Of a stretch of 64,000 bases of DNA, positions 1 through 64,000 are shown one piece after another. Source of the DNA: a virus. The DNA lies in IMG/VR virus record IMGVR_UViG_3300047557_002951, positions 62,001 through 126,000 of that record; one strand, 5' to 3'. Each line of letters begins with the position of its first letter. Position 1 is the first letter of the stretch. A program made the translations under genes and the position numbers. The notes below the pieces were generated by a model. The model searched no databases. It was given only the letters and a program-made list of their open reading frames with translations, and had not been told where the DNA came from.

Positions 1-3000
1 AGGAATTTGAAATCCCAATATTTAGATTGATTGAAGTAATTGAATTAACTTTCGATACCAAGAAATTTCCATTATATAAGGAACTATTTGCTCCTGATAC
101 TTTTACTTTATCTTGGGCGGAAAAACCGTGAGCAGAACCAAAAGTTACTGTTGCAATTCCAGAGATATTATTGTAAGTGAATGATGTTGCAGTAACAGAT
201 TTACCAGTTAAATATGCATTAGAATTTGATGTTATGGTTGCGCCAACTCCACTTGTCGATGGAGATGTAATTGAACCTGCGGAAGCAACTTGGATAGATC
301 TAGTGCTAGAAATACCAGTTATTCTATACAAATCATTATATTGTTTGTAATTGTCACCCGAAATGCCAGTTAGTTCAATAACTTCATTAGTATGATTATA
401 AATTGAGGTAACAGTCACTGTAGCAACAGTATGTCCAGATGTTGTCGCAACTCCCACAACTGATAATACATTGCCAACTTGGTATGCGCTACCACCATCC
501 ATTACCTCAATATTGGTAATTTGACCTGATGAGTTAATCTTAATAACTGCAGATGCACCTCGACCAGAACCACCGATTAACTGCGCATTATATAAAGTTT
601 CTATTGCACCAGTTGTTCCATATGCAGATCCTGCATTGGTAATAGAAAGGTCAGTAATTGGATTCAATCCGTGATCTATATTAGTGTGGAAAGTATGTGC
701 AGTTCCAGCAGAATTACTAACAATATTAGTTAAACCAAATCCAACTTTGTTTTCAAATAAGAAGTTTTCAAGAGTCTCTTTAGTGATACTCTTTTGGGGG
801 TCATTTATAACAACTTGACCTATTGGATCAGGAAGCGCATATGATTGAGATGCCTCTGGATCAGAAATTACATTATCTCTATCAAGTTGTGGATAAAGAT
901 ATTGAACTGGTTGCGATAGTCTTAAGTGATCAAACGGTGCTATTGTTGGATTATTTGAGGAATTAATTACTGAAACATGATAAATTCCATCTTGTTGATT
1001 TTGAAGATACTCCTGAACTTGTTCTGTTCTGTATACAACATAAGTTCCAGGAAGTTTCTTTCGATTGAAATAAGGAAGTGAAGTATTTCTAACAGAAGTA
1101 TTATCCAAGAAAGTTCCTGGATTATTTGTTAAAGAATATGAAAACTCTCTTCTACTTGGAATTGAAGTTACTACATAAGTTCCATTGTAACCAGAGGTAG
1201 AAAGTCCAGAGACATTGTTTGAGCTTAGGATATTTACAATTTCAACTTGTGAACCAACAGAAAGATTATGTGGAAGCTCAGTTTGAATTGTAGCAACAGA
1301 ACCTACCCAAGAAGCATTAGAAATAAATCTCGTCTTCTTAAGTTCTGTTGAGTTTGAAAGTGTTTTTGTTGTATTATCTGGGCTATATTGATAATTGATT
1401 TCAGTATCATCTAATGGTAGAGATGTAGAATCTTGAATGATAAATCCATCAAGAGGTGGTCTTGCCTTAATTGTAGTATCTCTTGGAATAACATATCTAA
1501 ACTTGTATAAAGTATCTTCATAATTTCTATTATCTGGAGTTCGAGTAATATAAGTTCTAGAACTTACTCTAATTCCAGATGCCAGAATAGCATTATAAAT
1601 CCCATTACCTTGATTAACCTTCAAATACCACTGACCATTAGCAGAGTCATATTGAATTGGATGGCCAATATCACCAGGAGACTTGTCCGAAACTCTACTT
1701 ACAACTTTAAGATTTGAAGTTTTTGCTGTGAGAATGTTAATCGCATAAGAAGAAAGACTACCATTCTCCGCATCATTTAATGAAGATGCAAGGCGAACTT
1801 GAGTGCTTCCAATTCCTGTTGCAGTAGCATTAGTAATTACATAATAAACTGAATTGTGATCGAGACCATCAGGAATTTCTCCAGTATCACTAATAATTCT
1901 TACAGTCTCACCATTAATAAAATTGTGAGGTGCAGTAAGAGTAATTGTATTTGCCGATATATTATTAGTTACTCCATTTGCAAGTTTTGCGACATCATAT
2001 TCTTTTTGGTAAGTAATCCCATCAGATCCATCCATTACGATGGTCGCAGAATATGTTGTAGATATTCCAGAACTTGAAAGGATTAAGTTAAGTTGATCGT
2101 TTTGTTTTGCACCAATTCTATAACCATCGATAACACCAATTGGTCTAGAATTTTCATTAGTTTGATTATAAAGATAAAGTCTAGAACTATTTCCGACACT
2201 TACAGTTTTAGCAACATCAATTGAATCAAATTCAATTGTTATATTAGATGAAGTAATCTCTTTTGGTGGTACGATGTGACTAATATAACCTAGATCATCA
2301 CGAATGAATTTATCGTCTCTAAATCCTTTTGATAAGAGAGACTTTGCGCCAAAGTTTGAGTTAGAATTAGTGATGGACATATCACCACCACTATCTGCTT
2401 CAAAGTGTTGTGAATATCCAATCGCAAAGATAGATACGCATTGAATAAATGCATTATTACTTGCTTTAATATGATATGACTCATATGATGGTTTATATCT
2501 AGCAAGAGAATCAGAGTAGATATTTGCTACATTTGTGGTATCAATGTATTTTCCAGTTGTTGGATCATACTTTACAAAAGCATTGTTGTCCTTTTGGAGA
2601 GAGATGCCCGTGAACTGAGCAACAACCATACTCTTAAATCCAGTCACAGAATTACCATCTGCGTGCATTCCACAGAGTCCGTAAACAGATCGCAATGAAC
2701 AGTTGAAGATATATGGTGATGCTGATGTAACAGTATCTACTACAATGTTAAGTGTTCCTTGTCCAAAAACAGAATCAATGCCAGTTGGTGGTGGATTTGA
2801 TGTTGCATATTTGATTTCAGTATCGCTTACAACTTCCTTAACTACATACTGACCATTAAAGGTGCTAATGCCAACACTATTGATACGAATTGGAGTATCA
2901 ACATCAAGCCCAGTAACCTCTTGCGCTAATGTTACGGTAATTTCTGTTCTATCTCCACCACCTACTCCATCTCCAGCACGGATACTTGAGATTCCAACTT

Positions 3001-3847
3001 CTTCGCCACGAGATCCAACAATACGATACTCATCAATTTTTGATTCAATGTCAACTACTGAGGGATAATCTGGTGATATTGATCTACCGCTTGAATTGCC
3101 ATAAGCAAGACCAATCTTTTCATAGTAAATGTCTAGATCAGTTCTATCTGTAGAATAAGTGTTAAATGCATCGTCAATTTCTACTGCATTTGCGCCATCT
3201 GCATATTCAAATGCAGTGAGTTTATTATGTGAAAAATTTGGAACAAATGTATTGTTTGTATAGTCTTTATAACAAACTCCATTTGGATTTGCGTCAAAAA
3301 TTGACATCTGCCAAAGATAGCAAGCACCTGTCAATCTTAAAATTGCAGATCTTCCAATATTATCATTCTCTGGGTCAGGAACATACTTTGGACGAATCTT
3401 TGTCTTACGAAGATCATATCCCACAACAGAAGTTCCTCTTGGAACTATTACACCACCGTGAACAGAATTAAACTTATAAAGAGCATTATTATCTGCATTT
3501 ATATCAAAGTTTGTCTGTAAGTCAAACTCATAAAAATCACTTGAAGTTGTTCCATCTCTCTTGAGGAAAGTAGAACCTGTGATCGGGATCCAGCCCGGTC
3601 TATTATCAATTAAGTGTTCACCTGGATATAGAAGAATTGTTGTGTTGCCAAACTTGTCATTATTTGGACCAGGAAGATATGAGAATCTTGCAGCTTCGAT
3701 CAGCGCACGCTGTAGAGTCTTAAATGGTCTTGCAGCACTAGTTCCATCATTTTCGATGGAATCGGTGGAGTCTAGTGCGTTGGGATCGACATATATGATA
3801 TTTCCTCTGACGCTACGAAGAAAATTTGATAATCTGGATAGCCCCAT
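1..3847 (-). CDS. Very large virion structural / tail-fibre protein (partial, C-terminus outside window)
   Basis: An open frame runs without a stop from the ATG at 3847 to the window edge, at least 1,282 codons. It begins MGLSRLSNFLRSVRGNIIYV and continues with a pectate-lyase-like opening (VDPNALDSTDS, then RPFKTLQRALIEAARF and TTILLYPGEHLIDNRPGW), the usual start of the giant structural proteins of T4-like cyanophages. Later residues are beta-rich and contain Gly-Tyr-Pro repeats of the same kind as those in the gp5-like protein at 10043-12451. I infer a trimeric beta-helical fibre or baseplate appendage; the family assignment is from memory. Its translation start is preceded by an unusual hairpin (3848-3897). 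Confidence 0.85.
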   Translation of the reverse strand, partial: MGLSRLSNFLRSVRGNIIYVDPNALDSTDSIENDGTSAARPFKTLQRALIEAARFSYLPGPNNDKFGNTTILLYPGEHLIDNRPGWIPITGSTFLKRDGTTSSDFYEFDLQTNFDINADNNALYKFNSVHGGVIVPRGTSVVGYDLRKTKIRPKYVPDPENDNIGRSAILRLTGACYLWQMSIFDANPNGVCYKDYTNNTFVPNFSHNKLTAFEYADGANAVEIDDAFNTYSTDRTDLDIYYEKIGLAYGNSSGRSISPDYPSVVDIESKIDEYRIVGSRGEEVGISSIRAGDGVGGGDRTEITVTLAQEVTGLDVDTPIRINSVGISTFNGQYVVKEVVSDTEIKYATSNPPPTGIDSVFGQGTLNIVVDTVTSASPYIFNCSLRSVYGLCGMHADGNSVTGFKSMVVAQFTGISLQKDNNAFVKYDPTTGKYIDTTNVANIYSDSLARYKPSYESYHIKASNNAFIQCVSIFAIGYSQHFEADSGGDMSITNSNSNFGAKSLLSKGFRDDKFIRDDLGYISHIVPPKEITSSNITIEFDSIDVAKTVSVGNSSRLYLYNQTNENSRPIGVIDGYRIGAKQNDQLNLILSSSGISTTYSATIVMDGSDGITYQKEYDVAKLANGVTNNISANTITLTAPHNFINGETVRIISDTGEIPDGLDHNSVYYVITNATATGIGSTQVRLASSLNDAENGSLSSYAINILTAKTSNLKVVSRVSDKSPGDIGHPIQYDSANGQWYLKVNQGNGIYNAILASGIRVSSRTYITRTPDNRNYEDTLYKFRYVIPRDTTIKARPPLDGFIIQDSTSLPLDDTEINYQYSPDNTTKTLSNSTELKKTRFISNASWVGSVATIQTELPHNLSVGSQVEIVNILSSNNVSGLSTSGYNGTYVVTSIPSRREFSYSLTNNPGTFLDNTSVRNTSLPYFNRKKLPGTYVVYRTEQVQEYLQNQQDGIYHVSVINSSNNPTIAPFDHLRLSQPVQYLYPQLDRDNVISDPEASQSYALPDPIGQVVINDPQKSITKETLENFLFENKVGFGLTNIVSNSAGTAHTFHTNIDHGLNPITDLSITNAGSAYGTTGAIETLYNAQLIGGSGRGASAVIKINSSGQITNIEVMDGGSAYQVGNVLSVVGVATTSGHTVATVTVTSIYNHTNEVIELTGISGDNYKQYNDLYRITGISSTRSIQVASAGSITSPSTSGVGATITSNSNAYLTGKSVTATSFTYNNISGIATVTFGSAHGFSAQDKVKVSGANSSLYNGNFLVSKVNSITSINLNIGISNS

Positions 3848-3897
3848 CTTATTATCGCTAAAGTTCTTTATTACCTATTTAGCGATAATAAGTCCTC
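3848..3897 (-). promoter_or_regulatory. Split ribosome-binding site: perfect 15-bp hairpin between Shine-Dalgarno and AUG
   Basis: On the minus strand GAGGA (3893-3897) is followed at once by a perfect inverted repeat: arms 3878-3892 and 3848-3862 (CTTATTATCGCTAAA and its complement), loop 15 nt. The second arm ends on the base before the ATG of the giant fibre gene. Unfolded, SD and AUG are 45 nt apart, too far; folded, they are brought together. T4 gene 25 is known to use such a hairpin-spaced site. Confidence 0.7.
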
Positions 3898-3973
3898 AAT
3901 CATAAGAACAAAACATAGAAATTAAAACAAATAAAAATAAAAGAATTAAACAAATTTCTAATGAGTTGATCAT
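3896..3973 (-). CDS. Possible 25-residue hydrophobic leader peptide
   Basis: A short frame (MINSLEICLILLFLFVLISM, then FCSYD) encodes one membrane-spanning stretch. Its stop codon overlaps the GAGGA of the giant fibre gene, so it could couple translation to that gene. It has no visible Shine-Dalgarno and starts right after a terminator hairpin, so expression is doubtful. Confidence 0.25.
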   Translation of the reverse strand: MINSLEICLILLFLFVLISMFCSYD

Positions 3974-4016
3974 AAGAAAAAAAGCTCTAGGACTATCTAT
4001 AGTCTCGTAGAGCTTT
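3974..4016 (-). terminator. Rho-independent terminator of the small early unit
   Basis: On the minus strand AAAGCTCTA (4008-4016) pairs with TAGAGCTTT (3981-3989), with an inner stem GACTAT/ATAGTC, and is followed by a run of seven T. It closes the operon 4022-5085 and isolates it from the fibre gene downstream. Confidence 0.85.
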
Positions 4017-4021
4017 AATGT

Positions 4022-4207
4022 TTACTTTTGTTTTGATTTCGCCATAGATTGAACTATATTTTCTATGTCTGACATTGCATCATGTAAATTAGGTTGTTGT
4101 CCAGATTCTTGTTTTACAACTGGTCGAGAACTATCTGTTACAGTGTATCTCCATTGTCCCATTTCTGGACACAACCATAAATTAATTTTCATTTTTGAAG
4201 TGCTCAA
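4022..4207 (-). CDS. Small conserved hypothetical protein
   Basis: 61 codons from the first ATG, ending just before a terminator. The protein has a Trp/Tyr-rich middle (WLCPEMGQWRYTVTDSSR) and no recognisable domain. The first ATG overlaps the previous gene by 26 nt; an internal ATG at 4192 would cut the overlap to 11 nt and give 56 residues, so the start is uncertain. Last gene of a five-gene early-type unit. Confidence 0.6.
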   Translation of the reverse strand: MSTSKMKINLWLCPEMGQWRYTVTDSSRPVVKQESGQQPNLHDAMSDIENIVQSMAKSKQK

Positions 4208-4340
4208 GCTCTATCCAATTCCGAAGAGTTTGAAATGCACTAATGGAAGCATCTGTGCAATTATCATCTTTGAGTTTTTGAATATAATATTCAAATGCTT
4301 CAATTGCCATTTCTCGGTCTTTTTGTGAAATTAATGACAT
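4182..4340 (-). CDS. Small hypothetical protein, helical
   Basis: 52 codons from ATG at 4340 (MSLISQKDREMAIEAFEYYI). A longer frame opens at 4385, but the 4340 start lies at the stop of the previous gene, which suits translational coupling. Predicted mostly helical and acidic. Function unknown. Confidence 0.6.
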   Translation of the reverse strand: MSLISQKDREMAIEAFEYYIQKLKDDNCTDASISAFQTLRNWIELEHFKNEN

Positions 4341-4341
4341 A

Positions 4342-4611
4342 TTAATCGATAGGTAACATTTCTGGATTTGATAGTTCCAATTCAAACATAAGAGGATGAC
4401 ACTCCTCCAAAATTAAATATTGTGAAGAACGGTGTAAATCTTCTGGTTCGTATCGCCTTTCATTATCAGCTAATTTTATGAGTTCCAAATCTTTTATGGA
4501 GTCATCTTCTAGTTCATCAAAAGTAAATGGAACTTGATTGATGAAATACATAAGAACGATTTGTGTCCCTTTATTGTACCAGACATAAGATGCATCAATT
4601 CTGTATTCCAT
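4342..4611 (-). CDS. Conserved hypothetical protein
   Basis: 89 residues beginning MEYRIDASYVWYNKGTQIVL; acidic centre (FDELEDDSIKDLEL). No motif that I recognise. It sits in the small early-type unit between promoter 5111-5139 and terminator 3974-4016, so a role early in infection is inferred from context only. Confidence 0.65.
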   Translation of the reverse strand: MEYRIDASYVWYNKGTQIVLMYFINQVPFTFDELEDDSIKDLELIKLADNERRYEPEDLHRSSQYLILEECHPLMFELELSNPEMLPID

Positions 4612-4638
4612 CAGATGTCTCCTATTACTTGATATTAT

Positions 4639-4845
4639 TTAGAAATTATTATTTACTGGATGATATTTCAAATATTCAAAAAAAGTTAGTTTCATTTCTT
4701 TGGTTGACATTCCACAATGTTTAGCTGCAATTGGGAGATTCCATTTTGCATGAAATAAATTTTCGTTCGCTTCGTTTACATTTTCTGGTGTCGTTTTCGC
4801 CCTCTCTTCTTTCAGTAATTTGTAGTTAATTTGATATGGGTTCAT
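4639..4845 (-). CDS. Small conserved cyanophage protein with helix-turn-helix-like C-terminus
   Basis: 68 residues starting MNPYQINYKLLKEERAK. Residues 36-64 (NLPIAAKHCGMSTKEMKLTF) have the length and spacing of a helix-turn-helix: helix, turn at CGMS, second helix. I recall similar small proteins in other cyanomyoviruses. DNA binding is a possibility from this segment, not shown. Confidence 0.7.
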   Translation of the reverse strand: MNPYQINYKLLKEERAKTTPENVNEANENLFHAKWNLPIAAKHCGMSTKEMKLTFFEYLKYHPVNNNF

Positions 4846-4902
4846 TTTTAAAAAATATAAGACAAGAAAATTTAATGGGATTATTTTTATTAAAAATGAA
4901 AT

Positions 4903-5085
4903 TTAAAGTGGATTTGTATATGAGAGTGTTTCTTCATCCACAGTAGCACGAACAAAGTCTAACACATTCATAAATTCTTCTACAGTATCACAGGTCACTT
5001 GTTTCTCCGATCCCTCACTGGAGTACAGATACACTGTACGCTTGATAGGATCCACCACGCAGCTTGAAAGGTACTCGTCTTGCAT
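4903..5085 (-). CDS. Small conserved hypothetical protein
   Basis: 60 residues (MQDEYLSSCVVDPIKRTVYL...). First gene after the sigma70-type promoter at 5111-5139, about 20 nt downstream of the expected transcription start. Beta-rich first half, acidic helix in the second (VEEFMNVLDFVRATVDEE). Function unknown. Confidence 0.65.
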   Translation of the reverse strand: MQDEYLSSCVVDPIKRTVYLYSSEGSEKQVTCDTVEEFMNVLDFVRATVDEETLSYTNPL

Positions 5086-5110
5086 TTTATTGATTTTTGA
5101 TTACCTAGGT

Positions 5111-5139
5111 ATCATAGCACGGTGCGGTGCTGGTGTCAA
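5111..5139 (-). promoter_or_regulatory. sigma70-type early promoter
   Basis: TTGACA (5134-5139), 17-bp spacer, TATGAT (5111-5116) on the minus strand, lying just beyond the stop of the Gly-rich adhesin gene and upstream of the 60-residue ORF. Confidence 0.8.
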
Positions 5140-5160
5140 GCAAATTTCTGCTTTCAAACA

Positions 5161-6156
5161 TCAAACCAAATATTTAACAATAACAATTCCACTCCCACCA
5201 TTATTTACATCTGTTGGTAATCCATATGTACTTCCTCCTCCACCTCCACCAGTATTTGTAACGCCAGGTTGAATTAAAGAAAGATTAGTTGAAACAGGAT
5301 TTATTCCTTGCAAACAAGAATTACCTCCTCCACCTACTCCACCAAGTCCTTGAGAAGACCATCCCATTCCACCTCCACCTCCTCCAAAATATCGTCTATT
5401 GGAATCTGGTCCTGATGTTCCGACAGATGATGGATAGTATAAAAGACCTTTTCCAGATCCTCCAGCACCTCCAGAAGAACTACTTGGAGCTGATGAACCA
5501 TTTGACCCAGAACCACCACCACCACCTGCAGAAAACCGAGAGTCGAATGTAAATGAACCAGAACCTCCAGAATAACCTTGTGGAGGAGATACTGATGGAA
5601 CATTTCCCAAACCACCTCCTGATGCTTGTCTAAAGGCAGCGCCGCCTCCGCCGCCGCTTCCTCCACTACTACCACTAGTAGAAGTTCTTGCTGTTGAATC
5701 TGATTTATTAAGTGATCCACCGCCGCCACCACCAGCAGCAGTTACAAAAGAACCAAAAGATGATGATTGTCCATTTGTTCCTTGTCCAGGATTTGATAGT
5801 CCACCAGCTCCTCCATTTCCAACTACAATTGGAATTCTAACCTTTCCTTCTGGACACAATACTGGTGTTTGATAGACCGTTTCTATGACACCGCCGCCAC
5901 CGCCGCCGCCACCACAATCTCTACCGCCGCCACCACCACCACCAACAACTAATGTGGTAATAGTTTGAGGAAAATTCGATCCCAAAAAATTAATATTAAA
6001 AGTGCCTGAAGAAGTAAAAATGTGAACCTTCCAACTTAATCCCAAATTATCAGTAAAATTTCCTACAGATTGTCCTCCGGTTGCAGAAAATCTGGAAGAA
6101 CTAGAAATACCAAAACGATTTGTTATTGAAGTAAGAGAATTAAAAATAGGTGACAT
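5161..6156 (-). CDS. Glycine-rich tail adhesin / receptor-binding protein
   Basis: 331 residues. An N-terminal region of about 80 residues (with ITNRFG, SSRFSATGGQ, FTSSGTF) is followed by a segment dominated by runs of 6-8 glycines separated by short variable loops. It ends with a conserved tail (NNGGSGIVIVKYLV). Poly-glycine ladders of this type form the polyglycine-II sandwich in gp38-type adhesins of T2-like and S16-like phages, where the variable loops bind the receptor. Here the similarity is by composition and position among fibre genes. I infer a distal fibre-tip protein that sets host range. Confidence 0.75.
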   Translation of the reverse strand: MSPIFNSLTSITNRFGISSSSRFSATGGQSVGNFTDNLGLSWKVHIFTSSGTFNINFLGSNFPQTITTLVVGGGGGGGRDCGGGGGGGGVIETVYQTPVLCPEGKVRIPIVVGNGGAGGLSNPGQGTNGQSSSFGSFVTAAGGGGGGSLNKSDSTARTSTSGSSGGSGGGGGAAFRQASGGGLGNVPSVSPPQGYSGGSGSFTFDSRFSAGGGGGSGSNGSSAPSSSSGGAGGSGKGLLYYPSSVGTSGPDSNRRYFGGGGGGMGWSSQGLGGVGGGGNSCLQGINPVSTNLSLIQPGVTNTGGGGGGSTYGLPTDVNNGGSGIVIVKYLV

Positions 6157-6159
6157 AAA

Positions 6160-6771
6160 TTAATACCTTTGGTAGCCACCACTTACATTTGACAGTATTT
6201 TATAGTTAGTTGTTGTTGCTGCAGAACCAACAGTGTTAATTGCAGTGAAATTAAAGAAGTCATATCCAGAAGTATTACCTGTTGCAACAATTCCAAAAAG
6301 ATATGCGATATGTGTTTGAACTCCAACTGCAGCATTAGCACCAAATGCAACACCATTTAATGTAACACTTGTACATGCATATGCTGTCGTTCCTTGATTT
6401 ACAATTACCGAGAACGAAAGTATACGATTATCAAAAGAACTATCTGTTGGAATATTTACAACATTTAATTTAATGGGTCCAGTTGGATTTGAACAAATTG
6501 CTACATTTCCTCCACCACTATCATATGAGAGTGTTATATCATTTCCATCAAATATTGTTACTTTATCCGATGCAGAAGATAGTCTTAGATCGGTAACAGA
6601 AGTAATTCCAGAAACTAAACCATTAAAAATAGATACTCCACTGGTATTAATTGTTTCAATAGAACTATAAAGTTCCTGAAAATTACTATTAATCTTTACC
6701 GCGCCTGTTAATAGATCGTCGCCGGTTCCATCATTTGGTACTGATCCAGTAGATATTCCTTGATATGCCAT
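6160..6771 (-). CDS. Tail fibre-like structural protein
   Basis: 203 residues. The first 40 (MAYQGISTGSVPNDGTGDD, then LLTGAVKINSNFQELY) match an N-terminal domain that recurs in cyanophage fibre proteins. The rest is beta-rich with Ser/Thr/Gly. It lies 3 nt upstream of the Gly-rich adhesin gene in the same orientation, so the two probably form one fibre: this one as shaft or attachment, the adhesin as tip. Confidence 0.75.
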   Translation of the reverse strand: MAYQGISTGSVPNDGTGDDLLTGAVKINSNFQELYSSIETINTSGVSIFNGLVSGITSVTDLRLSSASDKVTIFDGNDITLSYDSGGGNVAICSNPTGPIKLNVVNIPTDSSFDNRILSFSVIVNQGTTAYACTSVTLNGVAFGANAAVGVQTHIAYLFGIVATGNTSGYDFFNFTAINTVGSAATTTNYKILSNVSGGYQRY

Positions 6772-6788
6772 TTCTTAATACTTTTTAG

Positions 6789-7043
6789 TTATTTAGTTTC
6801 AGCAAGAATAAGATAGTAGCACTCAATGGGAAAGTTACTATAAGACTGCAGACGAACTTCTTTAATATCAACAGTTTTAACAACAATATCTTGGGATGCA
6901 CCACAAGCAGTTAGAGAAATTGTAATGGTCTTTGGATTTACAGTTTCTTCCCATTCCTCTGGTAGTTTAATAACAGTGTCATTAAATACTTTTCCTCTTG
7001 CAATCACAAGATTTTCTGTATCAGTATAAAGTGTATTTTTCAT
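6789..7043 (-). CDS. Stand-alone copy of a fibre C-terminal domain
   Basis: 84 residues that align along their length with the C-terminal part of the 308-residue protein at 8450-9376: VFNDTVIKLPEEWEETVNPK against LIDSTTIELPEYWRGLVDSE, then TITISLTACG against TITVNLTPHG. The 8450-9376 copy has the CLEGPE-YYRGK motif before this block; here it is absent. I infer a duplicated trimerisation or capping domain of the fibre system. Confidence 0.7.
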   Translation of the reverse strand: MKNTLYTDTENLVIARGKVFNDTVIKLPEEWEETVNPKTITISLTACGASQDIVVKTVDIKEVRLQSYSNFPIECYYLILAETK

Positions 7044-7047
7044 AAGA

Positions 7048-8463
7048 TCACAAGCAAGTTGTAGTTCCGTCTATACTTTGTTCGGTTTCTTCTATATATG
7101 CTTCAAGTTTCTCATATTCATCAACTCGATCACTTTCTCCACCAATTGATTGACGAAGACCCCATATTTTTAATGAATATTCCGATCTTTCTTTTCTTAA
7201 TGCATTTGCTGCATCAACTTTTGATTGTATACAATTAGATCCAGAAGAAAGCTTTGCTTCAGCAACATCTCTTGCCGAAATAGAAGATGTTAATGTATTT
7301 TCAATTGCAGTGCATCCACCTGGAGGACTAATTGCAGAATAAAGACCAGTCAATACTGGTGTTGTTATAGTTGTCCCTTCTGATTGAGGAATTCCTAAGA
7401 CAGAAGGTGCAACAGTAAATCCAACAATATTATAAATTCTACCAGCACCAACTTTTGGTTCTTTAATTTTTTCTCCTTTCTTTTCAATTCCTTCCAACTC
7501 AGGTTTCCAACTTTGTGTTGCAGGAGGTTTTGCGCTGTTATCATATTCAATGAATGTGCCAATACCAATTGTACTCGAATTCATAATTCCAATTGTCTGT
7601 GGAGAAAATGGATTCCTAGTAAATTTAACTTGATATTTAAATCTGGTTTTTCTTTGATCAAATGTGTCAGGATCAGTTACAACAGTAAATTCTGTATAGG
7701 ACCCATCACTTTCTGGCAAAGAAGAAAATCCAACTGTAAAATTTTCTAATATAATTGTATTTGTATCAAAAGAAGTAGTTGCGATACCAACAACTTCCTC
7801 CATTACAATTGTAGATATTCCGGTAACTGTTGTAGTGCCAAATCCAACTATTTTATTACTGGTCCCAGGAAAAACACCATTTTTTGATGATGTAATTAAA
7901 TTCCCAATGTCAAAAGTAGATATAAGTTCTTCCGATGATTGTGACATAACTGCAAGTATAGTTGATGCTGTTCCAACTACACCAATAAAACTTCCAATAG
8001 TAGTGTCGCCAATATCTTTCATATATGGTTCATCATAATATTTAATTGCATGTAAATTATCACCTTGAATTCCAGGAATTTCAATTACACCATCTGCATA
8101 TGTTGTAATTCCACCAGAAGAATCCAAAAAAGCAACAGAAGATCCATATCCAGTAATGGATAACTTAGTGACAACCAAAGAATAATCTCCAGTGCTTGTA
8201 TTAAATCCAACAACTCTCCAAAATAAATCAGTTCTACAATTACTGTCAATACGATCTTGATATGCAGACTGAACTCCAACTAAAGTATTATTGACAATTG
8301 TTATATCACCAAGTAAATCTGAGTCTATTGATTTAACAGCATTATCATAATCCTCTTTAAGAGCATCGGTAAGTAATATTTCTTCCTTATAGTATTCAAT
8401 ATTACTTAATTTTCGTTCTTTCTTTTGAGCAATATCTTTTTTAACTTTGTCAGTTAGTGCCAC
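7048..8463 (-). CDS. Virion structural protein (fibre/baseplate appendage)
   Basis: 471 residues. Charged helical N-terminus (TDKVKKDIAQKKERKLSN), a long beta-rich middle with many repeats of GIxT / IVGFGTTTV type, and a helical C-terminus with Cys near the end. It overlaps the next gene upstream by 14 nt. Known from cyanomyovirus genomes as a structural protein, with no defined role. Confidence 0.75.
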   Translation of the reverse strand: MALTDKVKKDIAQKKERKLSNIEYYKEEILLTDALKEDYDNAVKSIDSDLLGDITIVNNTLVGVQSAYQDRIDSNCRTDLFWRVVGFNTSTGDYSLVVTKLSITGYGSSVAFLDSSGGITTYADGVIEIPGIQGDNLHAIKYYDEPYMKDIGDTTIGSFIGVVGTASTILAVMSQSSEELISTFDIGNLITSSKNGVFPGTSNKIVGFGTTTVTGISTIVMEEVVGIATTSFDTNTIILENFTVGFSSLPESDGSYTEFTVVTDPDTFDQRKTRFKYQVKFTRNPFSPQTIGIMNSSTIGIGTFIEYDNSAKPPATQSWKPELEGIEKKGEKIKEPKVGAGRIYNIVGFTVAPSVLGIPQSEGTTITTPVLTGLYSAISPPGGCTAIENTLTSSISARDVAEAKLSSGSNCIQSKVDAANALRKERSEYSLKIWGLRQSIGGESDRVDEYEKLEAYIEETEQSIDGTTTCL

Positions 8464-9376
8464 TTTGTTTACCTCTCATTTCAGTTCCTTCATATTCAAC
8501 TTCCAAGTCTGGAACATCTTTTCTTTTCCCATAAACAACATAACTACAATTTATTGAACCACCCGAATTGTTCTGAATAATCACTTTAGTTCCCCACTCA
8601 ATTGCTTTTACAAATAATTCTTGGTAACAACCATGTGGAGTTAGATTAACTGTAATTGTCTCTGAATCAACAAGACCTCTCCAGTATTCTGGGAGTTCTA
8701 TCGTCGTACTATCTATAAGTTTTCCTCTATAGTAAACACCAATTTCAGGACCTTCTAAACAAGTATGTACTAACCGGTGGTTTGGTTTTGTTGGGTGTGG
8801 TATATCAAACTGCTTAAACGGAGCAGCAACATTTGCGAATGTGCCAAGTTCAGCTTTACATATATCAGTTTTAAGTAGTCCATTTACAGTCACTATTCCA
8901 TTAAAAACTTTAGCATCTGACCTTGCTTCTGCACCAATTGCTGCTTTTGCTGCAGTAATTACTTCTGCCCCAGTTAAAGTCTTTGATCCAGTCCAGGTTA
9001 ATATCCCATATCCATTAGTACTTGGGGAAGAAATAACAATAGATGTTTGATTTGAAATACTAATTACCAAAGAGTTTATGTTTATTCCAACTGGACCAGC
9101 AATGTCCCCCAACATCACATCAATAGGAGTTGGCGGTAAAGTTTTGGAAGAGACCTTAAAGATAGATGGTGGTGGTGGCGTAAGTGCATCAACATTAACA
9201 CAGCGAGCAACCATCAAGTTTGCTTCTGCAGTAGGATATGTTAAAGGATTACCAACAATCATTGGTCCTTCAATGTATGCAGATCCTCTAATTTCAGTTG
9301 GACCTATACCAAGTCCAACAGGATCTCCACATCCAACAAATAATCTTTTTTCTACATATAAGTCTGGCGTTTTCAA
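8450..9376 (-). CDS. Virion structural protein with fibre C-terminal domain
   Basis: 308 residues. A first half of beta-structure is followed from about residue 195 by a block with HTCLEGPEIGVYYRGK and IELPEYWRGL, a C-terminal domain common on cyanophage fibre proteins. The same domain is duplicated alone at 6789-7043. Located between the spike-like protein (9381-10043) and the 471-residue structural protein. Confidence 0.75.
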   Translation of the reverse strand: MKTPDLYVEKRLFVGCGDPVGLGIGPTEIRGSAYIEGPMIVGNPLTYPTAEANLMVARCVNVDALTPPPPSIFKVSSKTLPPTPIDVMLGDIAGPVGININSLVISISNQTSIVISSPSTNGYGILTWTGSKTLTGAEVITAAKAAIGAEARSDAKVFNGIVTVNGLLKTDICKAELGTFANVAAPFKQFDIPHPTKPNHRLVHTCLEGPEIGVYYRGKLIDSTTIELPEYWRGLVDSETITVNLTPHGCYQELFVKAIEWGTKVIIQNNSGGSINCSYVVYGKRKDVPDLEVEYEGTEMRGKQSGTN

Positions 9377-9380
9377 ATTA

Positions 9381-10043
9381 TCATCCTCCCAATTTACTTC
9401 TCAAAATTTGTAATGTTTCATTTAATGTATTAGATGAACAAGGTTTTGTTGCTCTTTTGGGAACTCCTGCCAATGCAGTTGATGCGCCATCCGCAAAATC
9501 TATAAGACCCCCATAGCAATTTAATATTGTTTGGCCTAATATGTTTACAGTGTCTTCTGAAACAATTTTTACCGCTGTACTTCCTTTTACATTAACATAA
9601 GGTGCTTCTATATTGACCTTTTCGTTTGCCGAAAGAGTAATAGATCCAGTGCTTCCATTATATCCAGTTGCAATTAGTTCAATATCTCTTGCCCAGATTT
9701 TTACCTTTGCATTGGGTGCGCCAAGCCATAAATCACCATCTACAGATTCAAAAAATATTCCACAGTTTTCAGGTTGAGCATTTGGTAAAGGAATACCAGA
9801 CACTGATTTTCCACTATTTACAGTATCACCTGCCTTGACATGAAAGGTTCCAGTAGAACGACAAACCGTTCCATTTTTTCTATGAGGTGCTCCAGTTGAA
9901 CACATTTCAATATAATGATTTGACTCATATCCACTTCTTACAATAAAAGAATCAAGTTCATTGTTCTCAGTAATATGTCCAAATTTTATTTCTCCATCTT
10001 TATTACCATATCTTATGGTATCGTAATTTTGTGGTTTAGACAT
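9381..10043 (-). CDS. Virion structural protein, spike-like beta-helix
   Basis: 220 residues, beta-rich with short strands repeated every 10-15 residues (KVNIEAPYVNVKGSTAVKIV, SEDTVNILGQTILNCYGG), as in tail-spike beta-helices. Directly downstream of the gp5-like hub protein and sharing one base with it, so a place at or near the central spike is inferred from position. Confidence 0.65.
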   Translation of the reverse strand: MSKPQNYDTIRYGNKDGEIKFGHITENNELDSFIVRSGYESNHYIEMCSTGAPHRKNGTVCRSTGTFHVKAGDTVNSGKSVSGIPLPNAQPENCGIFFESVDGDLWLGAPNAKVKIWARDIELIATGYNGSTGSITLSANEKVNIEAPYVNVKGSTAVKIVSEDTVNILGQTILNCYGGLIDFADGASTALAGVPKRATKPCSSNTLNETLQILRSKLGG

Positions 10044-12451
10044 TATTGAGGAACTCTAAAGAAATTTACATCAGGTGCTTTGCCAACACAATCAACAACA
10101 GAAATAATTTGATCCTGTATTCCAGGTTCTTTGAATTGATCTGCAGATACTCTATCTATACAGAATCTTGGAGTGAGTTTTGCATTGAATCCTGTTTCAC
10201 TTTCAATGTAAATATTTGGAACTTCTTTAAATCCTTCTCCAACAGATGTAATTCTAACTCTTTCTAGAGTTCCAAATGCACCAAAGGTAGGAACTGCCAC
10301 CGCACCATTTGAAGGTTCTATTACGATCTTATCTGTTTCTGTATAATTAAATCCAGAGTTTGCAATCTCAAGACCACAGAGATAAAGAATAACTGGATAC
10401 TTACCATCATCAAATCCAGGATAATCTCCTCTAACAAAGTCACTTGGTGCTTGTGTTGGTGCAGTTATCGTTCCTTGTGTATTTACTATTTGATATTTTC
10501 CTCCTATAATAGTCTCATTTCCTAGTTCTTCTGTTGTTCCATTAGGAAGTCTAACAGAATCTCCAGGAAATATTTCTATATTTTCCCCAGGAACATAAGG
10601 TCTGTCATATGTTCCATCTTCTCGTTGTACTGTTGTTTGGCCCTTTTCTGCCCAGACTCTTCCATCTCCACCAAGATCTCCATTAGGCGCTGACAAATAT
10701 CCACTCCCATTATCATCCATAATTACCCCAACAACTCCAATAGTAGTTTCTCCTTCAGTTGGTGTTGGTGTAGGTGTAGGAGTTTGTGTTGGTGTAAGAG
10801 TTTGTGTTGATTCTACATTTAATGTAGGCAATACACCTGATGTCAATGGATCATTAACTCTTCCAAGAACTGCTCTACCAACGGCACCTTTACCCTTACC
10901 ACAGGGATCGACAAATCTAACAAAAGGTGCTGAGGTATAACTTGAACCAGGAAGTGTTATATCAACTCCCATAATTTCTCCAGCAGCACTTATAATTGCA
11001 TTTCCTGCAGCACCAGATCCACCTCCACCAAAAAATTCAACTGTAGGAGGTCCACAAAAAATCGCACCAACATTACAAGGATTATTAAAGACATCTGAAA
11101 AATCCAAATCAAAATCAAAATTATCCGGATTTACCGATTGTGTGACATTAGAAGCAAAAGTTTTTACTTTATTGAACAGAGAATTTATATCTAAATTTAA
11201 TCCTTGTCCTGGGCCATCATAGATACTCCATTCTTTGATTTTAGAACAGTTTGGTGGATCATCACAAGATAAGAATGTAAGAATATCTTTAACTATTTGT
11301 AGAACATCTCCAACCAGATCAGCGGCACCCAAAATTGCATTTACTGGTGCCATAATTGCATCAAGTGCAGAACTAATCAGTCCGGTAAGTTTTCCGATAA
11401 GTCCTGCAAGAATATTTTCAGCAGCACATAAAGGAACATTTATAAAACGATCAACAGCACTCAATAAAAACTTAGTCAACATTGAAATCAGTTGACTAAT
11501 AATTTTTCTTATAAGACAATTAAACAAATTTTTTGATTTTTCAAGTGCCTCTTTTCCTTTTTGTCTTTGATATGGAAAAAGAAAATAGTATAGTTCCTTT
11601 GCAGCTCCCTCTATGTTTTGATCTATTCTTTCCTTTATTTTATTAATAAAATTTTTAAACCAACCAGATATACGCTGTGCAGCATTTTGAACCTTATATT
11701 GAATATATTCTTGCAGTCCAAACTTTTGACCATTCTCGCTGATTAATTCGTTTGTAAGTTTATATCTCCAATCATTGATTTCTTTTTTAACTCTCTCAAT
11801 ATCTTGGATTAAATTTTTTATTGTAAGAGCAACTCCAGTTAATTCTATTGGTTCGCAAGTTGATGTTGTTGGTATAGGTGTTAATCTCTCTTGGTCTCTG
11901 GATTGTGCATCGTCTTCAATATTTGTTTGTTTATCCGCTACCGCAGATTCAATGGTTGGTGATGTTTTCCCATCAGCAGATTTTGGAACACCAGTAGGAT
12001 CTACTGGAACAGAATATAGTGGAGTTGTTGATAATCCTCTTAGTGGATCAAATCCATTCTTTTGTTTTGCATTCAAATAAGTTTGACTATTATTACCAAT
12101 ACACCCAATAATAAGAGGTTCATTACCTTCACTGTCTTTGTAAACTCCAAAAACAACAGAACCTTGTCTTAGATTTGATGTTTGATAACTTGCACCATGT
12201 CCTGTTCCAGCAGTGACTGGATACATAACCTCACATAACTCAAGTTTATCATCAGGTAACTTGTTTTTATTTTGAGTATGTTTACCAACAATTCTAACCT
12301 TATATCTTGCTCCCCAACCAGGAAGTTGATCAATTGAAGACCACTTCTCAGCTAATTGATTTCCTTTCCAAGATACATCATCTACAATAATTCCCGTCCA
12401 CCACCTAACATCATCTCCAATTTTTTGAGTGTCGAAAAGATTATTTGTCAT
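10043..12451 (-). CDS. gp5-like baseplate hub / spike protein
   Basis: 802 residues. The N-terminal about 130 residues look like the T4 gp5 OB-fold domain (RYKVRIVGKH, LELCEVMYPVTAGTG, LRQGSVVFGVY, PLIIGCIGNN). Residues 210-390 are amphipathic and helical; there is a Pro-Thr linker near 550 (TQTPTPTPTPTEG). The C-terminal part has repeats built on G-Y-x-P (GSSYTSAPFVRFVDP, GSGYLSAP, NSGFNYTETDKIVIEP), shared with the giant fibre protein. No lysozyme active site is visible; the two tail proteins upstream carry lysozyme-like domains instead. Start overlaps the gp27-like gene by 4 nt. Confidence 0.7.
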   Translation of the reverse strand: MTNNLFDTQKIGDDVRWWTGIIVDDVSWKGNQLAEKWSSIDQLPGWGARYKVRIVGKHTQNKNKLPDDKLELCEVMYPVTAGTGHGASYQTSNLRQGSVVFGVYKDSEGNEPLIIGCIGNNSQTYLNAKQKNGFDPLRGLSTTPLYSVPVDPTGVPKSADGKTSPTIESAVADKQTNIEDDAQSRDQERLTPIPTTSTCEPIELTGVALTIKNLIQDIERVKKEINDWRYKLTNELISENGQKFGLQEYIQYKVQNAAQRISGWFKNFINKIKERIDQNIEGAAKELYYFLFPYQRQKGKEALEKSKNLFNCLIRKIISQLISMLTKFLLSAVDRFINVPLCAAENILAGLIGKLTGLISSALDAIMAPVNAILGAADLVGDVLQIVKDILTFLSCDDPPNCSKIKEWSIYDGPGQGLNLDINSLFNKVKTFASNVTQSVNPDNFDFDLDFSDVFNNPCNVGAIFCGPPTVEFFGGGGSGAAGNAIISAAGEIMGVDITLPGSSYTSAPFVRFVDPCGKGKGAVGRAVLGRVNDPLTSGVLPTLNVESTQTLTPTQTPTPTPTPTEGETTIGVVGVIMDDNGSGYLSAPNGDLGGDGRVWAEKGQTTVQREDGTYDRPYVPGENIEIFPGDSVRLPNGTTEELGNETIIGGKYQIVNTQGTITAPTQAPSDFVRGDYPGFDDGKYPVILYLCGLEIANSGFNYTETDKIVIEPSNGAVAVPTFGAFGTLERVRITSVGEGFKEVPNIYIESETGFNAKLTPRFCIDRVSADQFKEPGIQDQIISVVDCVGKAPDVNFFRVPQ

Positions 12452-13758
12452 CTTTTAAATGGTTTCCTACCATAAGAATCTCTCACTAAAGTGAGTTGTG
12501 TATATGTACCATCACGAGGATCCAATTGTTGGGTGAGATTTGCAATCATATAAATTCCACTATTCTTACCACTTACTACTTGAGTTCTATCGGAACTTAA
12601 TTCTGGAAAATCACAATAAATCAAATCACCAGCACGATGAGAGTAGTCTCCTGCTATTACAATATTTAACACAATTGTGAAAAGTTGATTATAGCGACTT
12701 GCCGCCTGAGCGGCAATAAATTCTACATTATAATCTTTCTTTTTGGATTTTTCTTTATCAATTGGCTGTTTAATTCCATAAGGTTGCATCTTACTGATGA
12801 TTCTTGTTGGCTTTCCAATAATATCATCTGGTAAAGATGGGAGGTTAAATCCAGCAAGATTCACTCCTTTTGCTCCTTCACTTTGGGCTAAAAATTCTTT
12901 TTCTGTGTACGCAGTATCAAAATAATTATAAGTTTTCACCTGAGATCCCCAAGCACCAATTGCCATTTTTTGTTGGACATCAATGTTAATCACTGGAGTT
13001 GCTTGTAAGATTTTGCCATCATATCCAACAGGTAATTCTGTAGTATTGTTGTAAATGTATTTTTTATATTCATTTCTTTCGTCGAGTAGCTTTTCGATCG
13101 ATCTAAATTGAAATCCATCATAAGTTTCAAAGAAGAAAAATCCTGCAGATGTTTCAGTTCCACCCTCTGGTATGCATCTTTTACCTAAAGAAGTGCATTT
13201 ATAAAATGGTTTCTCAATATGGGCATTAAAAGGATATTCATTTTCAGTGACTTCAATGTTAAGATCTTTAGGAGTCTTTAAGAAATCTTTAAGTATTCTA
13301 TAAACAGAGTCTGATATTTTTCCTTCAAATGATTCGTCAACTCTAGTTTCTGCAAGTTCATTTTTAAAAAATTCGTTGGTAACTAGATCAATCACAAAAA
13401 CCATATTCTGCGTGTGCTCTATTTTATTTCTGATTCTTCCTATGCGAAATACTTTCTCGTCTGAAAATCTTAGTTGATTTCCATATCCATCTTCAATATG
13501 AAGTTCAACCTTTTCTCCACCAGATAAATCGAGTCCCTCAATTAAACCAACATATTTTCCATCGCCCTCAATTGAATATCCAGTATCGGCAATGGTTGCG
13601 GTTGCTTTGATTTGATTTTCAAGAATACTTTCGTAATAATATAAGTTTACGAAAAGACCTTCCTTCTGCGTGATATCCGCAAACTTTCCATTACGATTCG
13701 AATGGATCCTGAATTTTGTAACATTAAAGTTCGTTACTGCCTGATTATATAATCCCAT
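12448..13758 (-). CDS. gp27-like baseplate hub subunit
   Basis: 436 residues (MGLYNQAVTNFNVTKFRIHS...). The layout (VNLYYYESILENQIKATATI near residue 35, a hub-type second domain, then FTIVLNIVIAGDYSHRAGDL) fits the gp27/gpD hub fold, and it sits directly upstream of the gp5-like gene as gp27 and gp5 partners do. Assignment rests on gene order and general fold features, not on a clear motif. Confidence 0.6.
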   Translation of the reverse strand: MGLYNQAVTNFNVTKFRIHSNRNGKFADITQKEGLFVNLYYYESILENQIKATATIADTGYSIEGDGKYVGLIEGLDLSGGEKVELHIEDGYGNQLRFSDEKVFRIGRIRNKIEHTQNMVFVIDLVTNEFFKNELAETRVDESFEGKISDSVYRILKDFLKTPKDLNIEVTENEYPFNAHIEKPFYKCTSLGKRCIPEGGTETSAGFFFFETYDGFQFRSIEKLLDERNEYKKYIYNNTTELPVGYDGKILQATPVINIDVQQKMAIGAWGSQVKTYNYFDTAYTEKEFLAQSEGAKGVNLAGFNLPSLPDDIIGKPTRIISKMQPYGIKQPIDKEKSKKKDYNVEFIAAQAASRYNQLFTIVLNIVIAGDYSHRAGDLIYCDFPELSSDRTQVVSGKNSGIYMIANLTQQLDPRDGTYTQLTLVRDSYGRKPFKR

Positions 13759-16700
13759 TATGCGTTGGCTAATGTTGCTTGAGTTTGATTAACTGATTGT
13801 GTGCTTGCTATATTATTTACTATACCACCACCAGTTGGAACTGGAGTTAGTTGCGGTGTGGAAATTAGTTGCCTAGCTATTATAGTTTCTTTGATTCCCC
13901 CATAAATAATTTCTTGGTTTAATCCAGAAGCACTGTTTGGTAAGGTTGATGGTGCTAGTGATGCCTTTTCATATTGTCCAGTTTTCGGATTTAATTTTAA
14001 TCCAGAATGTCTTTTAAGATCCAAAGATGGTCTAGTTAGATTAGTTCTAACCTGAGCAGGTGGTGGCGATGATGGACGAGTATCTGGTTTCGGAGTTGGG
14101 GTTGGCCGATTACTAAGATTACTTCCAGTTTTTGCGGAATTAATAATTTCTCTTGATAATCCTTGCCATCTTGAATATTTTACATTTTTATTAGGTTCAT
14201 AAAAATCTATACTAGCATGTTGACCTGTTATATTTCCAATTCCAGGTTCCCCAGGTTTTCCCATCCTACCTAAAACTTGGCCAGTATTTACTTGTTGTCC
14301 TGGGGCTACTGATATTCCACCATCAGGGAAGTGAGAATATAAAACATCTACTTTTTTCCCATTTACTGGATCAATAGATTCAACTACTACAACATTTCCA
14401 TATCCAGATCCATATAGTTTCCCCACTTCTTTCACTTTTCCTGGGAGAATTGCAATATTATTATTTCCTTTCCAAGTAACATCAAATCCAGGTTCTCCGG
14501 ATTCATCAACAACTCCTTTTATATAATCAGCTTTTGGTATTCTTCCGTGAGATAATGTTACTCTATATTTCTCTAGTGATTGTTGATATCTACTCAAGTA
14601 ACCTGAAGTATGGACATTTGGTTGACTGCCACCTGGCAATGATGGATAAACTCCTTTTAATTTGTTTGCTAAGATCATTGGATCTTTTCTTGCATCTTGT
14701 ATTAACTGCGCTTCACCTCCAGGATAAATTCCGGCTATATAAGCTCTCGCAATTTTTGTTTGATTTTCTTCATTAAATTTATCTCTTTCATAATTGAGTC
14801 CAGCAGCTTCAGCTCTTTGTTTTAATACATTAACTCCATTGTATACGGGCAATTGCTGAAACTTCCCTAATGCGCCACTTCCAGCAATTGCTCTTTGATT
14901 CATTCCAACTTCTCTCGCTTGAGCAATGGTCATATTTCTAAGACCAGTAACTACCTTACCAGGATTGACAGAATCCCACCCACCTTCAGCTCCGGCAATG
15001 GCTTCTAATGCAGCTTTTACTTCTGGCGGCGCATCTCCGGGTAACATTCCTCCACCAGCTCCGCCCCCACCACCATCAGGTGCCCCACCACCAGGGGCCA
15101 TATAATCTTCTTTGGTAAATTGCTGACGAATTGATTGTAGTGTTTGATTGACCTGACTATTAACCATAGCCTCAAGAGCTTTACCAATACTTTCACCAAT
15201 CTTCATCCCAATATTTTCATTGGTTGACAGTGTTCTTGGTACCATACCACCAGCAGCAAGTCCAACTATTTGATTTTGAATACCTGCAATTGTTCCATTC
15301 GTTTCTGCATCGATTGCATTCTGAATCAAATGTCCGAATCCAGTTCCAATTCTTTTGAATGTAGTTGGATCTGGTCTTTGTCCCATTGTCGAATCTATAG
15401 CAGCACCCATAATGCCACCGATCAACGGAACTCGTTCTTTATAATTTTTGGAAGCATTTTCTAATGTCCCAAGTGGATTCTTTTGTCTAGGATTCGTAGG
15501 AGATGTGAATAATTTTTTGATCTCTTCTCTTCCACCGACATCTTTTCCTGGTATTGTTTTTTGTGGTTTAATTTTTGTTGGTTTGGGTCTTGTTCGCTTA
15601 ATGGTTCTTTTGATTGGAGCAGAAACTCTTTTTCCACCTCTGGTAGCTTGGCCACCTTGAGCTTTTGCCTTAAGTTTATCGCCACCAACCAAAGAATCAT
15701 AAAGTGCTCCACCAACAATATCACCAAGAATACCACCAAGAATAGTTCCAGCAAATGGAACTGGAACAAATGTTCCTAGAGCAGAACCAATTGTAGCACC
15801 AACTGCCTTTGCTGCTGCTCTTCCTGGTTTCTCTTTGAATATAACTGTACTGATAATAAAATCAACAAGACCACCAATAATTGGAACTTTTCCAAGTGCC
15901 TTACCAGCAAGTCTTCCGGCAAATCTACTAGGAGCTTTTCCGGTTAATCCAGTAAAACTTCTTTTTCCAAACTTTTTAATATAAGCATCTTGTCCATATT
16001 GATTCAGATATCTTGCCTGTGCTCTTTTACTGACTCTCTGTCCAGTTTGTTTGTCAACTCCTAGTCTTTCTTTTTTTCCGCCCCCACCACTAAAATCTGC
16101 ACTACCAGCAGCAGTCATTCCAGCAATAATAGCTAGATTTGCAAAGGTATTAAATTGTTTGTCGAATTCTTGTAATCTCTTTTCGGTATCATCTCCACTG
16201 ATACCTACAATAATTTCCTTAACTTTATCGTATGCCTTGTATCCAAATCCAACAAAATCCACAAAACCATTTAAAATATTTCCAGTAATATTCTCAAAGG
16301 TTGTAAATGCTGGACCTAAATTTTTAAGTAATCCCAATACTTGTGGAATGTGCTTTCCAAATTTTGTAAATGCAGCACCAAGTACAGTGTAGAAAAGGAA
16401 CTGTTTGATTCTATCCAAAAATCCCATCTTGGGAAATTCTGTTGGTTTAAAATCTGGAATCAGTTTGTTTTTCTTTTCTTCTGATTTCAGTTCTTTCTCT
16501 TGAAATTTTTGTTGCTCTTGTTCTTTTCTTTGTCTTTCTTCTGATTTTTTTAATAATGAATTATTACCTTTAACAAGCTTTAGAATCAATAGAAGATTTC
16601 TTCTAATCTCTATGACTTCTGACAATAAAGTTTTCTTTGGTTGGGTTTCATTTTCTTCTGGTTTGACATCGGAAGGATTAATATTTGGTGTTGATCCAGA

Positions 16701-16796
16701 AGAAACACCAGAAGAAACAGAAACTCTCTGAGAAGATAAGCCTCTATTTTCGGTTCTATTTTGTGGTATAAATTTATTTGTGTCTATTTTTGCCAT
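13758..16796 (-). CDS. Large tail protein with lysozyme-like and M23 peptidase-like domains
   Basis: 1,012 residues. N-terminal coiled coil (about 40-120), several Gly/Ala-rich hydrophobic helices (130-370), a lysozyme-like domain at about 590-720 (AIAGAEGGWDSVNPG, GALGKFQQLP) and an M23/LytM-like domain at about 780-870 (YGSGYGNVVVVE, VLYSHFPDGG, GQHASIDFYEP). The usual HxH of M23 enzymes appears as HAS, so the peptidase may be inactive. Position after gp26 and a chaperone-like ORF, and a length of about 1,000 residues, fit a tape-measure-like or hub-bound cell-wall hydrolase. Confidence 0.7.
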   Translation of the reverse strand: MAKIDTNKFIPQNRTENRGLSSQRVSVSSGVSSGSTPNINPSDVKPEENETQPKKTLLSEVIEIRRNLLLILKLVKGNNSLLKKSEERQRKEQEQQKFQEKELKSEEKKNKLIPDFKPTEFPKMGFLDRIKQFLFYTVLGAAFTKFGKHIPQVLGLLKNLGPAFTTFENITGNILNGFVDFVGFGYKAYDKVKEIIVGISGDDTEKRLQEFDKQFNTFANLAIIAGMTAAGSADFSGGGGKKERLGVDKQTGQRVSKRAQARYLNQYGQDAYIKKFGKRSFTGLTGKAPSRFAGRLAGKALGKVPIIGGLVDFIISTVIFKEKPGRAAAKAVGATIGSALGTFVPVPFAGTILGGILGDIVGGALYDSLVGGDKLKAKAQGGQATRGGKRVSAPIKRTIKRTRPKPTKIKPQKTIPGKDVGGREEIKKLFTSPTNPRQKNPLGTLENASKNYKERVPLIGGIMGAAIDSTMGQRPDPTTFKRIGTGFGHLIQNAIDAETNGTIAGIQNQIVGLAAGGMVPRTLSTNENIGMKIGESIGKALEAMVNSQVNQTLQSIRQQFTKEDYMAPGGGAPDGGGGGAGGGMLPGDAPPEVKAALEAIAGAEGGWDSVNPGKVVTGLRNMTIAQAREVGMNQRAIAGSGALGKFQQLPVYNGVNVLKQRAEAAGLNYERDKFNEENQTKIARAYIAGIYPGGEAQLIQDARKDPMILANKLKGVYPSLPGGSQPNVHTSGYLSRYQQSLEKYRVTLSHGRIPKADYIKGVVDESGEPGFDVTWKGNNNIAILPGKVKEVGKLYGSGYGNVVVVESIDPVNGKKVDVLYSHFPDGGISVAPGQQVNTGQVLGRMGKPGEPGIGNITGQHASIDFYEPNKNVKYSRWQGLSREIINSAKTGSNLSNRPTPTPKPDTRPSSPPPAQVRTNLTRPSLDLKRHSGLKLNPKTGQYEKASLAPSTLPNSASGLNQEIIYGGIKETIIARQLISTPQLTPVPTGGGIVNNIASTQSVNQTQATLANA

Positions 16797-19276
16797 CAGC
16801 CTAGACCATAGATAGAAGCATTAATTGAAGCTTGAGTAGAGTCTGGTGGTACAAATTGTGGAATTTTTGTGCCGCCAGAAGAAGCAACTTGTTGATTTGC
16901 TTGTTGTGTAATTGGCGGTAAATCAACAAATGATATTTTTTGATTTGCTGTTGGGGGTCCTGGTAGTTGCATTTTTGCTTGTGGTGCAAGTTGTAAACTT
17001 TCTTTATAAACTTGTTGTAGTAATTCAGGTTTTTTTACTGGTTGATTGTAGTAACTCTTACCTTCTAAGTTTGGTAATGAACTCCATTCTCCCGCAACTG
17101 AATTTAAAATTCCTCGACTAAGACCTTGTGTTTTCAGTTGAGATAAAGTAACTCCTCTTCTTTTTGCTAATTCCCAGGCAGCACGGTCCTGAGTTTCTGG
17201 TGTCATTTTATCGGATGGCTTTAATACATTCATCACCATTAACTGTTTTAAAGTATTAGGCATAAATTGGTATGCACCAGATGCTCTAGATCTACCACTT
17301 GGCCAAGGTGCTCTTCCTCCACCAAGTCTTTTTGGTAGCATATCAGACATCTGCATATTAATTAATTCTTTCACTGTCATTTGACGAATTGGAACTTCCG
17401 CCCCACCATAAATGGTATCATAAGAATTTTTAGATTTTATAGTTCCTTCCGCAACTTTAAGTGATCTCAAGAATGCCTGAACTTCTCTAGATTTATACTC
17501 ATAATTTGGTGCTGGGCCATGCCATGATGGCTTAATAGTTGTTTGTGGAGTTGGATTTTTGGAACCAAATAATCTTCCAATACCTCGCATCATTCCACCG
17601 ATCATACCACCACCTTGTGCCATCTGAACATTATTGACGAATTTGGGAATGTTGGTTCCTCCCCCCATCTTATTCATCGCCAGAAGCCTATCTGCGCCCC
17701 AGTAGTCCACTGCTTTCTTGCTGAACACCACTTCACCTGGCTGTAGCACTGTTGCCTGTGTATCGGCTCCAGCTCCGGTTACAGTGAGTCCTGTACTATC
17801 ATCCACAAAGCCACCTTCAAATGGCTGCAGATAAGTTTGCTGCCCGCCTCCCGTAAATGCCCTAGCAAGTGGAATTAATCCTCCACCTTTAAATGCTGGA
17901 ATACCTCTAGAAGATGTAGTGTCAAGCATACTCTTCTGTGGACTTGGTGATTTTCCGTAATTTGGATCTGCACTTTGCAATTCTTGATCTTGCTTTTGTG
18001 TTCTAGATTGCATATACATCCCAACACCAGCCGCAGCACCAGCAGCACCAATTGCTATCGCTGTTTTAGGATACTTTGCAATTAATTTCATTAATCCAGG
18101 AATAGCAAACTTTGATAGTCTTAATGTAAGTTTTGCTACCATTCCAATAAATGCACGAACAAATTTACCAAATGGAGTGGTAAATAAGACGATGGCACCC
18201 ATCAATGCTGGCCACCAATCCTTCAAGAACTTTTTGAGGGTCTCAACTCGTTCTTTATTCTGTGGATTATTCAGCCATTTCACAAAGTTTACAAATGCCT
18301 TTCCAAGTAAAGTAAAGACAATAAATCTTATGATCTTGTCGAGAATCCCCTGAACTGGAGCAAGAAGACCAGCAGCAGCAGATGCAACTTTACCAATTCC
18401 AGTTTCTAGTGACTCTTCTCTCTTTTGTCTTCTTAAGACTTCAGCTTGTTTTCTTTCGGAATCTTCTCGTTTTTTATCTAACTTACTTCTTTCCGTTAGT
18501 ATTTCGAGTATTTTTGATACTGATCTGTTGATTGATACTACATGCTTTAGTAAATCGTCGGATTTTTGTTGCTCTGGTTTTGGTTGTTCAGTTACAAGGC
18601 TTTCTGGCTGTACTCTTGCTCTTGGTGCTGATGTTACTGCCCTGACATTTGTAGCATTAATTTTTCCAGATTTTTTTAGTTTAAATTTTCCTACTTTATC
18701 TTTTACGCGATACAATTCTTTTTGTAAGATTTTAAGATGTTTTTTCGGTATCTTTTTTCCATTTGACCAAGATCCTTCTAACAGGCTTTGTGAAATCAGA
18801 TCCCTATAATCTTCGTAGTCTCCTTCGGAGACATCATCCATTCCAATAAGTTTTAGTAAGTCTGGATCAATTTCCTCATCTACTAAATCGCCGCCACGAG
18901 TGCCTTCGTATATTGGTTCACTAGTGGGCGTTGTTGGCTCTTCTCTTTTATTTTTAATAGAATCTTCTAGGCTAGGAATATCTGGTTCATTCTTAAGATA
19001 TTGCTCGACCAGCCATTCTTGATACTTTTTATTTTCTTCTTCGAATTTTTTTGATTTTTCTTCTTCAAACAGTGGGAATCCACGAGAATCTTTTTTTATG
19101 TTTCTGATAATTGTATCAGCTTCTTTATCACTTAATCTGACTTCAGAATAATATGATTTACCGTCAGGTTGCTTTTTGCCAGTAAGTTTCGCCTTCAGTA
19201 TAATCCAGGTTTTTTCGCTAACCTGATTAAATGTGAACCATTTTACTGGTAATCCTGACGGTATGCCAATTTGCAT
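16796..19276 (-). CDS. Large tail protein with C-terminal lysozyme/transglycosylase-like domain
   Basis: 826 residues. The N-terminus is charged and helical; about 255-295 is a coiled coil; about 297-430 holds long hydrophobic helices (RFIVFTLLGKAFVNFVKWL; LMGAIVLFTTPFGKFVRAFI). Residues about 600-735 look like a GH104/GH23-type muramidase: VAEGT near the start, SGAYQFMPNTLKQL, then TQDRAAWELAKRRG. Paralogous in plan to the 1,012-residue neighbour, with which it shares one base. It follows gp26 and the 52-residue chaperone-like ORF, the usual place of a tape measure. Confidence 0.7.
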   Translation of the reverse strand: MQIGIPSGLPVKWFTFNQVSEKTWIILKAKLTGKKQPDGKSYYSEVRLSDKEADTIIRNIKKDSRGFPLFEEEKSKKFEEENKKYQEWLVEQYLKNEPDIPSLEDSIKNKREEPTTPTSEPIYEGTRGGDLVDEEIDPDLLKLIGMDDVSEGDYEDYRDLISQSLLEGSWSNGKKIPKKHLKILQKELYRVKDKVGKFKLKKSGKINATNVRAVTSAPRARVQPESLVTEQPKPEQQKSDDLLKHVVSINRSVSKILEILTERSKLDKKREDSERKQAEVLRRQKREESLETGIGKVASAAAGLLAPVQGILDKIIRFIVFTLLGKAFVNFVKWLNNPQNKERVETLKKFLKDWWPALMGAIVLFTTPFGKFVRAFIGMVAKLTLRLSKFAIPGLMKLIAKYPKTAIAIGAAGAAAGVGMYMQSRTQKQDQELQSADPNYGKSPSPQKSMLDTTSSRGIPAFKGGGLIPLARAFTGGGQQTYLQPFEGGFVDDSTGLTVTGAGADTQATVLQPGEVVFSKKAVDYWGADRLLAMNKMGGGTNIPKFVNNVQMAQGGGMIGGMMRGIGRLFGSKNPTPQTTIKPSWHGPAPNYEYKSREVQAFLRSLKVAEGTIKSKNSYDTIYGGAEVPIRQMTVKELINMQMSDMLPKRLGGGRAPWPSGRSRASGAYQFMPNTLKQLMVMNVLKPSDKMTPETQDRAAWELAKRRGVTLSQLKTQGLSRGILNSVAGEWSSLPNLEGKSYYNQPVKKPELLQQVYKESLQLAPQAKMQLPGPPTANQKISFVDLPPITQQANQQVASSGGTKIPQFVPPDSTQASINASIYGLG

Positions 19277-19277
19277 T

Positions 19278-19436
19278 TTATTGTTGCTGTTTTAGTTTTT
19301 CTTCTTCTAAATGATTCTTCAATAAAGTTACATAAACATCTCTCTCCCAAGGGATCCACGCTTCAATCTCAGTCAAAGAATATTTATGATATTGCATCAA
19401 GGAGAAATTGAGCTGATAATAATTCTCCAGATCCAT
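19278..19436 (-). CDS. Small tail-assembly (chaperone-like) ORF, candidate -1 frameshift extension of gp26
   Basis: 52 codons (MDLENYYQLNFSLMQYHKYS, ending LEEEKLKQQQ). It starts 11 nt after the gp26 stop and ends 1 nt before the start of the 826-residue tail gene. The frame is open upstream into the end of gp26 and is exactly -1 relative to it; a canonical slippery heptamer lies before the gp26 stop (19454-19460). It may therefore be made alone, from its own ATG without an evident Shine-Dalgarno, or as a gp26 fusion of about 296 residues. Confidence 0.75.
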   Translation of the reverse strand: MDLENYYQLNFSLMQYHKYSLTEIEAWIPWERDVYVTLLKNHLEEEKLKQQQ

Positions 19437-19447
19437 ATGAGAAAGAC

Positions 19448-20167
19448 TTATACGAAAAAAGATGTTAATCCCTCAATTGTTACTTCACTTTCGACCTTTG
19501 TTTTTGGATTTTTGATTTTAATTGTATGAGATAGTTTTGGCATGGTTTCAAAAAATTTCTCAATTAATTTAAACTGAGAAGAATTCATTTGATCTAGGAA
19601 TTCTTGTAATTCTTTTTTTGTCACATCAGAAGTTGACCATACTTCATCTTCGGTATAAATTTTATCAATACAAGACCCAATTAAATCAAATGCCTGCTCC
19701 ATATCATCAGCAGAATTGAGATCAAAATTATTTTTAATAAATTGATCCAATGATGGATATTTCATCTCCAGATATATCTTATCATCAAGTTTAATTTTTT
19801 TATCGTGCCCATCAAATTTCTGGACTTCGATTTCATCAATGTTGATTTTTACTGGAACTGTAGTTTCTTCGTCATCTGGACAAATCACATTAACTTCAAT
19901 GTCTTCTCCAACTGATTTTCCACGAATGTTAAGGAATAGATATTCGATATCAAATGTCGGAAGAGTTTCTACTTTGATTCCTCTTGTTTCGATGCAATTC
20001 TTTAGTACAGTTTTGATTGCTTCGGTGATTTGTCTTGAATCTTCGCTTTCTAGTGCCAAGACAAGTAGCTTTTCTTCTCGGACTAAAAATGGTCTATATT
20101 TTATTTCTTTTCCAGTTGATGGTAAAGTTAGATGATAAGTTGGCGCAGAAATCTTTGGTAATGGCAT
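19448..20167 (-). CDS. 26: gp26-like baseplate hub assembly protein (T4_baseplate family)
   Basis: 239 residues. MPLPKISAPTYHLTLPSTGK, then PFLVREEKLLVLALES and ILKNC-like helices match the gp26 family found in T4-like phages. In T4, gp26 is needed for hub assembly; in other tailed phages proteins in this position act as tail assembly chaperones. Preceded by a late promoter motif (20196-20203). The final codons contain a slippery heptamer that could extend the protein into the next ORF. Confidence 0.8.
   Translation of the reverse strand: MPLPKISAPTYHLTLPSTGKEIKYRPFLVREEKLLVLALESEDSRQITEAIKTVLKNCIETRGIKVETLPTFDIEYLFLNIRGKSVGEDIEVNVICPDDEETTVPVKINIDEIEVQKFDGHDKKIKLDDKIYLEMKYPSLDQFIKNNFDLNSADDMEQAFDLIGSCIDKIYTEDEVWSTSDVTKKELQEFLDQMNSSQFKLIEKFFETMPKLSHTIKIKNPKTKVESEVTIEGLTSFFV
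19454..19460 (-). other. Candidate -1 ribosomal slippery site at the end of gp26
   Basis: Minus strand T TTT TTC in phase with the gp26 codons TTT TTC, followed by GTA and the stop TAA. Slipping back one base reads on through CGT ATA AGT CTT TCT CAT into the ATG of the 52-codon ORF with no stop. Confidence 0.6.
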
Positions 20168-20195
20168 AATGTTCTTATGATCGAGTCATTGTGAT

Positions 20196-20203
20196 TATTT
20201 ATT
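20196..20203 (-). promoter_or_regulatory. T4-type late promoter motif
   Basis: AATAAATA on the minus strand, 29 nt upstream of the gp26 start, overlapping the stop of the gene before. It fits the NATAAATA late consensus of cyanomyoviruses and would serve the long tail operon. Confidence 0.55.
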
Positions 20204-21048
20204 TAACTGGTTGGAGCCGGAGGAGCCTCAGGCCTGCCAGTGTTTGGATTAACTGGAACGCCATTAATTGTTGGCGGAAACGGAGCTTCTGGAATTCCAT
20301 TAGGTGTAGTTGGCTCCTCTGGATCATTTACAAATTGCGCATAATCTTTAGACAATACATAACGACTATAAGTAAATGAAACAGTACATTTCAATAGTTG
20401 TGAGGTATCATAAGATACAGGCATTGTCGTAATACTGATCGGATATGCATTGATAAATTGATAAGTTAGTGGTCTTCCCTTGTCAGGTTCTTTTTTTTGT
20501 GCTGGCTCAGACGAATCATAATCTCGTTCAAATTTTGTGATGAATAAATTATCTGTCTTATAATCGTCTGGGAAGTTGACTCTATAATTATAATTTCTGC
20601 TTACCTGTGGTGGTTGGTTTCGATTTGTTGCGGTTAATAAATTTTCTCCGACAACATAAGAAATCCAATTTTCAAAAAAGTCAATCACAAAATAATTACT
20701 ATCGACAATAAAAGTAAAGTCTGCGCGATCATCATATGATCTACGATATGCATGTCTTTCTGTGACTCCAGTGTAATCATTATTAATTTCATGCGTCATC
20801 ACAGATGATCCAGGCAATGATGCATCCGAACAAGAAAGTCTAATTAATTCTTGCGTATTTCCTTGATATTGCCCGCCTTTAAATCCAGCGTCAAATCTTT
20901 CCCGAAGAAATTGTTGAACCTTACTGCCACCATTAGCTAGATTGCCTGGCGGTAAAAACTCACAAATAAAATTTGATGTCAAAGCAGGTTGCAATAACTT
21001 GCTCTTAATTGCAGACATCTTGTATGGTTTTATTCCTGGGCCTGCCAT
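20203..21048 (-). CDS. Tail-tube-fold baseplate protein (gp54/gp19-like)
   Basis: 281 residues. The middle (IRLSCSDASLPGSSV, RHAYRRSYDDRADFTFIVD, FFENWISYV) has the pattern of the T4 tail-tube fold shared by gp19, gp54 and gp48. The C-terminus is Pro-rich (EEPTTPNGIPEAPFPPTING). The start is divergent from gp4, 38 nt away. I favour a tube initiator (gp54 role) because gp48 is encoded nearby, but gp19-like alternatives are not excluded. Confidence 0.6.
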   Translation of the reverse strand: MAGPGIKPYKMSAIKSKLLQPALTSNFICEFLPPGNLANGGSKVQQFLRERFDAGFKGGQYQGNTQELIRLSCSDASLPGSSVMTHEINNDYTGVTERHAYRRSYDDRADFTFIVDSNYFVIDFFENWISYVVGENLLTATNRNQPPQVSRNYNYRVNFPDDYKTDNLFITKFERDYDSSEPAQKKEPDKGRPLTYQFINAYPISITTMPVSYDTSQLLKCTVSFTYSRYVLSKDYAQFVNDPEEPTTPNGIPEAPFPPTINGVPVNPNTGRPEAPPAPTS

Positions 21049-21049
21049 T

Positions 21050-21057
21050 GATAAATA
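21050..21057 (+). promoter_or_regulatory. T4-type late promoter motif for the gp4 block
   Basis: GATAAATA, 29 nt upstream of the gp4 start, in the 38-nt divergent gap. It would drive the only plus-strand structural block (gp4 to gp53). Confidence 0.6.
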
Positions 21058-21086
21058 ACTTTACTGCATATAATATTTAGGAATAG

Positions 21087-21533
21087 ATGGGGAATAAAAA
21101 TTTCATTCAGGGATATTTTCACCCACAAAATCCGAAGAAATATATTGGGAACACAGAGAATATTGTTTATAGAAGTTCCTGGGAACTACGATTTATGAAT
21201 TGGTGTGATTTGAACGAAAGTGTCATCGCTTATGGATCTGAAGAGTTTTTTATTCCTTATCGCTCTCCAATGGATAATAAAATTCACAGATATTTTCCTG
21301 ACTATATCATAAAAATCAAACAGCAGTCTGGAGAATTAAAGACTTATGTGATTGAAGTTAAGCCAAAAAAGCAAACTGCCCCACCAAAACAACCAAAAAG
21401 AAAAACCAAAAATTGGTTGTATGAAATGAAGACTTATAGTGTGAATCAAGCAAAGTGGGCAGCCGCAGATGAATGGTGCAGAGGTAGAGGAATGGAATTC
21501 AAGGTGATTACAGAAAAAGAACTTGGGTTATAA
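21087..21533 (+). CDS. 4: gp4-like head completion protein
   Basis: 148 residues. T4 gp4 (50/65) family: NIVYRSSWELRFMNWCD, then YRSPMDNKIHRYFPDYIIK and YVIEVKPKKQ form a TnsA-like restriction-endonuclease core, with E in SSWE, D in FPDY and E-x-K in IEVK as the expected metal-binding positions. It acts at head maturation to trim DNA and close the portal. First gene of a plus-strand block. Confidence 0.85.
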   Translation: MGNKNFIQGYFHPQNPKKYIGNTENIVYRSSWELRFMNWCDLNESVIAYGSEEFFIPYRSPMDNKIHRYFPDYIIKIKQQSGELKTYVIEVKPKKQTAPPKQPKRKTKNWLYEMKTYSVNQAKWAAADEWCRGRGMEFKVITEKELGL

Positions 21534-21535
21534 AA

Positions 21536-22144
21536 ATGTTTAAACCATTAGACAATCAGGCTCGTAGGCTCTGGAAAGTATTTGGAACAATCAGAACTTG
21601 GTTTTCAACTCTGACAAAATCATCAGAACGAAAACTAAAAAGAGAAGAAGAAGAAATAAAATTTGAGGAACAAAAACTTCAAAGAGAAGCTCCTAGATCT
21701 TATGTTCAAGATCAACTCAGAGATAGGAAAAGAAGATTACAACAGCAGCAAGATGAGTTCTACAGCTTTAAAAATTTAATTGATAGTTTACCAAAAAATC
21801 AATCACCAAATTTTTATTTCAATGCCCTAATTGGCATTTTGTCTAGACTTGGTAGAACAGAAGAAACGATGGAAACTGGTAAAATCTATACCTTCAAGTA
21901 TATCGCAAAAACAAAAGGACAATGGTATGATGTTCACCCAGTGAGCTTAATCGTGAAGGAAGGTAGACAATATTGGAAAGGAGTTAATTATCATTGGGAA
22001 CGGCACCCAGAATATATTCAGAGTCCAATAAGAACTTATGCGTATGAAGGAATGCAGTCGATGTTTTATTATATTAAACCTCAGGAACTAGAATATGTTT
22101 TACGAATTCCTTCATTTTTTCCAGTGTTCATTTCTGGAAGATAA
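21536..22144 (+). CDS. Conserved structural or assembly protein of unknown function
   Basis: 202 residues starting 2 nt after gp4. Residues 25-85 are a highly charged coiled coil (KREEEEIKFEEQKLQREAPR); the C-terminal half is compact and aromatic (WYDVHPVSLIV, KGVNYHWERHPEYIQ, PSFFPVFISGR). The syntenic place between gp4 and gp48 is constant in cyanomyoviruses as I recall. No enzyme motif. Confidence 0.7.
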   Translation: MFKPLDNQARRLWKVFGTIRTWFSTLTKSSERKLKREEEEIKFEEQKLQREAPRSYVQDQLRDRKRRLQQQQDEFYSFKNLIDSLPKNQSPNFYFNALIGILSRLGRTEETMETGKIYTFKYIAKTKGQWYDVHPVSLIVKEGRQYWKGVNYHWERHPEYIQSPIRTYAYEGMQSMFYYIKPQELEYVLRIPSFFPVFISGR

Positions 22145-22147
22145 ATA
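22140..22147 (+). promoter_or_regulatory. T4-type late promoter motif before gp48
   Basis: GATAAATA overlapping the stop of the preceding gene, about 75 nt upstream of gp48. The leader holds a 19-codon frame (MSHTLQKIEMVVSLMWGWF) whose TGA overlaps the gp48 ATG. Confidence 0.45.
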
Positions 22148-22220
22148 GATAAAAAACGATAATGTCTCATACTCTACAAAAAATTGAGATGGTTGTGTCC
22201 CTTATGTGGGGGTGGTTCTG

Positions 22221-23672
22221 ATGGCTGACAAAGTAAAATATATCTACGGTGAGCAATTTGCACAAAAATTACCAGGAAGTAATCAAAATTTTTATTTTAG
22301 AACAGTAACATCATATGAAGTAGATGGTAATGGAAAACCCATAGAAGGATCGGCACAAACTAATTTATATTATGCACCTAAACCTGCAGCAAGAACTTCT
22401 GACGGAAAAACATGGACTCCAGGAACTGCCGACTCCGCAGATAATTTTGATCAAGGCGGATGGGTTACTGCTGGAAAAACTCTTGATAATGGAAAATCTT
22501 ATGCGTTTTTGTTTTATACGCAACAAGATGCAGATCTTGGGAGAATTCCTCCAGGAAAAAAAGTCGGAGATGAAATTTTAGGAGCAACTACGCAACTGTC
22601 TTTAACTACAAGTGGTGGTAGGTTTTATGAGGCAGTACAAAACAACCTCATCAATCTTGCAGTAAATACTCAACCAGGACTTGCAAAAGTAGTTTCAGCA
22701 AAACAAGCAAATGTAGCAGCAGTTGCGCAAACCCAAACTCCAATAGACGCACCTTCTGTTCCGCTAGAAATTCCAGAAATAGAATCAGATAGCACAGAAA
22801 CAAATTACGAAGATCTAGTATACCCAACAAAGTTGAGAGATAATGGTCAAGATTTTATTCAATTCATTTCATATACTTATGGTGGCAGATCATTTTCACC
22901 TGGAGCTACTGGAGATTTATCTCTAGGAATCGGGGACAGAAAATTGAAAAAAACTAAAGGGTCAGTAACTTTACCAATTCAACCATCTATTATCGATACG
23001 AATAGTGTAGAATGGGGGAGCGAAAATTTGAATCCTGTGACGGCATTTGCTGCATCTCTTTCTTTTGGCACAATGAGCAATCCATCACAGGCATTCAATG
23101 AAGCTATAGAAACAGCCGATAGAGTATTGAGAGAAAATGCAAATATAAGCCCAGCCGCAAGATTATATTTTGCCGGAAAGGCAGTTGGCATAAATGGTTT
23201 ATTATCTAGAATTGGTGGAGGAATATTAAATCCAAATATGGAATTGTTGTTTCAAGGTCCACAATTAAGACCATTCACATTTACCTTCAAATTATCACCC
23301 AGAAACAGTAAAGAAGCAACTGAAGTAAAAAAAATCATAAGATACTTCAAGCAAAATATGTCAGTAAAAACAACTGCAGACAACATATTTTTGAAAGCAC
23401 CAAATGTATTCCAAATAAAATACATAGATGGAGAAACAAGAAAAGATCACACCTCACTCAATAGAATTAAGATGTGTGCATTACAAATTTGTAATGTAGA
23501 CTATACTCCAGATGGATCTTATATGACATTTAAAGACCCAGATAGTGGAAATCCCATGACATCTTATAGTTTAACATTGCAGTTCCAAGAACTAGAACCA
23601 GTAACAGAAAAGGATTACAAAGGAAAAGATATTGGTGGTCCAAATATACGAAATACAAACATAGGTTACTAA
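22221..23672 (+). CDS. 48: gp48-like baseplate tail-tube cap
   Basis: 483 residues from ATG at 22221; an in-frame GTG at 22206 is possible, but ATG follows a G-rich Shine-Dalgarno. The C-terminal 250 residues carry the gp48 signature of cyanophages (VTLPIQPSIIDTNSVEWG, GPQLRPFTFTFKLSPRN, EATEVKKIIRYFKQNM, DGSYMTFKDPDSGNPM). The N-terminal part is variable and Ala/Gln-rich. gp48 caps the baseplate and starts tube polymerisation with gp54. Confidence 0.85.
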   Translation: MADKVKYIYGEQFAQKLPGSNQNFYFRTVTSYEVDGNGKPIEGSAQTNLYYAPKPAARTSDGKTWTPGTADSADNFDQGGWVTAGKTLDNGKSYAFLFYTQQDADLGRIPPGKKVGDEILGATTQLSLTTSGGRFYEAVQNNLINLAVNTQPGLAKVVSAKQANVAAVAQTQTPIDAPSVPLEIPEIESDSTETNYEDLVYPTKLRDNGQDFIQFISYTYGGRSFSPGATGDLSLGIGDRKLKKTKGSVTLPIQPSIIDTNSVEWGSENLNPVTAFAASLSFGTMSNPSQAFNEAIETADRVLRENANISPAARLYFAGKAVGINGLLSRIGGGILNPNMELLFQGPQLRPFTFTFKLSPRNSKEATEVKKIIRYFKQNMSVKTTADNIFLKAPNVFQIKYIDGETRKDHTSLNRIKMCALQICNVDYTPDGSYMTFKDPDSGNPMTSYSLTLQFQELEPVTEKDYKGKDIGGPNIRNTNIGY

Positions 23673-23674
23673 AA

Positions 23675-24700
23675 ATGCCCTCATACTTCAGACAAGTTCC
23701 AGATTTCGAATATGTCAGCAGAGATCCTAATCAAAGGCAAATCTCAGAGTATGCGACTGTAAAAAATCTATTCCGTCGTGGTAAACTTCGTGAGGATATT
23801 TTTGGAAATCTATCATACTTCACCAAGTATAAAATCATTGGAGACGAAAGACCAGACAATGTTGCATACAAAATTTACAATGATGAAACTCTTGATTGGG
23901 TGATTCTATTATCTAATAATATACTCAACATTCAAACCGAATGGCCATTGCCACAATCTATATTTGATAAGGTACTACTCGAAAAGTATGATTCTTATGA
24001 TAAACTTTATAATGGAATACATCACTATGAAACAAAAGAAATCAGAGATAGCACTGGAAATCTGATTCTACCAAAAGGTATTAAAATGCCAAATCAATGG
24101 AAATCTGAAAATGGTTTTGTTGAAGGATATAGAGGCGTTGGTATTATATCAAGATTAATTTACCAAGGAGATGTTGAAGTAGTCATTGACCAAAACATAT
24201 TAGATCTGAAGCAGAATCTAATCATCACAATTCAAAATGCAGTTGATGATGCAATTAATGGATCTTTTGTAATCAAATCACTAGAAAGACGAGATACAAA
24301 TGGAGATGGAATTGACGATCAAGTGAGATTTAAGATTGACATTACAGAAACACCACCAACATCAGGAAATGGAATTGAGTTGCAAGTTACTGGAAGAGAA
24401 TCTATTGAATTTACTTCAAGTACACCATTACAACAATCAAATAATTATTTCTATGAATATTATGACAACAATTTACAAACTCAAATTCTCGTGACATCAG
24501 CTTCCATTTTAACTGAGATCACAAATTATGAATATGAAAGTCAGTTAGAAGATGACAAAAGAAATATTTTTGTTCTTAAGCCACAGTACTTGAATGTTGT
24601 GTTTAATGATATGGAAGAAATAATGAAATACAAAAAAGGTTCCACTCAATATGTGAGCAGAACCTTAAAGAGAGGAGATAATATCAGAATTTATTCTTAA
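23675..24700 (+). CDS. 53: gp53-like baseplate wedge protein
   Basis: 341 residues, longer than T4 gp53 (about 196). The N-terminal 150 are typical: MPSYFRQVPDFEYVSRDP, NLFRRGKLREDIFGNLSYFT, YKIYNDETLDWVILLSNNI. The extra C-terminal region includes a calcium-site-like loop (DTNGDGIDDQVRF). gp53 locks wedges around the hub. Its end overlaps the convergent gp32-paralogue gene by 4 nt. Confidence 0.85.
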   Translation: MPSYFRQVPDFEYVSRDPNQRQISEYATVKNLFRRGKLREDIFGNLSYFTKYKIIGDERPDNVAYKIYNDETLDWVILLSNNILNIQTEWPLPQSIFDKVLLEKYDSYDKLYNGIHHYETKEIRDSTGNLILPKGIKMPNQWKSENGFVEGYRGVGIISRLIYQGDVEVVIDQNILDLKQNLIITIQNAVDDAINGSFVIKSLERRDTNGDGIDDQVRFKIDITETPPTSGNGIELQVTGRESIEFTSSTPLQQSNNYFYEYYDNNLQTQILVTSASILTEITNYEYESQLEDDKRNIFVLKPQYLNVVFNDMEEIMKYKKGSTQYVSRTLKRGDNIRIYS

Positions 24701-25350
24701 TCGCCTAAAACATAATCTAAGTGGGACTTTAGAACATCATAAGACTTAAATTGATCTGGTGCTTTCATTGAAGATAGTGAGTGTGCATTATTCATGATTT
24801 CTTCGGCATTAGCTTCTAATGGCTCAACTGGGCCAAAGTTTGATCGATCATACTGATGAGAACCATCTTTATCTTCAATATAGTAATTGAAATTACATCC
24901 TTCTTGTAGATCAAAAATATTTGTTTCAATATCTTTTTCGATGTCTGGATACATCAAATCTAAAATTTTTCTAAAGACAGTTCTACCATATTTCAGAATG
25001 AATACCTTACCATTATTATCTGAATTTGTAGAATCATCAATGACATAAATGTTGCTATAATAAGCAATCTTCATTTTTTGTTTTTTGACCGTATCTTTTG
25101 CTGCTTTCGCATTAGTGGCAAGAAGTTTTTGATTATACTCTGAAACTGGATCTGATTTCTTGATGTTTATTAAAGAGTTTTCTTCATATAAAATTCCGGT
25201 TGGGCCAAGAAACGAATAATAAAAAAGACTGATCCAGGGAAACTCATCTCCTTCAATTGTAGGTAGAAAGCGAATCGTAGCACGAAACTTTCCATCACTG
25301 TCCAATACTGGACTATAAAACTTTTCTTTTTTGATGCTTTTAAGTTTCAT
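24697..25350 (-). CDS. Divergent second copy of gp32 (ssDNA-binding protein paralogue)
   Basis: 217 residues from ATG at 25350. The order of elements parallels gp32 upstream: KFRATIRFLP against GRAVIRFLP, MKIAYYSNIYVI against RKLSYYANVYIV, GKVFILKYGRTVFRKI against GQVKIFRFGAKVFDKI, then FDLQEGCNFNYYIED against FDLWAGANFRLRVKQ, ending YVLGD against YVLGS. It lacks the gp32 N-terminal cooperativity domain, the Cys-rich zinc site and the acidic tail. I infer a truncated duplicate with changed ssDNA or partner binding. A frame reaching 25374 would need TTG. Confidence 0.8.
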   Translation of the reverse strand: MKLKSIKKEKFYSPVLDSDGKFRATIRFLPTIEGDEFPWISLFYYSFLGPTGILYEENSLINIKKSDPVSEYNQKLLATNAKAAKDTVKKQKMKIAYYSNIYVIDDSTNSDNNGKVFILKYGRTVFRKILDLMYPDIEKDIETNIFDLQEGCNFNYYIEDKDGSHQYDRSNFGPVEPLEANAEEIMNNAHSLSSMKAPDQFKSYDVLKSHLDYVLGD

Positions 25351-25364
25351 GAGAATAAGAAAAT

Positions 25365-25384
25365 GGGGAGCCAAAAGACTCCCC
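25365..25384 (-). terminator. Hairpin between gp32 and its paralogue (weak terminator or attenuator)
   Basis: GGGGAG (25379-25384) pairs with CTCCCC (25365-25370), 8-nt loop, followed by ATTTTCTTATT rather than a pure U run. It would reduce read-through from gp32 into the paralogue, or protect the gp32 mRNA end. Confidence 0.5.
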
Positions 25385-25391
25385 GAAAGAA

Positions 25392-26312
25392 TTACTGAGC
25401 TAGCTTACTAAAGTATGCCATGGCATCGTCTTCATCTTCATCAGTTTCTACAGCAGCAGAAGACTTACTACGAGAATAAGACTCTTCGAGTTCCTTCATA
25501 ATATCGCTTTCTACTGATTGCACCAGAGATTCAAGTTGTGCTTCTTGTTCTTGTGCCTCTAGTGAGGCTGGCTTAGAACCAAGAACATAGTTAAGGCGCT
25601 TTTCAAGTTCTTCTGGTGTTTTGATCTTATCTCGTGAAATAAGCTCTTGTAGAGAATGTTCACTCTTCCACAGTGCTTCTAGTTCCTCATCATCTCCACC
25701 TAGAAGTGCAGATGGAGATTCAAATACACTATCATCATAATTTGGATAACCAGCAACTTGCTTTACACGAAGTCGGAAGTTTGCACCAGCCCACAGATCA
25801 AAGGGATCAATGACTGGATCATCTTCAAATTCTGGTTTCATCGATGCTTTGATCTTATCAAATACCTTAGCACCAAATCGGAAGATTTTAACCTGACCTT
25901 CTAGAGAAGGATCTGCGGGATTACTCACAATGTAAACATTTGCATAATAGCTGAGTTTACGCTTACGAGCACGAGCAACTTCTTTGTCAGAATCTAAACC
26001 AGAGTTCCACAATTCTCCATTTGAGCGACATACACAGCACTCTTCCCCAAGTGTAGTTGGACAATTTTCGATGAACCAACGACCATTGACCTGAAAGCCA
26101 TGATTATAAAGTTTTACGAAAGGTAGATCCTCATTTGGAGGAGCTGGAAGAAATCGAATCACAGCACGGCCATTGCCTGCTTTATCGGTTTCTAGTTTAA
26201 AGAGATTAGGATTATCATTGGAATTATTTCCCCCCATCTTTTCTGCTTCCTTGATTAGCTTTTCAGTTAGGCTACCAAGAGAAGATTGTTTCTTGAGATC
26301 TTTGAAATTCAT
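25392..26312 (-). CDS. 32: gp32 single-stranded DNA-binding protein
   Basis: 306 residues. N-terminal basic region (MNFKDLKKQSSLGSLTEKLI), OB core (GRAVIRFLPAPPNEDLPFVK), zinc-site Cys residues (NCPTTLGEECCVCRSNGELW), second core part (RKLSYYANVYIV; FDLWAGANFRLRVK), and an acidic C-terminal tail (ETDEDEDDAMAYFSKLAQ) that binds gp59 and polymerase partners. It coats ssDNA in replication and recombination. Its own promoter lies at 26372-26400, and a tandem repeat abuts its start. Confidence 0.95.
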   Translation of the reverse strand: MNFKDLKKQSSLGSLTEKLIKEAEKMGGNNSNDNPNLFKLETDKAGNGRAVIRFLPAPPNEDLPFVKLYNHGFQVNGRWFIENCPTTLGEECCVCRSNGELWNSGLDSDKEVARARKRKLSYYANVYIVSNPADPSLEGQVKIFRFGAKVFDKIKASMKPEFEDDPVIDPFDLWAGANFRLRVKQVAGYPNYDDSVFESPSALLGGDDEELEALWKSEHSLQELISRDKIKTPEELEKRLNYVLGSKPASLEAQEQEAQLESLVQSVESDIMKELEESYSRSKSSAAVETDEDEDDAMAYFSKLAQ

Positions 26313-26315
26313 GTT

Positions 26316-26333
26316 ACGATTGATACGATTGAT
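26316..26333 (-). repeat. Tandem 9-bp repeat at the gp32 translation start (candidate autoregulatory operator)
   Basis: ATCAATCGT twice in a row on the minus strand, 3 nt before the gp32 ATG, in the place where a Shine-Dalgarno should be; none is visible. T4 gp32 represses itself by binding unstructured repeats over its own initiation site. Confidence 0.5.
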
Positions 26334-26371
26334 AGTTTAGGCGGCTTTAGGGTTCCCAAGCCCAGGAGAGT

Positions 26372-26400
26372 ATTATAGCACAGGCTCAGTCGTCTTGCAA
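26372..26400 (-). promoter_or_regulatory. sigma70-type promoter of gp32
   Basis: TTGCAA (26395-26400), 17-bp spacer, TATAAT (26372-26377) on the minus strand. It overlaps the end of the DUF1825 gene and gives a leader of about 50 nt to gp32. Confidence 0.7.
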
Positions 26401-26718
26401 CTGCTGTTTTGAGTCTCGTATGAGATTGGTCATATTCTGAAAAACATCACCAATCTTCATATGTGGGGCTAACCCAAGCAACTGCATTGATTCATCCAAT
26501 CGAGTTTTCATCTCAATTGCCTTGGAATCATCGGATAAACTTAGTCTTGCATAAAGAACTCTTTGTTTATCTAATAATTGCTCTAACATTTCTATATGCT
26601 CTAGCTTCTCTTCTTTTGACATATTTTCAAAAGAAAGCATAGTAGAAGATATTCTTTCCTGAAGAAATCCGATTTCTTTCAATTCGTTCTGGACAATATC
26701 AGAATCAAAAAATGTCAC
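26386..26718 (-). CDS. DUF1825-family protein
   Basis: 110 residues. MTFFDSDIVQNELKEIGFLQ, MSKEEKLEHIEMLEQLLDKQ and YARLSLSDDSKAIEMKTRL match the small helical DUF1825 family of cyanobacteria and their phages. No activity known. It lies between gp59 and gp32 with a 4-nt overlap to gp59, so a role beside replication or recombination is possible. Confidence 0.8.
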   Translation of the reverse strand: MTFFDSDIVQNELKEIGFLQERISSTMLSFENMSKEEKLEHIEMLEQLLDKQRVLYARLSLSDDSKAIEMKTRLDESMQLLGLAPHMKIGDVFQNMTNLIRDSKQQLQDD

Positions 26719-27314
26719 AGCAAAACTTTTCTTATGATGTTCTTGTATTTATCTAGATCAAGCTTTAAAAATGGAGAATAATTTTTGATCTTCTTTGAAA
26801 CAATTTCCCAAATAGGATCAATAAGTTTCTCATCAAATTTTCCACTGAAGTGAATAATCTGATCTAATACTACTAAAGTTTCCAATGTTAGTTTACCGGA
26901 AAGATACTCTTTCAGTAATTTTGGGTGCTTCCCGCCATCAATCTTTAAATAATCTAGAAAGTTATTCCCAGCAAATACATCTCTTAGATCAGTTTCAAAA
27001 ACATAAGTTAAAGACTGTCGTTTCTTTTTCCATTCTAAGTATTGTTCATTTCCATTCTTTATGATATCACCAATCCACAAGGAAGATGGATCAGTTGCAG
27101 CAATAAAATTGGAAACAAAGAAGTCTACGACTTCATCATCCTTTTTTTGTCTTGATAGCTTTTCAAAAAAGAGTCTGTCTTTTCTCTTATGAAATGCATC
27201 AATAGAAGCCTTGATTTTTCCATTATATTTGTGGAAATCATAATTGTCACTGGAAAAGTGGCGCTTTAGAGCAAGATAAGTTTTAAAGGTTTCATGTGGT
27301 GTCACTTTACTCAT
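26715..27314 (-). CDS. 59: gp59-like loader of replicative helicase
   Basis: 199 residues, helical throughout. LALKRHFSSDNYDFHKYNGK, RKDRLFFEKLSRQKKDDEVV and NFIAATDPSSLWIGDI align in order with T4 gp59. gp59 binds forks, gp32 and the gp41 helicase to load it. Gene order 33-59-(DUF1825)-32 mirrors T4. Overlaps gp33 by 4 nt. Confidence 0.85.
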   Translation of the reverse strand: MSKVTPHETFKTYLALKRHFSSDNYDFHKYNGKIKASIDAFHKRKDRLFFEKLSRQKKDDEVVDFFVSNFIAATDPSSLWIGDIIKNGNEQYLEWKKKRQSLTYVFETDLRDVFAGNNFLDYLKIDGGKHPKLLKEYLSGKLTLETLVVLDQIIHFSGKFDEKLIDPIWEIVSKKIKNYSPFLKLDLDKYKNIIRKVLL

Positions 27315-27574
27315 ATGGGGAGTTTTGCTTTAGAACTTTGCTTCAGAAAATTCAATTCGATTGCATCACATCTCAGTTTTTCTTTGAGTGGTTTAGTGAT
27401 TAACTTTGAGATGGATTCTACATCAAGACCATTAGATTCACAATAGTGGACAATGGCACTAATATAATTGTGCTCTGGCTCATTTTGTACCAAACTTTCA
27501 ATTTCTTGTGCGAATTTATCTTGACATAAGAACTTCTTTTGAAATTCTTTTTTGAGTTCATCGGAGTGATTCAT
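27311..27574 (-). CDS. 33: gp33-like late transcription coactivator
   Basis: 87 residues, helical (FAQEIESLVQNEPEHNYISA, CESNGLDVESISKLITKPLK, then EKLRCDAIELNFL). It matches the gp33 core that bridges the RNA polymerase beta flap and the sliding clamp for late promoters. This is consistent with the NATAAATA promoters in this window. Starts inside the end of the exonuclease gene (17-nt overlap). Confidence 0.8.
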   Translation of the reverse strand: MNHSDELKKEFQKKFLCQDKFAQEIESLVQNEPEHNYISAIVHYCESNGLDVESISKLITKPLKEKLRCDAIELNFLKQSSKAKLPI

Positions 27575-28286
27575 ATTCTTTTAGTTTATCCTGAGTGAAT
27601 TTTTTTACATATTTTACGAGAAGGCGAATGTATTTTTCAACATCGGTTTCAATATAAGTCACCACTTCACCATTTTCACATGCCATAATAATAACTAACT
27701 GTTCAACTTCTCTGCCAGTTAATTCTTTAAGCATAAACGCATAAGCTGCAGCCTGAACAAAATAATTTTCGATCCATTCTCGTGGTTTTGGTTTTTCTGA
27801 TGACTTATAGTCAATAACACTTAGTCTACTTTCGTAATCAGCAATTGTATCAACTGTTCCAGCAATTTTGAAGTAATCACTATAAAGAGAACGCTCAATT
27901 GCAATGATATTATCAATTTTGTCTAATTCAGTTTTTGCAACATCAAAGAGAAACTTAGGAAGAGGAGTAGATTCTGGAAGCTCTTCATTGAGTAAGTAAT
28001 TTTCAATGAGTGAGTGCATTGCTGTTCCACGATTTGTGGATGCTTTCGTAATGCGGTTTGCTTCTTCTTCTCCTACTCTCTTCCTCCAACTAATAAACTT
28101 TTCTTTATTATAATGTGATGTAACAGAAGTGACTGAAACGAATTTTTTTAGTTCTGTTTCTCCTGGAATTTTATAATAACGAACTCCATCAATTGTTTCT
28201 CGTTCAAGATTTGGCAGATTGATTTCAATATGATTGAACTTTTTAGCTTTTTTTATGCTTTGTAATTTTAATCCAAAGGTTCCCAT
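27558..28286 (-). CDS. PD-(D/E)XK exonuclease (RecB/MGME1-like)
   Basis: 242 residues. The core is visible: FVSVTSVTSHYNKEKFISWR, NRGTAMHSLIENYL (His/Glu), AGTVDTIADYESRLSVIDYK (D...DYK catalytic) and the QAAAYAF helix. Such nucleases process DNA ends in replication or recombination. The true start is unclear: the family-like part begins at KKFNHIEINLP, and the first 15 codons overlap the homing endonuclease gene by 44 nt, as if that insertion had replaced the original start. Confidence 0.8.
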   Translation of the reverse strand: MGTFGLKLQSIKKAKKFNHIEINLPNLERETIDGVRYYKIPGETELKKFVSVTSVTSHYNKEKFISWRKRVGEEEANRITKASTNRGTAMHSLIENYLLNEELPESTPLPKFLFDVAKTELDKIDNIIAIERSLYSDYFKIAGTVDTIADYESRLSVIDYKSSEKPKPREWIENYFVQAAAYAFMLKELTGREVEQLVIIMACENGEVVTYIETDVEKYIRLLVKYVKKFTQDKLKEYESLR

Positions 28287-28941
28287 TTTTAATTTTAGTT
28301 ACATGTCCTTGTCTGATTCCAAACATTTTACCAATTTCCTTTTGTGTAAGTTCCCCCTCCCAAGCAAGTCTGTATATTTCTAAAATTTGTTCTTCTGTCA
28401 GCTTGCTTCTTGGGTGAGTTGCACCTGGAAATCTTTGTTTGAGTTTTTCTATAGTTTCCGGCGAAAATTTTGTTCCTAGTCTTTTTTGTCTGATTTTTTC
28501 TTTAGTTTCTTCTGTATGGGTTCTCCCATAAAAATGGGCATTTTCACCACTAAAATTTTCACTCAAATATCTTTTATATTCTTCTGGTTGACTTCTCCCA
28601 TACATTCCATTTTTTTCTCCTTTTACTCTATCACTTAATATTTTGGATCCTTTTAGTAATTTATTTGGGTTATTAATACTAGAAAACCCAGTTGGATTTT
28701 CGTTGAAATTCATACATTTTGGATCGTTTATGTGCTGGGAAATGTATTCTTTCTCTTTTTCTAGCAGTTCATCAAATGTTTCACAAAATACTATTATGTC
28801 TCTCTTTAGTGTAGATTTATCTTTAATAGATCTAACCCATTTCCCACTGCCAAAATAACCATCGTCAATCCTTAAAGTGCTATGTCTACCATAATAATAA
28901 AGTCCGGATTGTGAGTAGGTTTTGTATATAAAATGATACAT
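28243..28941 (-). CDS. GIY-YIG homing endonuclease (Seg-like)
   Basis: 232 residues. An N-terminal GIY-YIG module (FIYKTYSQSGLYYYGRHSTL; catalytic Arg in the GRH context, Glu in a later helix), then NUMOD3 repeats (KNGMYGRSQPEEYKRYL; NAHFYGRTHTEETKEKIRQK) and a C-terminal helix-turn-helix (LTQKEIGKMFGIRQGHVTKI). Free-standing, placed between phoH and the exonuclease, whose 5' end it overlaps. A selfish gene that likely cuts the corresponding site in related phages. An 8-bp palindrome (near 28950-28970) and AAAGGAG lie before it. Confidence 0.85.
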   Translation of the reverse strand: MYHFIYKTYSQSGLYYYGRHSTLRIDDGYFGSGKWVRSIKDKSTLKRDIIVFCETFDELLEKEKEYISQHINDPKCMNFNENPTGFSSINNPNKLLKGSKILSDRVKGEKNGMYGRSQPEEYKRYLSENFSGENAHFYGRTHTEETKEKIRQKRLGTKFSPETIEKLKQRFPGATHPRSKLTEEQILEIYRLAWEGELTQKEIGKMFGIRQGHVTKIKNGNLWIKITKHKKS

Positions 28942-28989
28942 AAAACTAGCGAAAGAGTATATTATATATACTCCTTTACTAGTCTCTAA

Positions 28990-29751
28990 TTACAAACCCA
29001 ACGACTTTTTAGCGATTACAAACTCCCGGACCAAAGGAGAACGAATAATATCATCGACACCAAACTCAATTTTTTCAAACGAAGGCATTACATCAACAAT
29101 TCTAAGAAAATCAACGATTCCATTTTTCTCACTTAGTTTAACTAAATCACTTTGTTCGGCATCGCCAGCAAACATAATCTTTGTGTCCATACCACACCTA
29201 GAAATTACAGAGAAGCATTCATGTCCAGAGCAGTTTTGTGCCTCGTCAACGATAATGATACAGTTATCAAGGGTTACACCACGAATGAATGATGTACACC
29301 AGAAGCTTATGGTTTCTTGAGATTTTAGATTCCCATAAAGCATTTCGAAATCATCGTCCGATGGCAATTGGAACATGTATTTTACCATGTTCTTATATGG
29401 AATTTCGAAAAGTGATTTCTTGTCCTCTTCTTTGCCAGGGAGGAACCCGATCTCACGAGTCTGAACAAGAGACCTTACGATGTAAATTTTTTCATAAGGA
29501 CTCCTCTCATTTAAGACTTCTTTCAGTGCTTTATAGAGAAGGATAAAAGTTTTTCCACTACCAGGAACCCCATGAGCGAATATATTTTTACCTTCATCAT
29601 AATAATCAAATAATTTCCTTTGATTATCTGTTAATGGCTGAATGTCTAAAAGTAGATCCGAATTGATCGGTTTCTTTCTTTTCATTTGCTTCGCGGTCAT
29701 ACCAACTCCGATTGGTTGATAATCATCTGATGTTCTTTTCCTTCTTGCCAT
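28990..29751 (-). CDS. phoH: PhoH-like ATPase
   Basis: 253 residues. Walker A GVPGSGKT near residue 60, Walker B CIIIVDEAQN, and FAGDAEQSDL fit the PhoH P-loop family, a regular cyanomyovirus gene. It is often discussed in relation to phosphate stress; a role in RNA metabolism or nucleotide use is also proposed. The basic N-terminus (MARRKRTSDDYQP) is typical. Inside the operon headed by thyX, 3 nt from the upstream gene. Confidence 0.9.
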   Translation of the reverse strand: MARRKRTSDDYQPIGVGMTAKQMKRKKPINSDLLLDIQPLTDNQRKLFDYYDEGKNIFAHGVPGSGKTFILLYKALKEVLNERSPYEKIYIVRSLVQTREIGFLPGKEEDKKSLFEIPYKNMVKYMFQLPSDDDFEMLYGNLKSQETISFWCTSFIRGVTLDNCIIIVDEAQNCSGHECFSVISRCGMDTKIMFAGDAEQSDLVKLSEKNGIVDFLRIVDVMPSFEKIEFGVDDIIRSPLVREFVIAKKSLGL

Positions 29752-29754
29752 GTA

Positions 29755-30018
29755 TCAATATTGCATTTTTGACTTACTTCCGCCGGATTTATCGGCTTTC
29801 TTTAAAATTTCACCCCAACCTGGATGCTTATTAGTCAGGCGATTTTTCCAATCGCCCACTTCACCAGGACTCGCACATCCTTCACTCCAATCACGCTGCC
29901 ACTGAGGGTTTTCTTCATACCATTGCTGAATGTCATGGACACTCATTTGGATAATTTTTTTTTCTCCAGTCTCTTTATTAATAATTGGATATATTGCCAA
30001 AATCAAATCTCCATACAT
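29755..30018 (-). CDS. FmdB-like small phage protein
   Basis: 87 residues. NKETGEKKIIQMSVHDIQQW, then NPQWQRDWSEGCASPGEVGD resembles the phage FmdB-type family that normally has an N-terminal zinc ribbon; here no Cys pair is present at the N-terminus. WGEILKK near the end is also family-like. Function unknown. Confidence 0.65.
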   Translation of the reverse strand: MYGDLILAIYPIINKETGEKKIIQMSVHDIQQWYEENPQWQRDWSEGCASPGEVGDWKNRLTNKHPGWGEILKKADKSGGSKSKMQY

Positions 30019-30027
30019 TTCTTATAT

Positions 30028-30186
30028 TTATTCGATGCAAATCGATGGTGCATCATCACACTCGGAGCAATCCACACATTCGTCCATATCTGGATTTTTA
30101 TTTAAAAAATCTTGGAATTGTTCCTCTGTCAATAATATTTTAAATATGTGACCAGTAAGATGATCTTTTACACACCAGGATTTCAT
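30028..30186 (-). CDS. Small Cys-rich protein
   Basis: 52 residues (MKSWCVKDHLTGHIFKILLT...). The C-terminal part ECVDCSECDDAPSIC has four closely spaced Cys and may bind a metal. It has the LTEEQFQDFLNKNPD phrase seen in FmdB-like phage proteins, so it may be related to its downstream neighbour. Between thyX (5 nt) and that gene. Confidence 0.6.
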   Translation of the reverse strand: MKSWCVKDHLTGHIFKILLTEEQFQDFLNKNPDMDECVDCSECDDAPSICIE

Positions 30187-30191
30187 AGTTT

Positions 30192-30944
30192 TTATGGTGA
30201 TAGTTTTGCTCTATGTAGACGCTTCTCCTCATAATATTTCCAGACATTAGGTGCCCATCGCTCAAGTAATGGAGCGAATTGCTCGCAGAGGGCTTGAATT
30301 TCAAGTTGAGCATCCATTTTTGCCCTCAGATCCATAAGATGCAAAACAGATCGAAGATTGAAAGAGACTACAAAATTTTGACGGATTGCTTGTGCAAGAT
30401 AATCACGAATATGTTCCTCACACATTCCTTTTTCATATTTCACTGCATACCGTTTACAACCCTCTACAATCCAATTCAGTTCATCCTGATAATCTTCCAA
30501 AGTCCAATCATATTTTTTACCATATCGATTGGTATAAAATCCAGGAGGGCGAACATAAAACACATCTTCTGGTTTTAGTTCACCGTTAGCAACTTTAATA
30601 ACTCGTTTGCCAGTATATCGCTGAGATTGAACATCAAAAGTCACCCCCACTCGATGTGTTCTTGCTTGCATTGCGACATTGTGGACATATCCAGAAACTG
30701 AAAAAGTAATCGCTGGATGTTCTAGTGGTCCCCAATGTCCTTTGTCATTCCCAAGAAGTCGATCAACTACCCACACACCACATTCACTTGGAGTTGGAAT
30801 TTTTTGATTGTGAATAGAAGTCTCAGAATAATCACATTTTCCAGCTTGATAAATTACTTGTTCTGGAAGAGGATAGCATTGAAGCATCACTACCTCAAGA
30901 TTTTTATCAAGTTCAAGTAAGTCTTTTGCTTTAACTGGTTTCAT
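30192..30944 (-). CDS. thyX: FAD-dependent thymidylate synthase ThyX
   Basis: 250 residues. ThyX makes dTMP from dUMP using NADPH, FAD and methylene-tetrahydrofolate. The signature R-H-R-x(7)-S is present as RTHRVGVTFDVQSQRYTG; LEHPAITFSVSGY and the C-terminal NLRSVLHLMDLR also fit. Supplies thymidine for phage DNA. ATGA overlap with the upstream 62-residue gene. Confidence 0.95.
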   Translation of the reverse strand: MKPVKAKDLLELDKNLEVVMLQCYPLPEQVIYQAGKCDYSETSIHNQKIPTPSECGVWVVDRLLGNDKGHWGPLEHPAITFSVSGYVHNVAMQARTHRVGVTFDVQSQRYTGKRVIKVANGELKPEDVFYVRPPGFYTNRYGKKYDWTLEDYQDELNWIVEGCKRYAVKYEKGMCEEHIRDYLAQAIRQNFVVSFNLRSVLHLMDLRAKMDAQLEIQALCEQFAPLLERWAPNVWKYYEEKRLHRAKLSP

Positions 30945-31129
30945 ACATCAATCTCCCATGTTTCCTTTTCTTTTTTACGAAGTTTTTTAAGTTCTTTCAT
31001 CATTTCTTTAATTTCCTGATATGCCACCTCAGGAGACATTTTATCCCCAACTTCAAGACCCACAATATATTGCACTTTATCACCAAAGCGTGCTAGTGCT
31101 CTTTCAAATTCAGTTAAAGTTTCGTACAT
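30941..31129 (-). CDS. Small conserved helical protein
   Basis: 62 residues (MYETLTEFERALARFGDKVQ ... MKELKKLRKKEKETWEIDV). Helical and basic at the C-terminus. Coupled by ATGA to thyX and by TAATG to the gene before, so co-translated. Function unknown. Confidence 0.65.
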   Translation of the reverse strand: MYETLTEFERALARFGDKVQYIVGLEVGDKMSPEVAYQEIKEMMKELKKLRKKEKETWEIDV

Positions 31130-31302
31130 TATTCCTCATGATAATCTGGTTCATAAGTATCTATCAGATCCACAGAAGGAGAAATCAGATCCTCAAGCTT
31201 TACAATGTTGCTCTGTTTTTCTTCTTCTTCCATTTCTAGCTTAAGAAATTCAATCAAAAGCTCCATGTTTTTGATAATCAAATTTATTTTCTGTTTATTC
31301 AT
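31129..31302 (-). CDS. Small acidic helical protein
   Basis: 57 residues (MNKQKINLIIKNMELLIEFL ...), with a stretch of five Glu and the end DTYEPDYHEE. First gene after the composite terminator/promoter at 31326-31363; start about 20 nt after -10. TAATG overlap with the next gene. Function unknown. Confidence 0.6.
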   Translation of the reverse strand: MNKQKINLIIKNMELLIEFLKLEMEEEEKQSNIVKLEDLISPSVDLIDTYEPDYHEE

Positions 31303-31325
31303 GTAGCCATATCGGGTACATAATC

Positions 31326-31354
31326 ATTATACAGAAAAAAAGGTGGGCTGTCAA
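31326..31354 (-). promoter_or_regulatory. Perfect sigma70 promoter overlapping a terminator
   Basis: TTGACA (31349-31354), 17-bp spacer, TATAAT (31326-31331) on the minus strand. The -35 is in the loop of the terminator hairpin 31339-31363, the spacer contains the descending stem and U run. Drives the thyX-phoH-gp59-gp32 operon. Confidence 0.85.
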
Positions 31355-31363
31355 CCCACCTTT
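31333..31363 (-). terminator. Rho-independent terminator (composite with promoter)
   Basis: AAAGGTGGG (31355-31363) pairs with CCCACCTTT (31339-31347), 7-nt loop TTGACAG, followed by a T run. Ends the small operon 31369-31606. Confidence 0.85.
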
Positions 31364-31368
31364 GAATA

Positions 31369-31470
31369 TTATGCAATCTGAGGCTTTTTGGCCATATTCA
31401 GTTGCGCAGCTAGAAGAAGCTTTTCTTTTTTTGCTTTCTTCTTAAGATAACGAACAAAATAAGAATTCAT
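31369..31470 (-). CDS. 33-residue basic peptide
   Basis: MNSYFVRYLKKKAKKEKLLL, then AAQLNMAKKPQIA. A very strong Shine-Dalgarno (AAAGGAGG) lies inside the end of the upstream gene, so translation is well supported. Lys-rich amphipathic helix; might bind nucleic acid or a host protein. Second gene after the strong early promoter at 31693-31721. Confidence 0.65.
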   Translation of the reverse strand: MNSYFVRYLKKKAKKEKLLLAAQLNMAKKPQIA

Positions 31471-31471
31471 C

Positions 31472-31606
31472 TCACTTTTCCTCCTTTACGAATTTGATTC
31501 CGCGATAGGTTTCATTATATTGTTGTGGTTGTTGTTGGGCTTGTTGTTGAGCCTGACGACGAACTTCGGTGTCATACTCAACACCCCTGTAAACTACTTT
31601 AGACAT
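31472..31606 (-). CDS. DUF4278-like small protein
   Basis: 44 residues: MSKVVYRGVEYDTEVRR, a Gln-rich middle (QAQQQAQQQPQQY), then NETYRGIKFVKEEK. The YRGVxYD and YRGIKF phrases are those of DUF4278, a small cyanobacterial family also found in cyanophages. Preceded by AAAGGAG. Function unknown; its strong signals suggest heavy early expression. Confidence 0.75.
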   Translation of the reverse strand: MSKVVYRGVEYDTEVRRQAQQQAQQQPQQYNETYRGIKFVKEEK

Positions 31607-31692
31607 TTGCGTTGCTCCTTTACTGCATGTAAATTTGCGTTGCTTCTCCCTAAGGATACTTCCGCTGGTGTTTTCCAGTCAACGATAGAAGT

Positions 31693-31721
31693 ATTATACC
31701 TTCTATCCATATGTATGTCAA
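31693..31721 (-). promoter_or_regulatory. Perfect sigma70 early promoter
   Basis: TTGACA (31716-31721), 17-bp spacer, TATAAT (31693-31698). The transcript leader of about 80 nt carries two copies of AGCAACGCAAAT (see findings). This is the gene-free stretch 31607-31785. Confidence 0.9.
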
Positions 31722-31785
31722 GAGTGTATCCGTTGCTACTATTTTGTATCGTGACTATACAAAATTATATTAAGATTTGTTAACA

Positions 31786-32112
31786 TTATCTCTGAACAAA
31801 TTCAAGTTTATAACGCTCTGGATTTAACTGTTGAATAATTATATCACAACCAATTTTTGGATTACTATCGCCACATGTAAAAACATCGACTGCTGCATTT
31901 CCATCCTCAGGCCAAGTGTGGATGGAAAAATGACTTTCAGAAAGCAAACATAATACGGTAACTCCTTGCGGATCAAATTTCTTAAAAATAGTTTGACACA
32001 CAGTTGCTCCACTAGCAATAGCAGAATTTTCCAATAAATCAATAAGAAAATGCACATCATTAAGATGTGCATAAGAACAACCATAAAGATTCAACAGATA
32101 ATGCTTGCCCAT
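31786..32112 (-). CDS. speD: S-adenosylmethionine decarboxylase proenzyme SpeD
   Basis: 108 residues. SpeD decarboxylates AdoMet for spermidine synthesis. The autocleavage site is visible (LLSESHFSIHTWPE, cut before the Ser of ES, giving the pyruvoyl group), with the downstream AAVDVFTCGD motif. Small prokaryotic type. Often carried by cyanomyoviruses; polyamines may help DNA packaging or host photosystem stability. Last gene of the small-gene operon. Confidence 0.95.
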   Translation of the reverse strand: MGKHYLLNLYGCSYAHLNDVHFLIDLLENSAIASGATVCQTIFKKFDPQGVTVLCLLSESHFSIHTWPEDGNAAVDVFTCGDSNPKIGCDIIIQQLNPERYKLEFVQR

Positions 32113-32297
32113 CAGTCCACTGGATCCTCTTCATATTCTTTAATGAGACCAGAAACTAAAGTTTCTGTACCATCCATATTCTTAATTTCATACAATGGAG
32201 ATTTCATATATTTTTTGATTTTCTTATATTTTTTAATTAGGTCTTGAACTTCATCTTTATAGATGACGACATTAGGGTTATTAAATCCTGTACTCAT
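32112..32297 (-). CDS. Small hypothetical protein
   Basis: 61 residues, charged and helical (EVQDLIKKYKKIKKYMKSPL), acidic C-terminus EYEEDPVD. Shares one base with speD and overlaps the gene before by 4 nt. Unknown function. Confidence 0.6.
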   Translation of the reverse strand: MSTGFNNPNVVIYKDEVQDLIKKYKKIKKYMKSPLYEIKNMDGTETLVSGLIKEYEEDPVD

Positions 32298-32644
32298 TTC
32301 TTTTTCTTTTTCTCAGTTGTTTTTTCGCCCCAAAGTCTTGGATTGGTTCTACCATATCCAAAATCAATTTTTTTAATTGCGTTGGATCCAAGCTTATCGT
32401 AATAAAGATCAAAAATATCTACTCGCTTTCTACCACGGCACACATCAACATAACTACCATTGTCTAGTTGATAATAAACAAGATATGCATCATTTGGAAC
32501 AGAAGTATCTTTAATTTGATCTGGGGTAGCATTAGAGTAAATTAGTTCACATCCATAGACTGAATTAATTCGTTCCTTTTCTTCTTTCGACCATTCTACC
32601 ATCTTTTTATCTTTGATTAATGATTTCAAGACCGACCTCCCCAT
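32294..32644 (-). CDS. Conserved hypothetical protein
   Basis: 116 residues. Middle part SNATPDQIKDTSVPNDAYLV and GRKRVDIFDLYYDKLG; C-terminus is Lys-rich (KTTEKKKKK). No recognised domain. Overlaps both neighbours by a few bases. Confidence 0.65.
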   Translation of the reverse strand: MGRSVLKSLIKDKKMVEWSKEEKERINSVYGCELIYSNATPDQIKDTSVPNDAYLVYYQLDNGSYVDVCRGRKRVDIFDLYYDKLGSNAIKKIDFGYGRTNPRLWGEKTTEKKKKK

Positions 32645-33192
32645 TGAATGTCAGGATATGCATCCTTAATGAGTTGGTGAGTTATCTTATATTTAGTTTG
32701 TAACTGTTTGTCTTTCGTGAGAATAAGAATCTCTGCTTCTTTTGGATGCAATCCCTCCAAAAGATTAATAAACATAGTTTCAATACGAAGTTTTGATATG
32801 GATGAATTTCCACCTCGAATAAAATTATAAAAAATTCTAGCTTCTTGCCTCAGCGAAGTCCGCTGTGTTGCCATATGAGAATCTAGTTTACTTGGATTTT
32901 CCAGTTGCTTTTCAATGCTAGTGGAAAGATTATCGTTCCCAGAAGATTGATCTTGAACACTGGAATATGGAACTGGACCTTCCGGTAGAGCGGAAAATAC
33001 ACTTTCATCAAAATTCCAAATTAAAATAGAAACAAGAGCATCATTACGATACTCTTGTAAGACTTCAATTTTTTTCTGATTTGTCCTTTGTTTTGAAACT
33101 AATTCAAGAATCTCATGTTGAAACGGATTTGATTGTAGTTTGATCGATTCAGTCGTCGTCTTCGCTACTGTCTTCTTCTTCGTCGTAGTCAT
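32626..33192 (-). CDS. Conserved T4-like phage protein (DUF6433-like)
   Basis: 188 residues. A Lys/Thr-rich N-terminus (MTTTKKKTVAKTTTE), then ALVSILIWNFDESVFSALPE and RQEARIFYNFIRGGNSSISK, FINLLEGLHPKEAEILIL, LIKDAYPDIQWGG: the pattern of a widespread T4-like family for which no function is set. Overlaps neighbours on both sides. Confidence 0.75.
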   Translation of the reverse strand: MTTTKKKTVAKTTTESIKLQSNPFQHEILELVSKQRTNQKKIEVLQEYRNDALVSILIWNFDESVFSALPEGPVPYSSVQDQSSGNDNLSTSIEKQLENPSKLDSHMATQRTSLRQEARIFYNFIRGGNSSISKLRIETMFINLLEGLHPKEAEILILTKDKQLQTKYKITHQLIKDAYPDIQWGGRS

Positions 33193-33385
33193 TTAAATCT
33201 CCTTCAAATCTAAAAGCAAGTATTTCATCTGGAATAACATTTCCATTCTGATCAAAAAATTCTGGGTGCATATATGGTACTTTATTATTCTCGATATGTT
33301 GACTTACCACCCAAACAATAAGCCCACCAACAAGGAAGAACAAAATTGAAACAAGAATGCTTAATGTGATTGCTACTGCGATCAT
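33149..33385 (-). CDS. Small membrane protein with conserved acidic tail
   Basis: 78 residues. One N-terminal membrane helix (VAITLSILVSILFFLVGGLI), then a conserved soluble part (MHPEFFDQNGNVIPDEILAF) and an Asp/Glu tail. Common in cyanomyoviruses. Location in host inner membrane inferred. Confidence 0.75.
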   Translation of the reverse strand: MIAVAITLSILVSILFFLVGGLIVWVVSQHIENNKVPYMHPEFFDQNGNVIPDEILAFRFEGDLNDYDEEEDSSEDDD

Positions 33386-33534
33386 TGTTTTGTCTCCTGG
33401 GAATTTCGTTTTCTTAGCTGTATGCCTATCCGAAAATGAAATTCCCAGTTGAGGAGAGAAACCATTTTCGCATAAGCAAAATTAAAAAAGTTTGGTTCCT
33501 CCTTCTTCTTAATATTGCGGAGCATAAGCTCCAT
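33382..33534 (-). CDS. Small hypothetical protein
   Basis: 50 residues if the ATG at 33534 is used (MELMLRNIKKKEEPNFFNFA...). A longer frame opens at 33582 but would overlap the upstream gene by 44 nt; GAGG lies just before 33534 and GGAG before the ATG three codons on. Contains FHFRIGIQLRKR. Unknown function. Confidence 0.5.
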   Translation of the reverse strand: MELMLRNIKKKEEPNFFNFAYAKMVSLLNWEFHFRIGIQLRKRNSQETKQ

Positions 33535-33538
33535 ACCT

Positions 33539-33892
33539 CTATTTATTTGTAATTTTCTTCCTTCTGCCTGGTCTCTTGTCATAAAGATATTTTTCGGTAT
33601 CGGTCAAAATTGAGTCCAGGTAGTTTCGAATTTTACGAGCAAAAGGTTTTGATAAGTATCCATATGCTTCTCTTAATTGCTTATGAATTTCGTCCTGTCC
33701 TCCTTCCAAATATGTATCTAAATCTTCCACCAAGAGTTTTAAATTGATTGCAGTGGAACTTTCAAGAAATTGTTTAGCTTCTGCTCTTTTAGCTTCTTTC
33801 CCTCTGAGGTACTGATAGAAATTCATGACAAATTTTTGCTCGGAGAAAGCATAGTCAATTGCTTTTTCTACATCAAAACAATACTCTTCCAT
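33539..33892 (-). CDS. Conserved hypothetical helical protein
   Basis: 117 residues, helical, mixed charge (EEYCFDVEKAIDYAFSEQKF, KLLVEDLDTYLEGGQDEIHK), basic end RPGRRKKITNK. Contiguous with the glutaredoxin gene. No domain recognised. Confidence 0.65.
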   Translation of the reverse strand: MEEYCFDVEKAIDYAFSEQKFVMNFYQYLRGKEAKRAEAKQFLESSTAINLKLLVEDLDTYLEGGQDEIHKQLREAYGYLSKPFARKIRNYLDSILTDTEKYLYDKRPGRRKKITNK

Positions 33893-34129
33893 CTAGACAA
33901 TTCCGTTTTCCTTTAGGTATTTTACTGTGTCTGTGCATCCACCTAGATGCAAATCATTCATAATAACCTGAGGAAAAGTAGAGCCATTACCAAATTCAGC
34001 ATAAAAGTCATCTCTGGAAAAATGTTCTCCAAGAGTATAAACAACATAGTCAGATCCGGCAAGATTCAAAACTTGCTTGATCTTTTCGCAATACGGACAA
34101 CCGTTTTTTGAATATACAGTAAATTTCAT
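33893..34129 (-). CDS. Glutaredoxin
   Basis: 78 residues from ATG at 34129. Redox motif CPYC in YSKNGCPYCEKIKQVL, cis-Pro in TFPQVIMND, and GGCTDT at the glutathione site. Likely the electron donor for ribonucleotide reductase, supplying dNTPs. A frame to 34192 would overlap the preceding gene; the ATG at 34129 follows its stop directly (TAAAATG). Confidence 0.9.
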   Translation of the reverse strand: MKFTVYSKNGCPYCEKIKQVLNLAGSDYVVYTLGEHFSRDDFYAEFGNGSTFPQVIMNDLHLGGCTDTVKYLKENGIV

Positions 34130-34130
34130 T

Positions 34131-34319
34131 TTAATAATTTGTTGGGGTTTCTCGAACAGTAAGATTTCCTTTTCCTTCAAGGCTACGAACAAAGAGCTCT
34201 GTAAACCTTTCCATTTTCATATAATGAACTGATGCAGGATGTTCATTGATTGCATTTTTAAGAACATTAAGTTCATTCCACTCATCGTCAGAAAGCATAG
34301 AGTTTTCAGTAACATCCAT
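34131..34319 (-). CDS. Small conserved cyanophage protein
   Basis: 62 residues from ATG at 34319 (MDVTENSMLSDDEWNELNVL ...), conserved in cyanomyoviruses as I recall. Helical with HPASVHYMKMERFTELFVRS. An upstream ATG at 34358 would add 13 residues of low-complexity sequence. Unknown function. Confidence 0.65.
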   Translation of the reverse strand: MDVTENSMLSDDEWNELNVLKNAINEHPASVHYMKMERFTELFVRSLEGKGNLTVRETPTNY

Positions 34320-34377
34320 TACATTATAACACATTTCATTATTATGTATTGAAATCATAACTTTATCTTAAGATTTC

Positions 34378-34617
34378 TCAGAACAATCCACCAAAAAATG
34401 AAGACCCACCATTTCCGTCTTTCTTCATTTTATCGGTGATTTCTTCAATCTTATCTGAAAATTCTTCAATCTTCATAATGCGATCGATACCAACTACAAG
34501 CTCTGAAATTGCATGAGCGATATTTGATTTTTCAGATCTTGCAGCATTAGCAAGTGCAGAACGAAGATAGCTTTGTGCTTCTTCGAGGTTTTCTTTTACA
34601 TTCTTTGAGAGTGCCAT
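34378..34617 (-). CDS. Small conserved helical protein
   Basis: 79 residues (MALSKNVKENLEEAQSYLRS ...), Ala-rich helices ending in SSFFGGLF. Preceded by GAGGAGC as a good Shine-Dalgarno. Unknown function; regular in cyanophage early clusters. Confidence 0.65.
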   Translation of the reverse strand: MALSKNVKENLEEAQSYLRSALANAARSEKSNIAHAISELVVGIDRIMKIEEFSDKIEEITDKMKKDGNGGSSFFGGLF

Positions 34618-34683
34618 GTGTGCTCCTCGATTACTTTACTATTTTAGCAGTTTGATGGCTCAATGGTAGTGCGGATGACCGCC

Positions 34684-35262
34684 CTAAATCTTACGCAGTT
34701 CAAATGTACCATCTTTGCGGTCGATCCAGATCAGTTGATCATTTTCTTTCCAATTGACTTGATCTAGAAGATCATCAGGAAGTTGAATGAAATAGTTGTC
34801 AATTCCTTCCTCAATTTGTTGCTGTACCGGAAGTAGCCATTTAGTTACTTTGTTGTGTTTAGGTTCTACTTTGCTACACATTTCATTCAATTGTTCTTCG
34901 GTATAACGAAGTGCTTCCATATCACTATGTCCCCAAGGAGGCATAAGATCTTCTACCGTAGGTTCTTCGAATTTTTTATGTTCTTCGGGATAATAATTTT
35001 CTTCCCAAAAACTAGTCCAGGCTTTTTGGGATTCTGGCGATTTATCTTGCTGGTTAGAAACATGATCAACTCCATTGCCATTCAGAAGTGCCAGAAGTTC
35101 ATAACAGTGTTCAGTCCGATTCTTATAAGTATAGTAATTATCTAGAACCACTGACTTAATGACATCATAAATTTCTTGTGGTGATGCTCCACTAGAGTTA
35201 ATGGCATCTTCTACCCACTTTTCTAGATTTTCAAATGAATATTTTTTGTAATCAAAACTCAT
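34684..35262 (-). CDS. Conserved protein with AbrB-like C-terminal segment
   Basis: 192 residues. The last 40 (YFIQLPDDLLDQVNWKENDQ, then LIWIDRKDGTFELRKI) look like a SpoVT/AbrB swapped-hairpin DNA-binding motif. The rest is acidic and helical. If it binds DNA it could regulate phage or host genes; this is inference. Overlaps the gene before by 4 nt. Confidence 0.7.
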   Translation of the reverse strand: MSFDYKKYSFENLEKWVEDAINSSGASPQEIYDVIKSVVLDNYYTYKNRTEHCYELLALLNGNGVDHVSNQQDKSPESQKAWTSFWEENYYPEEHKKFEEPTVEDLMPPWGHSDMEALRYTEEQLNEMCSKVEPKHNKVTKWLLPVQQQIEEGIDNYFIQLPDDLLDQVNWKENDQLIWIDRKDGTFELRKI

Positions 35263-35468
35263 GATTGATTCCCCAACATTTCAATTTTATTGTGAAGTTC
35301 ATAAAGTTGATTTGATGTCTCTATTGATTCTATTTCTAAATCTTTAATTCGTTGGGCAAGATTCGCAACAATATCCATTACAGAATACTCAACTCCAGTA
35401 ATTTCATCAGACATCTTGAAGTCGGTTTTTTCATAGTCCTGTATAAAACGATCAATAAATTGTTTCAT
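35259..35468 (-). CDS. Small helical protein
   Basis: 69 residues (MKQFIDRFIQDYEKTDFKMS ...), coiled-coil-like C-terminal half (NLAQRIKDLEIESIETSNQL). ATGA-type overlaps with both neighbours. Unknown function. Confidence 0.6.
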   Translation of the reverse strand: MKQFIDRFIQDYEKTDFKMSDEITGVEYSVMDIVANLAQRIKDLEIESIETSNQLYELHNKIEMLGNQS

Positions 35469-35749
35469 AATTTAATTTGACGAAAAGGAATGTTTAGTGT
35501 GTCTTCATATTTAAGTGGACATCCATCGGTAGATCCAAACTTTGCTACCCACTTACGCAGAAGCATTCTAGCATACTCTGGACGGATTGAGAAGGCTTGA
35601 GTTCGTATTTGGAAGTATTCCGGTGACTTCTTAGGAAAATCTTCTGCTGAGGCCAGAATAGAGTATTCTAGTTCGTTTAAGGAAGTAAGAAAAGTGTTTT
35701 TGTTTTCTTCGGTTGGATTTTCGATTACAAGATCAATCAGTTCATACAT
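35465..35749 (-). CDS. Conserved hypothetical protein
   Basis: 94 residues (MYELIDLVIENPTEENKNTF ...), helical, with a conserved-looking RKWVAKFGSTDGCPLKYEDT. Unknown function. Overlaps neighbours by 4-8 nt. Confidence 0.6.
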   Translation of the reverse strand: MYELIDLVIENPTEENKNTFLTSLNELEYSILASAEDFPKKSPEYFQIRTQAFSIRPEYARMLLRKWVAKFGSTDGCPLKYEDTLNIPFRQIKL

Positions 35750-35942
35750 AATGAATCTTTTTCTGTGGATTGTTTAATTGCTTTTTGATAAATTTTGTTG
35801 CCGATTCTAGTGAATGGAATTTTACTATTTTTGGAAATACTTCCATTTCCATAAAATTAAGCCATAAAAACCATTTCCTATATTGTGGGAAAAAGCAGAC
35901 CTCACCACTAAGATCTGCTTCCTCTATAATTCGGTACTTCAT
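35742..35942 (-). CDS. Small hypothetical protein
   Basis: 66 residues (MKYRIIEEADLSGEVCFFPQ, then YRKWFLWLNF). Aromatic-rich first half, basic end. Unknown function. Confidence 0.6.
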   Translation of the reverse strand: MKYRIIEEADLSGEVCFFPQYRKWFLWLNFMEMEVFPKIVKFHSLESATKFIKKQLNNPQKKIHYV

Positions 35943-36151
35943 TGTTGTTGGTAGATGATTGGTTTATTGTACTCAATGTCATTCCAATGTCGCACCACTC
36001 CAGCAATAATGAAACAATTTGTAATGAGATAAGAAAGAAAGATTATGGTTCTAACAATGGCGATCACATCAGATTCTCTATCACATTTTGATGCTTTCTC
36101 TCCAAGTGCTTTTGCCCACCATCGCCAGGCTGTATTACGCTTTAATTTCAT
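35939..36151 (-). CDS. Small conserved membrane protein
   Basis: 70 residues. TAWRWWAKALGEKASKCDRE then one membrane helix (IFLSYLITNCFIIAGVV). Conserved in cyanomyoviruses as I recall. Likely inner membrane or thylakoid; role unknown. Confidence 0.7.
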   Translation of the reverse strand: MKLKRNTAWRWWAKALGEKASKCDRESDVIAIVRTIIFLSYLITNCFIIAGVVRHWNDIEYNKPIIYQQQ

Positions 36152-36311
36152 TTGATGCTCTTCCTAATTCCCAAGCAATATTCATCCACTCACGAAGTAT
36201 TACATTTTTACGAAATGGGTCAGGACATTTTGCATCAGAAAAAAATCGTTCGGAACGAAAGCTGTAACCTTCAAGTTCATCAAACCAATCTTCAAATGTT
36301 TTGTACTTCAT
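36135..36311 (-). CDS. Small conserved hypothetical protein
   Basis: 58 residues from ATG at 36311 (MKYKTFEDWFDELEGYSFRS ...); an upstream ATG at 36338 gives a 47-nt overlap with the previous gene. FEDWFDELE and ILREWMNIAWELGR are typical of small cyanophage proteins. Unknown function. Confidence 0.6.
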   Translation of the reverse strand: MKYKTFEDWFDELEGYSFRSERFFSDAKCPDPFRKNVILREWMNIAWELGRASNEIKA

Positions 36312-36555
36312 TGTTTCGTTTTCTTTCTTTTGTTTCACTAATTGTATAATCCTTTTTATTTAACTTATAGCGAGTAATGTATTTGTCTAAATGTTCCTGA
36401 CAAACAAAGTAACAAACTTTTTCTTCCTTTCCGTCCTTATGAACAAGAGTCAGTGGAAAACACTCATGAAAAGATGGAGTCTCAATGACTATTTGTTCTT
36501 TTGGTGGCTGTCTCTTACTTTGTGGTTTTACTTTGACTGGCTTTTTCTTTTTCAT
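36292..36555 (-). CDS. Small basic conserved protein
   Basis: 87 residues. Lys/Pro-rich N-terminus (MKKKKPVKVKPQSKRQPPKE), then a compact part VCYFVCQEHLDKYITRYKLN. No known domain. Its start lies inside the end of the 56-residue ORF before it. Confidence 0.6.
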   Translation of the reverse strand: MKKKKPVKVKPQSKRQPPKEQIVIETPSFHECFPLTLVHKDGKEEKVCYFVCQEHLDKYITRYKLNKKDYTISETKERKRNNEVQNI

Positions 36556-36685
36556 TTAGTACAGATTGATAATAACGATTATAAGCAAGAAACCGATTCA
36601 TACTTGGAGTAACCCCCAATGATTCACAGCAACGAATATATGATAAAAATTCATACCAAGGTGATGTTGAATCTGTGTCACTCAT
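36515..36685 (-). CDS. Small hypothetical protein
   Basis: 56 residues (MSDTDSTSPWYEFLSYIRCC ... NRFLAYNRYYQSVLNEKEK). ATGA overlap with the gene before and a 41-nt overlap with the next. The first 48 codons look conserved; the tail reads over the neighbour start. Unknown function. Confidence 0.55.
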   Translation of the reverse strand: MSDTDSTSPWYEFLSYIRCCESLGVTPSMNRFLAYNRYYQSVLNEKEKASQSKTTK

Positions 36686-36897
36686 AACTTATACTCAATC
36701 TCTCCAGAATAAGTAGATTGCTGCCCCCATCCTTCTTGAATGCCTTTTAGATAAAACCGAGTGGCTTTAATACATTCTTCCTCAGTAAGGCTTGTAATCA
36801 ATCCTTTATCATCTTTATCAAAACTCTTCCAAGTTCCCCATCGCGCCTTCTCAACATAGAAGGTACCGTCATCAATCCAGTTCTTTTGATGTTCCAT
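36682..36897 (-). CDS. Small conserved cyanophage protein
   Basis: 71 residues (TFYVEKARWGTWKSFDKDDK, GLITSLTEEECIKATRFYLK). A frequently seen small family in T4-like cyanophages. Unknown function. Confidence 0.7.
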   Translation of the reverse strand: MEHQKNWIDDGTFYVEKARWGTWKSFDKDDKGLITSLTEEECIKATRFYLKGIQEGWGQQSTYSGEIEYKL

Positions 36898-37477
36898 AAT
36901 ACATCATATCCTCACGATAACGAGTAATCACAGCAGAAGCAAATTCAACAAAATTATCCATATTAGCCTGTAGTTGATCTTCACTGCAATCAAAATTGTT
37001 TGTAATTCTTTCGATCATATCTTCACTTGGAAGCTGACACATCAGAAGAGAAAGAACCGCAATTAGATAACATGCAGTATTGTGCGCAGGGCTGACATCT
37101 CTCATGGTAAGAATGACATCAAATGTGCTGGGAATTCCTTCTTCTTCGTCACCATCTTCATCTGCACCATAAGCAGCAATAGCACCCATACCACAAATCC
37201 AGATCAATTCAAAACACATAAAGTTTTGATCATCGGGAGAAATTAGAATTAGTTCTTCTTTTGTTGGAACTTTACCATTTCGGAGATCATCGACGATTTG
37301 ATCTGGGACATCCTCAAGTTCAAAATCTGGTGGAATGCAATCCGCGAGATCATGACGATACATCAGACAGCTTAAAAAATCATAAGTAAAATCAGTAATT
37401 TCTTCTCCTTCTTTTTTAATGTCATTAATTCTCGACTGAAGAGACTTCAGATCGATCGAATTGGATTCGGTGCTCAT
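36872..37477 (-). CDS. Conserved hypothetical acidic protein
   Basis: 201 residues, strongly acidic, several hydrophobic patches (FELIWICGMGAIAAYG, ACYLIAVLSLLMCQL). Helical. No motif recognised. Start overlaps the membrane protein gene by 4 nt; a TTGACA-17-TAGTAT match (37499-37527) lies over its 5' side, inside coding sequence. Confidence 0.65.
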   Translation of the reverse strand: MSTESNSIDLKSLQSRINDIKKEGEEITDFTYDFLSCLMYRHDLADCIPPDFELEDVPDQIVDDLRNGKVPTKEELILISPDDQNFMCFELIWICGMGAIAAYGADEDGDEEEGIPSTFDVILTMRDVSPAHNTACYLIAVLSLLMCQLPSEDMIERITNNFDCSEDQLQANMDNFVEFASAVITRYREDMMYYGTSKELD

Positions 37478-37746
37478 TGCGTTTTCGATTCAGACTCCAT
37501 ACTAACATGAGACTCATGGGCTGTCAACTCCTCAAGCAGGTCTTGTGCCAGTTTTTCATATTTCCACTTCATAATCAAATTAGTTATTGGATTTCTTGGA
37601 TGAAAACGAATCATCCAATAGAATCGTTCTAGTTTAATTTGAAATAATTTAAACAATAAAACAATCGCATCGGATACATTTTTATCCACTACAATAGCAT
37701 AACCCAAAATAGAAAAAATAAACAACAAAGAGTAATATAAACTCAT
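37474..37746 (-). CDS. Small membrane protein
   Basis: 90 residues. N-terminal hydrophobic helices (LYYSLLFIFSILGYAIVV; AIVLLFKLF), then FHPRNPITNLIMKWKYEKLA, a phrase repeated in cyanophage homologues. Unknown function. Confidence 0.7.
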   Translation of the reverse strand: MSLYYSLLFIFSILGYAIVVDKNVSDAIVLLFKLFQIKLERFYWMIRFHPRNPITNLIMKWKYEKLAQDLLEELTAHESHVSMESESKTQ

Positions 37747-37931
37747 AAGTTCGATTCTCCACTAATTGTGCGTCTTAAGTTCTGTAGATATTCAAGAACA
37801 AAATCTTGCCAAACAGTCAACTCAGAATCACATTCAAGTTTTTTTGCTCGCATTCTGATCTCATTGTGTGGAGTGCGGACATCTTCGATGAGGAGATCAA
37901 TCGCCTCAAGTTGTTTATTTTTTGTTGTCAT
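37743..37931 (-). CDS. Small helical protein
   Basis: 62 residues (MTTKNKQLEAIDLLIEDVRT ...), helical and acidic. 4-nt overlap with the next gene, 17-nt with the one before. Unknown function. Confidence 0.6.
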   Translation of the reverse strand: MTTKNKQLEAIDLLIEDVRTPHNEIRMRAKKLECDSELTVWQDFVLEYLQNLRRTISGESNL

Positions 37932-38088
37932 TTTGGATTAAAATCGGACAGCTTGGAATTACTTTTTTTATTTCTTTTTTTATTTCGATCTTTTGTGTTG
38001 GTGTCAACCCAATTACATTTTGCAATCGATTGAATATCTCAACTACTTGTGAGCAACTTATAATTGCGATCGAAAAAATTTCCAACAT
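37915..38088 (-). CDS. Small protein with hydrophobic N-terminus
   Basis: 57 residues: MLEIFSIAIISCSQVVEIFN, then RLQNVIGLTPTQKIEIKKEI and VIPSCPILIQN. A short hydrophobic start followed by a conserved-looking helix; two Cys. Shares one base with the previous gene. Similar small proteins are usual in this part of cyanophage genomes. Confidence 0.65.
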   Translation of the reverse strand: MLEIFSIAIISCSQVVEIFNRLQNVIGLTPTQKIEIKKEIKKVIPSCPILIQNDNKK

Positions 38089-38399
38089 CAGTCTCTTCGC
38101 ATTGAATCATCATCATTCTTAAAGAAATTATAAAGATCATCAACTGACATTGAAGAATCTAGATGAGTAGATGGATCTGGATTTCCTAGATCCATGATCT
38201 GCATAAACTCATCCAAACTTCCGTCTTCTCCTTTTCCTTGTACCGCAACTCTTCGTGCCTTACGAATAATTCCAGCAGCAGATCGATTTGCTTTTGACCA
38301 TTTTTCGGCAAAAATCATATCTTCTAAACTCACTTCTTCGCCATTTTCAATTCGAGTTGCAATCTGTTCTAGGCGAAGTCGTGTTTGCGTTGATAGCAT
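38088..38399 (-). CDS. Conserved hypothetical protein
   Basis: 103 residues (MLSTQTRLRLEQIATRIENG, EEVSLEDMIFAEKWSKANRS). Helical, followed by an acidic C-terminal part. Unknown function. Confidence 0.65.
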   Translation of the reverse strand: MLSTQTRLRLEQIATRIENGEEVSLEDMIFAEKWSKANRSAAGIIRKARRVAVQGKGEDGSLDEFMQIMDLGNPDPSTHLDSSMSVDDLYNFFKNDDDSMRRD

Positions 38400-38421
38400 A
38401 ATGTCTCCTAATAAACAATAT

Positions 38422-38643
38422 TTATTTGGTCTTCCTTGGCTTTCTTATCTTAGAAGTGGAAGAAGATGAGTCAATAAAGATGGTGCCAATTCCTGGTTTG
38501 GCTCGATGATTTTCAATAAATTTTTTTGCTTGTAATTCTGTATTAACAACTTCTAACTGTTCATTGTTAAAAATGATCATTAGCTGTTTCTTTCCATAAG
38601 GAACAACAGCATAATGATCTTGTGTGATAAATCCTTTTTTCAT
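38422..38643 (-). CDS. Small hypothetical protein
   Basis: 73 residues, beta then helix (DHYAVVPYGKKQLMIIFNNE, LQAKKFIENHRAKPGIGTIF), basic end RKPRKTK. 4-nt overlap with the HNH gene. Unknown function. Confidence 0.6.
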   Translation of the reverse strand: MKKGFITQDHYAVVPYGKKQLMIIFNNEQLEVVNTELQAKKFIENHRAKPGIGTIFIDSSSSTSKIRKPRKTK

Positions 38644-39008
38644 AAAATATTTTTACGAGGTCTATAGACTCTCAATTCTTGTTTGACTAATTGTGTTCTC
38701 CATTCTTCAATTCTATTAAATTTTTCTTCGGTATAAAATTCTTGTTTTGGATACCAATCATAAAAGTTCTCATGCGCTTTAGATCTATTACAAGATTCAC
38801 ATGCACAAACTACATTTGTAATGTGATCGGTTCCACCTTTTGCTTGTGGTATGATATGATCTATTGTTAGATTTTCCTCAGATTCACAATAAGCACATTT
38901 ATGTTCCCATTTTTCTTTAATCGATTTTCTCCACAATCTTCTTGCTTCTGATGGAGATGATGTTTCTAGGTTATAAAGATAGTCGTCTGATGAATTGTAA
39001 AGTTTCAT
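38640..39008 (-). CDS. HNH endonuclease
   Basis: 122 residues. Complete HNH core: CAYCESEENLTIDHIIPQAK, GGTDHITNVVCACESCNRSK: two CxxC zinc pairs, DH of the first strand and N of the finger. Either a free-standing homing endonuclease or a phage-encoded nuclease against host or competitor DNA. Embedded in a cluster of small early genes. Confidence 0.85.
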   Translation of the reverse strand: MKLYNSSDDYLYNLETSSPSEARRLWRKSIKEKWEHKCAYCESEENLTIDHIIPQAKGGTDHITNVVCACESCNRSKAHENFYDWYPKQEFYTEEKFNRIEEWRTQLVKQELRVYRPRKNIL

Positions 39009-39129
39009 TCTTTAAATGGGAACTTATAATATCTATAGTTTCTTTAATCGTAATATAGATGTAAATGAATTCTATATGATATGAAATATCTTGATCTCTT
39101 TTAAGAAATTTTTGAACTCTTTTTAGCAC
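38971..39129 (-). CDS. Possible small protein, GTG start
   Basis: 52 codons from GTG at 39129 (LKRVQKFLKRDQDISYHIEF, IYIYITIKETIDIISSHLKN). It fills the 92-nt gap between two genes, overlapping the HNH gene by 38 nt. Amphipathic pattern is protein-like, but the start codon and overlap make it uncertain. Confidence 0.35.
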   Translation of the reverse strand: MLKRVQKFLKRDQDISYHIEFIYIYITIKETIDIISSHLKNETLQFIRRLSL

Positions 39130-39298
39130 AAGCACTCCTCGCCCAAGCACGACTTAAACTATTTACATAAGAACAAGACTTTTGTTTTTTACCACAATGG
39201 GGACACATTTCATTCGGTGGATCTGAAATATATCCCTCAGGAGTATACATCTTCTTCTTTTTTTGGTTTTCTGATTGTTTTCTTTTCCTATGATTCAT
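39101..39298 (-). CDS. Small zinc-finger-like protein
   Basis: 65 residues; basic N-terminus then MYTPEGYISDPPNEMCPHCG, KKQKSCSYVNSLSRAWARSA. CPHC and a later C could hold zinc. ATG overlaps the upstream stop (ATGA); a second ATG at residue 17 is possible. Unknown function. Confidence 0.55.
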   Translation of the reverse strand: MNHRKRKQSENQKKKKMYTPEGYISDPPNEMCPHCGKKQKSCSYVNSLSRAWARSACAKKSSKIS

Positions 39299-39567
39299 AC
39301 AATCACTGGTTCTTGTGATCCCTCTGGAAGTTTTTCTCGATGTGGATTAAGTTGATCAACTTTACCCATAGGCAATCCAATTTGACCAGGAAGTTGTTTG
39401 TCTGTTGTAGATGTTATATCAATTACCTGATCCATAATAAAGCGATAACGACTATAAGATCTATTATGTGAATCAAATGAAACCATCATGATTGCATCAT
39501 TAATATCTCCACAATGTGCAATGATTCTGCCACTTTTATTGTCCTTTACTACCCAATATTCGTTCAT
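39295..39567 (-). CDS. Conserved hypothetical protein
   Basis: 90 residues from ATG at 39567 (MNEYWVVKDNKSGRIIAHCG, DINDAIMMVSFDSHNRSYSR). The longer frame from 39588 starts on the -10 box of the promoter at 39587-39615 and so would not be on that transcript, which fixes the start. Unknown function. Confidence 0.7.
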   Translation of the reverse strand: MNEYWVVKDNKSGRIIAHCGDINDAIMMVSFDSHNRSYSRYRFIMDQVIDITSTTDKQLPGQIGLPMGKVDQLNPHREKLPEGSQEPVIV

Positions 39568-39676
39568 AAGTTTCAGTCTTTTTTTCATTATACAGCTCTT
39601 TTGGCTTTCTGTAAAGACCTGGCCATGTGTCTCTTATGATTTCAGCACATTTATATGGTGTCTCTGATGTAATCAT
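39536..39676 (-). CDS. Doubtful small ORF over a promoter
   Basis: 46 codons (MITSETPYKCAEIIRDTWPG, LYRKPKELYNEKKTETYERI). It looks protein-like but overlaps the start of the next gene and contains the promoter at 39587-39615. No clear Shine-Dalgarno. Confidence 0.3.
   Translation of the reverse strand: MITSETPYKCAEIIRDTWPGLYRKPKELYNEKKTETYERILGSKGQ
39587..39615 (-). promoter_or_regulatory. sigma70-type promoter of the small-gene cluster
   Basis: TTTACA (39610-39615), 17-bp spacer, TATAAT (39587-39592) on the minus strand, 20 nt before the ATG at 39567. Confidence 0.75.
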
Positions 39677-39678
39677 CT

Positions 39679-39840
39679 TCAAAGTCTAGATGGCGTGTGG
39701 TCAATATCTTTTAACATTTCCTCCAATAATGCACCATATTCTCTAAATCTTCTATCTCCCGCAATAAAACAACGCTGACGCATCCATACTGCATCTGCAA
39801 GAAGTTTTACTTGGTCTTCTGTGAATGTTATGGTTTTCAT
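39679..39840 (-). CDS. Small hypothetical protein
   Basis: 53 residues (MKTITFTEDQVKLLADAVWM, RQRCFIAGDRRFREYGALLE). Clear helical pattern and good codon structure; 34 nt after the secreted-protein gene. Unknown function. Confidence 0.55.
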   Translation of the reverse strand: MKTITFTEDQVKLLADAVWMRQRCFIAGDRRFREYGALLEEMLKDIDHTPSRL

Positions 39841-39874
39841 TTTAATATTGTAACTTTCTTATGTAGAAGAATAA

Positions 39875-40285
39875 TCAATCCCAAGAAATCTGACGAACCC
39901 AGAGATCTTTAGTAACTTCAGTAATAGCATATCCAGAAGGAAGTTTTGCGTCTTTAACAACTCCAGCGGTTGGACTAGCAACTCGATACTGGTTCTTATA
40001 TGCTGCTTGACGATCACTATCCCAGGTCATAAATCCTTGAGAACCAAACCAAGACTTAACAGTATAAGAAATCCCAGATTTATTTACTACTGCTTGAATA
40101 ATTCGCTTATCTAAAAATCCTTGTTTGTTGCGAATATCAGTAATCTTACAGGTTGCCTTTTCAATCCAAGGATGATTCCTTTGTCCAAGATACCAACACA
40201 TTTCAGTGTAAGTATAGGTTTTCTGCTGTGCGTTTGCAGCAAGCGGCGACAAAATCAGTGCCAGTGCAATCAATGCTTTTTTCAT
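39875..40285 (-). CDS. Secreted or periplasmic protein with signal peptide
   Basis: 136 residues. Classical signal peptide (MKKALIALALILSPLAANAQ, cleavage after ANA), then YTEMCWYLGQRNHPWIEKAT and a beta-rich domain (SWFGSQGFMTWDSDRQAAYK). Looks like a cyanobacterial exported protein. A -10 match (TATAAT, 40307-40312) without a good -35 precedes it. Function unknown; the export signal points to action in the periplasm. Confidence 0.75.
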   Translation of the reverse strand: MKKALIALALILSPLAANAQQKTYTYTEMCWYLGQRNHPWIEKATCKITDIRNKQGFLDKRIIQAVVNKSGISYTVKSWFGSQGFMTWDSDRQAAYKNQYRVASPTAGVVKDAKLPSGYAITEVTKDLWVRQISWD

Positions 40286-40364
40286 AGTTAAGGAAACTCT
40301 GTAAGTATTATAGGCGATATTTCAAGTTTATGAAAGAGGTCTGTGCCAATTTTTAAGGTGGCGG

Positions 40365-41030
40365 TTATTTCACAAAATACATACGACGACGATACTGCTC
40401 ACCAGGGCAGTTTTCTAAATGCTCAATCTCTTCATCTGGTAGGAAGTTGACTCCACCAAGTAGTTTAGCACCAATAAAGATTTCTGCAGACTTCTCACAC
40501 ATCAAAGTAGCAGCAGCACAATCCTTTTGATAAGGTGATGCTGTAATGATACCATGATTCTCTAGAAGAATCAACTTAGGAAAGTATCTGTAGTGGTCTA
40601 CAAACTCGCCAACATACTTGTCTACATTCTGAAGTAGACGAGCACCAGGAGGAGCATAAGGAACCAGGCAGGACAGAACACCGTTTCTTACGATTTGGTC
40701 TGGGAACCAACGCTGCGTAGCAAAGTCATTGACCGCAGGAGAGCAGAGTATCTGTGTAGTCTTTGGTGGGTGTGTATGAGCAATATAGTTAATCTCTGGG
40801 AAGTGCTTCATAATCCAAGCATGAAAGAGCACTTCAATACTTGGTTTCTTTTGATTTGGATTTAGTTGTTGAGCATCAGTATTCACCAGAACTAAATCAT
40901 CTTCTGATAGTGTATGAAGACTTGTACCACTTGCTTTGATTAAAAAAGTATCCTCTGTTTTTCTTTCTGATACATTACCTTCACCACAGATAGTATAGTC
41001 AGCAATTGTGTGTGCTAAGTCTAAAAGCAT
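40365..41030 (-). CDS. Class II aldolase / adducin family protein (fuculose-phosphate aldolase-like)
   Basis: 221 residues. Class II aldolase pattern: GEGNVSERK (phosphate loop), KASGTSL, EVLFHAWIMKHFPEINYIAH followed by HPP (zinc ligands H-x-H), and LENHGI (third ligand). Enzymes of this family split fuculose- or rhamnulose-1-phosphate or related sugars. With the GDP-fucose genes at 61750-63685 a role in deoxysugar metabolism is suggested, but the substrate cannot be told from sequence. Not tightly packed with neighbours. Confidence 0.8.
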   Translation of the reverse strand: MLLDLAHTIADYTICGEGNVSERKTEDTFLIKASGTSLHTLSEDDLVLVNTDAQQLNPNQKKPSIEVLFHAWIMKHFPEINYIAHTHPPKTTQILCSPAVNDFATQRWFPDQIVRNGVLSCLVPYAPPGARLLQNVDKYVGEFVDHYRYFPKLILLENHGIITASPYQKDCAAATLMCEKSAEIFIGAKLLGGVNFLPDEEIEHLENCPGEQYRRRMYFVK

Positions 41031-41105
41031 CGTTAAGTATTGTAAAAAATTATTTAGAAATTGTACCAGATATTCAAAAGGTTTTGTTTTGATTTCTACA
41101 AATAC

Positions 41106-41186
41106 TTAATAATGGTAATGGTCTGTGAGTGATATGAGAGTCATAAAGAAACCGAATGCTATGAAGAATATTAGAATTGGGAGCAT
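41106..41186 (-). CDS. 26-residue membrane peptide
   Basis: MLPILIFFIAFGFFMTLISL then TDHYHY. One membrane helix with a His/Tyr end. Starts directly after the stop of the endonuclease VII-like gene (TAAAATG). Small enough to be chance, but the composition is strongly membrane-like. The rest of 41031-41105 shows nothing. Confidence 0.4.
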   Translation of the reverse strand: MLPILIFFIAFGFFMTLISLTDHYHY

Positions 41187-41187
41187 T

Positions 41188-41709
41188 TTATTGGTGCTTT
41201 TGTAGGTATTTAACGGCATTGCTTAATGTGCTGATATTATCACCGACCAATCCTAACATTCTATTACAATTGCTACAAAGTAATCCACGCACCTTTCCAG
41301 TATTATGGTCGTGGTCCACATAAAGATTTTTACTATCTTTTCTACCATTAGTATTTGGATTTAGACAAATAGCGCATACTTCATTCTGCTCTTGTAATAC
41401 ACTTTTATACTGCTCTAAACCAAAGTCTTCTCCATAAGTATATTTTAACATATAGTCTTTCTTATCATCATAAGAAGGTCTCTTATCTTTATAGTCTTTA
41501 CTATAACAATCTTTACACCTTTTATGACCTTTATAATACTCATCAATAAGTTTTTCTACACCACATTTATTGCAGACAATATGAGTTTTACTTGCCCAGT
41601 TTTCAGCATAAGTTTTCTCTTCACACCTCATACACCTTCTACGACCTTCTCTAAAATCAGAGGAGGGAAGTTCTTGTGTGCAGGTTCTACAAATCTTCGT
41701 GGTTCTCAT
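41188..41709 (-). CDS. Endonuclease VII-like (HNH-type) homing endonuclease downstream of psbA
   Basis: 173 residues. Two N-terminal zinc-ribbon-like parts (KICRTCTQELPSSDFREGRR; VCNKCGVEKLIDEYYKGHKR) and a C-terminal recombination-endonuclease-VII core (CAICLNPN, NLYVDHDHNTGKVRGLLCSN, CNRMLGLVGDN). In phage S-PM2 a free-standing endonuclease (F-CphI) lies just downstream of intron-containing psbA and cuts intron-less psbA at the intron site, so intron and endonuclease spread together. Position here is the same. It has both a late (41731-41738) and a sigma70-type promoter (41753-41781). Confidence 0.85.
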   Translation of the reverse strand: MRTTKICRTCTQELPSSDFREGRRRCMRCEEKTYAENWASKTHIVCNKCGVEKLIDEYYKGHKRCKDCYSKDYKDKRPSYDDKKDYMLKYTYGEDFGLEQYKSVLQEQNEVCAICLNPNTNGRKDSKNLYVDHDHNTGKVRGLLCSNCNRMLGLVGDNISTLSNAVKYLQKHQ

Positions 41710-41730
41710 TATGGCGTTTAAACTTTTAAC

Positions 41731-41738
41731 TATTTATA
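41731..41738 (-). promoter_or_regulatory. T4-type late promoter before the homing endonuclease
   Basis: TATAAATA on the minus strand, 21 nt upstream of the endonuclease ATG; the exact T4 late consensus. Confidence 0.7.
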
Positions 41739-41752
41739 AAATATTAAACTCC

Positions 41753-41781
41753 ATTATAGCATAAAAAAAGAGACCCGTAAA
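41753..41781 (-). promoter_or_regulatory. sigma70-type promoter overlapping the psbA terminator
   Basis: TTTACG (41776-41781), 17-bp spacer, TATAAT (41753-41758). The -35 lies in the loop of the terminator hairpin and the spacer contains its U run. Confidence 0.6.
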
Positions 41782-41789
41782 GGGTCTCT
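41763..41789 (-). terminator. Rho-independent terminator of psbA
   Basis: AGAGACCC (41782-41789) pairs with GGGTCTCT (41769-41776), loop TTTAC, followed by seven T. Begins 8 nt after the psbA stop. Confidence 0.9.
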
Positions 41790-41796
41790 AATTTCA

Positions 41797-43828
41797 TTAA
41801 CCGATGGTTGGAGCAGTAAGAGCAACAGGAGTTGTTTCTGCTGATGCCAAATCCAGAGGGAAGTTATGTGCGTTCCTCTCATGGAGCACTTCGAAACCAA
41901 GATTTGCTCGGTTAAGAATGTCTGCCCAAGTGTTAATCACATGACCTTGACTATCAAGAAGTGACTGATTAAAGTTAAAACCGTTACTCTGTTTCCTTAA
42001 ATTTACCATCTTTAAGGAGAGGACTATATCTTCATCCCAGTAGGATGTTGGGCGCTAGTGTCGTATTACATTCCACGCTTGGAAAACCGACTAGTCTCTG
42101 AACCTTTCCAAGAAGCGTCTTGGACTTGGCTGCTGATTACCCATTTATGGAGGGCTTCCAGCAATTCACCCAAAGTTTACCGTCAAATTGCTAGGACGGG
42201 ACCCCGACGATTGAGGTTAAATGCCATCGTAGAAACACCAAGAGCAGCGAACCAGATTCCAACTACAGGCCATGCAGCAAGGAAGAAGTGTAGACTGCGT
42301 GAGTTATTAAAGGAAGCATATTGGAAAATAAGGCGTCCGAAATAACCATGAGCAGCAACGATGTTATAAGTCTCTTCTTCTTGGCCGAACTTGTAACCAT
42401 AATTCTGTGACTCTTGCTCAGTTGTTTCACGAACCAAAGAAGAAGTCACGAGCGATCCATGCATTGCTGATGCGAGAGAACCACCGAAGACACCAGCCAC
42501 ACCAAGCATGTGGAACGGATGCATAAGAATGTTGTGCTCTGCTTGGAATACAAGCATGTAGTTGAAAGTACCAGAGATACCCAGAGGCATCGCATCAGAG
42601 AAAGAACCTTGACCGAAAGGATAGACCAGGAATACAGCAGAAGCAGCAGCAACAGGAGCACTGTAAGCAACGCAGATCCAAGGACGCATACCTAGACGGT
42701 ATGAAAGTTCCCATTCACGACCCATATAAGCATAAATGCCGATAAGGAAGTGGAACACTACAAGTTGGAAAGGACCACCATTATAGAGCCACTCATCTAG
42801 AGAAGCAGCTTCCCAGATGGGGTAAAAGTGCAGTCCAATAGCATTGGACGAAGGAACAACAGCACCAGAGATGATGTTGTTTCCGTACATTAAAGAACCA
42901 GCAACTGGTTCACGAATCCCGTCTCTTATCCCAATAAAACAGTCATATCTTGCGACTTAGACCGTTTCAGTTGACCTATTTGATTTGCTCGTTTTGCGTT
43001 TTCTACTCTTCCACCATTTTCTACCCACTCTTTCCACTCATTAATATAAGAAATACATTCTTTAATTCTTTCACTTCTTCTATTTCCCATATGGGGAAGT
43101 ATTTTTTCCAAAATGAAAAGAACTTTTTCTCTATTTCCTATATGAAGGACATAAACTGGTTTTCCTTTGAGTGTTTTTCTATTAGGTACAAAATAGGGTT
43201 TATCTACAAAATTACTTAGTTTAGCAACCACATCTTCATCAGTCATAACAAGACGAATGTATGGTGCTGGCGGTGCTTTAGAAAAGTCATAACGGTCTTT
43301 AGAACGATTATCTATTCCAAAGTATCCTTCACCTTCTAAAATTCCTGCAATCCAAGTAATTTGTGATTCTGTTAAATCAAGCATTTTGACTTCGCATCTA
43401 CTGTTATATTTATACAGCAAGTGCGAATAAAAGTCAACTGTGAGATTTGGACTATATCTTCACCCTTTAAATTTTTTAAAGGTGCTGGGCACTCTAGCCT
43501 GTTATTAAGGGGACTAAACCCCTCAGGTAGTCTCTGAACCTTCCTCAAGTGTACTTGAGGCTTGGCTGCTGATTGCCTTTCGGTTTCCAGCAATTCACCC
43601 AGTTTTAACATCATCCTTACGGATGAAGGACACAGATTAAAGCAGTATGTCTACGGGAGGTGCTGCAATAAATGCAACAATAAAACAGATAGTTGCCGCA
43701 AGAAGGCAAGGAATCATAAGAACTCCGAACCAACCAACATACAACCTATTATCGGTTGAAGTTACCCAGGAACAGAATTGTTCCCAGAGGTTTTCGCCAG
43801 AACGGCGTGAAGCAATTGAAGCAGTCAT
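41797..43828 (-). CDS. psbA: psbA, photosystem II D1 protein, three exons (two group I introns)
   Basis: Exons 43647-43828, 42214-42924 and 41797-41986 join to 1,083 nt, 360 codons plus stop, a normal D1. Intron 1 splits Ile-61 after two bases (GACAT|A), intron 2 splits Leu-298 after two bases (AACCT|T). Both junctions obey the group I rule (U before the 5' site, G before the 3' site). Conserved D1 features are intact: FAAPPVDIDGIREP-like loop, [56 protein letters not shown]. Glu at the position equal to D1-130 (YMGREWEL) is the high-light form. It keeps PSII repaired during infection. Promoter at 44027-44060, terminator at 41763-41789. Confidence 0.97.
41987..42213 (-). other. Group I intron 2 of psbA, ORF-less (227 nt)
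   Basis: Contains the ordered group I core: P (GGGTGAATTGCTGGAAGCC), Q (AATCAGCAGCCAAG), R (GGTTCAGAGACTA), S (GAAGATATAGTCC). A GGGU near its 5' end can pair with the exon end ACCU. Similar in size to the roughly 212-nt S-PM2 psbA intron. Confidence 0.9.
42926..43384 (-). CDS. LAGLIDADG homing endonuclease in psbA intron 1
   Basis: 152 residues from the first ATG (43384). Single LAGLIDADG motif as [15 protein letters not shown], then a typical alpha-beta pattern ([39 protein letters not shown]). One motif means it likely works as a dimer. It would cut intron-less psbA near codon 61 and spread intron 1. It has its own promoter (43407-43437). Confidence 0.9.
43407..43437 (-). promoter_or_regulatory. 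Intron-internal promoter (sigma70-like plus late motif)
   Basis: TTGACT (43432-43437), 17-bp spacer, TATAAA (43409-43414); the same bases also give the exact late motif TATAAATA (43407-43414). 22 nt before the endonuclease ATG. Confidence 0.65.
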
Positions 43829-43883
43829 TTTTCGTTAAAGGGTAAGTAAAAAGTCCAGGGGGAACTGGATGGTTACAGTATAT

Positions 43884-44012
43884 CCCACACCACCCTCCAG
43901 TGTGGGTATGAGAGACGGATTTTACTTGCCCATTAGTCTCGGTAGGGCAAGATAAAAAGAAAAGTATTGTATTTTCAATGTTCGGTGATGCAGTTTGTCA
44001 GGAAACCCTGAC
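43884..44012 (-). promoter_or_regulatory. Structured psbA 5' leader: three hairpins
   Basis: Perfect stems: 7 bp at 43884-43890/43900-43906 (CCCACAC), 7 bp at 43925-43931/43945-43951 (CTTGCCC), 6 bp at 43997-44002/44007-44012 (GTCAGG). No ORF in 43829-44026. They may stabilise the message or control translation. Confidence 0.6.
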
Positions 44013-44026
44013 TTCCCTCACCGACT

Positions 44027-44060
44027 TATTTATAGTACCACGAAATCTCTGGGCTGTCAA
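44027..44060 (-). promoter_or_regulatory. Dual psbA promoter: sigma70-type and T4 late overlapped
   Basis: TTGACA (44055-44060), 17-bp spacer, TACTAT (44032-44037), merging with late motif TATAAATA (44027-44034). Confidence 0.7.
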
Positions 44061-44071
44061 CCCCCCCCCCC
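44061..44071 (-). repeat. Run of 11 C (G on the sense strand)
   Basis: An uninterrupted 11-base homopolymer directly upstream of the psbA -35 and 9 nt from the stop of the structural gene. Prone to slippage. Confidence 0.9.
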
Positions 44072-44079
44072 TCCTAAGA

Positions 44080-45510
44080 TCAATAAATCTCCCTCCACTG
44101 AAGAGCAGCAGCAACAGAAGCAACTGCGTTACCTGTGGTAGTGATAGTTCTTACTACAAGTACATAAATTTCAGAATCTGTGGAATTTATGTTTTGAACA
44201 ATAATATTTTTCTTTGCCTGACTTAATGTTCCAGAAGAAACTGGTGAAAGTGAGTTTTGTGATGATCCCGAAGGAACATAACCTGATGCAAAGACATCAC
44301 CATTAAAATAAGTTGTTGCATCAATACAGTATTCAACACCACTATTAGCAGAAGCAGAAGTCCAAGTCAAAGTTCCTGCATTACTCAAATAAGCAGAACT
44401 TGGAAGTTTTATAACTTTATAAACAATACTATTTGTTTCGCAGAATAATGAAATATTATTCAATTTAACTGATATTCTATTTGGATATTCCTGAAAGGTA
44501 TTTTTAAGACGAATTGCAACCAAAGGAAGTTCTGTTCCTGCGGGTGTTGGTGTAGTTCTTGTGGTAAGCATTGTATAAGCAAAATCAATACCACTTTCTA
44601 CATATCCACCTTCAGACATCACAGATGCACAAATCTGGTCAAATGATGCTCCAATACCAACACCAGTGTTTCTAATTTCACAACGAACTGGTAGGTTTGG
44701 ATTTGCAATATAAACTGTTGGACTATTGTTAGAATGTAAAAATTCGTGTGCTGTAATAAGTTGCCCATCGTGAGCAAAACCACAACGAACTCTACCAACA
44801 CCTAACCATTGGAAATCTATAAATGTAAGTTGAGTTTTTGTAATATCTAAATTAAACCCAGATGCTCCTGTTCCATCACATTTATCTCTATTCCATTGTG
44901 ATTGTGGAATTCTAGTTTCTGTCGCAATACCACTTACAAAAGATCTAATTACCCAGTTATGAGTTCCAATACCAGGATTTATTCCATCAGAAGTATTAAG
45001 TCCAACCTGCTCAAAATAAATTCCATCCCTATCATCAAAGTATCCAGTTCTTTTAGTAGCATTCTGCTGAGGTGCATAAAAGTTAAAAGAACTAAAAATT
45101 AGTTGTCCTTTTCCTGGTTGATAATGATGATAAAACTTTGTTTGATGAAAAGAAAATGCAGTAGATCCAATACCAGTCTGCAATCTTGCACACGCTTGGT
45201 TTTGTAAAAATGTTACGGTTGAACCTGCTCCTGAAACACTATCTAAAAAGTTTGGATCTATAGCATAAAGATGCTTATAGTCCCCAAGAGTAAAAGGTTC
45301 AGAAACTCTATTTCTACCAAATGCATCAACTGCATTTGTATCCGGATTAATAGTTATAAGGGTTTCTGATGAAATGCCAACAGTTCCAGTAACTGGAAAT
45401 GGGTTATCGAGTGTAACGACTTCACCATTTTTATTGGCGATCATATTCACTTCAAAAAGACTTCTTTCTTGATTTAAGAAATCTTGATTAACTTTATTAA
45501 ATTGTGCCAT
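44080..45510 (-). CDS. Virion structural protein
   Basis: 476 residues. MAQFNKVNQDFLNQERSLFE start, a beta-rich body (AFGRNRVSEPFTLGDYKHLY, GQLIFSSFNFYAPQQN) and conserved-looking end AALQWREIY. Structural proteins of this type occur in cyanomyoviruses and pelagiphages; role (decoration or fibre) unknown. Lies 8 nt after the 109-residue protein gene. Confidence 0.75.
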   Translation of the reverse strand: MAQFNKVNQDFLNQERSLFEVNMIANKNGEVVTLDNPFPVTGTVGISSETLITINPDTNAVDAFGRNRVSEPFTLGDYKHLYAIDPNFLDSVSGAGSTVTFLQNQACARLQTGIGSTAFSFHQTKFYHHYQPGKGQLIFSSFNFYAPQQNATKRTGYFDDRDGIYFEQVGLNTSDGINPGIGTHNWVIRSFVSGIATETRIPQSQWNRDKCDGTGASGFNLDITKTQLTFIDFQWLGVGRVRCGFAHDGQLITAHEFLHSNNSPTVYIANPNLPVRCEIRNTGVGIGASFDQICASVMSEGGYVESGIDFAYTMLTTRTTPTPAGTELPLVAIRLKNTFQEYPNRISVKLNNISLFCETNSIVYKVIKLPSSAYLSNAGTLTWTSASANSGVEYCIDATTYFNGDVFASGYVPSGSSQNSLSPVSSGTLSQAKKNIIVQNINSTDSEIYVLVVRTITTTGNAVASVAAALQWREIY

Positions 45511-45518
45511 TAGTCACC

Positions 45519-45848
45519 TCAAATCCACTCTAATTTCGATGGATGATATCTTTTTACTTCCGATACTTTATAAGAATTTTGAGTCGGTATTGCAGGATAA
45601 ATGTTATGAACTATTGCACCAGGATATTCATTCTGAATTTGTTCACCTAGCTTTTCTCTAGTCGGAAGACTATTAGAATCCGACATCAATTCAATTCTAT
45701 AAAGATTTCCTTCCCACATAAAGTCAGCATAAAACTGCTCACCAACAGAAGACGGTGAAGAATCAGATCCATTAACAATTAATGTTCCAATTGAAGCATT
45801 ACCTGAAATGTTGACACCCTCAGATAAAAATTGTTTATAAGTCTTCAT
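45519..45848 (-). CDS. Small virion-associated protein
   Basis: 109 residues. MKTYKQFLSEGVNISGNASI is a phrase common to small structural proteins of these phages. Followed by a beta-rich domain with YRIELMSDSNSLPTREKLGE. Preceded by late motif GATAAATA (45871-45878). Confidence 0.65.
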   Translation of the reverse strand: MKTYKQFLSEGVNISGNASIGTLIVNGSDSSPSSVGEQFYADFMWEGNLYRIELMSDSNSLPTREKLGEQIQNEYPGAIVHNIYPAIPTQNSYKVSEVKRYHPSKLEWI

Positions 45849-45870
45849 TTTTGTTAAGATTCTTATGTCT

Positions 45871-45878
45871 TATTTATC
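45871..45878 (-). promoter_or_regulatory. T4-type late promoter motif
   Basis: GATAAATA on the minus strand, 22 nt before the 109-residue gene; drives it and the 476-residue structural gene. An oppositely oriented CATAAATA is at 45888-45895. Confidence 0.6.
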
Positions 45879-45900
45879 ATTGATTTTCATAAATAATCAA

Positions 45901-46116
45901 ATGACATTAAAAGGTACAATTGTGCCAAGAGAATTTAATACTCCGCATCGACAAGACTGGAACGCACCGATACATAATATCCTAAAAGCAATAGATAATC
46001 ATAATCAAGAATATTTTAAAACTCAAGATATATGGCATATAGAAAAAGCAAAAATACTTCGAGAATATGTGTCAGAACTCAAAACCTGGATTCATAAACA
46101 AGAAAATGAACAATAA
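45901..46116 (+). CDS. Small conserved protein
   Basis: 71 residues from ATG at 45901 (MTLKGTIVPREFNTPHRQDW, NAPIHNILKAIDNHNQEYFK). The frame also has an ATG at 45865, but the family seems to begin at MTLKG. Helical. Starts the divergent plus-strand set towards the lysis region. Unknown function. Confidence 0.65.
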   Translation: MTLKGTIVPREFNTPHRQDWNAPIHNILKAIDNHNQEYFKTQDIWHIEKAKILREYVSELKTWIHKQENEQ

Positions 46117-46303
46117 AAAAAGAAAATGTTGGGATTTTGTAATGTCTTCATTTGCAAGATCTTATGGAGTCAAAAAAATCATGGCAGAAGAAAAATTTCA
46201 TGAGATTGCATTATTTTGGTGCGATGAAAACGAGATAGAAAAATATAAGACCCTAGAAGAATATGATAGATATTTTAGAGAACTTTATGAGAACTGGACA
46301 TGA
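46109..46303 (+). CDS. Small helical protein
   Basis: 64 residues from ATG at 46109 (MNNKKRKCWDFVMSSFARSY, GVKKIMAEEKFHEIALFWCD). 8-nt overlap with the gene before, 4-nt with the next. Unknown function. Confidence 0.6.
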   Translation, partial: NNKKRKCWDFVMSSFARSYGVKKIMAEEKFHEIALFWCDENEIEKYKTLEEYDRYFRELYENWT

Positions 46304-46407
46304 ATGATTTTCCTTGGGGCGTTAGTATAGGTCTTGGAATTGTACTTTTAGGAACATTATCATTTATTGTTTATATAATGCTTCTAGACAAGTTAGAAAA
46401 AAATTAA
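46300..46407 (+). CDS. 35-residue membrane peptide
   Basis: MNDFPWGVSIGLGIVLLGTL, then SFIVYIMLLDKLEKN: one membrane helix, charged C-terminus. ATGA overlap upstream and TAATG overlap with the nuclease gene, so co-translated. Might be a small holin-like or membrane accessory protein. Confidence 0.65.
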   Translation: MNDFPWGVSIGLGIVLLGTLSFIVYIMLLDKLEKN

Positions 46408-46748
46408 TGTACGAATACAAGATAAAAAAAGTAAATAAAATTATCGATGGTGATACTATAGATGTCGATATAGATTTGGGATTTAATATTACAATTTCCC
46501 AAAGAGTTCGTCTAGCTGGAATCAATGCACCAGAAACAAAAACTAAAGATTTGAAAGAAAAAGAAAATGGAATAAAATCTAAAGAATGGTTAGAAAATAA
46601 ATTAAACACAAAAGAACAACTAACCATAAAAACTGAAAAAGATGATAAGTATGGGAGAATACTTGGATGGATTTATATTGAGGAAAACCAAATTTCAATA
46701 AATAATCAGATGATAGAAGAAGGATACGCAATTTCTTATCTACCGTGA
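46407..46748 (+). CDS. Thermonuclease (SNase family)
   Basis: 113 residues. Staphylococcal-nuclease fold: VNKIIDGDTIDVDIDLG (Ca-binding Asp), RVRLAGINAPE (catalytic Arg, Glu), DKYGRILGWIYIE (second Arg). No signal peptide. Phage copies may degrade host nucleic acid to supply nucleotides. Confidence 0.9.
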   Translation: MYEYKIKKVNKIIDGDTIDVDIDLGFNITISQRVRLAGINAPETKTKDLKEKENGIKSKEWLENKLNTKEQLTIKTEKDDKYGRILGWIYIEENQISINNQMIEEGYAISYLP

Positions 46749-46808
46749 AAAATGCACTACTCATTGGATTGTTGGTCATAAGACTCATCACCAACGAAGG
46801 AATTTTCA

Positions 46809-47141
46809 ATGAAGGAAGAAGACCTCAACCAAGAAAACAATTCCCAGAAATCATTAGATTCATCCGAAGACCAGCCAAAAGAGGTAGGAAAAAAGCAAAG
46901 TTCATTATTGAATAAACTTATCTTTATTATCTGTTGTTCTGTGATTGGATTTGTTGGAATCAATTTTATTGCATGTAACTTTATGGTTCCTGGAACAATT
47001 AGTAGAGCAAATGTTCTTGGAGGATTAAAAAACCCTCCTCCTTTAGATTGCAAAGAATCTGAAAGAAGAGGGTATGAAACTTTATTAACTATTCTTACTA
47101 CAGTAATTGCATTAAGAACACGAGTTGAAGATAGTGATTAA
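46809..47141 (+). CDS. Membrane protein next to the endolysin
   Basis: 110 residues. Hydrophilic N-terminus of about 35, one membrane helix (LIFIICCSVIGFVGINFIAC), then ANVLGGLKNPPPLDCKESER and a helical end. AAGGA Shine-Dalgarno 7 nt before ATG. Convergent with the endolysin (4-nt overlap). A holin or spanin role is possible from location, but not shown. A GTG frame at 46745-46915 overlaps its start. Confidence 0.65.
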   Translation: MKEEDLNQENNSQKSLDSSEDQPKEVGKKQSSLLNKLIFIICCSVIGFVGINFIACNFMVPGTISRANVLGGLKNPPPLDCKESERRGYETLLTILTTVIALRTRVEDSD

Positions 47142-47695
47142 ATAACCTCACAACATCTCTTATAATACTTCTCACGATCAGCAAGTCCATTTGCTGGATC
47201 TCTGCCATTAACTCTTGCTGATACCTGACGACAAGTAGCACCAGAATCACAAAGTTCATTCATCTTATTTGTCATCCACCAGAAACCAGAAATTGTGAAT
47301 GGATAATTCTCTGCAACATAATTTACTCCATTCATTACATTAGGATCTTTAATATAATTCGCAAACTGCTGATAATTATATCTCCCAGTTACCTGAATAA
47401 ATCCAGCGCCTTTATATCTTGGCCCATCACCATTTTGAGTGTTTCCAAGATCTTTTCTTCCTTCATAATCAGCGCCAGAAGCAAGTTCTTTCATCCAACG
47501 ACCACCATTACTCTCATGAGAACATTGAGCGAGAAAATGGCGAATTCTTACTTTTGTTGTAATGCTGAATGTAGTCAAACACTTATGAAGTTCCTGCACT
47601 TCCTTATCTTTGATTAAAGATTCTGCACAGTTCCAGATATAAGCAAGTTGTTTTTTTGTTGGTAAGGCACCACCTTGTGATGGTGCCTCTTCTAC
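47138..47695 (-). CDS. GH19 chitinase/lysozyme-like endolysin domain (-1 frame of C39 peptidase gene)
   Basis: 185 codons in frame -1 to the peptidase gene. GH19 lysozyme features: LPTKKQLAYIWNCAESLIKD, ITTKVRIRHFLAQCSHESNG (catalytic Glu), YKGAGFIQVTGRYNYQQFAN (second acid region), then FTISGFWWMTNKMNELCDSG and VNGRDPANGLADREKYYKRC. The first plausible start inside the frame is GTG at 47599, which would delete the first 30 residues of the fold; there is no ATG before it. The domain is best explained as the C-terminal half of a frameshift fusion of about 423 residues. It would cleave peptidoglycan or chitin-like glycan for lysis. Confidence 0.85.
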   Translation of the reverse strand, partial: VEEAPSQGGALPTKKQLAYIWNCAESLIKDKEVQELHKCLTTFSITTKVRIRHFLAQCSHESNGGRWMKELASGADYEGRKDLGNTQNGDGPRYKGAGFIQVTGRYNYQQFANYIKDPNVMNGVNYVAENYPFTISGFWWMTNKMNELCDSGATCRQVSARVNGRDPANGLADREKYYKRCCEVI

Positions 47696-47701
47696 TTTTT
47701 T
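47665..47701 (-). other. Candidate dnaX-type programmed -1 frameshift signal
   Basis: Slippery A AAA AAG (47695-47701) in phase, next codon the stop TAG, 6-nt spacer (47689-47694), then a perfect 8-bp stem AGGCACCA/TGGTGCCT (47681-47688/47665-47672) with 8-nt loop. Confidence 0.75.
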
Positions 47702-48408
47702 ACTGGTTCAAAGATTCTGCCCCATCCATCATTGGGATGCTTTACTGTCCATCGTCTTTCTAGCATCCGTTTAGCATAAACAACTCTTTTCCCATTGGAT
47801 ACTGGACCAGAATACCCATCCAAAATTGAACCATATGGATCACTTACAATATAGTTTCCACTTTCGTTTTTCCCATGTACACAAATCATATGACCAGTTC
47901 CAGTAGGAGATAACTCTGGACCACGATGAAGAATTCCAATCACAACTGGACGACCAGCAGAAAGTTCTCGATCTAAATCATCAAATCCTAAATTATAATG
48001 AAACTTAGAGTCTAATCCATAAGACTTCAATACTCTCGTTTGAACATCATGATCTGTCGAATTCCCTTGTGCTAAAACTTTTCTAAGATAGGCATCATCA
48101 CCTTTTGTCCCTGATGGTAATGATCCTGGCTTCAAATACTCAAGACACATTGCACAAGCAGATGAATTGCAAGTAGAATCTGGTAGTTGATAGTTATCTG
48201 TTTGTGGATAGAATGGTACATCCAAAAGAATTCCTTTTAAGTCCTGTGAGATATTTTGTGATCTATAGATTCTTATCCAGTTAGATGTGTCATCTAATAA
48301 CTCTGGAACTTTTTCTGCCAATAGTCGTTCAAAATCATCTATTGCTGCACGATGCTTTGGATTCTTGTCGTCGTAGTACTTGAAAAAATTGTTTAAATCT
48401 ACTCTCAT
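47692..48408 (-). CDS. C39-type papain-like peptidase (N-terminal half of endolysin)
   Basis: 238 residues from ATG at 48408 (TTG at 48414 also in frame). Peptidase C39-like core: LDVPFYPQTDNYQLPDSTCN with catalytic Cys at STCNSSACAM, GTGHMICVHGKNESGNYIVS with catalytic His, then SDPYGS as Asp. Its stop is directly preceded by A AAA AAG. Alone it may be a peptidase; with the GH19 frame it makes a two-domain enzyme cutting both peptide and glycan bonds of the host wall. Confidence 0.8.
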   Translation of the reverse strand: MRVDLNNFFKYYDDKNPKHRAAIDDFERLLAEKVPELLDDTSNWIRIYRSQNISQDLKGILLDVPFYPQTDNYQLPDSTCNSSACAMCLEYLKPGSLPSGTKGDDAYLRKVLAQGNSTDHDVQTRVLKSYGLDSKFHYNLGFDDLDRELSAGRPVVIGILHRGPELSPTGTGHMICVHGKNESGNYIVSDPYGSILDGYSGPVSNGKRVVYAKRMLERRWTVKHPNDGWGRIFEPVKK

Positions 48409-48410
48409 TT

Positions 48411-48569
48411 TCAATACCTGAATTCTTCTAATCTATCTAGGAGTTCATTCAAATGTTTATGTGCCAGTGATTTGGGATCACTTGTATAATATGGTTCAGT
48501 TGAAACCTTATGTTTTTGCTTCAAAATTAAAACTTTAATCTCATCTTTCGTGATGTGATTTCTTGGCAT
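48411..48569 (-). CDS. Small conserved cyanophage protein
   Basis: 52 residues (MPRNHITKDEIKVLILKQKH ... LAHKHLNELLDRLEEFRY). A known small family of cyanomyoviruses. Stops 2 nt before the peptidase ATG. Unknown function. Confidence 0.7.
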   Translation of the reverse strand: MPRNHITKDEIKVLILKQKHKVSTEPYYTSDPKSLAHKHLNELLDRLEEFRY

Positions 48570-48573
48570 ATAC

Positions 48574-48609
48574 AAAAAAACTCTACCACCTATTTAGTGG
48601 TAGAGTTTA
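48574..48609 (-). terminator. Rho-independent terminator of the photosynthesis operon
   Basis: ACTCTACCAC (48597-48606) pairs with GTGGTAGAGT (48580-48589), loop TAAATAG, then a run of seven T. Confidence 0.9.
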
Positions 48610-48630
48610 AAATTTATAGTTTTTATGTTA

Positions 48631-48750
48631 TCAGAATACACCTGGAATTAATTGGCCAGTGGTGAGATAAGTGCCAACTGCAATTACAAATCCAAGCATT
48701 GCAAGTCGTCCGTTTAGCCTTTCGTTTGCTTCAGTCCATCCAAATTTCAT
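48631..48750 (-). CDS. hli: High-light-inducible protein (short)
   Basis: 39 residues ([20 protein letters not shown] ...). The chlorophyll-binding E-x-x-N-G-R-x-A-M-x-G-F motif is present as EANERLNGRLAMLGF. Single thylakoid helix. Protects photosystems from excess light, keeping energy flow during infection. Last gene of the operon; ATGA overlap with the gene before; strong CGGAGG Shine-Dalgarno. Confidence 0.93.
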   Translation of the reverse strand: MKFGWTEANERLNGRLAMLGFVIAVGTYLTTGQLIPGVF

Positions 48751-48908
48751 TTTTGATTCCTCCGTGTTGTGTTTTGAATTACAATAAATTTATCTTTGGG
48801 TAAAGTGCCTGCAACACAAACTTTGAGTTCATCATCGTTAGTCCAGGCACCAGATTCGACAAGTTCTTGAAGTGCTACTCCAAGTTGTCCTAGCATATCG
48901 GCACTCAC
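48747..48908 (-). CDS. Small protein between petF and hli
   Basis: 53 residues if GTG at 48908 is used (GTGA overlap with petF stop), 49 from ATG at 48896: [40 protein letters not shown]. Overlaps the next gene by ATGA, so surely coupled. Unknown function; the context suggests photosynthesis or redox. Confidence 0.65.
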
Positions 48909-49195
48909 AGATTTTCTTCCTGTTCAGTGAGAATCACGCAATCACTAGTTGGATATGCCGTACAGGTAAGAATAAACCCATCAGCGAGTTGATCATCATC
49001 AAGAAAGGTTTGATCCTCATTATCCACTGTACCAGAAACAAGTTTACCAGTACAAGCAGAACAAGCACCAGCACGACAAGAAGAAGGCAGATCGATTCCT
49101 GCCTCTTCAGCAGCGTCTAGAATATATTGATCTTCAGGGCACTCAAAAGTACTCTCAGTGCCGTCAGGAGATTGTAGAGTAATAGTATAATTCAT
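48905..49195 (-). CDS. petF: [2Fe-2S] plant-type ferredoxin
   Basis: 96 residues. Cluster ligands [12 protein letters not shown] and LTC near residue 77; typical [13 protein letters not shown]. It accepts electrons from PSI and could feed phage-relevant reductases such as ribonucleotide reductase. Start overlaps the small peptide stop (ATGA). Confidence 0.97.
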
Positions 49196-49281
49196 TCGTA
49201 AGTTTTTGATAGTTGATTTACAGAGTGTGCTAGCAGTACAAAGAATGCAATACTAGTTACGGTAAAGATAACTTCAGTCAT
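49192..49281 (-). CDS. 29-residue membrane peptide
   Basis: [20 protein letters not shown] then VNQLSKTYE. One helix, like small photosystem subunits. Overlaps hli stop (TGATG) and petF start (ATGA). Likely thylakoid; function unknown. Confidence 0.75.
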
Positions 49282-49490
49282 CAAAAGATACCAAAGAAAA
49301 GTTTGCCAGTGAGAGCATAAGAAATGATACCAGAAACGATACCAATCATTGCCCAACGAGAATTCGCTTTTTCTGCCTTTACAGCATAAGGTTCAAAACC
49401 ATAACGCTCAATATCTTCTTTAGACATCCACATTGTTGGTTCTTTGGCAAACATATTCATTTGGCCAAATTCATTTTTTGTAACGGTCAT
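49281..49490 (-). CDS. hli: High-light-inducible protein (long)
   Basis: 69 residues. N-terminal soluble part (NEFGQMNMFAKEPTMWMSKE, DIERYGFEPYAVKAE), then the HLIP helix AEKANSRWAMIGIVSGIISY. Chlorophyll-binding E-x-x-N-x-R-x-A-M-x-G. First gene of the photosynthesis operon, promoter at 49518-49546. Confidence 0.93.
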   Translation of the reverse strand: MTVTKNEFGQMNMFAKEPTMWMSKEDIERYGFEPYAVKAEKANSRWAMIGIVSGIISYALTGKLFFGIF

Positions 49491-49517
49491 TTATTTTTTA
49501 TAAAGTTTTACAACAGA

Positions 49518-49546
49518 ATTATATAGGAAGAATGAAGGCTTGTCAA
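49518..49546 (-). promoter_or_regulatory. Perfect sigma70 promoter of the photosynthesis operon
   Basis: TTGACA (49541-49546), 17-bp spacer, TATAAT (49518-49523) on the minus strand. TTGACA sits in a short palindrome (GCTTGACAAGC). Confidence 0.9.
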
Positions 49547-49571
49547 GCATCCCTTAAAGTTTTGTTTGAAT

Positions 49572-50537
49572 TTACTGACTGATCCGGTTTACGGCAAGTC
49601 GTGCTCGGTTGAGGATAGAACCACTAAGGGGAACATATCCAAGGTCATCAGCAATTGATTGTGCCTTTGAACTCAGGGCGTAGTTGAGTGCTCCACGAAT
49701 GGCAGGAGCGTTAGAACCATTGCCAGTCTTATATGCAAGAATCCAAGTCAGAGTTGAAATTGGATAAGAAGTTGCACCAGCAGGATTTGGATTTTCGCCA
49801 GCAAGGTTCGCATCCAGTTTGATGCCATTCAGTGCGGCAGAACCAGCAGCAGCAGTAGGAAGAACAAACTTACCTGCTTTATTTTGAAGTGCTGCTGCTT
49901 GGAGTTTATTTGCTTTCACAAATCCAGTGTTCACATAACCAATCGCACCATTGCTTTGACGAATGCGACCAGCAACACCTTCATTACCTTTAGCACCAAT
50001 ACCAGTAGGCCAGTTTACAGACTTAGCAGCACCAGCAGTCCAACCACCAAATGCTTTCAGAGAGTTAGTAAATGCAAAGGTAGTTCCAGAACCATCAGAA
50101 CGATGAACCACAGTCATAGGACCAGCAGCACATCCAACTTGGTTCCAGTTCTTAATCCGACCAGCAAAGACATCAACTGCTTGCTTCTGAGTGAGTTTCA
50201 GAGTACATCCTGGTTTGTTATAGGCAATAGCAATAGTACCACCAACCATAGGAATTTGTACGACACCACGCTTTACTTTGGCGGCATCTGCTGCGCTGAT
50301 TGCTTCATCACTTGCTCCGAAGTTAATCGTTCCCGCAAGGAATTGACGAACACCAGCACCAGAACCAACGGACTGATAATTAACCCGATTCCCAGTAGCT
50401 CGTGCATAGTCAGCAAACCATCGTTGATAAATTGGAGCAGGGAATGAAGCACCTGCACCGTTAATAGTAGGTCCAGCAAGAGCAGCAGTAGGAACAGCAG
50501 CAACTAAACCAATAGCAAAAATATTTTTCAGTTTCAT
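49572..50537 (-). CDS. pstS: Phosphate-binding protein PstS
   Basis: 321 residues from ATG at 50537 (the frame opens at 50600 but covers the promoter). Signal peptide MKLKNIFAIGLVAAVPTAAL, then the PstS pattern: GAGASFPAPIYQRWF, SVGSGAGVRQFLAGTINFGA, VVHRSDGSGTTFAFTNSL, IGYVNTGFVKANKL. Binds phosphate in the periplasm for the host Pst transporter, relieving P limitation. Candidate Pho box upstream (50588-50616). Confidence 0.97.
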   Translation of the reverse strand: MKLKNIFAIGLVAAVPTAALAGPTINGAGASFPAPIYQRWFADYARATGNRVNYQSVGSGAGVRQFLAGTINFGASDEAISAADAAKVKRGVVQIPMVGGTIAIAYNKPGCTLKLTQKQAVDVFAGRIKNWNQVGCAAGPMTVVHRSDGSGTTFAFTNSLKAFGGWTAGAAKSVNWPTGIGAKGNEGVAGRIRQSNGAIGYVNTGFVKANKLQAAALQNKAGKFVLPTAAAGSAALNGIKLDANLAGENPNPAGATSYPISTLTWILAYKTGNGSNAPAIRGALNYALSSKAQSIADDLGYVPLSGSILNRARLAVNRISQ

Positions 50538-50571
50538 AAAAAGTTTTAGAAGTGAATTGACTTCACGAATA

Positions 50572-50600
50572 ATGATACCAGAAGACAAGCTTAAAGTCAA
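50572..50600 (-). promoter_or_regulatory. sigma70-type promoter of pstS
   Basis: TTGACT (50595-50600), 17-bp spacer, TATCAT (50572-50577) on the minus strand, 34 nt before the pstS ATG. Confidence 0.75.
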
Positions 50601-50616
50601 CTAAGATTTGGTTAAG
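50588..50616 (-). promoter_or_regulatory. Candidate Pho box overlapping the pstS -35
   Basis: Minus-strand repeats CTTAACCA (50609-50616), CTTAGTTG (50598-50605) and TTTAAGCT (50588-50595), spaced 11 and 10 bp. The first fits the cyanobacterial PyTTAAPyPyA/T unit exactly. Host PhoB control of cyanophage pstS is known in other phages. Confidence 0.6.
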
Positions 50617-50630
50617 GTTTCGATTACCAA

Positions 50631-50660
50631 ATAAAAAAGCACCCAAAAAATAGGTGCTTT
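50631..50660 (-). terminator. Rho-independent terminator upstream of pstS
   Basis: AAAGCACC (50653-50660) pairs with GGTGCTTT (50636-50643), loop of 9, followed by TTTT on the minus strand. Confidence 0.85.
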
Positions 50661-50682
50661 CACTCAAGTTATGAGTAAGTTA

Positions 50683-50789
50683 TCAACCAACAATACTATC
50701 TCTCCACTCTTCACTCATATTCACCATAATTGCTTCTGCTGCTTCTGGGGTTTCAGCATATCAGTATAAAACATATTAGTATTTTTCAT
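50683..50789 (-). pseudogene. Possible decayed small gene
   Basis: From ATG at 50789 (MKNTNMFYTD) a second frame continues as YAETPEAAEAIMVNMSEEWR, then DSIVG and TGA. The two parts would make one 35-residue protein if one base were restored near 50760; as it stands they are in different frames with a stop between. Confidence 0.4.
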
Positions 50790-50814
50790 CTGCTCTTAAA
50801 TTGGTTCGCAATAC

Positions 50815-50822
50815 TATTTATA
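50815..50822 (-). promoter_or_regulatory. T4-type late promoter motif after the porin terminator
   Basis: TATAAATA on the minus strand directly beyond the terminator U run. Could drive the decayed ORF and perhaps pstS late, if the terminator at 50631-50660 is passed. Confidence 0.5.
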
Positions 50823-50823
50823 A

Positions 50824-50848
50824 AAGAAAAGAGGGCATTTCTGCCCTC
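50824..50848 (-). terminator. Rho-independent terminator of the porin gene
   Basis: GAGGGCA (50842-50848) pairs with TGCCCTC (50831-50837), loop GAAA, followed by TTTTCTTTT. Confidence 0.85.
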
Positions 50849-50888
50849 CAATCTCTACCTTAAAGATGCGAACCAATTAAGGCATCAT

Positions 50889-50896
50889 TATTTATA
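50889..50896 (-). promoter_or_regulatory. T4-type late promoter motif after the porin stop
   Basis: TATAAATA on the minus strand, 2 nt after the porin stop and before its terminator; a second copy is at 50815-50822. May be chance in AT-rich DNA. Confidence 0.35.
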
Positions 50897-50898
50897 CC

Positions 50899-52365
50899 TT
50901 AGAACTTAAAGGTTGTTTGTAAAATTCCTCCCCAATTTGAAGAGTTACCAGCAAGGCGCTGATTATCACTACCATAAATGATAGCAGGGGTGACGCTGAT
51001 GTTATCAGACACTTGATACTTGTAGAAGATTTCAAGCATCGTGGACTTCTCAAGGTTCTCACCAGTAGGAGCTTGACCGATAGCAACACCAGCAGAGTTA
51101 CCATCAACAAATACATCATCCCAAGTGAGACCAGCAAACCAGGACTGACTATTGGTAGCATCACTTTGGGTGCCACTTACAGTGTTCCAACCATAACCAC
51201 CAGAGATGGAGGGAACCCAACCAGATTGGGTTGGTTGCCAGTAAGCGTTGATAGCATAACCGTTGGAAGTTTGACCAGGAACAAGAGTTCCAGAAGCGCC
51301 GTTCAGACCGTTGTAGGTACGAACACGAGTGCCTTCAGTACCATAACGATAACCGAAAGCAGCACCCCAGTTAGTACCACGATAACCGATTTGTGCCAGA
51401 GTATTCAGAGCACCAGAACGGTCAAACTCACCAGTGGAACTATCACTGCCGTTTTGGGCAACATAGTTTACGCCAGCAACAAGACCTGTGCTCTTGCCAT
51501 ATTGAATGCCGAAACCAGAACCAACTGCCTTGTTATAAACACCAGGAGCACCTGCTACTTGGAAGAAGTCAAGAATCTTGGAGTTATATGCCGAAGGAAT
51601 CCAAGAGATTTCAGTATTACGAACCAGAGCGCCAGCAGTAATAGTGGTGGTGTTATTAAACGCAGGGAATGAATAGTACAGACGATCGATAACTACATTG
51701 TTGCCAACTTCACTAGAAGTGTTATCTGCTTTATCTAGTTTGAAGATTGAAGAACTGGAACCGAAAGGATTGCTGCTAAAGTTGGCAGAACGCAAACGAG
51801 TACGAAGTAGATCCTTACCAGTGAATGAAGTATCCAGGTTCAGACGCAGATCGTAGTTAAATGCGGTGTGAGTGATATCACCATCTTTGGTCTGGTAGTT
51901 ATCAACACCACCGATTACGAAGTTTGCTTCACCACGCAGTTTGGTAGTAGTGGAGAACTGTTGTGCTTCAAGTGTAGTGACTTGTGCTTCCAGACCATCT
52001 ACACGACCTTTGAGAACTGTAAGTTCTTGTGCGAATTCTGCCTGAAGACGCTTAAGTTCATCAGTAACTTCAGTCACGCGGTCAAGGCAAGCATTCAGAA
52101 GTGCTGCTGCCTCATAACGAGTCATAGCACGAGCACCACGGAAGGTGCCGTTAGGATAACCAGCAACGCAACCATAACGCTCTACGAGGTTGCTAAGTGC
52201 TTGATATGCCCAATCAGTTGGTTGGACATCAGAAAATTGTGTAATACTTGTGACCTGTTCTTGTGAATATTGATTTACTCCAGATGTAAGGTCAGCAGCC
52301 ATCGCTGCAGGAGCAACAATACCTAGAGCAACAGGTGCAAGCATCAGTTGTTGAAAAAATTTCAT
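50899..52365 (-). CDS. Cyanobacterial-type outer membrane porin (SLH plus beta-barrel)
   Basis: 488 residues from ATG at 52365. Signal peptide MKFFQQLMLAPVALGIVAPA (cut after AMA), SLH domain at about 45-95 (ITQFSDVQPTDWAYQALSNL, GCVAGYPNGTFRGARAMTRY), coiled coil to about 150 (DELKRLQAEFAQEL, RVDGLEAQVTTLEAQ), then a beta-barrel with alternating strands ending in ILQTTFKF, with the C-terminal Phe for outer-membrane insertion. This is the full-length host Som/OprB-type plan. The sequence looks richer in G+C than neighbours, suggesting transfer from a host. It may replace or add uptake pores, or alter phage receptors. Confidence 0.93.
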   Translation of the reverse strand: MKFFQQLMLAPVALGIVAPAAMAADLTSGVNQYSQEQVTSITQFSDVQPTDWAYQALSNLVERYGCVAGYPNGTFRGARAMTRYEAAALLNACLDRVTEVTDELKRLQAEFAQELTVLKGRVDGLEAQVTTLEAQQFSTTTKLRGEANFVIGGVDNYQTKDGDITHTAFNYDLRLNLDTSFTGKDLLRTRLRSANFSSNPFGSSSSIFKLDKADNTSSEVGNNVVIDRLYYSFPAFNNTTTITAGALVRNTEISWIPSAYNSKILDFFQVAGAPGVYNKAVGSGFGIQYGKSTGLVAGVNYVAQNGSDSSTGEFDRSGALNTLAQIGYRGTNWGAAFGYRYGTEGTRVRTYNGLNGASGTLVPGQTSNGYAINAYWQPTQSGWVPSISGGYGWNTVSGTQSDATNSQSWFAGLTWDDVFVDGNSAGVAIGQAPTGENLEKSTMLEIFYKYQVSDNISVTPAIIYGSDNQRLAGNSSNWGGILQTTFKF

Positions 52366-52429
52366 AGAAATATTTTTGTTTGTTCTATAGGACAAAAAGT
52401 TAAGAATTACAACAGAATTCCCAACCGAG

Positions 52430-52463
52430 TATTTATTATAGGACGGTTCTCAAAATTTGTCAA
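52430..52463 (-). promoter_or_regulatory. Perfect sigma70 promoter of the porin fused to a late motif
   Basis: TTGACA (52458-52463), 17-bp spacer, TATAAT (52435-52440); the -10 runs into AATAAATA (52430-52437). The -35 overlaps the stop of the GT25 gene. Confidence 0.85.
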
Positions 52464-53266
52464 GCGTCCGACTTAGATGGTTCGGTAATCCGACCAAGAT
52501 AAGGATCAAAGGAAGTAATTTGATCCACTGTGAAATTGGCACCTCTTTGATGCCAAAAATTTCTAATTCCATCATGACTATTACGATGAAAAATATCAAT
52601 ATGATCGGGATGAATGGATGAGCCAAGTTCAATTTTATAGAGAAAAATTGGAGTGGCATAAGTACACCCAGAATTATAAATCAAATCATCGGCTACTGGA
52701 CGAGGCTTTACTCCATTATCAAGTTTATACTTATCTCCACGAATATGATACTTTATAAGTTTTTCTGCATGATGTCTCGTAATGACATAACAAGCCGTTG
52801 AGAAATCATTAACAAATCTTGTATGAATTGGCACTACAATATCGCCAGTACAAATGATGGCAAGTTGAATGACATCCCAACAATAGGGAACTTTAGCAAT
52901 AAAATCAGACCAAGTGAAATTCCAACAGTGTGCAAGACTCATATCACAATCATCTTCCATAATAATCGCATAAGGACTATCAGAAGTATTATACCAATGA
53001 TTAATTGCTTTCAAATGTGATGTAACACACCCAATTTCACCAGATGTCATCATATCTGGGTACTTACCTTTAATAACATCACTCAAATCATCATCTCTAC
53101 CATCATGCGCAGAAATTCTCATATAATTTTCAATTTCCCAGTGTTTAAACTGAGATTCCATGTATTCCCATCTTTCTGGTTGATCGTCCAGATTAATACA
53201 ATAAACTGGACCAAAATTTTTTAGTTTATGTACAGATTTATTTTTTTCCATTAGATTGTCATCCAT
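52460..53266 (-). CDS. GT25-like glycosyltransferase
   Basis: 268 residues. VYCINLDDQPERWEYMESQF start, GEIGCVTSHLKAINHWYN and AIIMEDDCDMS (EDD metal site) are typical of family 25 (LPS/collagen galactosyltransferase type). Later PVADDLIYNSGCTYATPIFL. Acts on LPS or a phage glycan. End of the glycan cluster before the porin; overlaps the GT11 gene by 16 nt. Confidence 0.8.
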   Translation of the reverse strand: MDDNLMEKNKSVHKLKNFGPVYCINLDDQPERWEYMESQFKHWEIENYMRISAHDGRDDDLSDVIKGKYPDMMTSGEIGCVTSHLKAINHWYNTSDSPYAIIMEDDCDMSLAHCWNFTWSDFIAKVPYCWDVIQLAIICTGDIVVPIHTRFVNDFSTACYVITRHHAEKLIKYHIRGDKYKLDNGVKPRPVADDLIYNSGCTYATPIFLYKIELGSSIHPDHIDIFHRNSHDGIRNFWHQRGANFTVDQITSFDPYLGRITEPSKSDA

Positions 53267-54057
53267 CTTTCAGGTATTAGATCCTTTGTATTTTTATTGG
53301 AGTTACCTTCTCCAAACCATTTTATTGGTGCAATTACTTTATCTGAATTTGCAAGCCAAGCCCCCCACCAAGAAAATGAAGAGTTTGCAATAATATGATA
53401 TGTACACAATGTCATAAGACAAAGATCGACATAATGATCCTGAGATTCGGAGATCATAAAACGATCAGAATCAAATAAACTTTGCTCTTTGCACCATTCA
53501 ACATCATCAGAAAAAACTATCACTGGAATTTCAGAATCAAATGATTTTAATGCTTCTTCATAATAATCCAAATCAAGAGTAGTATGATTTGGATTTTTAA
53601 GATAATCAGTTCTCCTCACATGTAAACTAATTGCATCACCAACAGATTCCATCATATCTTTACATGGTTGTAAAATATGATCCCGAAAAGAAAAATCTTC
53701 TCTAATTTCAGATTCGATGTGTTTAAAATATTTCTCAGACTGAAAAAATCCAGCAAGGCTAATTTCATCTGGACACATATTGAAAAGAATTTCATCGAAA
53801 TGAAAATGTCTTTCTTCTGCTATCGGTGCATATCCTCGGTCAAGTAGTTTAGTATTGCGCGGAAGAACATTAATCATATTGAACGCATCAAACAATTCAA
53901 TCTTCATATCAAATCCATAAGGATCTTTAATGATATGATCATGTCTTGGAATACAAAAATCGTATCCACGATTTCTAGCAATACCTCGCAATGATGCATA
54001 TTGAAACATCTGATTTCCAAGTCTGCCAAGTTGCCCTAAATGATTAAATGCCAACAT
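53251..54057 (-). CDS. GT11 alpha-1,2-fucosyltransferase (copy 1)
   Basis: 268 residues. GT11 motifs: GQLGRLGNQMFQYASLRGIA, ISLHVRRTDYLKNP (H-x-R-R-x-D), IVFSDDVEWCKEQ, IANSSFSWWGAWLA, KVIAPIKWFG. Transfers L-fucose from GDP-fucose. First of three GT11 copies here; donor made by gmd/fcl at 61750-63685. Confidence 0.93.
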   Translation of the reverse strand: MLAFNHLGQLGRLGNQMFQYASLRGIARNRGYDFCIPRHDHIIKDPYGFDMKIELFDAFNMINVLPRNTKLLDRGYAPIAEERHFHFDEILFNMCPDEISLAGFFQSEKYFKHIESEIREDFSFRDHILQPCKDMMESVGDAISLHVRRTDYLKNPNHTTLDLDYYEEALKSFDSEIPVIVFSDDVEWCKEQSLFDSDRFMISESQDHYVDLCLMTLCTYHIIANSSFSWWGAWLANSDKVIAPIKWFGEGNSNKNTKDLIPERWMTI

Positions 54058-54871
54058 TTAATTGTCTCCTCAATTTCTTTACATATTTTTGTTGCTCATA
54101 ATAATTCACTAATCTTTCTTTGTCCCAAGTTCGTATTGAGTTCCACAAGTTAAAATTATCCTGCCATTTTGGATTATTATAATGTGAATTGAAAGTTCTT
54201 GCATGTTCAAAATGATACCCATAGTTATTAACTCTGCCAACTTTGAGTCCCATTACTTGTATTCTATACAAAAATTCACAATCTTCGGGTCCCCAAGACA
54301 TAAAATTTTCATTCCAAAAATAAGAATCAATTTCAGATTGTTTTCTTATCATTTGTCCCCACCCCATTACAGATGTACCCAAACGACAACTATCATTAAG
54401 TATTTCTAAGTTGAAATTAGATTGAATAAATTTTTCAAGCAATTCGTCAGAATGATTTACATGAAGTTGATAAGCACCAACCCCATAAGTATAAACAGCA
54501 TCATAATTTTGGGTAGTTATCATATGATATGCCTTATGATAACTTGATACTGGAAATACTATATCAACATCGTAATTATAAACAATATCAGTATTTGCTT
54601 CAAGTAACAAATTGTTTAAAACTTTAGTTTTGTGAAAAAATGAATTCTCATCGCAATTAAATATATGTCTCAGATTTATTGGTTCTTTCCCAAAAATATT
54701 TTTGATATTTGGTAGTACATTTTGAGAATATATAGACTGTTTATCAGATTCATAAACAATAATTTTTGATTCTGGAAAATTATACAAAAGATAAGAAATC
54801 GATGTAATTATATTTCTCAATCGGTCATTAGATTCTATCCTACACGGCATTAAAAATGTTAAATTTTTCAT
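54044..54871 (-). CDS. GT-A glycosyltransferase (galactosyltransferase-like)
   Basis: 275 residues. LTFLMPCRIESNDRLRNIIT start, metal site YDVDIVF, and MSWGPEDCEFLYRIQVMG, the WGxEDxEF motif of chondroitin/galactosyltransferase-like GT-A enzymes. Between two GT11 genes; overlaps the following one by 14 nt. Confidence 0.8.
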   Translation of the reverse strand: MKNLTFLMPCRIESNDRLRNIITSISYLLYNFPESKIIVYESDKQSIYSQNVLPNIKNIFGKEPINLRHIFNCDENSFFHKTKVLNNLLLEANTDIVYNYDVDIVFPVSSYHKAYHMITTQNYDAVYTYGVGAYQLHVNHSDELLEKFIQSNFNLEILNDSCRLGTSVMGWGQMIRKQSEIDSYFWNENFMSWGPEDCEFLYRIQVMGLKVGRVNNYGYHFEHARTFNSHYNNPKWQDNFNLWNSIRTWDKERLVNYYEQQKYVKKLRRQLNVGI

Positions 54872-54883
54872 TTTACTAACACA

Positions 54884-55726
54884 TTAAAAATTTATTTTTG
54901 TCCATTGACTTGGAATTAAATCTTTAGTATCCAAAAAAGATTGGTTTCTTCCAAACCAAATTGATGGTGCAATTACAGTCTTATTTTCATTTTCACTCAG
55001 CCATGCCCCCCACCAACTAAAAGAACTATTGGCAATAATGTGATCACTACAATTAGATATTAAACAAAGATCAAAGTGTGCTTTCATAATACTATCAGAT
55101 ACAAAATCATTTATAATAAAATTTTCTCCGCTGAAAATTTTTTGATTTTTGCACCATTCTACATCATTTGAACAAATTATATAAGTTCTATCTTTACCCA
55201 TGAAATCAATAGATTTTTTGTAATAATCCATCGGTAAATTATAATGATTGTTCTCTACTCCCGGATAATCATAAGTGTCGGAAAATCTACGAATAACAAT
55301 TGATATGGGATCATATTTTAAATATTCACCAAAAACAGCATTGACTTCATCTAAAATGTTTGACTTGAAAGTAAAATCTTTTCTAATTTCACTTTTTGCA
55401 TTTTGAAAATATTTTTCAGTTTCGAAATATCCTTTGAGAGTTACATTATCTGGACACTCATTAAAAAGTTCTTCACAAAATTCATACTGATGTAATTCAA
55501 CTTCATCACCATCAATATAACCAAATCTATCACCAAGATAATTCATCCCAAAACAATGATGGAGTTGGTGATGCGTTGAAATTGCATTACCAAAATTTGT
55601 AGCATCCTTATGATTGGGTATGCAGAAATCATAATTCATATTCTTTGCAATCCCAACAAGAGATGCATATTGAAACATTTGATTTCCAAGTCTTCCATTT
55701 TTACCAAGTATGTTCATCCCAATCAT
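54884..55726 (-). CDS. GT11 alpha-1,2-fucosyltransferase (copy 2)
   Basis: 280 residues. GKNGRLGNQMFQYASLVGIA, ISIVIRRFSDTYDYPG (the usual HVRRxDY is changed to VIRRFSD), YIICSNDVEWCKNQ, IANSSFSWWGAWLS. The altered HVRRGD region may change donor or acceptor use. Overlaps copy 3 by ATGA. Confidence 0.9.
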   Translation of the reverse strand: MIGMNILGKNGRLGNQMFQYASLVGIAKNMNYDFCIPNHKDATNFGNAISTHHQLHHCFGMNYLGDRFGYIDGDEVELHQYEFCEELFNECPDNVTLKGYFETEKYFQNAKSEIRKDFTFKSNILDEVNAVFGEYLKYDPISIVIRRFSDTYDYPGVENNHYNLPMDYYKKSIDFMGKDRTYIICSNDVEWCKNQKIFSGENFIINDFVSDSIMKAHFDLCLISNCSDHIIANSSFSWWGAWLSENENKTVIAPSIWFGRNQSFLDTKDLIPSQWTKINF

Positions 55727-56583
55727 TCAATCATCTCCCATTCATTCGGAATTATATCTGCCATATCATAATGGCTATACATTGGACCAAACCAATTATT
55801 ATAATGTGGAGAGATTATTTGTTTATTTTCATTTTTTATTAGCCATGCCCCCCACCAACTTAAAGAACTATTAGCTATAATTCCACCTTTACACATAGAC
55901 ATTAAACACAAATCATAAAATGGAACTAAAGGATACTCCATAGCACCATCTCCCACTTGAACTTTTTGGTTAAATTTTACTTCATTTTCCGATATAAAAA
56001 ATCTATCTGGCTTAAATATATCTTGCTTTTTGCACCAATTAGAGTCATCAGATAAGACAATAACAGAAAGATTAGAATCAAATCTATCTAAAGCTTTTTT
56101 ATAATATGATTCACTTAAAAGAGGATGATATTCTTGTACCCTAACGTAATCACCTCTCCTCACATGTAAAAATATTGCATCACCAATTTCATCCATTACT
56201 TCCAAACAAGAAGATTTAATATCATCATTAAATTCATAATCTTCTCTAATTTCATCAGAAATGTGTCTAAAATATTTTTCAGTCTGAAAGAATCCACTGA
56301 TATCTACATTATCTGGACAAGTATCAAAAAAATTTTCATCAAAGTTAAATTTTTTAATTTCATACAATTTACACTCACTACCATTAAATCCCTTATTTTT
56401 TTCACTGACATTAGTCATCTGAAATGATTCAAATAAACAGTATTTTGTCTTTCCAATGTGATTTTCCGGAGGCACTAAAAAATCAAACCCTCGATTTGCC
56501 GCAATTCCACGAAGAGAAGCATATTGAAACATTTGATTTCCCATTCTACCGGTTGAGCCAAGTCCATTATAACTTATCGCCAT
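55723..56583 (-). CDS. GT11 alpha-1,2-fucosyltransferase (copy 3)
   Basis: 286 residues from ATG at 56583 (frame opens at 56622 inside the GT10 gene). GSTGRMGNQMFQYASLRGIA, IFLHVRRGDYVRVQEYHP, IVLSDDSNWCKKQ, IANSSLSWWGAWLI: an intact GT11 set. 17-nt overlap with the GT10 gene. A TTGACG-17-TAAAAT promoter match at 56670-56698 lies upstream. Confidence 0.92.
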   Translation of the reverse strand: MAISYNGLGSTGRMGNQMFQYASLRGIAANRGFDFLVPPENHIGKTKYCLFESFQMTNVSEKNKGFNGSECKLYEIKKFNFDENFFDTCPDNVDISGFFQTEKYFRHISDEIREDYEFNDDIKSSCLEVMDEIGDAIFLHVRRGDYVRVQEYHPLLSESYYKKALDRFDSNLSVIVLSDDSNWCKKQDIFKPDRFFISENEVKFNQKVQVGDGAMEYPLVPFYDLCLMSMCKGGIIANSSLSWWGAWLIKNENKQIISPHYNNWFGPMYSHYDMADIIPNEWEMIE

Positions 56584-57400
56584 TATTTCCACCCAAATAA
56601 GTTTTGTAAATGTAATCTTCATTGATCAGAAAATTCTTGACTATTTCTAGATTTTCTTTCACCGCATCTATTTTAGCATAATATAAATCAGGCGTCAAGC
56701 TAGAAATATCAAAATCTTCTGTTAGTGAAATGATGCCATCTGGATTAAAAAATTTTCCAATATCTGGTGATCCATAATAAATTGGGATAGTTCCAGTCGC
56801 AAAACAGTCTTGAATTTTTTCAGTAAAGTAAGACTCATATGAAGCATTCTCGATTGCGACAGAAAACATATAGTCTTTTAGTCCTTCCTCTTTAGATTGA
56901 ATCTCATCAAATCCTCTGCCATAAAAATCAACTTTACCTTGAAGTTTTTGTGCCCATGATAAACGATATTGATGACCATTGCACATTAACTTATTAGAGC
57001 ATATCATTGAGACCAGCTTTGTTTTCTCATATAGTTGTGATTCAGTAATCCAGGTACCATAAAGAGGAGCAAATTTAAATTTACGATGAAGTTGAAGTAG
57101 TTCTTGATTATGAGTAAAAATATAATCAAATACTCTTACATAATGAAGATAATTGCTTTTAACATCATCAATGACTTGTGGTTTGATGTCTTTTGATTCT
57201 AACAGCCACGCATATTTCTTTTTACTTGTTCCGTCATCAAATGCCAAGCCAATGTATTCATCTACATAAAAAGTTTCTTCCGCCCCAGAATCTACCCATT
57301 CAATGAATTTGGATTCTTGCTTGTGAATAGATGATGCTTTATTCCAATTGTGATAGTTATTAAAACCACCACCAACTAAATTGTATTGTTTTTTATCCAT
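56567..57400 (-). CDS. GT10 alpha-1,3-fucosyltransferase
   Basis: 277 residues. The GT10 signature near residue 185-225 is clear: FSVAIENASYESYFTEKIQD, CFATGTIPIYYGSPDIGKFF, NPDGII. Transfers fucose from GDP-fucose. Divergent from the plus-strand glycosyltransferase at 57424. Confidence 0.92.
   Translation of the reverse strand: MDKKQYNLVGGGFNNYHNWNKASSIHKQESKFIEWVDSGAEETFYVDEYIGLAFDDGTSKKKYAWLLESKDIKPQVIDDVKSNYLHYVRVFDYIFTHNQELLQLHRKFKFAPLYGTWITESQLYEKTKLVSMICSNKLMCNGHQYRLSWAQKLQGKVDFYGRGFDEIQSKEEGLKDYMFSVAIENASYESYFTEKIQDCFATGTIPIYYGSPDIGKFFNPDGIISLTEDFDISSLTPDLYYAKIDAVKENLEIVKNFLINEDYIYKTYLGGNNGDKL
56670..56698 (-). promoter_or_regulatory. Possible internal promoter before GT11 genes
   Basis: TTGACG (56693-56698), 17-bp spacer, TAAAAT (56670-56675) on the minus strand, inside the 3' part of the GT10 gene. 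Confidence 0.4.
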
Positions 57401-57423
57401 ATATAATGAAAATGAATTGTGTC

Positions 57424-58104
57424 ATGAAAGTTATATCGTTTTCCTTATGGGGAGATAATCCAAAGTACACTATTGGAGCAATTAAAAACTCACAGCTCAA
57501 AGAAAAATTCTACCCGGATTGGAAAATGTGGGTTTACCACGATAGTTCTGTTCCTCCTTATATATTAGAAGAATTACAAAGGAATAATGTACAATTGATA
57601 AAGAAAAAAAATCAAAGTCATTCTAATGCGATGTGGAGGTTTGCTCCAGCATCAAATAAGGCGATTGATTGCTTCATATCAAGAGATTGCGACTCTCGTT
57701 TGTTTGAAAGAGATGTTGCCGCAGTGAATGAATGGATAGAATCAGATAAAAAATTTCATATCATTCGTGATCATCCCGGTGGCCATGCATGGGAAATCAG
57801 CGCAGGAATGTGGGGCTGTAAAAAAGGATTTATAGAAAATATTGAAAATAAGATAGAACATTATATTAAGACAAGTTCTTGGATTTCCGATAGAGCAGTA
57901 GACCAAAGATTTTTACAAGAAGTAATTTACCCACAAGCAGTCGCAAGTCTTTTTCTTCATGATGAATATTTTAATTATGAAAAAATCGGCACTCCAATTA
58001 AAAGAGATCGTAAACTCGACAACTTTGCATTCATTGGAGAACCATTTGATGAGAATAATAATCAGTTATCAAATCACCGGGATATGATCATTCAAAGATA
58101 TTGA
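57424..58104 (+). CDS. Glycosyltransferase-like protein
   Basis: 226 residues from ATG at 57424 (MKVISFSLWGDNPKYTIGAI). KMWVYHDSSVPP, FISRDCDSRLFERDVAAVNE (DxD-like) and HIIRDHPGGHAWEISAGMWG suggest a GT-A enzyme of a type frequent in phage and marine bacterial polysaccharide clusters. The only plus-strand gene in the island. A TATAAT (57402-57407) 17 nt before the ATG may be its -10. End overlaps the convergent GT2 gene by 13 nt. Confidence 0.7.
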   Translation: MKVISFSLWGDNPKYTIGAIKNSQLKEKFYPDWKMWVYHDSSVPPYILEELQRNNVQLIKKKNQSHSNAMWRFAPASNKAIDCFISRDCDSRLFERDVAAVNEWIESDKKFHIIRDHPGGHAWEISAGMWGCKKGFIENIENKIEHYIKTSSWISDRAVDQRFLQEVIYPQAVASLFLHDEYFNYEKIGTPIKRDRKLDNFAFIGEPFDENNNQLSNHRDMIIQRY

Positions 58105-58799
58105 AGACTTTCTGGGAGAATTTGTTGCCTGTAAAGAGAAAGATTCTTTTCGTATAGTTGTTTATCCGATTGATATGGGATGGCGACTTTATTTACCGGC
58201 AAAGAACACACTTTAATGTGCCTCAAATCTTTAACTTTATATCCAAAAGAATAAGCACGATATGACATATCACCATCGGCATAATAATATTGATATTCTG
58301 GATTATACATTCCTATTTCTCTGAAGATTTTCTTCCTGTATAATCCATAATTCATCACAATTTCTCCACCAGAGTTTGCCACATTACATAAACACCATCC
58401 AGATGTATGATCTGTACCATTCAGCCAATTGGAATCTTTAGTTTCCCCAAATGATCCATATTTCCAGTTAAAAAGATAAAAGTCGTCATTTGACCGTGCC
58501 TCAAGAATTACATCCGACCAATCATTACACAAAATAACATCATCATTCCATTGACATATTATTTCATATGTAGATTCCCGAATGCCAATATTCATAAAAT
58601 GTGGGTAAGAACTTCTACCACCAATTTCAATCAATTTAATTTTAGGGTGATTAAGTTGCTTGACATAATCTATAGTTCCATCTGTACTTCCACCATCTAC
58701 TAAAACAAGTTCCAATCTATCATCAGAAAGAACTGTGTTTGCAATTAAATTGGGAAGCATCCCCACACGATTTAATGTGCCGGTTACAATACTAATCAT
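58092..58799 (-). CDS. GT2 family glycosyltransferase
   Basis: 235 residues. Canonical: ISIVTGTLNRVGMLPNLIAN, LVLVDGGSTDGTIDYVKQL, IICQWNDDVILCNDWSDVI (DD), YYADGDMSYRAYSFGYKVK (ED-like). Adds a sugar to a surface glycan. Overlaps the next gene by ATGA. Confidence 0.9.
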   Translation of the reverse strand: MISIVTGTLNRVGMLPNLIANTVLSDDRLELVLVDGGSTDGTIDYVKQLNHPKIKLIEIGGRSSYPHFMNIGIRESTYEIICQWNDDVILCNDWSDVILEARSNDDFYLFNWKYGSFGETKDSNWLNGTDHTSGWCLCNVANSGGEIVMNYGLYRKKIFREIGMYNPEYQYYYADGDMSYRAYSFGYKVKDLRHIKVCSLPVNKVAIPYQSDKQLYEKNLSLYRQQILPESLQYL

Positions 58800-59569
58800 T
58801 TGTTTAAGTAATCTATGAAATCAAAATTATTTGCACCAATTATTAGTGCCAATAGACTAACATTTGAAAAACTATACAAAAAGTTATTACAGTTCGAAAG
58901 TAAATAAACGCTAGATAACACTTCTTCATTTACTTTAGAACGATTGGAGCAATGATGATGAATTGATTTGGATCCACTACTTATTTGGAGTGTGTCGTCA
59001 TAAATAATTCGATTGCCATATCTATCCAATAAACAATCAAGGTAATATTTGTCATCAGTAGCAACAAATATTTTTTCACTTTCAATGGAATCAATCAATC
59101 TAAAAATGTTATCGGATTTTATCTCAGGAAGTTCTTGTTTTTTATCTGTACCTCTTATCTGAACACCCAAAGTATTTTTATCGATTCCTAAGTTTTTTTT
59201 CTTCTTCTCAAACTTTTCCAAATATTCGTGTTTAATTTTGAGAATGTTATTGTAAACTTTATTTTTAATTTTCAGATTATCAATATTTGCAGGAGTGTGT
59301 GCATTATATTCTCCCTGATAAATTTGATTAGAAAAATATCTTTCCAACCACCAAGATCCTATGTCATATGTTTTATTTGTTTTTGGAGAAATATTATCAA
59401 ATAAATTTAAAGTCTGACTTTCAGATATTTCGATATTAAAGTTGCCATTCACAATATAATGCTCAAGAGCCATATCAATAATTCCACACACAATAGAACA
59501 AAAACCTTTATATGGATAATTAAACCTTGAGTCGGAATATGATATGTAACCGGTCTCAGTCAATTCCAA
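58796..59569 (-). CDS. Fucosyltransferase-like GT-B protein (GT23/NodZ-like)
   Basis: 257 residues. LGVQIRGTDKKQELPEIKSD resembles the H-x-R-R-T-D-K motif of alpha-1,6-fucosyltransferases (FUT8/NodZ), and KIFVATDDKYYLDCLLDRYG, then SSVYLLSNCNNFLYSFSNVS resemble their nucleotide-sugar half. A His-rich SIHHHCSNRSK lies between. Probably a fifth fucose-using enzyme of this cluster. Confidence 0.6.
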   Translation of the reverse strand: MELTETGYISYSDSRFNYPYKGFCSIVCGIIDMALEHYIVNGNFNIEISESQTLNLFDNISPKTNKTYDIGSWWLERYFSNQIYQGEYNAHTPANIDNLKIKNKVYNNILKIKHEYLEKFEKKKKNLGIDKNTLGVQIRGTDKKQELPEIKSDNIFRLIDSIESEKIFVATDDKYYLDCLLDRYGNRIIYDDTLQISSGSKSIHHHCSNRSKVNEEVLSSVYLLSNCNNFLYSFSNVSLLALIIGANNFDFIDYLNK

Positions 59570-60257
59570 TTACCTCATTAAGACCTTTCGAATGAATTGA
59601 TGTAGGATAATTTCTGACATAATTATGCCTATAAATTTTTGGTTTATTCATTTTATACGAATTAACCATATCCAGAAATCCAGTTTGCATCATATGAATT
59701 TCTTCAGCATTCTCAAGTAGTTTGATATAATCAAACATTTTGAATTGAAAATCATTACGAATTACTTTATATTCATCCATAACTTTAGTCATGTCAATAT
59801 TGTATCCTCTTTTGGGGTCATCCAATACAAAGATATATTTTTCCCCATCAGGATTTAGAGTTTTGCAGACTTCTTCTTCTTTTTCCAAATCTCTTTCAAA
59901 ATAAAACTCATCAAATCTAATTTGAAAATCAAGATTTGCAAGATGATAGAATGCTTCATCAAAGGTCATTCTATCTAAACAACTATCCAAATTCTGGAAT
60001 CCAGGTTTAATCAAATTATTTTTGACAGTACTATTATTCTCAACGAATCTAATAGCATCCCCTTCAACATCAAAATTGAAAATTTCTAGATTGTCCAAAT
60101 CACGATACATATAACTCACATTATCATAGTAATGTGTATAGCAAAAGAGAACTATATTATCGTATTTTTTACAAAAATGGCGTACCATACCATTGCAAAT
60201 AATATGGTCTCCAAGTCCTAGATGGTGGTGAATATACTTGAGTGACATATCACTCAA
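59556..60257 (-). CDS. GT9-like glycosyltransferase (heptosyltransferase-like)
   Basis: 233 residues. KYIHHHLGLGDHIICNGMVR is the G-L-G-D-x-I start of ADP-heptose-type GT-B enzymes; the second half has KYIFVLDDPKRGYNIDM and AEEIHMMQTGFLDMV. Similar proteins are common in marine phage glycan clusters. Overlaps neighbours by 8-14 nt. Confidence 0.65.
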   Translation of the reverse strand: MSDMSLKYIHHHLGLGDHIICNGMVRHFCKKYDNIVLFCYTHYYDNVSYMYRDLDNLEIFNFDVEGDAIRFVENNSTVKNNLIKPGFQNLDSCLDRMTFDEAFYHLANLDFQIRFDEFYFERDLEKEEEVCKTLNPDGEKYIFVLDDPKRGYNIDMTKVMDEYKVIRNDFQFKMFDYIKLLENAEEIHMMQTGFLDMVNSYKMNKPKIYRHNYVRNYPTSIHSKGLNEVIGID

Positions 60258-60594
60258 CTCCTTTATAAAGTTTTACAGAATCCTCACGAAGTGTTCTTCC
60301 AGTTGCAATAGCATTATCTACAAGAAGATTAACTGCTTGCACTAAACGAGGACGCTTTACCTTAAAGCAAATATCAATTTTACGCTTCAACTCAGCAACT
60401 TCTGTATCAGTCTTTGCTTCCTGAATTGCATCTTCCAACATCCACATACGAGTGTGAAGAATAGAAAGTTTTTCAATTACTTCACCTAGATTGTCAGTCT
60501 CAATGTATTCAACATCAGGAAGTTCTCTGCGAGAAAGAACTTCATCAATAGTTTCTTTGATGCACTGATCAATTAAATCACCAAACTTACTCAT
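60250..60594 (-). CDS. Conserved helical hypothetical protein
   Basis: 114 residues, all helical (EVIEKLSILHTRMWMLEDAI, ELKRKIDICFKVKRPRLVQA). No enzyme motif. Conserved location beside sugar-nucleotide genes as I recall. Overlaps both neighbours. Confidence 0.65.
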   Translation of the reverse strand: MSKFGDLIDQCIKETIDEVLSRRELPDVEYIETDNLGEVIEKLSILHTRMWMLEDAIQEAKTDTEVAELKRKIDICFKVKRPRLVQAVNLLVDNAIATGRTLREDSVKLYKGVE

Positions 60595-61763
60595 AACTCT
60601 CCTAAGATTTTTTCTAAAAAATTCATATCTTTATTCGAAACAAATTGATTGTTTCCAATGTAGATTCCATTCTCATGAAGAATGTCAACATTTAAGTTTT
60701 CTGTCTTACCACTGATTGAATATCCTCTGAGATAAGGTTGTCTTAAAAGATTTCCACCAACCACTGGTCTATATTCAATTTTATATTTGTTTAGTAAAGA
60801 AATTAGTTTCATTTTAATTTCTTTAGTTTTACAAATAAAAGGAAAACAGAAACAACTATTACCTTGATTATACACTATTGGATAAAAATTGTCTTTATTT
60901 TTTTGGGAGGACATAATTTCTACAAATCTAAAATATGCCTTGTCTCTATTATCAATAAACTTGTTAATCCTCTTTAATTGAGATAGTCCTAACACAGCAC
61001 CAAACTCAGTATTCCTAAAGTTATATCCATCACTCACAAATAGAAATGACTTTTCTATTTCTGGATTTTTATTCTCATAGTATTTGAATTGGTCCGAAAC
61101 TCTTGCCAGTCCGTGAGACCTTTTCATCTTCATCAAATCATATAGTTCCCAACTATCAGTAGAAATCATTCCACCTTCTACAGTAGACATATGATGTCCA
61201 AAGTAGAAACTAAAAGTTGCACCAAGACTAGTTTTACCTATCTTATTTCCATTTTTATCAAGACATCCATGAGACTCACAAACATCATCAATAAACAGTG
61301 CGTTCGGAAGTATCTTCTTGTATTCTTCAATCTCTGCAGGAATACCTAATAAATGAGTTACAAATACTAATTTAATATCTGGATGAGACTTAGATATGGT
61401 TTTTAGATTGTCTAAGTCAAAACTATAATTCTCAAGATTTACATCACAAAAAATAGGAGTAAGTCCCAGTTGAATAATTGGATTGATGTTTGTAACCCAA
61501 GTGCAAGATGGAACTAAAACTTTGTCACCTTTTTGGAGACCGTACTTTTCTATTATTGCAGAGACTAATAAAAAATTTGCAGTGCTTCCAGAAGTCACAA
61601 ACAAAGAATACCTACAACCCAACCACTTTGACCACTCTTTTTCAAATTGTTCAACATTCTTACCTTGAGTAAACTTATCAGAGGTTAAAACAAACTTAGC
61701 AAGTTGAATTCTATCCCATAAAGAGATAGAATTCTTCATAAGTGGCCACTTATAGTCGGACAT
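60591..61763 (-). CDS. colD: ColD-like GDP-4-keto-6-deoxymannose 3-dehydratase
   Basis: 390 residues, DegT/DnrJ/EryC1 fold with PLP. VLVPSCTWVTNINPIIQLGL and LFIDDVCESHGCLDKNGNKI fit the family. At the lysine position the motif reads FSFYFGHHMSTVEGGM: His replaces the Schiff-base Lys, as in ColD, so this is a dehydratase and not an aminotransferase such as perosamine synthase. Substrate would be the product of gmd. Start overlaps fcl by 14 nt. Confidence 0.82.
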   Translation of the reverse strand: MSDYKWPLMKNSISLWDRIQLAKFVLTSDKFTQGKNVEQFEKEWSKWLGCRYSLFVTSGSTANFLLVSAIIEKYGLQKGDKVLVPSCTWVTNINPIIQLGLTPIFCDVNLENYSFDLDNLKTISKSHPDIKLVFVTHLLGIPAEIEEYKKILPNALFIDDVCESHGCLDKNGNKIGKTSLGATFSFYFGHHMSTVEGGMISTDSWELYDLMKMKRSHGLARVSDQFKYYENKNPEIEKSFLFVSDGYNFRNTEFGAVLGLSQLKRINKFIDNRDKAYFRFVEIMSSQKNKDNFYPIVYNQGNSCFCFPFICKTKEIKMKLISLLNKYKIEYRPVVGGNLLRQPYLRGYSISGKTENLNVDILHENGIYIGNNQFVSNKDMNFLEKILGEL

Positions 61764-62694
61764 AATTACTCCTATTCTTTAGGAACCAATCAATTGTAAT
61801 TTTTAAACCATCTTCAAGAGAAGTTTTTGCCTTCCATCCTAAGGAATCCATCTTCGAAGTATCTAGTGCTCTACGAGGAGTGCCATTTGGTTTAGAAGTA
61901 TCCCAAACTAGCTCTCCAGTATAACCAACCAGGTTAGATACAATCTCAGAAAGTTCTTTAATACTTACTTCTCTCTCAGGTCCAATATTAATAATTTCAG
62001 GATCATCATAGTTATTCATCAAGAAAACAAGACCATCTGCAAGATCATCAGAAAAAAGAAATTCTCTAGTTGGACTTCCATCACCAAAACACATTACACT
62101 TTCCACACCAGAGTCTTTTGCACTCACAAACTTATTGATGAAACTTGGAATTACATGACACTGCTCCAGAATAAAATTATCATTAATACCATAAAGATTA
62201 TTTGGCATTACAGAAACAGTTGGAAATCCATATTGCTCTGTGTATTTTTTACACATCATATATCCAGCAATTTTTGCTAGAGAATACGAAATGTTAGTTT
62301 CTTCAAGTGGCCCAGTCATCAAATACTCTTCTTTGATAGGAACTGGAGCGTGCTTAGGATAAATACAAGCAGATCCTAAAAATAGCAACTTCTTGCAACC
62401 ATTACGATATGCTGCATCAATTACATTCGTTTGGATCTGTAAGTTTTCACGAATAAAGTCTCCAGGAATTGCTTTGTTATAGCCAATGCCACCTACCTTT
62501 GCTGCGCCTAGAAAAACATATTCAGGTCGTTCTTCTGCAAAAAATTCGTCAACATCTTTCTGAATTCTCAAATCTAATTGTGATCTTGAGCGAGTCAAAA
62601 GATTTGTATAACCATTAGATGTCAAATTTCTGGAAATTGCAGAGCCTACAAGTCCTCTATGTCCTGCAATAAAAATTTTAGAATCAGTTTCCAT
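61750..62694 (-). CDS. fcl: GDP-L-fucose synthase
   Basis: 314 residues from ATG at 62694. Rossmann motif [38 protein letters not shown] (catalytic Ser/Cys region), [11 protein letters not shown] (Y-x-x-x-K), [19 protein letters not shown]. Epimerises and reduces GDP-4-keto-6-deoxymannose to GDP-fucose. Overlaps gmd by 11 nt. Confidence 0.95.
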
Positions 62695-63685
62695 TAATAC
62701 ACATATCCTCAACTAATTGTTTAAAAGAAGTTCTAGGTTCCCATCCTAGTTTTTCTTTTGCCTTAGTGGCATCACCTAATAAGGTCTCTACTTCAGCAGG
62801 TCGAAAATATTTAGGATTGACTCCAATGACTTTTCTTCCAGTAAGTTTATCAATACCAACTTCATCCAGACCTTCACCTTCCCAGATAATATTCATGCCA
62901 AAATATGGTGCCGCCTCTTCAACAAACTGACGAACTGAATATTGTTCTCCTGTAGCAATCACATAATCATCTGGTTCGTCTTGCTGAAGCATCAGCCACA
63001 TCGCCTCCACAAAGTCTTTTGCATGTCCCCAATCACGCTTTGCATTCAGATTCCCGAGATATAGTACATCTTGTTCCCCAGTTGAAACAGATGATAATCC
63101 TCTAGTGATTTTTCTTGTGACAAAAGTTTCTCCTCTTCTAGGGGATTCGTGATTGAAAAGAATTCCAGAACTTGCATGTAGTCCATAAGATTCTCTGTAG
63201 TTTTTGACGATCCAATATCCATAAAGTTTTGCGACTCCATATGGCGAACGAGGGTAAAATGGTGTTGTTTCTCTTTGAGGAATTTCTTGGACTAATCCAT
63301 AAAGTTCTGAAGTAGATGCTTGATAAATTCTAATGGAATCTTCCATTCCAAGCAATCTAACAGCTTCAAGAATACGAAGAGTCCCTAGTGCATCAACTTG
63401 CCCTGTATATTCTGGAGTTTCAAAAGAAACCTTGACATGACTTTGCGCACCCAAATTATAAATTTCAGTTGGTTTAACCTTTTGAATAATACCAACAAGA
63501 TTTGTGGAGTCTGTCAAATCCCCATAGTGAAGATGAAGTTTATTGTAAATATGGTCAATTCTCTTTGTGTTGATGGAAGACGACCTACGAACAATGCCAT
63601 GGACTTCGTATCCTTTATCCAAAAGAAGTTCCGCAAGATATGAGCCATCTTGGCCAGAAATTCCACTAATTAAAGCTTTTTTCAT
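62684..63685 (-). CDS. gmd: GDP-mannose 4,6-dehydratase
   Basis: 333 residues. SDR fold: [55 protein letters not shown] (Ser-Thr/Glu), [16 protein letters not shown] (Y-x-x-x-K), [18 protein letters not shown]. Makes GDP-4-keto-6-deoxymannose, the branch point for fucose and ColD products. Confidence 0.97.
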
Positions 63686-63688
63686 AAA

Positions 63689-64000
63689 TTAGATTCTCCC
63701 ATAATCATCTTGAATTCTAACGATGTCTTCCTCATCGCATATTTTTCCTAATTGAATTTCAATAATCATTATACCATCATTTCCACCAGAAACTCTATGT
63801 CTGAAATTTAATGGTACGAATATATAGTCTCCAACTTTGACCTCTCTAACCACATCATCTAAATCAACTGTACCACTACCAGAAACTACAACCCAATATT
63901 CGTTTCTATGATTATGGTATTGTAGTGATATTTTTTCATTTGGTTTTATATAAAGTCTTTTTACTTTATATCCATTCTCTTCCTGTAAGTTTTCGTACCA
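63689..64000 (-). CDS. Mannose-6-phosphate isomerase-type cupin (partial, N-terminus outside window)
   Basis: 104 codons visible, cut by the window edge. WYENLQEENGYKVKRLYIKP, KISLQYHNHRNEYWVVVSGS (metal-binding cupin motif), GDYIFVPLNFRHRVSG, ICDEEDIVRIQDDYGR: the C-terminal domain of ManC or a single-domain isomerase. Would help form GDP-mannose for gmd, 3 nt downstream. Confidence 0.85.
   Translation of the reverse strand, partial: WYENLQEENGYKVKRLYIKPNEKISLQYHNHRNEYWVVVSGSGTVDLDDVVREVKVGDYIFVPLNFRHRVSGGNDGIMIIEIQLGKICDEEDIVRIQDDYGRI

Follow-up and report, generated by a model that had tools for sequence, protein, structure and literature searches.

The locus studied here raises the question of how a phage endolysin can be produced from a reading frame whose only possible start codon is located inside the conserved fold of the enzyme. 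The locus is part of the window, by which we mean the whole analysed stretch of 64,000 nucleotides (positions 62,001 to 126,000 of IMG/VR virus record IMGVR_UViG_3300047557_002951). Results of our analysis indicate that the answer is very likely programmed -1 ribosomal frameshifting, at a conserved site where a peptidase gene ends, which would give a free peptidase and a peptidase-lysin fusion; no protein, ribosome or reporter data are available for it. The relevant features are as follows:

47692..48408, minus strand: gene of a C39-like cysteine peptidase, with a 238 aa zero-frame product that ends in EPVKK and the stop (Pfam PF13529, PHROG 3617, PHROG 10051 'endolysin')
47695..47701, minus strand: slippery heptamer A AAA AAG in zero-frame phase, kept in 109 loci
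47692..47694, minus strand: zero-frame stop TAG, abutting the heptamer and read as GTA G.. (Val-Glu) in the -1 frame
47690..47694, minus strand: spacer UAGAA, 5 nt, between the heptamer and the hairpin (RNA folding)
47664..47689, minus strand: putative stimulatory hairpin of 11 bp (5' arm 47689-47679, loop 47678-47675, 3' arm 47674-47664)
47138..47695, minus strand: -1 frame encoding a linker and GH19 endolysin, 185 residues past the shift, in a predicted 423-aa fusion (PHROG 181, 9ms7)
47597..47599, minus strand: GTG, the sole candidate start codon of the GH19 frame, inside the second helix of the domain; a product initiated here would be without the first helix

The peptidase gene, which extends from the ATG at 48408 to the TAG at 47694-47692, encodes a protein with significant similarity to Peptidase_C39_2 (PF13529; E 6.7e-11, 43.4 bits, above the cut-off of 24) and to PHROG 3617 (E 5.8e-83), and PHROG 10051, assigned as endolysin, is matched as well. 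Its 3' end, GAA CCA GTA AAA AAG TAG, meets the X XXY YYZ heptamer criterion of -1 frameshift genes of dnaX/IS type, with A AAA AAG at 47701-47695. The zero-frame A_AAA_AAG occurs 5 times in about 16,100 codons of the 59 naive genes of the window, and the chance expectation that any gene of the window would end in it is about 0.02. Another in-frame A AAA AAG is present in the gene at 26715-27314 (minus strand), where the -1 frame continues with GGA TGA; this occurrence is probably due to chance.

The -1 frame is free of stops from 47707 to the stop codon ending at 47138, and its reading after AAA AAG is GTA GAA GAG GCA CCA, so that the predicted length of the fusion is 238 + 185 = 423 aa. The criterion for a GH19 endolysin, a full domain with profile support, is met by matches to PHROG 181 (E 7e-36), PHROG 9506, and the structures 9ms7 and 9hnv; the Pfam PF00182 score of 24.9 bits is just short of the 25.5 cut-off. 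The crystallised PWe2 endolysin (9ms7, residues 4-176) can be aligned to residues 16-184 of the -1 frame, and therefore the stretch that precedes GTG 47599 is part of the fold. The N-terminus of the domain is also conserved among the GH19 relatives. In the predicted structure of a relative in which both domains are encoded in frame (L088), helix 250-256 precedes the position of the GTG, which falls within helix 266-278, and the slip site corresponds to a low-confidence linker (residues 234-245) between two folded domains. The mean pLDDT of this model is 74 and its pTM is 0.46, so the packing of the domains should not be trusted. The dnaX/IS-type criterion of a long open -1 frame with a conserved domain is met as well, by GH19 in the window and by GH24 in most relatives.

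The third element expected of dnaX/IS-type genes, a downstream structure, is provided by the hairpin, which has a 4-nt loop, starts 5 nt past the heptamer, and is re-paired between clades. The 66-nt fold at this site has an energy of -19.6 kcal/mol (z -3.96), and none of 200 shuffles was as good. When the same -1 peptide was recoded synonymously, only 0.3% of trials reached the strength of the window hairpin (p 0.003). An Rfam scan of the region revealed no matching family.

The sequence anatomy described above is shown, and most of what had been predicted for this locus from the sequence alone is borne out by it. The A AAA AAG followed at once by a stop at the peptidase end held in coordinates and phase, as did the -1 frame open into a GH19 domain whose early part lacks a start codon, GTG 47599 being the only candidate. 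Product sizes of 238 aa and about 423 aa also held, as predictions from sequence. The hairpin, proposed as an 8-bp stem-loop 6 nt downstream, is real, but it is longer and lies one nucleotide closer. The claim that both products are made at a set ratio remains an inference only.

According to the proposed mechanism, ribosomes translating the C39 peptidase message would arrive at A AAA AAG shortly before the hairpin. Some of them would decode up to the TAG and release the free peptidase, while others would shift back by one nucleotide on the pair of Lys codons, so that they read AAA AAA GTA GAA and proceed through the GH19 domain to complete the fusion. The GH19 (or, in relatives, GH24) enzyme would then be made only as the C-terminal half of the fusion, in an amount equal to the fraction of the peptidase level that is set by the slip efficiency. 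That such slippage takes place in infected cells, and how efficient it is, we infer.

To evaluate the conservation of this arrangement, 80 loci were collected from IMG/VR by a protein search on peptidase similarity alone, 68 of them distinct. In 41 of the 68, A AAA AAG is present at or next to the peptidase stop, and a lysin occupies the -1 frame; the remaining 27 comprise 12 with an ATGA overlap and no heptamer, 2 single-frame fusions, 1 with a separate lysin, and 12 in which no adjoining lysin was found. In this sample, whose choice did not involve the heptamer, A_AAA_AAG is the exact spelling of every one of the 41 C-terminal Lys-Lys tails; it encodes none of the 73 Lys-Lys pairs located internally in peptidase genes of the whole heptamer set. 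The latter, extended by many loci from a pattern scan, includes 109 loci from IMG/VR and isolate genomes (82 clusters at 90% DNA identity), each with A AAA AAG at or no more than 3 nt from the peptidase stop and a lysin in the -1 frame. The heptamer followed immediately by TAG, with a lysin in the -1 frame, was found in 99 of 149 distinct junctions. The lysin partner is a GH24 lysozyme in all but four loci, namely the window, L090, L118, and L132, in which it is GH19. The hairpin of the window is joined to a GH24 domain in L012, and it follows that the lysin was swapped behind the cassette; L090, L118, and L132 have homologous but weaker hairpins. The peptidase tree provides no clean history of gains and losses, since its support is weak and the states are interspersed. 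In the loci in which the ATGA overlap replaces the cassette (L014, L018, L023, L074, and others), the lysin has a short additional N-terminal stretch and there is no strong hairpin.

The most natural objection is that these are two separate genes, the lysin being translated without any fusion, either through coupled re-initiation or at an internal start codon, such as GTG 47599 in the window. In its favor, the ATGA overlap without a heptamer in 12 of the 68 similarity-chosen loci is just such a layout, and a purine-rich stretch is located directly upstream of GTG 47599. However, 40 of the 78 GH24 clusters contain no ATG, GTG, or TTG ahead of the catalytic Glu, 71 of the 78 contain no ATG there, and a start with a Shine-Dalgarno-like motif is present in only 4 of the 78. 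The GTG of the window lies inside the second helix of its domain, and re-initiation leaves both the heptamer and the hairpin unexplained. We therefore consider separate translation very unlikely as a general explanation. In a few heptamer clusters (S-SRM01 L002, L044, and L022), an ATG or GTG is also present at the overlap and the hairpin is weak or absent, and coupled re-initiation may serve there.

The broken frame could alternatively reflect a decaying pseudogene in which the lysin is being lost, as the 12 of 68 sampled loci with a peptidase but no adjoining lysin found might suggest. This reading is all but excluded, and conservation refutes it. No stop interrupts the -1 frame ahead of the catalytic Glu in any of the 78 GH24 clusters, and in alignments A1, A2, and A4 it is the -1 frame that has the most synonymous change (61%, 34%, and 47%, vs. 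33%, 24%, and 27% in frame 0).

Programmed frameshifting is further supported by the conservation of the hairpins. A hairpin score of at least 20 was reached in 74 of the 82 clusters vs. 3.7% of 1620 in-gene control positions; the loci with an ATGA overlap and no heptamer scored 9-17. In the synonymous recoding test, p was below 0.05 in 64 of the 82 clusters, with a mean z of 2.67; the summed z of 24 overstates the case, because the clusters share kinship. The pairing of each 5' arm with its own 3' arm is better than with permuted partners (z 13.9). Because the paired register is not the same in every clade, the hairpins could not be aligned jointly, and the clades were counted apart. In clade A1, which has 14 pairs, pairing is 98.9%, vs. 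29-48% when the register is slid, and double changes affect 4 pairs, vs. 0.6 in shuffles and none in slid controls. Clade A4 shows double changes in six cells vs. 2.3 in shuffles, and clade A2 shows little covariation beyond shuffles. The Gly-Val-Asp/Glu at the start of the lysozyme domain is encoded by GGT GTT GAT, GGA GTA GAA, or GGC GTT GAT, and the opposite linker changes to match. Thus, the hairpins are selected at synonymous sites, and their sequence differs by clade while the pairing is retained. No comparable conservation concerns an upstream Shine-Dalgarno booster: a motif of this kind at 6-14 nt was found in just 11 of the 82 clusters, and the window is without one.

Isolated phages carry the cassette and several variants of it. 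In S-PM2, the junction is GCA AAA AAG TAA with the hairpin AGCTCTACTTC/GGAGTAGAGCT, identical in NC_006820 and in LN828717, the record of a deletion mutant; in both deposited records the annotated lysin start is 270 nt past the stop, within the domain. Three S-CAM7 isolates have GTT TTT TTT CCA CAG TAG, in which the slip site is T TTT TTT, and an 8-bp stem that begins 5 nt past it and includes the TAG; their annotated lysin is truncated as well. In ACG-2014f (GCA AAA AAG TCT GAG), it is the zero frame that encodes the fusion, and the -1 frame reads AAA GTC TGA; contigs L219-L221 agree with this. Its hairpin GGAGGG/CCCTCC (z -1.48) does not exceed the local-composition expectation. A zero-frame fusion with a TGA right past the slip in the -1 frame is also found in L011 and L218, on a different branch of the tree from ACG-2014f. 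In S-CAM7 as in these zero-frame cases, a different design would still yield the two products, which speaks for frameshifting. In S-SRM01, CAA TGA comes directly after the heptamer, an ATG overlaps there, and a good hairpin is lacking. In L088/L089, L050, and L125, the run contains 7 A, which gives a single unbroken in-frame fusion, and the hairpin is kept.

These last alleles bear on the possibility of a sequencing or assembly error, according to which the true gene would be one unbroken fusion and an A would have been lost from the run. This explanation is supported by the fact that the 7-A reading is that of the nearest GH19 relatives of the window (L088/L089). However, an identical count of six A with a stop is shared by 82 divergent clusters, which come from many metagenomes, and by two S-PM2 records, and an error cannot yield hairpins selected at synonymous sites or an equally spaced T-run substitute. 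It is refuted for the family and very unlikely in general. A random error is also unlikely for L088/L089, because the two assemblies, from two metagenomes, are identical over 2300 nt. The 7-A alleles may be true fixed fusions or may slip by other means; in either case, their existence is a reason to check the A count of the window itself in raw reads. Being a small minority, these alleles do not in our judgement undo the conserved pattern, and they suggest that the fusion protein occurs naturally.

Slippage of RNA polymerase on the A run, which would produce mixed mRNAs with the fusion encoded by those with one extra A, is another known route, described for Thermus dnaX (PMC5009743). The 8-T run of S-CAM7 and the 7-A alleles speak for it. 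Six A's are, however, a short run, as the same review speaks of runs of 9, and transcript slippage has no need for a hairpin, a narrow spacer, or AAG as the second codon in every case. We regard it as very unlikely.

Translational slipping remains the preferred reading, and its efficiency may depend on the tRNA pool. S-PM2 encodes its own tRNA-Lys (UUU) (L306 553-627), the tRNA expected to slip on A AAA AAG. One Lys tRNA (UUU) was seen in a marine Synechococcus genome, which is of single-cell type and may be incomplete, and two, UUU and CUU, in a Synechococcus lacustris MAG. Since the second Lys tRNA (CUU) is thought to lower slipping on AAG (PMC5009743), efficiency may differ by host; the host of the window phage is unknown. 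The role of both products in lysis is likewise inferred. Possibly, and this is our guess, the frameshift limits the lysozyme relative to the peptidase and tethers both activities. A bolder reading is that frameshifting of nearly half efficiency supplies free peptidase and peptidase-lysozyme as partners in one complex, and that the gene family has changed in the course of evolution between polarities (the slip lengthening or shortening the protein), between A- and T-type slip sites, and between GH24 and GH19 lysins, always with two products as the outcome; we would bet slightly against it.

Domains of these types are also combined in other ways. In S-CREM1 (L005 2332-3513), the order is reversed, with the lysozyme followed by the C39 peptidase in one frame, and the podoviruses S-CBP1 (L232) and S-CBP4 (L233) have a C39 domain with a second, glucosaminidase-like domain after it in one reading frame. 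The S-CBP4 frame is interrupted within C39, at a place where the annotation has no gene; S-CBP4 was considered as a member of the cassette and rejected, as its two-piece peptidase match has the appearance of an ordinary mid-domain frame break.

The gene convergent to the lysin in the window (46809-47141, plus strand) overlaps the lysin end by 4 nt and encodes a small protein with one clear hydrophobic stretch. A search of PHROG with this protein gave no match. A role in lysis, for example as a holin, is a mere possibility. A portion of the gene shares 82.6% DNA identity with a stretch of S-SZBM1 located far from the peptidase gene of that phage; in S-PM2 and S-SRM01, opposite-strand genes are convergent to the lysin as well. 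Genes at 49572-50600 and 50899-52395 (minus strand) appear, by a look at their sequences, to encode a phosphate-binding protein similar to PstS and a porin of cyanobacterial type that has an SLH-like region, which we infer to be host-like genes carried by the phage.

At the level of the family, the original prediction fared as follows. The alignment of relatives supports it, as the heptamer, its phase, the adjacent stop, and the re-paired hairpin recur in more than 80 divergent clusters, and sequencing error, named there as the main alternative, is ruled out for the family by the six-A count. Relatives in one unbroken frame, which were to count against frameshifting, do exist (the 7-A alleles above). 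The fusion with GH19 held for the window, where it represents a swap, the usual partner being GH24. A full match to the bacterial dnaX design held only in part, for the polarity is reversed relative to E. coli dnaX and no upstream Shine-Dalgarno is conserved. The absence of a known description for cyanophage lysins agrees with the literature searched, in which we found no report of ribosomal frameshifting in cyanophages or endolysins (most subscription papers were outside reach). The portion of the frameshift review PMC5009743 that was searched mentions no endolysin, lysozyme, or cyanophage, and a survey of two-polypeptide endolysins covers internal starts and does not mention frameshifting. 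The mechanism of -1 frameshifting is thus already known, and no report of it for an endolysin was found in that literature.

If our interpretation is true, this would be, to our knowledge and in the literature searched, the first endolysin made by programmed ribosomal frameshifting. Many T4-like cyanophages carry the cassette, the model phage S-PM2 among them, and frameshifting would explain the seemingly truncated lysins of several cyanophages. The natural series of variants, with A- and T-type slip sites, both polarities, many hairpins, and two lysin types, makes the rules of frameshifting and the stoichiometry of lysis testable outside E. coli.

Among S-PM2 proteins, the same two genes correspond to T4-like clusters GC 847 (hypothetical protein) and GC 848 (putative lysin), which were annotated as unrelated ORFs; the lysin start was misplaced inside the domain because the frameshift was not recognized. 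In mechanism, the closest known counterpart is dnaX of the reversed type, where tau is made by the slip and the gamma stop is in the zero frame past the site (PMC5009743). Both systems, if the cassette works as proposed, have an adjacent zero-frame stop, a shared N-terminal part, and a -1 slip to a longer product, and the cyanophage cassette uses A_AAA_AAG with a hairpin 5 nt downstream. It differs in being a phage endolysin gene, in having no conserved upstream Shine-Dalgarno and long, variable hairpins, and in belonging to a family with both polarities and a T-type slip site. With E. coli dnaX, it shares the identical heptamer and a simple hairpin, but the slip would extend the protein in the window and terminates it in E. 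coli. Neither the Shine-Dalgarno about 10 nt upstream of the site nor the early -1 stop of the E. coli type is present in the window; the polarity of the latter is met in ACG-2014f, L011, and L218. Endolysins Lys170, CTP1L, and LysIME-EF1 are each produced as two polypeptides from one gene by means of in-frame internal starts (PMC9430671, PMC4777826, PMC7098653). As in those cases, one lysin gene of the cyanophages would give a long and a short product sharing one end; however, the shared part of the former is the C-terminal binding domain, while that of the cyanophage cassette is the N-terminal peptidase, with recoding in place of an internal start.
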